This document shows, in pieces, positions 1 to 28,320 of a stretch of DNA of 28,320 nt (positions are counted from its first letter, which is position 1; every line of letters begins with the position of its first letter). Source of the DNA: a virus. The notes beneath the pieces were generated by a model. It did no database searches. It was not told where the DNA came from and saw only the letters and a program-made list of their open reading frames with translations. A program made the translations under genes and the position numbers. The DNA lies in IMG/VR virus record IMGVR_UViG_3300032333_000284, positions 1 through 28,320 of that record; one strand, given 5' to 3'.

Positions 1-330
1 CCTTAATGCCTCTTCTTTAGATTTATCTGAGCCAGAGTAGTAACAAGTCTCTACGCCCCTAGCATTCACATTAGCTGCGCTATTAGCGTGAATGGACACC
101 AACATATCGTTTGCATCGCCATTGTCATTAATCCATCTAATACGCTTGATTAGAGACGTACTAGCACTGTTCTCGCCTGGATAGACATCAGGGACTTTCA
201 CTACGTCCCAGTAGGTAGTGTCTAGGAGTGGGTAGAGCTTTTCAGCGATCTTTCTTACCCATTCTACCTCGCCATTGGCACCTTGGTACTTAGCAGAATG
301 ACCAGTATCTATAAAGAGTTTTCTTTTCAT
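1..330 (-). CDS. N-acetylmuramoyl-L-alanine amidase (Amidase_3), 3' end outside window
   Basis: This is the phage endolysin candidate, cleaving the amide bond between muramic acid and L-alanine. I translated the open frame from ATG at 330 to the window edge, giving 110 N-terminal residues. Motifs typical of zinc Amidase_3 enzymes are visible: IDTGHS near residues 7-12 (likely zinc His11), acidic residues E22/E24, SIHANS at 79-84 (likely zinc His81) and GVETCYY at 92-98. No signal peptide is seen at the N-terminus, so release would need a holin or similar. It is the last late gene in the window, 25 bp after the LamG adhesin, and probably belongs to the same transcript. The C-terminal part, including the catalytic Glu and any wall-binding domain, lies beyond position 1. 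Alternative: a virion-associated lysin. Confidence 0.85.
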   Translation of the reverse strand, partial: MKRKLFIDTGHSAKYQGANGEVEWVRKIAEKLYPLLDTTYWDVVKVPDVYPGENSASTSLIKRIRWINDNGDANDMLVSIHANSAANVNARGVETCYYSGSDKSKEEALR

Positions 331-355
331 ATAAATTATAATGTATCTAGTAAAG

Positions 356-2434
356 CTATATCGAAAGAACAGCACGCTCCTTGAATGGAATTTCGTTTGC
401 GTCAAAAGTAGGGCTTCCAACAAGCGTGCCGTGATTGCCAAATCCAGAAGTATCTAGTGCATCAGAATACAGTAGCCATTCTCCCTTTAGATTAGTTCTC
501 ATAGCCGCATCATTTCTATTCAAGAAATATAGGTCATAGACCTCAGCAGCGGTTATGGCACGATCCCAGTACTTAACATCCTGTATCCATCCACCAAATA
601 TGCGGAATGCACCACCAATAGGGGCAGAGCCAGTACCAATAAACATGCCACTCGTTGATGCGGATAATGCGCCTGTCTGGGTAGTAAATGAATCTTGAAG
701 ACCGTTAAAATACCAACGGATGGATGCCCCGTCGTATGTAAGAACAACATGACACCACTGATTCAAAGGTATATTGTTTTGACCAACCAGAGCTTTTAAG
801 CCAACTGTTGAACTAATAGTTGATGTAAGCAACTTTCTTCCAGGACCCTGTGTCTGAAAGTTCCAATGATTCTGGGCTGAGTTATTACCATCTCCAATCA
901 TCGCTACTAGCTGTAATGATGATGCTGCTGACACTTTATCTCGCTTAAACCAGCAAGAAGCAGAGAATGCGCTCACTGAGTTACATATAGGACCGGTGTT
1001 GCCAAGGTCTACCCATTGGTCAACCCCATTGAGTCTAATCGAACCAGTACCCTGATTCCTTTGTAAAATACGATCTTGAAGCGGAGTATTGCAGCTCCAA
1101 ACTGCTCTAGAGAAAGTCCCGTGGTTTGCTAAACCAGAAACATCGTTTACTACTGTTCCTCCTGCTTCTGCAGTTGGCATGTCTAGAACTAAAGTAGCAC
1201 GCATAGTGGCATCGTCTGTTCCGTAGAAGTAGCGAGCACGATGCGTGTTGATTGTGTAATCATTACGATGGTAAATACGTGGCTGAGCAACCAATCCTTG
1301 GTTAGGAACACCTGTATTGTAGTAAGTCCCTATTCTTAGCTGACCACTGTTTGTTCCTAGTGCTCCTGTTGCTGCAATGGTGCTTATAACACTACCATCT
1401 GCCATAATGGTAATATTAGAACCGTCATAGGTAGCACTAATGAAATGCCACTGATTGAATGATAACTTAGTACCAACTGCTACTATATTCTTTGTTACAC
1501 CACCAATAGTAGAATACCAGGACAGTGAACCATCAGTAGTTATTGTCAGGAAGTAAGAGTCAGTAAAACCACTAGTTGAGTTGTCGAAAAGCACTAGGTT
1601 CCAACCAGAAACAGGTTTTGCCCATATTTCTAATACAACATAGTCTGTAGGGTTAAGCGAGGTAGCATTGCTAATAAGTATGCCTGCACCAGTAGCTACG
1701 TCTAGAGCAGATATAATATTTCTTTGGACTAATCGATTAACATTCGTAAGAGTGTTTCTTGCACTCATTGGTAACACTGTAGTAGACCAAGTGATTGATG
1801 TAGCGGTGAGAGTATTGCTACCAACCTGATCAGCAATAGCAGTACCGCTACCTTCTTCCATCAGAAATGAACTAACCGGTGTATATGGATGACGAGCATC
1901 AAAATAGTCTACCTCAGCATCGGAAAGTGTGAAGTACTGGTTGTAAACCTGGATGTCTTTCATATAACCACTAAAGAGCTGACCGGGTGACCCTGAAAGA
2001 GTTCTCTTACCAATGAAAAGATTAGTCAGAGCGTTCGTGTTGATCGTATATGTTTGTGATGTCAGCAATACACCATCTACCCAGATATCAATATTAGTAC
2101 CACTGGTTGAGTATACTATTCTACGCCACGTATTAAGTCCTATCCTAATGTTGAATAAGCCTTTGGAAATAGTTCGGTTTATAGTAACACCGTCGGAAAA
2201 CATGTAGTAGACACCTCCTTGCTGCCCAATGATCATAGCCCTTGTATTAGCACCACCAGTATCAAGGGCGCATACTGTTCCGAGGACATCACTTGTAAGG
2301 TAGATCCACGCAGCTACAGTTACATTAGCTGTACCAGTGTTTATGCCAACTGGACTAGACTTAACTAACGCAGACGAGGATCCATTAAAGGCTATTGAGT
2401 TTGTGTATGGTCGCATACATAGTCTTGATGGCAT
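356..2434 (-). CDS. Tail-associated adhesin with three LamG-like (concanavalin A-like) domains
   Basis: This 692-residue beta-rich protein probably binds host surface polysaccharide at the tail tip. Three LamG/ConA-like modules can be read in tandem: residues about 12-185, 250-405 and 460-645. Each carries the typical core (a W in a strand such as AAWIYL or SCWFKR, then the W-x-x-I/V/H-x-x-T/S-Y pattern and a DG/NG turn). The modules are separated by linkers of about 40 residues; the second and third linkers share a D-x-SG-x-x-NHGT pattern. No signal peptide or catalytic motif is recognised. It starts 10 bp after the preceding gene's stop; a second ATG at codon 7 is an equally possible start. 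Its place between small tip proteins and the lysin supports a receptor-binding or baseplate-decoration role. The LamG fold is seen in the sequence; the adhesin function is inferred. Confidence 0.75.
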   Translation of the reverse strand: MPSRLCMRPYTNSIAFNGSSSALVKSSPVGINTGTANVTVAAWIYLTSDVLGTVCALDTGGANTRAMIIGQQGGVYYMFSDGVTINRTISKGLFNIRIGLNTWRRIVYSTSGTNIDIWVDGVLLTSQTYTINTNALTNLFIGKRTLSGSPGQLFSGYMKDIQVYNQYFTLSDAEVDYFDARHPYTPVSSFLMEEGSGTAIADQVGSNTLTATSITWSTTVLPMSARNTLTNVNRLVQRNIISALDVATGAGILISNATSLNPTDYVVLEIWAKPVSGWNLVLFDNSTSGFTDSYFLTITTDGSLSWYSTIGGVTKNIVAVGTKLSFNQWHFISATYDGSNITIMADGSVISTIAATGALGTNSGQLRIGTYYNTGVPNQGLVAQPRIYHRNDYTINTHRARYFYGTDDATMRATLVLDMPTAEAGGTVVNDVSGLANHGTFSRAVWSCNTPLQDRILQRNQGTGSIRLNGVDQWVDLGNTGPICNSVSAFSASCWFKRDKVSAASSLQLVAMIGDGNNSAQNHWNFQTQGPGRKLLTSTISSTVGLKALVGQNNIPLNQWCHVVLTYDGASIRWYFNGLQDSFTTQTGALSASTSGMFIGTGSAPIGGAFRIFGGWIQDVKYWDRAITAAEVYDLYFLNRNDAAMRTNLKGEWLLYSDALDTSGFGNHGTLVGSPTFDANEIPFKERAVLSI

Positions 2435-2444
2435 ACTTGATAGT

Positions 2445-2825
2445 TTATGCCTTCTTTTCTAGATCTTTTCCCATAGGCATGCTAATAACTGGGATATTAC
2501 CATCTCTTAGCATGACTTTGTTCTCTGCACTCTCAGCTTTAAACTCCTTTAAGTTAGTAAATTGAGCGAAGGGTTTTGGTTCGCTAACTTCTTCTGCTGG
2601 AGCATCTGGCTCCTTGATAGTCTTGATAAGAGATAGTTGCTTTTCGTAGTATGCTTTCGATGCGATGGTATCAATGTCTTCACCGTCTTTTACAAAGTAC
2701 TTCTGGTCAGGATCTACAGCATCGCCAGGAAGGTAAAAAGTAACTGAGTAAATCTTTCCTGTGTATGCAACTCCATCCTCTACAAAGTTTTTTTCTTGTA
2801 CAAACTTTTTAGTGTATCCGTTCAT
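2445..2825 (-). CDS. Small phage protein, function unknown
   Basis: I do not recognise this 126-residue protein. It is hydrophilic and acidic, with no signal peptide or membrane segment. The N-terminal half (residues 15-70) looks like a small beta domain with YSVTFYLPG and KYFVKDGED. A Pro/Glu-rich linker at about 71-85 separates it from a short C-terminal tail ending in KKA. It lies 6 bp downstream of the beta-rich protein gene and 10 bp upstream of the LamG adhesin, so it is probably co-expressed with tail-tip genes. It could be a fibre-assembly chaperone or minor tip protein, but nothing in the sequence decides this. Confidence 0.6.
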   Translation of the reverse strand: MNGYTKKFVQEKNFVEDGVAYTGKIYSVTFYLPGDAVDPDQKYFVKDGEDIDTIASKAYYEKQLSLIKTIKEPDAPAEEVSEPKPFAQFTNLKEFKAESAENKVMLRDGNIPVISMPMGKDLEKKA

Positions 2826-2831
2826 AAATTT

Positions 2832-3800
2832 TTATTTAACCATTATCCAAGTACTGTGATCTGCTGCTGTTCCTGCTGTGTAAGTATTCTCAGTACTGGA
2901 AAAACCGAATGCCCACCCTGATGAGCCCCATGTACCACCAAGTCCGAAGAACTCGTTTCCAATAGTTATACTTCCCCCTATAGCGATCATGAACGAGAAA
3001 TCGGGCACAGCACCAGCGGAAGGAACAGTTGCTGTATTAAAGAGTTGAAGATATGCAATGGCTGCTGAACGTGACCTACAATATAAGCTTTGGATATTAC
3101 CACCTGTTGATTTTATATTTAGAGTTGCATTGGCACCAAGATTTTTGAATGGCGTCCATGAACCGTCTGCTGCTGCAACCGGAAGGTATATGATCTGTGC
3201 AGCACCGAGGGTGTTGTTCTCATATCTTGGCGCAAACATATCACGAGTTTTCAAGCGCATAGCACTGTCAGCTTGGAGAGGCCCAACCTGCCCGTTAGTA
3301 GCAACTGGATCACTGACGTTGTAGACTACGAAGGGAAGATTGTTTTGTAGCCCTGTAGTACCAGTCTGTACCGAGACAAGACCTGACCTGTTTCTATCCC
3401 AGGTTGCACCATTGTAAGAGTAACCTAATGCGCCACTCCTGGTTGTTGTTGTATTTGCCTCTGCATCACCTGTAGTGCTTGCATCAGGCGTATTAGAGTT
3501 CGCGCTGATACCTTGTGCGTAGTTAACATCAACTGAACTAGTTGAACCACTATTCTTGGTAAATCGCACCTTACGCCATAGAAACCCACCTTTTCTTTTC
3601 TCAGTATTAGACAGACCGGAGTAAAGTGTTGTGAAGTTAACACCGTCTATAGAGTACTGTACATCTATGTTGATTGTACTAAGCACATTAAACTCGAATG
3701 AACTTATAACTATCTGCTCATCTCCATTGCTATTCTGTGGTATAGTAACTGGTCCAGCGCTTAGATCTAGTTGTGTGCCGAACAGACGAATGTTCTTCAT
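2832..3800 (-). CDS. Beta-rich virion protein, probable tail tip or fibre component
   Basis: The product is 322 residues when started at ATG 3800 (MKNIRLFG). The open frame extends 12 codons further, to 3836, but that extension runs through a GTAC-rich promoter-like element and has no typical translation context, so I prefer 3800. The protein is rich in Ser, Thr, Asn and Gly, with short alternating strands, a GTTGLQNNLPF segment and a Gly/Trp-rich C-terminus (residues about 275-322). It lacks signal peptide, transmembrane or catalytic motifs. Such composition is usual in phage tail-tip and fibre proteins. Position between the holin-like gene and the adhesin supports a structural role. The exact family is not recognised. 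Confidence 0.65.
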   Translation of the reverse strand: MKNIRLFGTQLDLSAGPVTIPQNSNGDEQIVISSFEFNVLSTINIDVQYSIDGVNFTTLYSGLSNTEKRKGGFLWRKVRFTKNSGSTSSVDVNYAQGISANSNTPDASTTGDAEANTTTTRSGALGYSYNGATWDRNRSGLVSVQTGTTGLQNNLPFVVYNVSDPVATNGQVGPLQADSAMRLKTRDMFAPRYENNTLGAAQIIYLPVAAADGSWTPFKNLGANATLNIKSTGGNIQSLYCRSRSAAIAYLQLFNTATVPSAGAVPDFSFMIAIGGSITIGNEFFGLGGTWGSSGWAFGFSSTENTYTAGTAADHSTWIMVK

Positions 3801-3864
3801 TTTTGATAGGTTCTGTACTGTACATATTGTATACAAGTATAGTTACTAACAAAAGGACATTCAG
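3801..3864 (-). promoter_or_regulatory. GTAC-rich putative late promoter (copy a)
   Basis: On the minus strand a TATACT hexamer (3841-3836) is followed by overlapping TACAAT (3831-3826) and then TGTACAGTAC. No good -35 lies at the usual distance from TATACT; TTGTTA at 3852-3847 is 15 bp from TACAAT. The element shares TATACT and TGTAC with four other gaps in the late region. It sits immediately before the ATG at 3800. Confidence 0.35.
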
Positions 3865-4229
3865 GAAAAATAGCGACTAAAGTAGTAAGCAACAATTAGA
3901 GTAATGAAGCAGGTAAAGGCTGTTTGTAGAGTTCTTGAGAAGAACTTCCCAAGCTTTGTTCCATTTCCAAGAACCCGGTTGGACTTTTCTACGTGTGTTT
4001 TTATTGGTCCTAACTCTTCTTGTATCATAGAGCGAGTAGTGGTAGCAATTGTCTGAACAGCTAGAAGCTCCTGCTTGGTTGCATAGTCTCTTGCTACACT
4101 TGCAACATATACACTGTGGTTCTGTACAAGGCTTTTAACATCAGCCTCGATATTCTGTACCATTGAGAAAAGCGTTCCAAAATTCCATTGTACCTCGCCA
4201 TACTGGTCCTTAGGTATTTTCGCCTTCAT
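3861..4229 (-). CDS. Holin-like or membrane-tethered protein with one C-terminal TM segment
   Basis: This 122-residue protein has a helical, probably coiled-coil region (about residues 18-85) and one clear hydrophobic segment at about 102-118 (AFTCFITLIVAYYF), followed by a short basic/aromatic tail. This resembles the topology of XhlA-type and other single-TM phage lysis proteins, which anchor by the C-terminus. Its ATG directly abuts the TAG of the preceding gene (4230-4232), suggesting translational coupling. It lies in the tail-tip/lysis segment, with the amidase further downstream, which fits a lysis role. A structural protein tethered to the membrane during assembly or DNA injection is the alternative. 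No sequence-specific holin signature was recognised, so the role is inferred. Confidence 0.6.
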   Translation of the reverse strand: MKAKIPKDQYGEVQWNFGTLFSMVQNIEADVKSLVQNHSVYVASVARDYATKQELLAVQTIATTTRSMIQEELGPIKTHVEKSNRVLGNGTKLGKFFSRTLQTAFTCFITLIVAYYFSRYFS

Positions 4230-4850
4230 CTATTCAATAGTTAATTCTTCTCCGTAGGCCTCCTTAACAACGTCCTGGTTTACATTTGAGAACTTTATAT
4301 TTTGCTTAGATTCATCACGTGCTGCGTAGTACATCTTCTTTAACTCAACTGGCACTCTGTAGGGCTTTGGCTCTGACCTTAGTTTTTCAATTTTTTTAGT
4401 TAATTTAGACTTCTCGTTTTCTGATTGGGCTTTTGCTAGTTCATCTTCAAGTATGTTTATCTTTGTGCTCCTTTCATGGTTCCAATCTTTAATACCAGAA
4501 TAAAGCACATTCGACTGCTTATGTAAGTTATCAACTTCTAATTTAACTTCATCTTCTGTTTTCCCTAGCAGTAAACCATAGAGCTTATGAATTGCTATAT
4601 TTAAGTCGTACTCTTTTTGCTGCTTTACCCACTCGCCATCTCCTCTTTTTAACATTTCTAAAAACACATCTCTATTCAATAAATCCTCTAATGGATTACC
4701 GTGTTCATTTATAACGTTATGAACTAAACGTATTTGTTTAGATTGAATCCATTCATTAGATTCGAGTATTCCATCAAATGTGAACTCTTTAGAATTCCCA
4801 CTCTTTTCACATATAAACTTTCTTTGTTCTAAATTTAGAATAATTTTCAT
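4230..4850 (-). CDS. Coiled-coil protein of unknown function
   Basis: This 206-residue, Lys/Glu-rich hydrophilic protein is not recognised. The N-terminal 60 residues look mixed alpha/beta. Residues about 85-160 are strongly helical, with a coiled-coil-like stretch at 127-160 (KINILEDELAKAQSENEK), and the C-terminus is acidic. No signal peptide or TM segment is seen. Its composition (Lys, Asn, Ile, Glu; AT-rich codons) differs from the Ser/Thr/Gly-rich fibre proteins on either side. That may mean a chaperone for fibre assembly or a later insertion. It lies 5 bp after the 375-residue tail protein gene and directly abuts the TM-protein gene. Confidence 0.6.
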   Translation of the reverse strand: MKIILNLEQRKFICEKSGNSKEFTFDGILESNEWIQSKQIRLVHNVINEHGNPLEDLLNRDVFLEMLKRGDGEWVKQQKEYDLNIAIHKLYGLLLGKTEDEVKLEVDNLHKQSNVLYSGIKDWNHERSTKINILEDELAKAQSENEKSKLTKKIEKLRSEPKPYRVPVELKKMYYAARDESKQNIKFSNVNQDVVKEAYGEELTIE

Positions 4851-4855
4851 ATAAT

Positions 4856-5983
4856 TTAGTTACCAACTGTTACGTACGTACCAAACCTAATAACCTCCTG
4901 GCTAAGATTAGTGCTACCATTAGTCGCAAGTAGTAAGGATGCACCATAGGCATTAATATATGGTGTAGTTACAGTTACGTTATTCTGACTAGTTGCCCAA
5001 GAAAGTGTTAGCGATGATGGTACGTTGCACATCTGCTTTCTAAACCTTATTGGATAGTGGTGCTTTTCTACGGCTGCCCATGTCCCATTATCTGTTTGCC
5101 AACCACCCGCAGCAACACCAGTCTCTTGCAGCCCTGGAGGAAGGAACTCTAGCTCATTAGGCATAAAAATACCTTCTGAAGATGATATTGCAAACAATAC
5201 TCCTCTAGAAAATGTACCTTTAGTTGCAGATAATGCCCCAGATGTACTAGAAGGGTAGTAGGTAGTACCAGCTGTAAGTCCTGACAGACCTACAATGTAA
5301 GCACCGGCTGTAAATGCTAAAACTGTTTGACCAGCACCAGTAGAAGCCTGCGCTGCAAATAGAGGCTTCTCACATATTCCTGACTCAGCTGCGTCTGCAT
5401 CTGCCTTGTAAGCTCTTCCGTCAGATGCTTTTAAATAAAGAAGGTCTCTTACAGAAAATGCTTCACCAGACACAACCGGACTTTGTAACTGCTTTAGGTT
5501 GATATTGTTAAACATCAAACCTTCAAACATAAATGATGTGGCTGAAGGCCACCAACCAACATAAGTATAGTATGGTGGTAAAACTGTGCTTTCTACTGCT
5601 CCTGAGGTTTTTGAACATAATGCTGTCCTACCGACTTCAGATGTCATTGTATTTAGGCCATTGATCAGACTACCTGGGAGATATATTCTTACTGAAGAAC
5701 CATCTCCAGCAGATGCTTCGTATGCCATCCCAATTCTAACCCGAGCGCCAAGACCTAAAATATCACCATCCATCTTTAACCATTTACCAGAAGTAGAATC
5801 CTGTTGTAGCAAGGTTGGTAAGCTATACGCTTGGTCTACAGAATTATTCGTAACAAGAGTGGTTGCTGTATAAGCCTCGCCTGCTGTAACTGTTTCAATG
5901 CGAGCCATCGCATCTAGTCTCAGATTATTATATTGACTCGCTAATGCTGGATTACCAGCGACAACTACACTTGATAAAGGCAT
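4856..5983 (-). CDS. Tail fibre-like structural protein
   Basis: The 375-residue product begins with PLSSVVVAGNPALASQYNNL, an N-terminus of a kind seen in phage tail fibre or tip proteins, followed by a helical stretch. The rest is Ser/Thr/Gly-rich beta structure. A segment at about 180-265 (DLLYLKASDGRAYKADAD, then LSGLTAGTTYYPSS) resembles small beta domains used in phage fibres for trimerisation or display. The C-terminus has an FRKQMCNVPSSLTLSW-like strand region. No enzymatic motif is visible. It has its own GTAC-rich promoter-like element upstream (5984-6042) and heads the group of tip genes down to the amidase. The structural role is fairly safe; the host receptor is unknown. Confidence 0.65.
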   Translation of the reverse strand: MPLSSVVVAGNPALASQYNNLRLDAMARIETVTAGEAYTATTLVTNNSVDQAYSLPTLLQQDSTSGKWLKMDGDILGLGARVRIGMAYEASAGDGSSVRIYLPGSLINGLNTMTSEVGRTALCSKTSGAVESTVLPPYYTYVGWWPSATSFMFEGLMFNNINLKQLQSPVVSGEAFSVRDLLYLKASDGRAYKADADAAESGICEKPLFAAQASTGAGQTVLAFTAGAYIVGLSGLTAGTTYYPSSTSGALSATKGTFSRGVLFAISSSEGIFMPNELEFLPPGLQETGVAAGGWQTDNGTWAAVEKHHYPIRFRKQMCNVPSSLTLSWATSQNNVTVTTPYINAYGASLLLATNGSTNLSQEVIRFGTYVTVGN

Positions 5984-6042
5984 GAGCTATATTGTACTTA
6001 TTCTACACACATAGTGTACATGTACAGTACATTTGGTATCAA
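5984..6042 (-). promoter_or_regulatory. GTAC-rich putative late promoter (copy b)
   Basis: Minus-strand elements are TTGATA (6042-6037), an 18-bp spacer containing GTACTGTACATG, then TACACT (6018-6013). TGTAGA follows five bases later. The block GTACATGTAYACT is shared with copy c at 12.05 kb. It sits between the 157-residue gene (stop TGA at 6039-6041) and the fibre gene. Confidence 0.45.
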
Positions 6043-6512
6043 GGAATCGTAACAACTAAAGTTATAGTTAAAGTGTCTGCGGTCGTTTTAACGATAGATG
6101 GAAGCGTTACGTGATCGAACATGCGACCACTGTTCGCACTTGCTGTTCCATCCATAAATGCGCCTGCCTCTGTTAATGTACCGTTAGCTGATGCTGAGTT
6201 GAAGAAGTACTCTATGGTGGCAACATTACCTGTAGGTGCAACCGCACTTGAAATAGTTGTTCTTGCTAACTCGGTTACTAGTTGGGTATCAGATGAAGCA
6301 GGTGTAGCCGCTCCAGTACCAACAGCCATGTAGTTTATAACACCAGTGTAAGTAAGGTTGTTACCAAACCTTAAAACCTGAACGTTCTTACCTCTATCAC
6401 AAGTAACATTGTGAATTGTATAGCTCTTTTTTAGCCTGCCAGTTTTAGCATCTCTCAGCTCAATCTTCATTAAGCCCTGAATTCCAACTGATTCTTTTAC
6501 TAAGTGTTTCAT
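6039..6512 (-). CDS. Baseplate/tail structural protein, common phage type
   Basis: This 157-residue beta-rich protein has the pattern of a widespread but poorly characterised phage tail protein. A charged N-terminal strand pair (KIELRDAKTGRLKKSYTIHN) is followed by INYMAVGTGAATPASSDT, a variable strand, then NGTLTEAGAFMDG and MFDHVTLPSIVKTTADTLTI. The "VGTG...P...SDT" and "LTEAG" blocks are typical of this group, which usually sits after the hub. It starts 8 bp after the hub gene stop and ends with TGA at 6039-6041, evidence that TGA is a stop codon here. A role in the tail tip or neck is inferred from position. Confidence 0.65.
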   Translation of the reverse strand: MKHLVKESVGIQGLMKIELRDAKTGRLKKSYTIHNVTCDRGKNVQVLRFGNNLTYTGVINYMAVGTGAATPASSDTQLVTELARTTISSAVAPTGNVATIEYFFNSASANGTLTEAGAFMDGTASANSGRMFDHVTLPSIVKTTADTLTITLVVTIP

Positions 6513-6520
6513 ATATTTGG

Positions 6521-8866
6521 TTAATTCAAGCGGTCACATGATGTGCCGTCGTAAACAAGTGGATTAGGTGTAGTAAGAGCGTCATTTGACCATACGCGCT
6601 CAGTACATAGCAAAGTTGAATAACTAGACTGCACATCGACTGTCTCGTTGATTGCCTCAATTTTGTTGAGCACCTCATCTTCGTTCACTACAATATCTTT
6701 TTCATCCTTAGTAATAAGTGACTGTAAGAAGTAGAGAAGACTCATGGTCTTTGTTGTAACCAAAGAAACTTGGTACTCAAAACTATCAGGACCCCTAGCC
6801 CTAGCTGTAATACTCTTGATAAGGTAATCCTCATCCAAACCTCTTAATGCCGAACTGATTCTCTGAGTCTGACCAGCGTGTAGACCACTTGAGTAGGTTG
6901 TGTATGTTGCTTCAAGCGCTTCGTTCGACCATTCTAGAATCTCCTGCTGTGCCCTTTGTTGAGCTCCCGCGATTGTCTTAATAGTCTTGTCTTCTATTAT
7001 GTGTTGCGTCTCTCCGTAGACACTTATCGAGGCGTTATCTTTATAGAGTGCAATAACTGGAAAAAATGGCTTTCCATTCCATACTATACTTGTTGCTAAA
7101 GTTGGAGCAGTATTGAACTTAATGACCTTTTCATTGAAGTTGTATAGAACGTCAAAATCTAGTAGTTCAATGAAGTACAGCTTATTAGTGCCAGCTGACC
7201 ATGATGCGTTGTATGTATTACTTGCACCGTCATAGTCTCCCTGTGCGCCTGCATCAATTTGGTAGTAGTTTGAAGCGTCATTCGCGCCACTTCTAGTAAT
7301 GACTACATGGTACGTCGTTCCTGAATCAAGAACCGCACCAGTGACAGTAAAGGTAGTTTCAACGTATGAAGTAGTTAGCGTCGCTCCTGCCACTGTTGCT
7401 GTTGTAGATGTGCTTGAAGCGCTTGGTGTATTACTCCCACTATCGCTAAAGAACTGGACCTGTAAGTTATCAACTGGCGCTCCAACCTTCTTCACTCTTA
7501 GTTTCACTCCATTACGTTTTCCATGCGCTGTAGTAATGACTTGCTGTGCTTGCCTTGTTCTAGCAGCTGCATCACCAATCGTCACATTAGCTGTACCAAA
7601 GTTTGTTTGTTTAGCCCCTACATTTGCAGTGTACGAATTAATGTTTTCAATACCAACAGCCTTTGTTGAACCTCCAACAGTTAGCGAATAGTCTTTATAT
7701 TTGTAACCTAGTTTAAAGATCTTATTCGTGCCATCAGTTTGATGAGTCAAGTCGTCATTGATAGCGTTTGCTGGATACTCACTACCCCTAACGTATATTG
7801 AGTTCCTTAGTTGATCAGCGTTACGCTTGATAATTAAAGACTGAGGTAAGTATTTGCCATTAGTATCAGTAAGATCGAATGCTGCTGGCTCAGTGAACTT
7901 TGCAAAGAAGTGAATATCTTTATCTTGATCTACATACCACTGCCATTGGAACAGCTCAGCCATTTTCTGAAATGCTGTAGAGGGCTGTGAGTAATTAAAT
8001 GCAATGTAGTTTATTACTTGAGTCGCTGAATACGCATTATTGCAGGTAAATGCAGTAGCCTTAACCTCTTGCCAGTTGTCGAAGGTAACGTTTACTGTAG
8101 TCGCTGCGACAGCTGTGACCTCAAGCTGAACTCTGGTAATAGTAGACCATGAAGGTGCACCTGTTGTAGAGAATCCTGACTTAAGCAGATGGACATGGTT
8201 CATACCTGAAACTAGTCCTGTTATCGACTTGCTGTAGTAAGCAGTCATAGCCGTGTTACCAAGCTTGATTACACAAGTGGACAGGTTCGCTGACGTATCT
8301 ACATAGATGTCTAGATCGATATAATCGCTCGTAGAAAAACCAGTTGGCTGTAAGTTGATAGATACGTCACGGTACGCTGTTGTCGTTGAACCTGAGCTAG
8401 ATAAACGCCTTGCCTGTGAACCTACAATGAAGTTCGTCGTATCTACAGAACCAGCACTCCAAATCTCGTTTGTCTCGAATGTTGCAATAGAGATCCTATC
8501 GTTCTTATTGATGTAGGTGTTCAATATGTCACAAATGATATTAATGACTGGCGAGCTTTGGTAGCTCTCGACTACTAAAAACCTATCCATTAAGTGGGTG
8601 TAATCCTTAACCACTACCTGGAACTTCACTAAGTCAACAATCGCACTTTCTTGAACATCGATAATGCTACCACCGAATATCTTTACTGAGTCTTGGTAAA
8701 GAATAACTTCATCTAAAACGCTTGGCACAAACGTTCTAGTACCGAATTTATCATATGAGAAGCGCAACACATCGACCTGGTCTGTGAGGTTCTCTTGAAG
8801 CTCGACATCGTTCCAGTCTATGAGTGAAGTTCTATCGTTGCCATTTACTAGGATTTGAAGTGCCAT
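6521..8866 (-). CDS. Baseplate hub / tail-associated protein with inserted beta-sandwich domains
   Basis: This 781-residue protein follows the tape measure by 3 bp, the position of the Tal/gp27-like hub. Residues 1-140 fit the hub N-terminal region: strands (NGNDRTSLIDWNDVEL), then VVKDYTHLMDRF and INIICDILNTYI, as in "late control D/gp27-like" proteins. Residues about 150-272 look like an inserted jelly-roll ending in NVTFDNWQEV, typical of carbohydrate-binding beta sandwiches. Hub-like sequence resumes at about 280-420 (KMAELFQWQWYVDQDKDIHF, then LRNSIYVRGSEY). A second beta insert spans about 430-575. The C-terminal hub part includes GLHAGQTQRISSALRG and a helical tail. No lysozyme or peptidase motif is evident. 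No separate distal-tail (Dit) gene was seen between it and the tape measure. Confidence 0.7.
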   Translation of the reverse strand: MALQILVNGNDRTSLIDWNDVELQENLTDQVDVLRFSYDKFGTRTFVPSVLDEVILYQDSVKIFGGSIIDVQESAIVDLVKFQVVVKDYTHLMDRFLVVESYQSSPVINIICDILNTYINKNDRISIATFETNEIWSAGSVDTTNFIVGSQARRLSSSGSTTTAYRDVSINLQPTGFSTSDYIDLDIYVDTSANLSTCVIKLGNTAMTAYYSKSITGLVSGMNHVHLLKSGFSTTGAPSWSTITRVQLEVTAVAATTVNVTFDNWQEVKATAFTCNNAYSATQVINYIAFNYSQPSTAFQKMAELFQWQWYVDQDKDIHFFAKFTEPAAFDLTDTNGKYLPQSLIIKRNADQLRNSIYVRGSEYPANAINDDLTHQTDGTNKIFKLGYKYKDYSLTVGGSTKAVGIENINSYTANVGAKQTNFGTANVTIGDAAARTRQAQQVITTAHGKRNGVKLRVKKVGAPVDNLQVQFFSDSGSNTPSASSTSTTATVAGATLTTSYVETTFTVTGAVLDSGTTYHVVITRSGANDASNYYQIDAGAQGDYDGASNTYNASWSAGTNKLYFIELLDFDVLYNFNEKVIKFNTAPTLATSIVWNGKPFFPVIALYKDNASISVYGETQHIIEDKTIKTIAGAQQRAQQEILEWSNEALEATYTTYSSGLHAGQTQRISSALRGLDEDYLIKSITARARGPDSFEYQVSLVTTKTMSLLYFLQSLITKDEKDIVVNEDEVLNKIEAINETVDVQSSYSTLLCTERVWSNDALTTPNPLVYDGTSCDRLN

Positions 8867-8869
8867 AGC

Positions 8870-10342
8870 TTAGAATCGTTTCTGTAGTCTTAGCTCTCCC
8901 ATGATCATGTCTGAAAGTTTCTTAGCTACGTTGTTATCTAGAAGCGTGTTTCCAGTAACAGTAATGTTATAGGTGTCTCCTCCAAGACGGTGGTTAGGCA
9001 CTACTGTTCCGGCATTATCGGGAACGAATAGCTCTGGACCATTTTCACCAACAATTGAGGGCATTCCAACTTCAGGCCTACCACCCTTAGCAAATCCAGG
9101 ACCAGTAATGTAACTGATACTATCTGAAATACTATTAATAACACCCTGGCGTAGATCTGCATTCCAAAGATCTAAATTGCCTTTGAATGTTTGCCAGCCT
9201 GTTGCCGTACTTGTTGTTGGAACAGCTTCCAGCTTAGTAGGCCCAACGTCTTTCATCGTCTTCTGGAGATTCTTGATTGCCCCAGCTGAACCTGAAGCCG
9301 CATTAACCAAACCTAAGTTGTCAGCTATTTTTCTTGCCCCATTAGCAACAGTATCCCAGTTGTCATAAATCCATTTAAGGCTAACCACTAGTGCAGCAAT
9401 AGCGCCGAACTGCAGCAGAGAGATTCCAGTTAGCGCACTTGTTAGTGCACTCATTGTTCCCAGTCCCTTCACAACAACACCAAGTAATTCAAAGGTTTTT
9501 ACAACTGTTCCTAATGCAGCGCCACCAACTAATAAAGCACCACCCCATTCAACAATAGTTTTGGTGAGCTCTGGGTTCTTTTTGATCCAATCTCCCACCT
9601 GTTGGACGACCGGAGTTATGGCATCAACCATATCAGTCACAATTGGTAAGAACTGTATCGCTGCTGTAGTCACCAATCCCTTAATTGTTCCGTCGAAGTC
9701 ATCAAATGCCTGGTCTGCCTTCAATGCTGCGTCAATAGTTTCTCCATCAAGTAGCTGCCCCATGCTCTTAGCTTTCTTTGTCCACTCATCTAAACTCATA
9801 GCGCCTTCTCCAAATACTGGGAGTAGGTCAGTTCCGGCTTTGCCGAAAAACTGCATTGACATAATTGTTCTGTCAGTAGCATCTGGAAGTTTCGCTATAG
9901 CGTTACCAATCTTAAAGAACTGCTCCTCAATAGGTATATTAAGAATCTCCTTTGATGTAAGTCCTAAGTCCTTAAGGTTCTCCTTAAATCCCTTCAAATC
10001 ATTTTGTGCAAGCTGCAGCTTCTTGACTCCAGTAGTCATGGTATCAAGCGGCACACTTGTTTGGTCAGCAGCAACTTTCAAAGCAGATAACGAACTAACT
10101 GCAAGGCCAGTGCTCTTGTGCATGTTGTCTATACCCTCTGCAGCTCCAGCCAGGTCCTTTACAGACTTAACAGCGAACGCAGATATGCCTGCTAAAGCTG
10201 CTGATGATATTACACCAATTTTCTTTACGGTATCTCCTATACCTTTTGCAACATCTGAAATTTTCTTACCAGCTTCTTGAATCTTTTTGCTGGCATCATC
10301 TTTAGCACTGAGTTGTATCGTGAGAGTAGTGTTCTCTGCCAT
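8870..10342 (-). CDS. Tape measure protein
   Basis: This sets tail length and is ejected during infection. The 490-residue protein has a helical N-terminal half, two hydrophobic stretches (about 266-330, including GALLVGGAALGTVV and LLQFGAIAALVVSLKWIYDNW), and the C-terminal signature of phage tape measures: GFAKGGRPEVGMPSIVGENG, then PELFVPDNAGTVVP and NHRLGGDTYNI. At about 0.15 nm per residue the tail would be near 70-75 nm, short for a siphovirus. Its ATG lies 6 bp after the stop of the frameshifted chaperone product (10349-10351). A long open frame on the opposite strand is a shadow. The call is secure from motif and position. Confidence 0.92.
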   Translation of the reverse strand: MAENTTLTIQLSAKDDASKKIQEAGKKISDVAKGIGDTVKKIGVISSAALAGISAFAVKSVKDLAGAAEGIDNMHKSTGLAVSSLSALKVAADQTSVPLDTMTTGVKKLQLAQNDLKGFKENLKDLGLTSKEILNIPIEEQFFKIGNAIAKLPDATDRTIMSMQFFGKAGTDLLPVFGEGAMSLDEWTKKAKSMGQLLDGETIDAALKADQAFDDFDGTIKGLVTTAAIQFLPIVTDMVDAITPVVQQVGDWIKKNPELTKTIVEWGGALLVGGAALGTVVKTFELLGVVVKGLGTMSALTSALTGISLLQFGAIAALVVSLKWIYDNWDTVANGARKIADNLGLVNAASGSAGAIKNLQKTMKDVGPTKLEAVPTTSTATGWQTFKGNLDLWNADLRQGVINSISDSISYITGPGFAKGGRPEVGMPSIVGENGPELFVPDNAGTVVPNHRLGGDTYNITVTGNTLLDNNVAKKLSDMIMGELRLQKRF

Positions 10343-10348
10343 ATAATT

Positions 10349-10890
10349 TTACTTTTGTTGTGCCTTAGGCTTCTCACCCTCACTTTTTATGTAACTCAGC
10401 AAAGCGCTTATATCTCTATATGATTGCTGCCTTAGTACGCTTGGTGCTATTCCGGTTAGAAGAGTTAGATACGGTATAGTTGCCTCAGTGTGTTTCCCCT
10501 TAAAACGAACAAAGTCATCTATTGCTGCGGCATCGTACTCAATTTTTTTTTATATTCTTCAAGAGTTTCTTCTACAAAGTTAACGACGGTACTTCCATCA
10601 TTAGGGTGAAGAGTCTTGAGAATCTCTAAGATAGTGCCAGTGAGTGGGTTACCCTCTTTATTTCTGATAGCCTTAACTAGTACTTCAACCTTGAAAAGTC
10701 TTAGGTTCGAAAGAACTTCACCCTTAACTACGCTCTTCCACTCCTTTTCACCATCTTCATTCTCATCAACGTTTCCTTCTGTATGTCTAGTTACGTAAGT
10801 TTCAATGGCGTCATAGTCGCCCCAAAGAGGTTCTGATTCCACATCGATCTCGTAGCCACTGACTGGTAGTTTTTTTTTGATAATACTCAT
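10349..10890 (-). CDS. Tail assembly chaperone GT-type fusion made by -1 frameshift
   Basis: The upstream frame (10890 down) ends in YKKKLSTMPQQ at 10519. At TAT AAA AAA AAA TTG (A9, 10551-10543) a -1 shift on A-AAA-AAA reads on as IEYDAAAIDDFVRFKG and continues 64 codons to TAA at 10351-10349, ending 6 bp before the tape measure ATG. The fusion is 180 residues: 116 from the zero frame plus 64. The +1 frame hits TGA immediately, so only -1 works. This matches the conserved G/GT arrangement of long-tailed phages, in which both products coat the tape measure during assembly. The shift also explains the otherwise gene-free 10352-10518. The frames are seen directly; the efficiency of slippage is not known. 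Confidence 0.85.
10519..10890 (-). CDS. Tail assembly chaperone, unshifted G-type product
   Basis: This is the zero-frame product of the chaperone pair, 123 residues. It is acidic in the middle (NVDENEDGEKEWKS) and ends in a helix (ILEILKTLHPNDGSTVVNFV) before the slippery site. It starts 2 bp after the tail tube gene stop, the usual place for lambda gpG or HK97 gp13 equivalents. The N-terminal SIIKKKLPVSGYEIDV strand and WGDYDAIE helix are common in such chaperones. A second run of nine A residues occurs at codons 5-7 of the gene. The call rests mainly on position and the frameshift; sequence similarity in this family is normally weak. Confidence 0.8.
   Translation of the reverse strand: MSIIKKKLPVSGYEIDVESEPLWGDYDAIETYVTRHTEGNVDENEDGEKEWKSVVKGEVLSNLRLFKVEVLVKAIRNKEGNPLTGTILEILKTLHPNDGSTVVNFVEETLEEYKKKLSTMPQQ
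10543..10551 (-). other. -1 programmed frameshift slippery site (A9)
   Basis: Nine A residues on the minus strand are read as AAA AAA AAA in the G frame, followed by TTG. The heptamer A-AAA-AAA (10549-10543) fits X-XXY-YYZ. The -1 frame stays open for 64 codons after it, up to the tape measure gene. Confidence 0.85.
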
Positions 10891-10892
10891 AC

Positions 10893-11870
10893 TTAGTAAG
10901 CAGTAATAAGGTTAGTAAGAATAGCAGTAACCATTTTGCTATCGGTTAGGCTGTAATGACCCTCAAAATCAAAAGACTCAGTTACTATCTCATTGAGAGG
11001 TAAACTCTTAGCGTAGTTAGTAATAGAAGCACGGTGTAGGTCAATCTTCAGTTCTGGATTTGAACTAGTACCAATTGTAGCTGTGTGCAGTAGATCAAAA
11101 CGTAATGCTTGATATGTACCAGCGTTTTGTAGTGTTGAGAAAGTAGTAGCATTGTGAACTAGGGTCACACTTCCTTTAACGCTAAATGATTGATTTAGGA
11201 TATCATTAGGGCTTGTAGATCCAAGATTGTCTTCGAACATGAGGTTCTGAGAGAATTCAAGTGTGGCGCTTCTAATTTTAACAGCTGATGCTGCGTCTAA
11301 ACCAGCTTGAGTTGTAGCGTTCTTGAATGTGAAATGCTGAGGAAGGAAATCATTCTCTTGTGTATGCGCAACTGTATTAGAAGCAGATGCAGATGGCTTA
11401 GAGTACGTACTCAATGAGTAAGTGATGTAACTCTCCCTATCGTAGTTGATCTTGAATGTATTAACTACAGCGTTTGGCAATGCAACGTCTACGTTCTGAT
11501 CTTTGTAAGCAATTGTAAGTGATGGGTGTTGAACAGATTGAAGTATGCTGAATGTGTGATCATATACTGCTGCGTTTGGGGCACTCTTAGCTACCGATCC
11601 AACAGTACCGAAGAGAGAAAGGAAAATAAGACCAATATGGCTGTCTTTCATTTTTGTATCCCATCCGAACTCAGCAAATTTACGCGTGATAGCATAACCA
11701 TCCGACGCCTCAAGTCTTGCGAGTGAAGTCTCATTAACAATAGTTGCTACTTTATCGTCTGGGTTTGTAGGAGTCATCCAAGGCACCCAGTATGTTGGAG
11801 TTGCTGCTGTTCCGCGTGAAGATTCCTTAGCGAAACCAATCGATGCTTGACGACCTATCTGCTTAGCCAT
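10893..11870 (-). CDS. Major tail tube protein
   Basis: The 325-residue product begins MAKQIGRQASIGFAKESSRG and continues TAATPTYWVPW, the typical start of siphovirus tail tube (major tail) proteins of the "phage tail tube, TTP-like" type. It contains alternating beta strands and ends in FDFEGHYSLTDSKMVTAIL, the FEG...Y pattern common at the C-terminus of such proteins. It lies directly upstream of the G/GT chaperone and just downstream of a small gene and the tail terminator. It polymerises as hexameric rings around the tape measure. It has 2 bp spacing to the 49-residue ORF before it and probably shares the copy c promoter. Confidence 0.82.
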   Translation of the reverse strand: MAKQIGRQASIGFAKESSRGTAATPTYWVPWMTPTNPDDKVATIVNETSLARLEASDGYAITRKFAEFGWDTKMKDSHIGLIFLSLFGTVGSVAKSAPNAAVYDHTFSILQSVQHPSLTIAYKDQNVDVALPNAVVNTFKINYDRESYITYSLSTYSKPSASASNTVAHTQENDFLPQHFTFKNATTQAGLDAASAVKIRSATLEFSQNLMFEDNLGSTSPNDILNQSFSVKGSVTLVHNATTFSTLQNAGTYQALRFDLLHTATIGTSSNPELKIDLHRASITNYAKSLPLNEIVTESFDFEGHYSLTDSKMVTAILTNLITAY

Positions 11871-11872
11871 AG

Positions 11873-12022
11873 TTATTTAGAATTATTTTTAATAAGAGCT
11901 TGCAGCTGATTCTCTGCATCGCGAAGATCGGTTGCCATCACAGTCACCTCGTAAGCTGGAAAGTTATACTCGATGAGAGTTTGAACCTCTTCTTTTACTG
12001 ATATATCCTTAGATTTTGCCAT
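11873..12022 (-). CDS. Small ORF before the tail tube gene
   Basis: A 49-residue frame runs from ATG at 12022 to TAA at 11873-11875. It reads MAKSKDISVKEEVQTLIEYN and then FPAYEVTVMATDLRDAENQL, ending in KNNSK. It is mostly helical and charged, with no TM segment. It is preceded by the copy c promoter-like element and followed after 2 bp by the tail tube ATG, so it would be the first gene on that transcript. The compact packing and clean frame support a real gene. Function is unknown; small leader genes near tail tube genes can be chaperones, but nothing here shows that. Confidence 0.6.
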   Translation of the reverse strand: MAKSKDISVKEEVQTLIEYNFPAYEVTVMATDLRDAENQLQALIKNNSK

Positions 12023-12078
12023 AGGTTTTCATGTACACATAAAGTATACATGTACTCTACAAAATAGGAATAGTGTAC
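12023..12078 (-). promoter_or_regulatory. GTAC-rich putative late promoter (copy c)
   Basis: The minus strand reads GTACATG-TATACT (hexamer 12048-12043), then TTATG and TGTACATG. It shares GTACATGTAYACT and the TGTA block five bases downstream with copy b. The -35 is weak (TTCCTA, 16 bp away). It lies between the tail terminator gene and the small ORF plus tail tube genes, where strong expression is expected. Confidence 0.45.
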
Positions 12079-12495
12079 CTATGTAGTTACTTGCTCCTCT
12101 GCTGTGCCAGCAACTCTAATAATGGCTACCTTTACACTTGCATTACCCTCCTCATATTCTCCAAAATCTACAGTTATCGGGTCCATGTAGTCTACAACAC
12201 CACCTAAAGTATAGTCCGTATCGAATGCACTTTTAATTGCGTCAACTGTCGCATCTAATATTCTAATTGCTTCATCTCTACCAATAGTGTCCATCTCCTG
12301 GTGAACTAGAATAGTAAACTGGTAGAGTCTTTTATTGTCAGAGCTTGTATAGAACTCATTCTCTAGTTTAACAGGTTCAAAGGTAGCTGCTGGGTATCCA
12401 GTAATGTCTGTATGGTGCTTGTCATCGACAAAAGCTAGTTGGGTTATAGTACCCAACTTCGTCATGATCGCGGTTCTTAATGAGGTAAATGACAT
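12079..12495 (-). CDS. Tail terminator / tail completion protein
   Basis: This 138-residue protein has the order and pattern of phage tail terminators (gpU/DUF3168-like). An N-terminal helix (FTSLRTAIMTKLG) is followed by a strand with GYPAATFEPVKLENEF, a YQFTILVHQEM strand, a helix RDEAIRILDATVDAIKSAF, and C-terminal strands. It follows the HK97 gp10-like gene by 1 bp. The protein caps the finished tail tube and forms the joining ring with the neck. The fold assignment rests on pattern and position rather than a diagnostic motif. It ends in TAG at 12081-12079, followed by the copy c promoter element. Confidence 0.72.
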   Translation of the reverse strand: MSFTSLRTAIMTKLGTITQLAFVDDKHHTDITGYPAATFEPVKLENEFYTSSDNKRLYQFTILVHQEMDTIGRDEAIRILDATVDAIKSAFDTDYTLGGVVDYMDPITVDFGEYEEGNASVKVAIIRVAGTAEEQVTT

Positions 12496-12496
12496 A

Positions 12497-12958
12497 TTAT
12501 TGAGATAATTCTTTTATGATATTGTCGGTTGCCGACTTGAAGTACTTGTCAATTGCTGCCTGAGAAGCCTCTATCGAATTCTTAAAGAATGGTCTTGCCT
12601 TTGTCCCCTTTCTCATGATCGATCTTTGAACTAAGAAAGGAGGGATACCGTGTCTATCTGCCCAACCCTTGATAGCTGCTATTGGTACATAATGGGGACG
12701 AGTTCCTTCATGCATATAGACAGCGTATGGTGCTTTATTCTGGAGCATACCTTTCAGTACCTCAAAGCTGGTCACCATTCCTGAGTTTCTTAGAAAACCT
12801 TGATCCACGGGTGCTGCAATACGTGCATTGGCCAGTAAAGTAAGGACGGACTGCTTAATTGCTGTGTTTAAGTTCTTGGTAGCAATCTTAGGAGCCTGCT
12901 TGAACAGCTTATCAAGTTTATCTAGTCCATCGATCTTAATACTGAGTTCGACTGCCAT
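12497..12958 (-). CDS. HK97 gp10-like neck/tail component
   Basis: The 153-residue product matches the HK97 gp10 family: an N-terminal strand and helix (LSIKIDGLDKLDKLFKQAPK), a long helix with ANARIAAPVDQGFLRNSG (the conserved AP-x-D-x-G-x-L-R/K-x-S signature), then NKAPYAVYMHEGTRPH (typical Y-A-x-x-x-x-x-G), and a C-terminal helix with KARPFFKNSIEAS. Members act at the head-tail joint or at tail completion. It starts 3 bp after the head-closure gene and ends 1 bp before the tail terminator. This is one of the surest assignments in the connector block. Confidence 0.88.
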   Translation of the reverse strand: MAVELSIKIDGLDKLDKLFKQAPKIATKNLNTAIKQSVLTLLANARIAAPVDQGFLRNSGMVTSFEVLKGMLQNKAPYAVYMHEGTRPHYVPIAAIKGWADRHGIPPFLVQRSIMRKGTKARPFFKNSIEASQAAIDKYFKSATDNIIKELSQ

Positions 12959-12961
12959 ACA

Positions 12962-13276
12962 CTATTTTTTAACGCTCCTGTTGAGAGTGCATATAAGAAC
13001 ATCTTGTGATAACTGAGTAAACCTTTGCACTCCCTTTACCCCGTATTCGACTGTACTGATAACTAGACGGTCATTTGCTCTAATGTCCTGTACACCATCT
13101 GTAATGAATTGATACGACTGACTGATAATCCCCTGTGCTCCGATGTTTTCGTTGGTAGCTGTTGGCGCGAAGTAGCCAAACACAGTGTCAGACTGAGTTA
13201 CGTATGCTGATTTATCAGCTGTATACGTATTACGTTTTACTGTAACCGGAGTTGTGTAGTTATATCTAAATAGCAT
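12962..13276 (-). CDS. Head closure (neck) protein, HK97 gp7/SPP1 gp16-like
   Basis: Started at ATG 13276 the product is 104 residues (MLFRYNYTTPVTVKR). A longer start at 13312 would add 12 residues and overlap the connector gene by 47 bp; the shorter start overlaps by 11 bp and places the usual head-closure opening at the N-terminus, so I prefer it. The TPVTVKRNTYTADKSAYVT region, VFGYFAPT strand and C-terminal DRLVISTVEYGVKGVQRF strand follow the pattern of small beta-barrel stopper proteins. The location between connector and gp10-like gene is canonical. It prevents DNA leakage before the tail joins. Confidence 0.68.
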   Translation of the reverse strand: MLFRYNYTTPVTVKRNTYTADKSAYVTQSDTVFGYFAPTATNENIGAQGIISQSYQFITDGVQDIRANDRLVISTVEYGVKGVQRFTQLSQDVLICTLNRSVKK

Positions 13277-13844
13277 AGTTCCTGTAGCGGTTAAGAGTCT
13301 TCCGTAGATCAACCTCTAGCTCTTTTTCCCATGTCACACTTGCTCCTCCAACTGATTCATTAGATGCACCGTAGGATTTCCGCTTGTTAAAAACTCTTGC
13401 TACCAATTCAAGACATGCAAGCTGTAGATCTTCAGGAATCGTTGTATACCCCCCTTGATAGACGACTTTTATATTCTGACTACCAACCGGTAGAGCAAAG
13501 AACTTAACTTCACCAGTATAATTGTTTACTATGTAGTCATTAGATGCGTCATAGTTGGTCCATGTTGGTGAGCTTAACGATCCACTTGATGATGCAATAC
13601 TTGCGACACTTACAACTGGGATATTCTTTAAGAAGATAGAAGTGGCTCCTTCTTCAAATGGATCACCATCATGGTACTCTGTGACATTACTCAAACTATT
13701 TTTGAAACGGATTCCGCCACAGTAGTTTTCAATCCATACACTACAACTGGTAACTAAAGTTCCAATGACTGTATCCCAAGTAGTCGTCTGAATGTCGAGA
13801 AAAGATTTAACGTTTGCTGTAGTAACAAGATCGTAGGCAGCCAT
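13266..13844 (-). CDS. Head-tail connector (adaptor) protein, HK97 gp6-like
   Basis: The 192-residue protein opens with DLVTTANVKSFLDIQTTTWD and continues to an early helix pair ending in IENYCGG, the pattern of gp6/gp15-type adaptor proteins that bind under the portal. A beta hairpin insert (residues about 55-125, including FLKNIPVVSVASIASSSG) is followed by the conserved VVYQGGYTTIPEDLQLACLE segment, in which GGY-x-x-x-P-x-D-L is diagnostic, and a C-terminal helix LELVARVFNKR. It is the first connector gene after the capsid block, from which it is separated by a hairpin at 13866-13891. Confidence 0.88.
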   Translation of the reverse strand: MAAYDLVTTANVKSFLDIQTTTWDTVIGTLVTSCSVWIENYCGGIRFKNSLSNVTEYHDGDPFEEGATSIFLKNIPVVSVASIASSSGSLSSPTWTNYDASNDYIVNNYTGEVKFFALPVGSQNIKVVYQGGYTTIPEDLQLACLELVARVFNKRKSYGASNESVGGASVTWEKELEVDLRKTLNRYRNYAI

Positions 13845-13865
13845 AGAGTGATAGAGGTAGTAACT

Positions 13866-13891
13866 GGGCAGGCCTCGTTAGAAACCTGCCC
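13866..13891 (-). terminator. GC-rich hairpin after the capsid genes
   Basis: GGGCAGG (13866-13872) and CCTGCCC (13885-13891) form a perfect 7-bp stem with a 12-base loop. It lies just after the stop of the 133-residue gene at 13899. There is no U-run on the minus-strand side, so it may act as a partial terminator, processing site or 3' stabiliser for the abundant capsid mRNA rather than a full intrinsic terminator. Confidence 0.5.
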
Positions 13892-13898
13892 AAACAGC

Positions 13899-14300
13899 TT
13901 AAGCAGCTGTTAAAGAGTTCAAACTTGCAGATCCTTGCTCTGCACTGATAACCAAACCAACAGCAATTGCGAAACTAGGGGTGTCACCAGCAATTGTTGC
14001 AACAGCACGAACATATCGTCTGCTAGCTGCATCAAGTACAAGTTTACCAGCGGCACATTTGTTGTCAGAAGTTCCAGTAACAGTGGCAAAAGTTGTCTGT
14101 GTTGTCCAAGTTGAGTTGTTAGGAGATGTTTGAATGGTAACAATACATGTCTCTGCTGCTGTAAGAGCAGCGCCAAGATCCAATATCGCAAGCGCATCAT
14201 CACCGTAGCCCAATGTGTCTACACCTGTCCCTGTCACAGTTGACGTTGCAACTTGTGGTCTAATGAGAGAGATGTATTTGTAGTTTTTACTTAAGTCCAT
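13899..14300 (-). CDS. Probable capsid decoration or minor head protein
   Basis: This 133-residue beta-rich protein has the pattern of a small phage head protein: TVTGTGVDTLGYGDDALAIL, an IVTIQTSPNNSTWTT strand (the "S-x-D/N-G/N-x-x-W" turn common in display proteins), then ASRRYVRAVATIAGDTPSF. Similar modules are found in phages directly downstream of the major capsid gene. It lies two genes after the capsid protein and just before the GC hairpin. No catalytic motif or TM segment is seen. It could instead be a small structural protein of the neck. A second 94-residue open frame inside it is a shadow. Confidence 0.58.
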   Translation of the reverse strand: MDLSKNYKYISLIRPQVATSTVTGTGVDTLGYGDDALAILDLGAALTAAETCIVTIQTSPNNSTWTTQTTFATVTGTSDNKCAAGKLVLDAASRRYVRAVATIAGDTPSFAIAVGLVISAEQGSASLNSLTAA

Positions 14301-14329
14301 ATAGATTGAGTTAGAACAGCCACAAAGGA

Positions 14330-14566
14330 TTACTTCTTTGTCGCCTTTTGGCTTTTAAACATCTTGTTTGGATGTGCTGGAGCAACCTTCTGTTCAACAG
14401 AAGCATCAACTTCAGCTGTATCGTTTACCGGTGCTTTCGCCTCCTGGACAAGCATGACAGTCTCACCAAAGTTTCGCGCTTGCTCTTCAGAGAGCTGGTG
14501 CACAGAATCTTTTTGGTAACCTAGACCCTCACACATGACATTGGTTGTAAATTTGTAGCTGTTCAT
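14330..14566 (-). CDS. Small protein following the major capsid gene
   Basis: This 78-residue protein reads MNSYKFTTNVMCEGLGYQKD and then SVHQLSEEQARNFGETVMLV, followed by an Ala/Pro/Val-rich acidic stretch and a basic C-terminus (NKMFKSQKATKK). The N-terminal part resembles small phage proteins placed after the capsid gene, with a short beta segment and a helix, sometimes called head or neck "fiber-like" proteins, but I do not recognise the family. The basic tail could bind DNA or capsid. It is separated from the capsid gene by 22 bp of AT-rich sequence with a repeated AAAATTAG. Confidence 0.55.
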   Translation of the reverse strand: MNSYKFTTNVMCEGLGYQKDSVHQLSEEQARNFGETVMLVQEAKAPVNDTAEVDASVEQKVAPAHPNKMFKSQKATKK

Positions 14567-14588
14567 AAAATTAGAAAATTAGAAAATA

Positions 14589-15800
14589 TTAACTTGCAGC
14601 AGTCTTCAAAACAGAGAAGCCAGTTGGGAGACCAACAGCTAAACCTGTGCGTTGAATTACACGGATAACAGATTGATTACTTGCGTATGCATTTACTGAT
14701 CCAACAGTAGCCACATCAGAAATAGCAAGAGACATGCTCTTACGATCTCCATAGTAGAAACAGTTGAAGTTACCGAAGATTACGAACTTGGTAGATACAG
14801 CAGTTGCTGAAGTAGCAGGCATAACCTCGCTAACGTAAACTGGATATCCCCAAATGTAACCAGCTGGAACTAAAAGACCACCATTGATGGTGTTTGGTAC
14901 AATAGGATTTTGGAAAGTAACGATTGATTGGTTATTTTCTTGGATCTTTTGTACAGCACCGAACACTGAAGGACTCATTACCCAAACGCTACCTGGCAAA
15001 CGGGACATCTTGATCTGACTGATCATGTCGCGGAGGTTTCCAAGAGACACGTCTGTGAAAGCAACTTTGGTAGAACCCATAGTGGTTACTTGAACCTGGC
15101 TATGAGAAAGGATTCCAGTAAATGGAGAACCTGTACCTGTAAGTGCTTGAGTATCGATAGATGTAGCAATTGCTTCACCGAAGAGCTCTTCTACTAGAGA
15201 AGCGACATCTTGGTTTGCATCTTCCAATAGTTCATTGGTAAGAGGAGCTAAACCTGTAAGCTTTTTAGCTTCGAGTTTAACATTACCAAATGTTGGAGCA
15301 CCATCACTACCAGCATTACCTTCACCATCCCAAGAAACTGAAGCTGCATTACCCAAAACTGGGAGATTCATGATCTCACGAGTCATTGGAATTCTGCGAG
15401 CTAGTTTAGGGATAAGACCGACGTTTTCAACGATGCGATCTACAGATGTAGCTGTTTCCTCAGGAACCAACCAACCACCTTCACTATCTACACCTTCACT
15501 CATAGCTTTAAGAACGGCGTTTCCATCAAAGCTACGCTTCATAGCAGCCTTGATAAACTCTGCAGTAACGCTCTTCTTTTTAGCAGCCTTTTGCTCTGGG
15601 TTTAAACCAGGCAAAGCATTTGCTTGTTCTTGATTGAAAACACCATGTTTAAGATCGATTTTATCGAGGCCTAAACGTTTAACTTCTGATTGAACTGCAC
15701 CGTTTACAGCGGTAGCAATGTCCTCAGTCATTCCTTTACTAACAGCAGCGGCGACGATTTCGCCCATCTTCTGTTCGGTTAATACTTGTGGTTCTGACAT
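14589..15800 (-). CDS. Major capsid protein, HK97 fold
   Basis: The 403-residue product has the HK97 (Phage_capsid) pattern. The N-terminal 100 residues are helical and charged, consistent with a delta/scaffold domain removed by the protease. DSEGGWLVPEETATSVDRIV at about 103-122 marks the start of the mature N-arm and E-loop region. Typical blocks follow: the GNAASVSWDGEGNAGSDGAP E-loop and PLTNELLEDANQDVASLVEE spine helix, FTGILSHSQ, then WVMSPSVFGAVQKIQ in the P/A domains, and IFGNFNCFYYGDRKSMSLAI near the C-terminus. It lies 14 bp after the prohead protease. No dedicated scaffold gene is present, which fits the presence of a delta domain. Confidence 0.93.
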   Translation of the reverse strand: MSEPQVLTEQKMGEIVAAAVSKGMTEDIATAVNGAVQSEVKRLGLDKIDLKHGVFNQEQANALPGLNPEQKAAKKKSVTAEFIKAAMKRSFDGNAVLKAMSEGVDSEGGWLVPEETATSVDRIVENVGLIPKLARRIPMTREIMNLPVLGNAASVSWDGEGNAGSDGAPTFGNVKLEAKKLTGLAPLTNELLEDANQDVASLVEELFGEAIATSIDTQALTGTGSPFTGILSHSQVQVTTMGSTKVAFTDVSLGNLRDMISQIKMSRLPGSVWVMSPSVFGAVQKIQENNQSIVTFQNPIVPNTINGGLLVPAGYIWGYPVYVSEVMPATSATAVSTKFVIFGNFNCFYYGDRKSMSLAISDVATVGSVNAYASNQSVIRVIQRTGLAVGLPTGFSVLKTAAS

Positions 15801-15814
15801 AATTAATTAATAGA

Positions 15815-16675
15815 TTAAAGCTTGCGCTCAAAATCCTTCCACTTTGAAAGAGCTATACTTGCGACCTTGACGACCGATTGCATATCACGCTTCAAGGCGA
15901 AGGCTTGTTCCTGTACTTCTTTTTCTGGTGTTTCAGAGGCATCGAGCAACGCCTGTAATGCATTTACTGCATCCTGCACCAGTGCTCTGTTTTTTTGGGA
16001 CAGAACACGACCTGCCTTTTCTTCGACTACGTAGGATTTTTCTGTGCTATCGCTCGTTGGGTATTCAGCGATAAGCGAATCAGGTACTTTCTGAGTGTCG
16101 TCTGTAGGAGGTAGTTCTTCTTGTTTAGGTTGTTCAACAACTGGCTTCTCTTCTTCTTGGTTCTTTACTTCTAATTTGAGGTACTTACTTTCAAAGCTTT
16201 TTAAACGATCTAATGCGTCTGGATTTGCTGGGACCGATACAAAGCTCAACTCTAATAGTTCAGCCTTTGTAATAGTGGAACCTGTGCGTTCGTGTGGTAT
16301 GAAACCGACTGACACCGTCTTCACAAAACCATCGTCATAGAGAGCACGAACCTCTTGAGCGCGTTCTGAACGAGCAAATACTCCTTTAGCGATTACTGAA
16401 TTGCCTTCGACTCGAATATCAGTCACAGCACCGATAGGCAAAGATCCATAGTCATGACCCCAGAGCAGGACTGGGCTCTTTTGAAAGTTTGTGAAATCCC
16501 AGCCTGAGACTTTGATCACCTCTCCATCTCTATCAACGCCCTCAGTTGTAGCTACTACTTCGAATTCACCATCTCCACTGACTGTTTTCTTTTTGGGAGC
16601 TGACTTTTCAATAGCCTCTCTGAGTGCTTTAGCTGCTTTTTCTGTATAAACTTTCACTAATTCTGGGGTTTGCAT
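15815..16675 (-). CDS. HK97-type prohead protease with C-terminal scaffold-like extension
   Basis: This is the Ser protease (U35/S78 family) that removes capsid delta domains during maturation. Family motifs are visible: VATTEGVDRDGEVI (residues 41-54), SPVLLWGHDYGSLPIG with likely catalytic His74, VKTVSVGF with likely Ser122, and LLELSFVSVPANPDALD near 141-155 carrying an expected acidic residue (E142). Residues about 160-286 are an acidic Pro/Glu linker followed by a helical segment (LSQKNRALVQDAVNALQALL), as in proteases with a fused scaffold-like tail. It sits between portal (11 bp) and capsid (14 bp), the canonical order. Confidence 0.92.
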   Translation of the reverse strand: MQTPELVKVYTEKAAKALREAIEKSAPKKKTVSGDGEFEVVATTEGVDRDGEVIKVSGWDFTNFQKSPVLLWGHDYGSLPIGAVTDIRVEGNSVIAKGVFARSERAQEVRALYDDGFVKTVSVGFIPHERTGSTITKAELLELSFVSVPANPDALDRLKSFESKYLKLEVKNQEEEKPVVEQPKQEELPPTDDTQKVPDSLIAEYPTSDSTEKSYVVEEKAGRVLSQKNRALVQDAVNALQALLDASETPEKEVQEQAFALKRDMQSVVKVASIALSKWKDFERKL

Positions 16676-16686
16676 AAATAAGTTAA

Positions 16687-18840
16687 TTAAGCCTTAGGCT
16701 GTCCCTTAATGACTGGAATAATCGTGCACCGACAACGTGGATGTAATTGCGCTATCTCTACTGGGCCGTCGTAGTTTGAGTAGCCCATCTCTTGTAGTCC
16801 TGGAACATCCAAGAAAACTTCATTAAGCTCTACTTCTTTGCCATGCATAAGAGAGCATTCTGGACATGTTCTTTCATCGAGAGCTGTGTACCAAATCTTG
16901 CTCTCTACTACGCTTGATTGATTCCATGCTTCAATTTCAGCGTGGCCTTGTGCACGGTGAACTTCAGTGACAGCAATCAACTCTGAACGACTAGCTGATA
17001 GACCTTCAAGTTGGTTTATTCGAGCTGTTAGAGCTTTGATACCTTCATTGCTATCTAATCCATCAGATATTGTTTGTCTGATAATGTTACTTGTGTGTTC
17101 TGTAACCTCTCCTGCAAACTTCTTAATACTGGCCTCGATGTACTTACGAACGTCTGGTGCAGCTAAAGAGAAATCTTCTGGCTTAAGTCCAAGGCTAGCA
17201 AACGCTACCTGACCCTCTGATTCAAAGAAGTCAGAAATTATTGGAGTAATGATGCTAATAGTAAGTTCGGTGTTTTTGGCTTTATCAATAAAGTCAGGCA
17301 GCTTGGCTTTCTTAGAAAATGACTTATCGATCTTCATATAGTCGACAAGGTTTTCAATAGCTTCAACACTTTGCTTATCAAATATGTCGTTCATGCTTCG
17401 CTTGAACTTCTTCACATATGGCTCTTCACGTGCGCGCATCTGTCCATTTACCTTTTGACCAAGACTTTCGAATTGATAAGGATCCATTCTTAGTTGGAAT
17501 CGCTTTGTTGGTTGTTTATCCAATTCGCTATGCGTATGTGTGTCCTTCTTTTCAATATCGCTAACTTGAGACTGAGGTATCGGTAAACTAGCCAGAATAG
17601 CCTGCTTAATTTTTTCATGTGTTTTAAGTAATACTGGTTCTGCAGTAAGTGACTTTTGCTCAACAACGCTTGAATACGGTGTAAGACTAAATGGCAAGAA
17701 TACTTGATCTCCATTCTCAACAACTGGAAGACCGTTTTTCTTTCTCCACTCGTTGATAGTGAGCTGCCCATTGGTAAACATGATCTGACTCACCTGGGCT
17801 TCCTCTAGCTTGTCTTCTTGAATAGGACTCTTAGCCTCTAACCAGTAACCCTCTGGTTCAAATTGCTTCACGTAGAACTCATTCAGGTAATCAACAATAC
17901 GGAGTTCCTTAGGGTAGATGTTTCTTGATGAGAAGATGTAGTTCGAGGCCTTAGCTGATGCATAGTTCACATCTTCGACGATTCCAAGGATTGTCTTTGG
18001 CACACCAAAGAGAGCAAGGATATCGTCACGTGTGAGCTTAGACTGCTCAACAAACTGCATGTCGCTTTGCTTAGGGGAAATCGGAGTGTATGTGAGACCA
18101 CCGGAAAGGAAAGCTGTTTTGAATGCACGCTTGAAACCTGAGAATGATTCGTTCCACTTAGCTTTGACTAGGTCTGCTCTGTCCTGGTCTACTTCGTCTG
18201 GTGTACTGAGAATTCCACCAGGTGTTGCGTCGTTGTAGTAGAATCTACGGATGTACTCTTTACTAAAAACGTCAGTCTCAATAGTTGAACGTGCTGTCTC
18301 AATTGTTGAGAGTCCGATTACGTCGCTAAAGGGACTGTAATTTTTAAAGTGAATAACATCGTCAATACTAAGATCCACAGTAGTACCTTTGTAAGTGTAC
18401 TCATATTTTTCTACGTAATATTTACCAACAACTGCCCTAACTGTAGTTGGGTGAAGGGGATAAATTCTTGCTGGCTTCTTAGTCTTTCGGTCTCTTTCCA
18501 AATACCAGTACTCGTTACCGTAAATCTCTAGATTAGCCTGTAAACGCTCAAAAAGCATGTACTGAGTAAAGAACTCATTTACAAAACTAAGAAGATCGAG
18601 CATCTCGTGTTCACGAACAACCTCAACTTTTCCTCCAACTCTTCGATAAAGCACTAGGTCAATTCTACCTACCTCTTCAGATATCGCCTTGATACACTTA
18701 GCTACCCAAGATGTATACAAGTCCCTAACTGGCAGACGTCTACTATCAGACAAAGTCAATGGTGCTGAAAGAGATGTTTGCAGTGGTAGAGTGACATCCT
18801 TTTGCTTACTACCTCCAATCTGGCGGCCAAAAATCTTCAT
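16687..18840 (-). CDS. Portal protein fused to a MuF-type head morphogenesis domain
   Basis: At 717 residues this is much longer than a typical HK97 portal (about 400-430). Residues 1-410 are the portal: VRDLYTSWVAKCIKAISEEV, the IYPLHPTTVRAVVGKYYVEK strand pair, DDVIHFKNYSPFSDVIGLST, LTRDDILALFGVPKTILGIV and the LTINEWRKKNGLPVVENGDQ block. After a linker with two KK- and Q-rich stretches, residues about 480-717 form a MuF/Mu gp30-like module: an AVTEVHRAQGHAEIEAWNQ helix, then DERTCPECSLMHGKEV and QLHPRCRCTIIPVI. The C-x-x-C, H and C-R-C residues are the conserved metal-binding-like set of MuF. Usually the two are adjacent separate genes. Portal forms the DNA gateway; MuF is a minor internal head protein. 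Confidence 0.9.
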   Translation of the reverse strand: MKIFGRQIGGSKQKDVTLPLQTSLSAPLTLSDSRRLPVRDLYTSWVAKCIKAISEEVGRIDLVLYRRVGGKVEVVREHEMLDLLSFVNEFFTQYMLFERLQANLEIYGNEYWYLERDRKTKKPARIYPLHPTTVRAVVGKYYVEKYEYTYKGTTVDLSIDDVIHFKNYSPFSDVIGLSTIETARSTIETDVFSKEYIRRFYYNDATPGGILSTPDEVDQDRADLVKAKWNESFSGFKRAFKTAFLSGGLTYTPISPKQSDMQFVEQSKLTRDDILALFGVPKTILGIVEDVNYASAKASNYIFSSRNIYPKELRIVDYLNEFYVKQFEPEGYWLEAKSPIQEDKLEEAQVSQIMFTNGQLTINEWRKKNGLPVVENGDQVFLPFSLTPYSSVVEQKSLTAEPVLLKTHEKIKQAILASLPIPQSQVSDIEKKDTHTHSELDKQPTKRFQLRMDPYQFESLGQKVNGQMRAREEPYVKKFKRSMNDIFDKQSVEAIENLVDYMKIDKSFSKKAKLPDFIDKAKNTELTISIITPIISDFFESEGQVAFASLGLKPEDFSLAAPDVRKYIEASIKKFAGEVTEHTSNIIRQTISDGLDSNEGIKALTARINQLEGLSASRSELIAVTEVHRAQGHAEIEAWNQSSVVESKIWYTALDERTCPECSLMHGKEVELNEVFLDVPGLQEMGYSNYDGPVEIAQLHPRCRCTIIPVIKGQPKA

Positions 18841-18899
18841 CTAGAATTTTATACATACGTATTCTACGTACTGCATATGTACATTACAAGTACAGCACC
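18841..18899 (-). promoter_or_regulatory. GTAC-rich putative late promoter (copy d)
   Basis: This is the best-formed copy. TTGTAA (18889-18884), a 17-bp spacer with GTACATATGCAGTACG, then TAGAAT (18866-18861), all on the minus strand and close to consensus sigma70 hexamers. TGTATA follows five bases later. It lies between the large terminase stop (18900) and the portal ATG (18840), so it would drive the head genes. Confidence 0.55.
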
Positions 18900-20486
18900 C
18901 TAAATATACACGTCAACCTTAGCCGCACCCCTAACAATTCCTTGAATACACAACGCATCTGAGATCACGGTGTCATCATGGTATGGACTAATTGCCTCCA
19001 TTCCGCCCTGCTCGTTGTAGTAGAAATAGCTCAGCTCCTCGTACTCATCTTCAGGCACTTCAAAGGCACCACTTGCTCGAATGAACTTTCTAAAGTCCAT
19101 TATGAGAATCGGTTTAGTGCTTGCATTGGTGTTGAAGCCGTACTTGTCTTGGTCTTTCATGACCACCTTGTCCATCACCTTTTGCTTGTACATGTACGGT
19201 CGCCAACTGTACTGCTTCGTAGCAATAATGAATGCTGATGCGTTGTTGTTCTCTGGTATGAGGTAGATGCTCTTGAACTGCACAATGATACTGTCGAGTA
19301 GTGCTGCCATTCTGTCCTGCGTGATATGACCCTTGTAGTGGAACACCAACTTGCCATCGAGTGTACGACCAGTGAACGATGTGTTGTCACCATCTGTACC
19401 ACCAAGTGCTAAGTCACCACCAACAACAACATGCAAATCCTTTCTTAGTTCTTTGCCTACAAACCATTTTACGTCTGATTCTACTGAGAGTGGTTTACGT
19501 TTGACTAGGAATGGTATCTCTTCGTCGAAGACAGGTGAACCATTCAAGATCAATGGGATGTTCATGTACTCCTGCATAAATGCTTTCTCACCTAGCTTGT
19601 TGTAGCGCTTTCTCAGTCGTTCAAGGGACCACCTATCAGGCCATAGTGGAGTACCTGTAAAGTTCTCTTTGTTGAAGTCGATAATTGCAGGGAACTCGAA
19701 AACCTTGAACTCTTGTTGCTCAGCGTTTTGCTTGAGCTTATTCACAAAGCAGTTATTGCCAATCACAGTGCCAAGCACAATCATTGAACCTTCATCTGGG
19801 TTGATAGCTCCGTATACGCTTGTAAAGATCCAGTTATAAAACTCATCAGCAATAAGCGGGTTCTTCACGTCTTTGTTCTCTTGTGGATCATCTACAATAA
19901 CTTTTGTAGGGCGACTACCACGGATAGATTCCCCTTTCGTTAGTGTCTTCACACCACAGCCATTAAGCAGGTCTAGCTGACGTTGTCGCCACTTCTCGTT
20001 GGTCTTCTCACTCTTGTTGCTAATTGGCACTAGGTCTCCCCATATCCAGCGAATAAGTGGGTTTGTCTCTAACTCGAATCTGATATCGCCAATCACATCT
20101 TCACCCAGGCCTTTCGACATGATGAGAATGATTGCTTGCTCTTCTTCAAAAAGAAGATCCCAGAGTACGCCGATCTTAGAAATTATTGTTGTCTTAGCGA
20201 AGCCTCGAGGAATGATACAAAGTATATCCTCTCCAGCACTGGATAATCCTAATAGCTTGATATGCAAATCAGGCATCACATAGCGCACCCCACTCTTCTT
20301 ATCACTAGTCCACCGAGTCGTTATGTTCTTCGCAAAATACTCTTTGTCGTAATAGCACAAGCTCCGTATCACAATCCTTCGCTGTTCCTTGCTCAGCTTC
20401 TCTAAACTGGTTGAGTCTAGTATTTCGTAGAGATCCTCTTTCTCAAGGATCTTAAGCTTACTTCTTCTTTCTCTTTGCTCGTGCAT
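18900..20486 (-). CDS. Terminase large subunit
   Basis: The 528-residue DNA-packaging motor has an N-terminal ATPase with a Walker A-like IIPRGFAKTT at about 91-100 (PRG-x-x-KT form), a Walker B KVIVDDPQ at about 195-202, and a VLGTVIGNN segment resembling the coupling motif. The C-terminal nuclease of the RNase H-like fold begins with VVVGGDLALGGTDGDNTS (D358 in GGDLA as the first acidic residue) and ends with SPYHDDTVISDALCIQG, whose Asp residues fit the final metal ligands. It overlaps the small terminase gene by 29 bp, with ATG at 20486 chosen for that coupling. Function is certain; which packaging strategy (cos or pac) cannot be told. Confidence 0.93.
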   Translation of the reverse strand: MHEQRERRSKLKILEKEDLYEILDSTSLEKLSKEQRRIVIRSLCYYDKEYFAKNITTRWTSDKKSGVRYVMPDLHIKLLGLSSAGEDILCIIPRGFAKTTIISKIGVLWDLLFEEEQAIILIMSKGLGEDVIGDIRFELETNPLIRWIWGDLVPISNKSEKTNEKWRQRQLDLLNGCGVKTLTKGESIRGSRPTKVIVDDPQENKDVKNPLIADEFYNWIFTSVYGAINPDEGSMIVLGTVIGNNCFVNKLKQNAEQQEFKVFEFPAIIDFNKENFTGTPLWPDRWSLERLRKRYNKLGEKAFMQEYMNIPLILNGSPVFDEEIPFLVKRKPLSVESDVKWFVGKELRKDLHVVVGGDLALGGTDGDNTSFTGRTLDGKLVFHYKGHITQDRMAALLDSIIVQFKSIYLIPENNNASAFIIATKQYSWRPYMYKQKVMDKVVMKDQDKYGFNTNASTKPILIMDFRKFIRASGAFEVPEDEYEELSYFYYNEQGGMEAISPYHDDTVISDALCIQGIVRGAAKVDVYI

Positions 20487-20910
20487 CCTTGGCTGCGTTA
20501 ACTAGGCCATTCAGCGCAGAGTCCTCAAGCTCAATGTTGTGGTTGGTATTATCGTTCCTGCTGATTGATGTCGCCTGCCCATTCGCTGTCATGATGATCT
20601 TCCAGATCGTCTCAAGGCCCTTTGCGCTCTCAGCCATGTAGACATCCTTGTTCTTCACTACATGGTCATACACCTCACCTAAAGCCGTAGCCATCTTTGA
20701 GCTCCTCTGCTCTAAAACCTTCTGCACCGTCATCTCCGTTTGCTTCTTTGCCATAGCCTCTTTCTCGACTGCCCAACCCTTTGTTCGACGAGAGAATGTA
20801 CCGCTGCTCTCAACCGCCTTGCGACCAAACTTAGACCTACCCCACGGAGTAACGTCAACGAATTCGCTGAGAAAAAAGTCTCGTTTTAGGGCTTCCCAAT
20901 CCTTTCTCAT
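20458..20910 (-). CDS. Terminase small subunit
   Basis: This 150-residue protein lies immediately upstream of and overlaps the large terminase. It opens with MRKDWEALKRDFFLSEFVDV, similar to small terminase N-termini in which "W-x-x-L-K-x-x-F-F-x-S-E/D-F" precedes a helix-turn-helix (TPWGRSKFGRKAVESSG). A long central helix (AVEKEAMAKKQTEMTVQKVL) would form the oligomer, and the C-terminus is very basic (DARAKRKKK). It recognises the phage packaging site and stimulates the large subunit. The upstream gap (20911-20964) carries a GTAC-rich promoter-like element. Confidence is from pattern plus position. Confidence 0.85.
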   Translation of the reverse strand: MRKDWEALKRDFFLSEFVDVTPWGRSKFGRKAVESSGTFSRRTKGWAVEKEAMAKKQTEMTVQKVLEQRSSKMATALGEVYDHVVKNKDVYMAESAKGLETIWKIIMTANGQATSISRNDNTNHNIELEDSALNGLVNAAKDARAKRKKK

Positions 20911-20967
20911 AAGCTATAGTCGGTACTTGTACAGTCGAAGTATAGTACACAAACCGCCTATTTACTA
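20911..20967 (-). promoter_or_regulatory. GTAC-rich putative late promoter (copy e)
   Basis: The minus strand carries TAGTAA (20967-20962), a 17-bp spacer, then TATACT (20944-20939) and TGTACAAGTAC five bases further on. It lies between the replication gene and the small terminase ATG at 20910, so it would start the packaging-head transcript independently of the replication operon. Confidence 0.4.
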
Positions 20968-21915
20968 GACATTTTGCATTTTGGAATTAGAAACCTGCTT
21001 TTCACACCAGCGTTTCGTTGGTCCTGACGCCATGTTTTGAATACTCAATGCAAGATCATCAGGCAGAATTGTTTGCTTTGTTGCTAGCCAATGCTGAACC
21101 TTCTTTTGGACCATGAGATCAGGGTGCTTTTCTTCTAGCACAGTTATTGGTCGCATTGCTGGAGTATTGGCATAGGTTGCACCACGAACCTCAAACATCT
21201 TCTTTGGTGTTTCAGTCTCAGCACGCTTCAAAAATGTCAGGAGTCTTGCTGTGGTTGCTTTGACTTTCTTGTTATCTATAAGCCATATGAACATGTCTTC
21301 AGCTTTCTTGATGATCAATGCAGAATCAAAACGTTCCTCGAGGAGTTCAAAGCTAACGTTAACTTCGATGGTCACACCAAACTTTGCTGCAAGGTTGAGA
21401 ACCTGTTGAGCGACTGGGGAAACTTTAGCGGAACTTTGAAGGGGTTCTTCGGATTCTTCGTAGGGCTGAATGGATTTTGATTCCAAACTTTTTTCTTTAT
21501 ATATTTCTTTTTTATATCTACTCTTCTCTTTAGTCTGTGCCCGTTTATTGCCCGTCGGTTGCCCGTGGCTTGCCCGTTGTGCTTTTTTATTAGTCTTAGA
21601 GGTGTCTATGAATATGTTATCTATAAGCCTAAACTCTATGGCTCCAGTCTCTTCGTCTACCCTGCCCGTTCTTGAAACATACGTTGCCCGTTTATTGCCC
21701 GTCTCTAAATCACGCAAAACCCGCTCGATTTGGTTCCATTGAGACTTCTTTAAACCAAACTTTTTAAACTCGTTTTTACTCATGAAGCAAACACGCTCAG
21801 GATTCTTCATAGCACGAGAAGCCATAGCATAGAGCACAGCGAGGCGGAGTGGTTTTTGCATTAACCACTCCACGCCAGGGGCAAGTTTAAGAAACTCTCC
21901 TATTCCTTCAGTCAT
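20965..21915 (-). CDS. Replication initiator-like protein containing an internal origin
   Basis: The 316-residue product looks like a lambda O-like initiator. Residues about 10-100 resemble a winged helix (PLRLAVLYAMASRAMKN, the FMSKNEFKKFGLKKSQWNQI recognition region, then VLRDLETGN). Residues 105-160 are a hydrophilic linker very rich in Lys, Glu and Ser. A helical C-terminal half follows (ALIIKKAEDMFIWLIDNKKV), with no ATPase or polymerase motif. The DNA for residues 71-86 and 113-140 contains iterons and an AT-rich tract (see separate features), as in lambda O, where the origin lies in the linker coding region. Its ATG overlaps the TGA of the upstream 44-residue ORF (ATGA). No helicase or loader gene is in the window. 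Initiator function is inferred. Confidence 0.7.
   Translation of the reverse strand: MTEGIGEFLKLAPGVEWLMQKPLRLAVLYAMASRAMKNPERVCFMSKNEFKKFGLKKSQWNQIERVLRDLETGNKRATYVSRTGRVDEETGAIEFRLIDNIFIDTSKTNKKAQRASHGQPTGNKRAQTKEKSRYKKEIYKEKSLESKSIQPYEESEEPLQSSAKVSPVAQQVLNLAAKFGVTIEVNVSFELLEERFDSALIIKKAEDMFIWLIDNKKVKATTARLLTFLKRAETETPKKMFEVRGATYANTPAMRPITVLEEKHPDLMVQKKVQHWLATKQTILPDDLALSIQNMASGPTKRWCEKQVSNSKMQNV
21480..21532. other. Candidate DNA unwinding element, G-free AT-rich tract
   Basis: Fifty-three bases on the plus strand contain no G and are dominated by T, A and some C, giving strong purine/pyrimidine strand asymmetry. The tract begins just beside the four-iteron array (21538-21577). It encodes a Lys/Glu-rich linker. 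The arrangement copies that of the lambda origin: iterons followed by an asymmetric AT-rich region inside the initiator gene. Confidence 0.6.
21538..21577. repeat. Iteron array 1: four TGCCCGT direct repeats, 11-bp period
   Basis: TGCCCGT starts at 21538, 21549, 21560 and 21571, exactly 11 bp apart, so all copies face the same side of the helix. Three of the four extend to TTGCCCGT. Since 11 is not a multiple of 3, successive copies fall in different reading frames of the host gene, so the repeat is conserved as DNA and not as protein. Confidence 0.85.
21663..21702. repeat. Iteron array 2: three TGCCCGT repeats, 22- and 11-bp spacing
   Basis: TGCCCGT starts at 21663, 21685 and 21696, spaced by 22 and 11 bp, keeping the helical phase. 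The 19-base block TGCCCGTTTATTGCCCGTC at 21685-21703 is identical to 21538-21556 in array 1, pointing to duplication or conversion between arrays. A missing copy would fit at 21674. Confidence 0.8.
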
Positions 21916-22046
21916 AGGTCACTCGCCTCCTCTAGTCGTTGTATCTGTGTTTCCATTGCCTCGATCTTAGACAATGTTTCTGCTTCGAGCAGTTTGTACT
22001 TTACCTCGTATTGGAGACGTAAGTTGTTCTCATTAAATCTCTTCAT
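21912..22046 (-). CDS. Small helical protein, coupled to the replication gene
   Basis: A 44-residue frame from ATG 22046 to TGA 21914-21912 reads MKRFNENNLRLQYEVKYKLL, then EAETLSKIEAMETQIQRLEE and ASDL. It is a probable coiled coil. The start overlaps the end of the preceding 75-residue gene (stop at 22033) and its TGA overlaps the next ATG as ATGA, the pattern of translational coupling on one mRNA. It may be a partner or oligomerisation factor for the initiator; function is unknown. Confidence 0.65.
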   Translation of the reverse strand: MKRFNENNLRLQYEVKYKLLEAETLSKIEAMETQIQRLEEASDL

Positions 22047-22260
22047 AGGCATTGATTATGTCTGACTCTATAATCGCATCACCATCCTCCTCAGTGTAAT
22101 ACCTCCACTCGAAGTCGTTTGTGTCGTACATTGCAAAATATGCACCACTAATTATTTTACCAAATCCTCCATTTAAGACCTTACCTTCTTTATCTGTTTC
22201 TGCCCAAATTATAACCTGTCCCCTTCTAAACTTTGGTTCTGGTAGCTGAACATTGTTCAT
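22033..22260 (-). CDS. First gene of the leftward replication operon, unknown function
   Basis: This 75-residue acidic protein contains FRRGQVIIWAETDKEGKVLN followed by GGFGKIISGAYFAMYDTNDF, a pattern of short strands compatible with an SH3-like barrel, and an acidic C-terminal segment (TEEDGDAIIESDII). No TM or DNA-binding motif is apparent. It is the first gene left of the divergent control region and overlaps the next small ORF by 14 bp. Its position suggests early expression with replication. I do not recognise a family. Confidence 0.6.
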   Translation of the reverse strand: MNNVQLPEPKFRRGQVIIWAETDKEGKVLNGGFGKIISGAYFAMYDTNDFEWRYYTEEDGDAIIESDIINAYEEI

Positions 22261-22283
22261 ATGTATAATAGTTAATTAAATTT

Positions 22284-22314
22284 AAATTACTCCTGCTCAC
22301 TTGTGAGGATGCAA
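22284..22314 (-). promoter_or_regulatory. Possible leftward promoter of the replication operon with operator
   Basis: The minus strand has TTGCAT (22314-22309) and TAATTT (22289-22284), 19 bp apart; AGTAAT at 17 bp is an alternative -10. Between the two lies the palindrome CTCAC-tt-GTGAG (22296-22307), a plausible operator. Confidence 0.35.
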
Positions 22315-22323
22315 TGGGGAGTA
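22288..22323. repeat. Nested inverted repeats, candidate operator
   Basis: The outer arms are TACTCC (22288-22293) and GGAGTA (22318-22323). Inside them lie CTCAC (22296-22300) and GTGAG (22303-22307) with a two-base centre. TGCTCAC also recurs as a direct repeat at 22294-22300 and 22329-22335. It overlaps the possible leftward promoter. Confidence 0.45.
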
Positions 22324-22472
22324 GACATTGCTCACCTATATTGTATTCGCCGTTTTGTATTTTTGTGGTGTATTTTTACTTACTTTTTACCTATTCAAAC
22401 AAATATTTAGGCACGACTAATCTGAGACCGTCAAGTGGATATTGTCAGCCACTGAGGTTGTTGTACATCGAT

Positions 22473-22545
22473 ATGTTAAGGATCAAAGAACGAAGAGCGG
22501 CTTGTTAATGCCTTTTAATTGGCGAATTTTTAGAACTCCAATTAA
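22473..22545 (+). other. Upstream homologue of the small RNA element
   Basis: This contains GTTAAGGATCAAAGAAC (22475-22491), AATGCC (22507-22512) and CGAATTTTT (22523-22531), in the same order as in the downstream element and with the same 10-base gap between the last two blocks. It ends in an 8-bp inverted repeat, TTAATTGG (22515-22522) and CCAATTAA (22538-22545). It also encodes a 11-residue frame (MLRIKERRAAC). No clear promoter or U-run was found, so it may be a decayed copy. Confidence 0.45.
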
Positions 22546-22567
22546 TCACTATGCACTTTTGCACAAC

Positions 22568-22595
22568 TTGCATGAAACTGCAAATAAGCTAATAT
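22568..22595 (+). promoter_or_regulatory. Rightward promoter of the small RNA
   Basis: TTGCAT (22568-22573), 16-bp spacer, TAATAT (22590-22595). TTGCA motifs at 22559 and 22568 and an inverted copy TGCAA at 22579 surround the -35. Start would be near 22602. Confidence 0.55.
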
Positions 22596-22601
22596 AGTGA
22601 C

Positions 22602-22684
22602 GTTAAGCATCAAAGAACAGGCATGCAAATGCCAAAGGAGTATCGAAATTTTTCTAAAGAGGCCACCCTAGAGGTGGTTTTTTT
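22602..22684 (+). ncRNA. Candidate phage small RNA with its own promoter and terminator
   Basis: About 83 nt from the predicted start to the U-run. It contains GTTAAGCATCAAAGAAC (22602-22618), a hairpin GGCAT-GCAA-ATGCC (22620-22633) with a GNRA-type tetraloop, a single-stranded AAAGGAG and CGAAATTTTT (22634-22653), and the terminator hairpin. An open frame through it could only begin at GTG 22597, upstream of the predicted transcript start, and it ends inside the terminator loop, so translation is unlikely. No known RNA family is recognised. Confidence 0.55.
22658..22684 (+). terminator. Rho-independent terminator
   Basis: CCACC (22663-22667) pairs with GGTGG (22673-22677) across a five-base loop, extended by weaker G-U and A-U pairs, and is followed directly by seven T residues (22678-22684). 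Confidence 0.8.
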
Positions 22685-22686
22685 AG

Positions 22687-22714
22687 TTGCGTAAAATAGA
22701 AAACAATTTATATT
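22687..22714 (+). promoter_or_regulatory. Rightward promoter for the regulator gene
   Basis: TTGCGT (22687-22692), 16-bp spacer, TATATT (22709-22714), directly after the terminator. The leader that follows has a TGATAAT half-site (22743-22749) similar to the palindromes in the two downstream early promoters. Confidence 0.45.
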
Positions 22715-22784
22715 ATTGAGTTATTCATAATAGAGGGGGGGTTGATAATTATTAATATAGGAGTTATGGTGAGCGCGTAATAAT

Positions 22785-23048
22785 ATGATCAAGAATACAA
22801 TGGCATCAAAAAAACTTAGTTCTAGCTTAAACTTGAATAAGGTTAATCCAAACCTAAACTTGAATGATGCTCAAAAGGAGTACATTACGTCTCGGATGAC
22901 CAAGTATCGCTTGGCTAAGGTAGCAGATCTTGATCACAATACAGTCACTACTTTGTTTAGTGGAGGTAAGAAGGCGAGTATTGAAACAGTTGAGAAAGTA
23001 TCTAAGGCTCTTGGATTAGATATAGGGCAATTCCTCAGTATCAAGTAG
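22785..23048 (+). CDS. Cro/C1-type helix-turn-helix regulator
   Basis: This 87-residue protein has a lysine-rich, disordered N-terminus (about 1-25) followed by an XRE/HTH_26-like domain. Residues 40-66 form the HTH: YRLAKVADLDHNTVTTLFSG, in which A-x-x-x-x-x-D-x-x-T-V-x-x-L matches the recognition-helix pattern. IETVEKVSKALGLDIGQFL is the typical final helix of small Cro/C1 proteins. An alternative start is Met6 (22800). It is the first gene of the rightward module and probably regulates the divergent region or the palindromic early promoters. A TGATAAT half-site in its leader suggests autoregulation, but this is inference. No integrase or classical CI repressor lies in the window. Confidence 0.82.
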   Translation: MIKNTMASKKLSSSLNLNKVNPNLNLNDAQKEYITSRMTKYRLAKVADLDHNTVTTLFSGGKKASIETVEKVSKALGLDIGQFLSIK

Positions 23049-23054
23049 ATCTTT

Positions 23055-23477
23055 ATGGAGGAACAGAAGAAAAAGGAATGGAAGGACTTTACTGCTGGAG
23101 AGAAAGTAAGTGGTTTTGGCTGCCTTGGAATTATTATTGCCTTTGTAATTATTGTATTCGGTGGTAATACTGATACCAACACAAAGGTCCTTGGCTGTGA
23201 GCAGTACAGCACAAATGCTATTGTAATGGCTCGCAACTTCATGGAGGATCATCTTGAATACTCCGGTTCTTCACATATACCATCATCTTTTGAGAGCATG
23301 GGTGCTATCTCATGCAAGGATAAACTATTTACCTTTGCAGACTGGGTGGAGGCAGCAAATGGGTTTGGAGCAAAGAGAAAGGTTTATTACATTATTCAAC
23401 TAGAATTCTTAGGGGGAGAGTGGACACGAAAGAGTTCATGGAAGGAAATCAGCTTCCAGTTTACAGATGGTGTATAG
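23055..23477 (+). CDS. Membrane-anchored protein with extracytoplasmic prophage-type domain
   Basis: The 140-residue product has a charged cytoplasmic N-terminus (1-19), one TM segment at about 20-37 (GFGCLGIIIAFVIIVFGG) and an outer domain. The domain pattern (ARNFMEDHLEYSGSSHIPSS, then ADWVEAANGFGAKRKVYYII, with G-x-W later) resembles a small domain common in prophage and membrane proteins, in which "F-V-x-x-x-L-x-x-P-S-S" is followed by "W-V-D-A-x-N-x-F-G-A-x-x-R-x-x-Y". Its function is unknown. It follows the regulator by 6 bp, so both are likely on one mRNA. Superinfection exclusion or envelope modification are possible roles without direct proof. Confidence 0.7.
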   Translation: MEEQKKKEWKDFTAGEKVSGFGCLGIIIAFVIIVFGGNTDTNTKVLGCEQYSTNAIVMARNFMEDHLEYSGSSHIPSSFESMGAISCKDKLFTFADWVEAANGFGAKRKVYYIIQLEFLGGEWTRKSSWKEISFQFTDGV

Positions 23478-23488
23478 TACAGTGACCC

Positions 23489-23517
23489 TTGCAATATTAT
23501 CAATGCAGTGATAATAT
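23489..23517 (+). promoter_or_regulatory. Early promoter with perfect palindromic operator (copy 1)
   Basis: TTGCAA (23489-23494), 17-bp spacer, TAATAT (23512-23517). A perfect inverted repeat, ATATTATCA (23494-23502) and TGATAATAT (23509-23517), with a six-base centre, spans from the -35 end through the -10. A bound regulator would block RNA polymerase. Confidence 0.7.
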
Positions 23518-23542
23518 AGAGACGTATTAACAAATACACTCT

Positions 23543-23776
23543 ATGTACACTTCAAGTTCGTTAGTATATGTACGCTCAGTAGTTCAGGTAGCAATGCAGC
23601 CTGATGCTATTAAATGTGTACACGAAGACATTATCGCGTCTCCTTCCTTTGAAGAAGATGTAGTCTTTGTACGGTCTATGTTAAGTAAAGATACTGTCAC
23701 TGTGACTTACCAAATTGGTCAAGACGGTAGTTGTTCTTCACCTACTCCATGTATCAGTGGTGTGCTATACAAGTAA
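23543..23776 (+). CDS. Small protein of unknown function
   Basis: This 77-residue protein reads MYTSSSLVYVRSVVQVAMQP and continues with DIIASPSFEEDVVFVRSMLS. It contains alternating hydrophobic strands, three Cys (one mid-chain, two in CSSPTPC) and no TM segment or signal peptide. It is the first gene after the palindromic promoter (start about 25 bp downstream of the -10), which supports expression. No family is recognised. Confidence 0.55.
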   Translation: MYTSSSLVYVRSVVQVAMQPDAIKCVHEDIIASPSFEEDVVFVRSMLSKDTVTVTYQIGQDGSCSSPTPCISGVLYK

Positions 23777-23837
23777 TGTACAACACATGAACAACATGTC
23801 TATATACCCAACAAAATATAAAAATAAAACAACCGAT

Positions 23838-24740
23838 ATGAAATTAATATTTATTAAGGTTCTACTTGTGATTGGTGTCGCTGTAAGTCTTTATCTATCA
23901 GCTATGGTAGCTACAAGTGGGCATTATTGGTGCTTCAAGGATAAAGATACCTGTACTATTGAAGAAATTGAGTACTGGCGTGGACTTAAGGAACAAACAA
24001 ACAATGAACTTACAGCTAGATACAATGAACAAATGGCAAAATCTAATGATTATTTTGACAACAAGAAAATTAACCCGCTCAAGCTTACACTCTCTGCTAG
24101 CGCAGTTATAAAGGAGGCCAAGGAAGGGGATAAGCGAAACGTGCCCGCAGAGTTCTTTACACTCAAAAATAGTCTAGTGCCCATAGCACATGCAGACAAT
24201 GGAGATGGCTGGAACCAAGACGTCGAAATCAAAGACCAGAGCTCCATCTCCAATCAACAAAGTAATCAAAAGACATTACGCTATCAAGCCCTACTAACAT
24301 CAGTAGGTAGTCCATATGCAGATGTAGACATTGAATCAAGCTGTGAGAAGGCAGGGGTAGAGCAAGCACAGTGCGATATACTGGTTGGCATAGCTAACAG
24401 CGAATCAAACAGCGGTACTAACTTTGTATGTTCCGGTAAGACGCGAGAAGAAGCAATAGAGCTTGGACAGGGTTATTATCACAATCCAGTAGGTATCAAA
24501 GACTTGCGTGCTGTTACAGAAAGAGAGCGTAACCATCCAGATAGCAACGGCTGTTATTTGCGCCGCTTTAGTTCATTTAATGAATTCTGGTCATTTTACC
24601 CAGCTCACATGAAGAAAGCTTATTTCGACAAGGGGGCATTAACCGCACCACAAATAAGCAAGTGCTATGTGAGAGGTGATTGTCGAGTAGTTAAGCCTAG
24701 TTGGGTCTACCGTGTCGAGTCATTCATTAACAAAATATAA
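23838..24740 (+). CDS. Membrane-anchored GH73/lysozyme-like muralytic protein
   Basis: Started at ATG 23838 the product has 300 residues; the frame is open further upstream (23715), but that part overlaps the previous gene and lacks signal-like sequence, whereas 23838 gives a clear N-terminal membrane anchor (residues 4-24). A Lys/Glu/Asn-rich linker (35-150) leads to a C-terminal domain (about 155-300) resembling GH73/lysozyme folds: CDILVGIANSESNSGTNF (E189 as candidate catalytic Glu), YYHNPVGIKD (compare the N-x-F-G-I-K block of GH73), then FSSFNEFWSFYPAHMKKAY. Several Cys suggest an extracytoplasmic location. It lies in the early module, far from the amidase, so a role in envelope remodelling or exclusion rather than lysis is possible. 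Confidence 0.65.
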   Translation: MKLIFIKVLLVIGVAVSLYLSAMVATSGHYWCFKDKDTCTIEEIEYWRGLKEQTNNELTARYNEQMAKSNDYFDNKKINPLKLTLSASAVIKEAKEGDKRNVPAEFFTLKNSLVPIAHADNGDGWNQDVEIKDQSSISNQQSNQKTLRYQALLTSVGSPYADVDIESSCEKAGVEQAQCDILVGIANSESNSGTNFVCSGKTREEAIELGQGYYHNPVGIKDLRAVTERERNHPDSNGCYLRRFSSFNEFWSFYPAHMKKAYFDKGALTAPQISKCYVRGDCRVVKPSWVYRVESFINKI

Positions 24741-24744
24741 TCAT

Positions 24745-24831
24745 ATGGTTTACCAACTAATCGAATTACTTCCCGGCTGGTTGTTCTGTGCATTCATTCT
24801 TTGGGCCTTCTACAAAATCATGTCAATTTAA
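24745..24831 (+). CDS. Putative 28-residue membrane peptide
   Basis: ATG 24745 to TAA 24831 encodes MVYQLIELLPGWLFCAFILW and then AFYKIMSI. It is almost entirely hydrophobic, with one TM-length stretch and a terminal Lys. It lies 4 bp after the muralytic gene and before an exported protein gene. Small single-TM phage peptides are often lysis or inhibitor proteins, but a coding role here is unproven. Confidence 0.4.
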   Translation: MVYQLIELLPGWLFCAFILWAFYKIMSI

Positions 24832-24847
24832 AATAACGTCAAACTTT

Positions 24848-25228
24848 ATGATCACAGCTTTAATGCTCTTTGCAGCAGTTTCTCCATACAATACCTTCCA
24901 TGATACCTACTTGTACCCTAACTACCCTAATACAGCGTCTTATAGCTTAGTAACAGTACAAAAACTACAGCAAGACCAATACCAACTAAACAGCCTTACT
25001 GACCACAAGGGTCAAGTGTGTGGCAAGCAGACTGTCTACCTAGACCAGTTGGACAGCCTTGTACCTTTCCACTATGGGCAACGTGTCTATGTAAACAACG
25101 GGTACGCAACTAAGAGTGGTACAGCAGTTGGACAGAAAGGGGACTCGACACTCATCCACTATGAGGGTGGCGGGTGTGAAGACTATGCGAGACCAGTTCA
25201 AACACAGAGCATCATCCCTTTAAACTAA
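24848..25228 (+). CDS. Putative exported small protein
   Basis: Using ATG 24848 the product has 126 residues with a short hydrophobic N-terminus (MITALMLFAAVSPYNTFHDT) resembling a signal sequence. An open frame extends upstream to 24788, but that part would overlap the 28-residue ORF and has no signal-like sequence. The mature part is strand-rich (SYSLVTVQKLQQDQYQLNSL) with two Cys (residues about 57 and 109) that could form a disulfide, and a VYVNNGYATKSG beta segment. No family is recognised. With its neighbours it forms a run of membrane or exported proteins. Confidence 0.55.
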   Translation: MITALMLFAAVSPYNTFHDTYLYPNYPNTASYSLVTVQKLQQDQYQLNSLTDHKGQVCGKQTVYLDQLDSLVPFHYGQRVYVNNGYATKSGTAVGQKGDSTLIHYEGGGCEDYARPVQTQSIIPLN

Positions 25229-25245
25229 TCACTAACTAAACCCCC

Positions 25246-25428
25246 ATGAAGAATTGTGATCTCATAAACTACTTATCGACATTACCACCCAATGCGGAGG
25301 TAGTTCATAAAATTGTTGATAAGGTATACCAACCACTCGAATCAGTTGCCCTAGACCGGGTGGACGATGACCGAGTGGTCAAGTTCCAAATAGTATTCAT
25401 AACAAACAATGCCAATGAAAAGCTCTAG
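25246..25428 (+). CDS. Small acidic protein, unknown
   Basis: A 60-residue protein, MKNCDLINYLSTLPPNAEVV and onwards, with KIVDKVYQPLESVALDRVDD and a final strand VVKFQIVFITN. The pattern (LINYLSTLPPNAEVV) resembles small phage proteins of unknown role that begin with a helix then a "L-P-x-x-A-E-V" turn. It overlaps the next gene by 20 bp. Short but in good packing with its neighbours. Confidence 0.5.
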   Translation: MKNCDLINYLSTLPPNAEVVHKIVDKVYQPLESVALDRVDDDRVVKFQIVFITNNANEKL

Positions 25429-25651
25429 GTACATCTATGTGGTGTTGGTAAAGGGAGGTTCGAATGACAATAAGACCAAGTGGGTAAAGTGTGCTTTTTA
25501 CACAAGGATACATGCGGCTAAGTGGATACAGCGAATGCAAGAAAAAGAAATCTCTTTAACTGGTATAGCTCGTATCGAATACCGAATCAAGCAGATTATC
25601 CTCCACTCATTCGGAGATCCAAGATTAAAGAAGAAAAATGAAACCATTTAA
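25409..25651 (+). CDS. Small basic protein, unknown
   Basis: The 80-residue product is basic (many Lys and Arg) with a strand RYIYVVLVKGGS, a helix containing RIHAAKWIQRMQEKE, and a C-terminal KQIILHSFG. An in-frame ATG at codon 3 is an equally possible start. It overlaps the preceding gene by 20 bp and the following nuclease gene by 14 bp, which supports a coupled early operon. Function is unknown; a nucleic-acid-binding role is conceivable from charge only. Confidence 0.5.
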   Translation: MPMKSSRYIYVVLVKGGSNDNKTKWVKCAFYTRIHAAKWIQRMQEKEISLTGIARIEYRIKQIILHSFGDPRLKKKNETI

Positions 25652-26009
25652 ACTAAAGAAGAAAAGACAGCGGTATCCTCACAAAATAACGTTTGTAGAT
25701 GGTATTAAGTTTCATAGTAAAGATGAAGCAAGAAGGTACAAAGAGCTTATCATTCTAGAAAAGACTGAAGAGATACAAAACCTTATTCTACAGCCTAGAT
25801 TTCTCATTCAAGAGCCGTATGTTTATAGAGGAGCAAAGGTCAGGAAGGCGGAGTACGTAGCCGACTTTATGTACAACAACTTGAAAGGGGAAGTGATAGT
25901 CGAGGATGTGAAGTCGGACCATACAGCTAAAGATGAACTGTACAGGTTAAAAAAGAAACTAATGTTATTCAGAAATATGGGGGTAATATTCAAAGAAGTG
26001 ATTTACTGA
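25638..26009 (+). CDS. DUF1064-type PD-(D/E)xK nuclease
   Basis: This 123-residue protein shows the DUF1064 pattern: a basic N-terminus, DGIKFHSKDEARRYKELIIL (D21 to L40, with E30 as the first acidic residue), LQPRFLIQEPYVYRGAKVRK, then YVADFMYNN with D76, and VIVEDVKS with E89/D90 and K92 as the E-x-K-like motif, ending in a LYRLKKKLMLF helix. Family members occur in phages beside recombination genes and are thought to be Holliday junction resolvase-like or related endonucleases. The gene precedes RecT by 85 bp (with a promoter between them), matching a recombination module. The catalytic residues are assigned by pattern only. Confidence 0.8.
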   Translation: MKPFKLKKKRQRYPHKITFVDGIKFHSKDEARRYKELIILEKTEEIQNLILQPRFLIQEPYVYRGAKVRKAEYVADFMYNNLKGEVIVEDVKSDHTAKDELYRLKKKLMLFRNMGVIFKEVIY

Positions 26010-26015
26010 AGAGAC

Positions 26016-26044
26016 TTGCAATACTATTATCAACGTGATAATAT
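26016..26044 (+). promoter_or_regulatory. Early promoter with palindromic operator (copy 2)
   Basis: TTGCAA (26016-26021), 17-bp spacer, TAATAT (26039-26044), the same hexamers as at 23.49 kb. An inverted repeat, TATTATCA (26025-26032) and TGATAATA (26036-26043), has a three-base centre and overlaps the -10. It drives the RecT operon. Confidence 0.7.
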
Positions 26045-26094
26045 CAATTCAGTAAACATACCATCACAGGAGACAGTCAACTAACTAAATACAT

Positions 26095-26898
26095 ATGCAA
26101 TCTATTACAACAACTACACAAGATCAGAGTTCAGTTTGGACAGATGAAAGCAAGCTTGTCGAGATAAAAAGTCTTATAGCACCTAAGCTAACAACCAATG
26201 AATTTGCTTTACTAGTAAACATGGGAAAGGCGACTGGACTAAACCCATTCCTTCATGAAATATGGGCTGTAAAGTATGATGATAAATCACCAGCTCAGGT
26301 ATTCATTGGACGTGATGGTTACCGAAAGGTTGCCCAATCTAATCCAGAGTACGATTACCATGTAGTCGACTCAGTCTATGAGAATGACCAGTTCTCAAGA
26401 GAAAACGATGAGGTAAAACATAGCTACCAATTGACCAGTAGAGGTAAACTTGTTGGAGCTTACTGTAACGTAAGACGTAAAAATTCTACTAAGCCGTGCT
26501 TTGTGTTTGTGAAAATTGAGGAGTATTCAACCAATAAGGCTCTGTGGCCTACAAAGCCTGAAACCATGATTAAGAAGGTAGCTGAGGCTCAAGGTTTACG
26601 AATGGCGTTCCAATCACTCTTTGCTGGAACTTACGATGAGAGTGAGAACTGGAAGGAAAAGAGTATCACAGTTGAACCAAGTACAAGGGAGATTATTGAA
26701 GCTACTCCAATCCCACAAAAGGATATGATTGCTGCTTGGGATAAGTTTGCTAAGAATCGCTATGGGTCAACTGTGAGTGATGTTGACTCGTTAAACTTTC
26801 TAAGGATTGCTTTGAATACTCACTTTAATAAAGAGAGTTTAACAGAGCTAACGCCGGAGGAGTCAGCAACGTTCATTAAGAAATGTAAATTAGCTTAA
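26095..26898 (+). CDS. bet: Single-strand annealing recombinase, RecT/Bet family
   Basis: The 267-residue product anneals complementary single strands during phage recombination or replication. Family features are clear: ALLVNMGKATGLNPFLHEIW, then AVKYDDKSPAQVFIGRDGYR and KVAQSNPEYDYHVVDSV, the GKLVGAYCNVRR strand, and a PETMIKKVAEAQGLRMAFQS block with the Bet/RecT pattern K-x-x-x-x-x-x-x-R-x-A-F. The N-terminus has a Thr/Gln-rich leader, and the C-terminus is variable with a helical end. It starts 50 bp after the palindromic promoter. No RecE or YqaJ/lambda Exo partner is in the window; the DUF1064 nuclease upstream is the only nuclease candidate. Confidence 0.9.
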   Translation: MQSITTTTQDQSSVWTDESKLVEIKSLIAPKLTTNEFALLVNMGKATGLNPFLHEIWAVKYDDKSPAQVFIGRDGYRKVAQSNPEYDYHVVDSVYENDQFSRENDEVKHSYQLTSRGKLVGAYCNVRRKNSTKPCFVFVKIEEYSTNKALWPTKPETMIKKVAEAQGLRMAFQSLFAGTYDESENWKEKSITVEPSTREIIEATPIPQKDMIAAWDKFAKNRYGSTVSDVDSLNFLRIALNTHFNKESLTELTPEESATFIKKCKLA

Positions 26899-26900
26899 AT

Positions 26901-27272
26901 ATGCCTAAACTTTGTCAGTGTCGGCTGGAAAAATTAGAGAAGAAATATTGGGAGCATGTAGCTGAATGTTCATTAATGGACTGTGTAGCCGAAGGAAATA
27001 TGATTCTCATTCAAGACTGCGTGTGTGAGAAGAAAGAGGATAGGAACCTAGATTGTCCCAATAAATGTACAGTTGACGAAGCAGTGGACCGTGGATGTAT
27101 CTACTGTGCAAATAAAGCAGTATACAAATCAAAGCAAAGCCAGTATCCTTGTGAGCATACTCTTTCAATAGTTGAAATTCATGACCACACCTACAAATTC
27201 ACACCTCGTCTTTGGTATTGCATAAACCCAGGATGTGGACTAGTTACCTGTTTAAATCCTAACGATAAATAA
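26901..27272 (+). CDS. Cysteine-rich protein, probable zinc binder
   Basis: Fourteen of 123 residues are Cys, arranged as C-x-C (LCQCRLEKLEKK), spaced pairs, C-x-C (DCVCEKKED), C-x-x-x-C (DCPNKC), C-x-x-C (GCIYC), and a final YPCEHTLSIVEIHDH followed by WYCINPGCGLVTC. This suggests two or three zinc sites, with a C-terminal module of the "C-E/x-H...W-x-C...G-C" type. It lies 2 bp after the RecT gene and so is co-transcribed. It is not recognised as a known family; role might be DNA- or protein-binding in recombination or host takeover. Confidence 0.65.
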   Translation: MPKLCQCRLEKLEKKYWEHVAECSLMDCVAEGNMILIQDCVCEKKEDRNLDCPNKCTVDEAVDRGCIYCANKAVYKSKQSQYPCEHTLSIVEIHDHTYKFTPRLWYCINPGCGLVTCLNPNDK

Positions 27273-27274
27273 GT

Positions 27275-27487
27275 ATGAAGAAGCGAGTAGTAAAAGAATT
27301 AGAGATTGATGTCTGTGATATTTGTGAGTCAGAAGTAGATAACGAATTTAGAGGTTTACTAGACGCAATAGACAGCCATGCAGACAAGCCATATGTTGGC
27401 ATGGGAGAAGACAAGTATGAGGTATGCAGTGAGTGCTACACCAATGTGTTGAAGCCATTCCTAGAAAGCAAGAAATTAACCAAGTAA
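27275..27487 (+). CDS. Small zinc-ribbon-like protein, paralog 1
   Basis: This 70-residue protein has VCDICESEVDNEFRGLLDAI with C-x-x-C, followed by KYEVCSECYTNVLKPFLESK with a second C-x-x-C. The next gene has the same layout (CDLC, later VCYDC, L-x-P-W-LESQK), so the two are tandem paralogs. The four Cys in two knuckles would bind one zinc. It is 2 bp after the Cys-rich gene. Function is unknown; the charged loop between knuckles is unlike classical DNA-binding fingers. Confidence 0.7.
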   Translation: MKKRVVKELEIDVCDICESEVDNEFRGLLDAIDSHADKPYVGMGEDKYEVCSECYTNVLKPFLESKKLTK

Positions 27488-27493
27488 CTATTT

Positions 27494-27802
27494 ATGGTAA
27501 AAACAATTGTTACGAAAAAAGTGTTAGAGGAAGAAACTAGTACCAGGTATTGCGATCTTTGTGGACAAGAAGCCTATTTACAAGAAGGTGAAGAACAGGT
27601 TTGGAGATCAAAGACCTCACCGATAACCTACTTACACACAGCTGTTTACTCTTACAGTAAGTGTTTTGATCGCATGCTTGGTAGTGAATACTATGATGTT
27701 TGTTACGATTGTTTTTCAAGCAAGTTAGTTCCCTGGTTAGAATCACAGAAGATCGCGAATGAAGAACATTCACAAAAGAAGAACATTAAACCTACTGTAT
27801 GA
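27494..27802 (+). CDS. Small zinc-ribbon-like protein, paralog 2
   Basis: The 102-residue product has RYCDLCGQEAYLQEGEEQVW (first C-x-x-C), a longer middle part with an additional Cys (SYSKCFDRMLG), then YYDVCYDCFSSKLVPWLESQ (second C-x-x-C) and a Lys-rich tail. The shared first knuckle, E/D-V-C-x-x-C and L-x-P-W/F-LES motifs show it arose with the preceding gene by duplication. The central loop is about 20 residues longer than in paralog 1. It begins 6 bp after it and overlaps the next gene by 4 bp (ATGA). Confidence 0.7.
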   Translation: MVKTIVTKKVLEEETSTRYCDLCGQEAYLQEGEEQVWRSKTSPITYLHTAVYSYSKCFDRMLGSEYYDVCYDCFSSKLVPWLESQKIANEEHSQKKNIKPTV

Positions 27803-28068
27803 AAGAAACAAATGCAAAGTATAAGTCACCAGTATGCGCTGACTACGAGATAAGCCTTGAAAAGTTCCAAGGCAAAAAGATCGTCGATGTAGTTGGATAC
27901 ATCTCAGGGGAGTTTGGAACAGATACTCTTGTTTTCAAAGTAAATAGAGTTGTATTTGAAGATGGAGCCTCTGTATGGCTAGAAGGTGAGCATGATATCG
28001 CCTATATACCGAATGAAGGTAATGACAACAAAAGACTATCTGCGTTATACGAAGAAACTAACGAATAA
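27799..28068 (+). CDS. Small protein, unknown, coupled to the zinc-ribbon genes
   Basis: This 89-residue protein has a two-part layout: KYKSPVCADYEISLEKFQGK followed by IVDVVGYISGEFGTDTLVFK, then strands VFEDGASVWLEGEHDIAYI. The latter half looks like a small beta fold. Its start overlaps the TGA of the preceding gene (ATGA), so translation is probably coupled. No motif for catalysis, zinc or membrane is seen; the family is not recognised. Confidence 0.55.
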   Translation: MKETNAKYKSPVCADYEISLEKFQGKKIVDVVGYISGEFGTDTLVFKVNRVVFEDGASVWLEGEHDIAYIPNEGNDNKRLSALYEETNE

Positions 28069-28070
28069 CT

Positions 28071-28196
28071 ATGACTAAAGATGAATTGATAGCTTATTTA
28101 AAGGAAGGTAAATTTGACTTGGGGGAACTTATAGCAGCCCTACTAGAGTATATCGACGACAATGAGGTTAATGACTTAGTAGATAAATTACTATGA
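28071..28196 (+). CDS. Small acidic helical ORF
   Basis: ATG 28071 to TGA 28194-28196 encodes 41 residues: MTKDELIAYLKEGKFDLGEL, then IAALLEYIDDNEVNDLVDKL and L. It is acidic, helical and of DNA-mimic-like charge, with no TM segment. It is 2 bp after the preceding stop and 4 bp before the methyltransferase ATG. The tight packing supports a real gene. Its function is unknown. Confidence 0.55.
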   Translation: MTKDELIAYLKEGKFDLGELIAALLEYIDDNEVNDLVDKLL

Positions 28197-28200
28197 TACT

Positions 28201-28320
28201 ATGAGTAGTTACGAGAACAAAAAAATAATCGGTGACAGCAAAGAAGTTTTAAGAAAATTACCTAGTAACTCTATTGATCTCATTTTCACTTCTCCACCTT
28301 ATGCAGATCAACGTACCAAG
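28201..28320 (+). CDS. DNA methyltransferase, N6-adenine/N4-cytosine type (3' part outside window)
   Basis: Only 40 N-terminal residues lie inside the window: KIIGDSKEVLRKLPSNSIDL and IFTSPPYADQR are visible. "GDS-x-E-x-L-x-x-L-P-S-N-S-I-D-L-I-x-T-S-P-P-Y" is the amino-methyltransferase motif IV region, with SPPY as the catalytic tetrapeptide, in a beta-class order (motif IV near the N-terminus). It probably protects phage DNA from host restriction or has a regulatory methylation role. The SPPY form is frequent in N4-cytosine enzymes, but base specificity cannot be read here. It follows the small acidic ORF by 4 bp. Confidence 0.85.
   Translation, partial: MSSYENKKIIGDSKEVLRKLPSNSIDLIFTSPPYADQRTK

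Follow-up and report, generated by a model that had tools for sequence, protein, structure and literature searches.

The placement of iterons inside an initiator gene is already known from other phages. In lambda, the iterons are 19-bp inverted repeats that are bound by O dimers and lie next to a 40-bp AT-rich region (PMC5043065). The oriL of SPP1 lies within gene 38, where gp38 binds its direct repeats; an AT-rich unwinding element is adjacent (PMC6316719). Gene 18 of phage L contains six in-gene repeats of 11 bp (PMC8022706), and in 80alpha a deletion of ORF20 could not be complemented in trans, which led to the suggestion that the origin is embedded in ORF20 (PMC5499656). The window that we analyzed here, a 28,320-bp virus record (IMGVR_UViG_3300032333_000284), adds one distant example of this layout, in which the protein is an orphan. 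Judging from the sequence, we consider it probable (roughly 0.8) that seven ACGGGCA repeats within the gene of this protein, P0001, are the initiator-binding iterons of a phage replication origin that lies inside its initiator gene.

Seven repeats in two phased arrays

On the plus strand of the window, we found TGCCCGT (ACGGGCA in gene sense) at 21538, 21549, 21560, 21571, 21663, 21685 and 21696, exactly where the original prediction had placed seven iterons in two arrays, and all seven copies lie inside one ORF (Table 1). A stray copy at 3289 is at chance level, since 1.2 copies are expected per window, and there is no second array with this core elsewhere in the 28,320 bp. In gene sense, the order from 5' to 3' is array 2, array 1 and then the C-free AT-rich stretch. 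The repeats had been proposed to share a helical phase; this is strict within each array, where all steps are 11 or 22 bp, but only approximate between the arrays, as the 92 bp from array 2 to array 1 are not a whole number of 11-bp steps. The slot at 21674, where a copy had been said to be missing, is indeed without an iteron and reads GAAACAT.

Table 1. Coordinates of the features discussed in the text (window positions).
Feature	Position	Strand	Description
P0001 gene	20965..21915	-	ORF; 316-aa putative replication initiator holding both arrays
Putative N-terminal DNA-binding domain	21598..21915	-	aa 1-106; low-confidence AF2 model
Array 2	21663..21702	-	three ACGGGCA iterons at steps of 11 and 22 bp, with one empty slot; codons ~71-84
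Array 1	21538..21577	-	four ACGGGCA iterons, 11-bp steps; putative linker, codons ~113-126
AT-rich tract, candidate DNA unwinding element	21480..21532	.	G-free (C-free in gene sense); 53 nt, 81% AT; 3' of array 1 in gene sense
Likely terminase small subunit gene (terS)	20458..20910	-	weak PHROG match; directly downstream of the P0001 gene

The clustering of the repeats is well beyond what we observed in shuffled sequences. In 200 dinucleotide shuffles of the window, the largest cluster of any 7-mer in 165 bp had 4 copies, as compared to the 7 observed, and in the window itself no 7-mer unrelated to TGCCCGT has 4 copies inside 200 bp. In 5000 synonymous-codon shuffles of the gene, ACGGGCA never occurred more than 4 times (7 observed), and the chain of four in array 1, which runs through frames 0, 1 and 2, was matched in 0/200 synonymous shuffles. 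In the protein, the iterons are read as T-G-N, K-R-A, T-G-R, R-A-S, H-G-Q, T-G-N and K-R-A, that is, in all three frames. They also use CGG, which makes up only 2% of the Arg codons in ten other genes of the window; the gene itself has four CGG codons, three of them inside iterons. Because the iterons fall in all three frames, use rare codons such as CGG and exceed their number in synonymous shuffles, the earlier view that selection acts on the DNA and not on the peptide is well supported.

These same observations bear on whether the repeats could have no function and reflect a repetitive peptide or a recent tandem duplication. The two arrays share an identical stretch of 19 nt (21538-21556 and 21685-21703), which had been pointed out before and is the sole exact direct repeat in the window that reaches 18 nt; it suggests duplication or conversion. 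However, the three reading frames, the rare codons and the excess over synonymous shuffles all argue against such an explanation, as do the 4-nt spacers, which have diverged around an invariant 7-nt core. It is largely refuted by the sequence itself, and we regard it as close to negligible.

The AT-rich tract that had been described beside array 1 is present and is the second-longest G-free run in the window. The 60 nt on the 3' side of array 1 are 78% AT and contain 2 C, and they rank among the 1.3% most AT-rich stretches of the gene.

An orphan protein encoded next to the terminase genes

P0001 has no match in Pfam, PHROGs or the PDB and no relevant match in NCBIfam. Neither the whole protein nor its N-terminal part has a homologue in phages, plasmids or viral contigs, and none was found in ~800 genomes of two phyla, although these genome searches are weak negatives, since the two phyla need not include that of the host. 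When P0001 was compared to a 19-member initiator profile with hhalign, the probability was 0.4%, and homology to the initiator family was not detected. P0001 also does not match a Rep-type protein family of iteron plasmids: it has no Pfam match, no relevant NCBIfam match and no plasmid homologue.

In an AF2 model of aa 1-106 that was made without an alignment, the order of elements is helix-helix-helix-helix-strand-strand, which is compatible with a winged helix, at a pLDDT of 42. The codons of array 2 correspond in this low-confidence model to the last part of a long helix and the first part of a hairpin. Foldseek searches with the P0001 models gave nothing significant, and with models this poor the matches are meaningless. 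Because there is no detectable homologue and the structure models are poor, P0001 can be called no more than a putative winged-helix protein and a putative initiator. Both arrays had been placed in the linker that follows the DNA-binding domain; this holds for array 1 (aa ~113-126), whereas array 2 (aa ~71-84) falls inside the putative domain.

Since P0001 is an orphan, a regulator with the same anatomy would be compatible with the data, and autoregulatory proteins commonly bind DNA at phased repeats. The arrays would then be an operator through which P0001 or another regulator controls its own operon, with no origin function. Such a role fits poorly with sites that are 210-380 nt inside the coding region, away from a likely promoter of the minus-strand operon, and that adjoin the AT-rich C-free tract, and we consider it very improbable.

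The minus strand of the window encodes tailed-phage head, tail and packaging genes, and the plus strand encodes repressor-like, RecT and resolvase-like genes. The P0001 gene is located directly before terS/terL, and no helicase or loader gene was recognised among the neighbouring ORFs that were searched, in a record that may be incomplete. Terminase small subunits often bind repeated sites close to their own gene, and the likely terS gene follows at 630-790 bp from the arrays, so that the arrays might instead be a packaging site (pac or cos), with the phased repeats as binding sites of the small subunit and a cut by the large subunit close by. Because of this gene order, we keep a packaging site in consideration at a low probability. 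It is at odds with the position of the arrays, which is the in-gene place where initiator genes carry origin iterons, and in other phages such arrays are found in initiator genes whose neighbours function in recombination or encode a helicase or loader, rather than a terminase.

The cumulative GC skew, which had been suggested as a check for an origin, has its minimum at 22.2 kb, ~0.6 kb from the arrays; however, this minimum coincides with the switch of gene strand and is therefore not independent evidence. On the plus strand, at 22656-22690, a hairpin with a run of T (GGCCACCCTAGAGGTGGTTTTTTT) resembles a terminator and lies upstream of an HTH gene at 22785; it has no Rfam match, and CAAAGAAC is repeated in the intergenic stretch that precedes it.

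Searches for related phages through TerL gave only one, distant relative (L007, 33% identity), which has no TGCCCGT array, and searches through the portal protein gave none. The TerL gene of this relative (L007:4180-5706) contains TGA in frame 28 times but neither TAA nor TAG, so TGA probably encodes an amino acid in this phage; this may be a hint that distant kin of the window phage have hosts among TGA-recoding bacteria.

11-bp repeats in initiator genes of other phages

A search for TGCCCGT arrays in related phage initiator genes had been recommended, and we scanned for three TGCCCGT cores at 11-bp steps. The matches were mostly in unrelated, high-GC contexts, and so were the majority of the 84 genome contigs that carry three phased copies; the core alone thus does not identify an origin. 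The scan nevertheless yielded two initiator genes with ACGGGCA at 11-bp steps in the linker, one in L057 and one in the near-identical pair L009/L010. Their products match the PHROG of DnaD-like helicase loaders (E 1e-28 to 1e-30) and are not detectably related to P0001. The L057 initiator aligns with initiators of Staphylococcus, Listeria, Vibrio and Cellulophaga phages, with HK022 O and with P22-like gp18.

We then used 26 other relatives from a phage collection, in two sets (17 and 9) that were not chosen for the repeat pattern. All are phage initiators (DnaD-like, P22 gp18 and HK022 O), and a chain was counted when at least three identical 6-mers stood at steps of 11, 22 or 33 in the linker. 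Chained 11-bp direct repeats were present in 14/17 initiators of set one and 7/9 of set two; among these 21/26 positives the iteron sequences differ from phage to phage, and several staphylococcal members are not independent. In contrast, only 3/78 other ORFs on the same loci reached a chain of three, and one of these sits in a field of repeats immediately before the L009 initiator. Most of the initiators tested share one layout, an N-terminal DNA-binding domain followed by a linker where direct repeats of 11 bp run through shifting frames, and most have an AT-rich, C-poor stretch 3' of the repeats, on the same side as in the P0001 gene. At 21/26 initiators as compared to 3/78 other ORFs, in-gene iterons at an 11-bp step occur regularly in this phage initiator class and are not peculiar to the window. 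P0001 resembles the class by anatomy; membership by descent was not found. In 11/15 relatives, the wing codons hold one isolated, distal iteron that precedes the array by 66-91 bp, but in the second set this was so in only 2/7, both staphylococcal, and we rejected it as a general feature.

We also made some observations outside the comparison set. Just upstream of the L009 initiator gene (L009:1-330) is a long field of 11-bp repeats of the CAAGTGGCAGA type, also with GACGGGCA units, which may represent either a longer origin or another array. Tandem 11-bp TGCCCGT arrays of three to nine copies occur outside recognised initiators at L038:6485-6546 (Nitrosocosmicus MAG contig), L074:1769-1863 (Alicyclobacillus), and L005:3985-4013 and L006:4652-4680 (two viral contigs). 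Of the two viral-contig arrays, one is at most 10 bp from the 3' end of a 796-aa ORF, and the other, that of L006, lies between genes near an integrase-like ORF. Dulem virus 31 (PP511318.1) carries a Microviridae taxonomy line that looks mistaken, because its genome is 35.8 kb and circular and has replisome organizer and exonuclease genes.

Taken together, the comparison lends good support to the original prediction of an origin inside a putative initiator gene, which we infer from the shared anatomy. Counting against it, P0001 is an orphan whose fold is not established, its gene is directly before terS/terL, and 11-bp TGCCCGT arrays are also found outside recognisable initiators, for example in L006. 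If the site is an origin, N-terminal domains of P0001 would occupy the 7-bp cores along one face of the helix, and the stack of protomers would put the neighbouring C-free AT-rich tract under strain and so open it. The C-terminal part of P0001 would then recruit the replicative helicase, directly or via a host or phage loader. We find it rather unlikely that P0001 represents a new initiator family with no relation to the O/DnaD-like class, one that reached the same in-gene 11-bp layout and the ACGGGCA core of the L057 and L009 initiators independently; if this were true, the array 2 segment would have to play three roles, as coding sequence, as part of the DNA-binding domain and as the cognate site on the DNA.

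Relation to described phage origins

Each such gene encodes a DNA-binding protein and, most likely, the binding site of that protein, so the signature of phased repeats would point to origin, initiator and DNA target together, even when the protein is an orphan. Collected over many phages, these genes could yield pairs of proteins and targets from which to derive a recognition code, and could offer a means to mark origins in uncultured phages.

The locus had been described as equal to lambda ori apart from iteron sequence and period. The likeness is that the iterons lie within the initiator gene and are followed by an AT-rich tract. The equation itself does not hold, as lambda ori has four inverted-repeat iterons of 18-19 bp at 20-24-bp steps and the window has a 7-bp direct core at 11- or 22-bp steps, a period that is common outside lambda. 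In SPP1, direct repeats and an AT-rich unwinding element are inside the initiator gene, as proposed for the window, but a second origin (oriR) is located elsewhere, whereas in the window no array of the TGCCCGT core is seen outside the P0001 gene.

In L057 (a Bacteroidetes MAG contig) and L009/L010 (IMG/VR), the ACGGGCA core, the 11-bp step and the linker position are all shared with the window, although their proteins belong to the DnaD-like family. The DnaD-like initiators of Staphylococcus, Listeria, Bacillus and Lactobacillus phages (SAP33, PVL, Listeria 188, Palmer and Lc-Nu; 80alpha ORF20, with its apparently embedded origin, is grouped with them by function) have three to seven iterons at multiples of 11 bp in the linker and, in most cases, an AT-rich, A-biased stretch 3' of the iterons, as in the window. 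Unlike the window, they have other iteron sequences, lack detectable homology to P0001 and are sited among early recombination and replication genes. In phage L gene 18 and the P22-like gp18 initiators (PM43 and HK022 O), which are homologous to each other and not detectably to P0001, direct repeats at 11-bp steps likewise occupy the linker of the initiator gene in more than one frame; here the iteron is of the TGTCCA type and a DnaB-type helicase gene follows. The window is closer to the phage L and staphylococcal type, in which 11 bp is usual, than to lambda.
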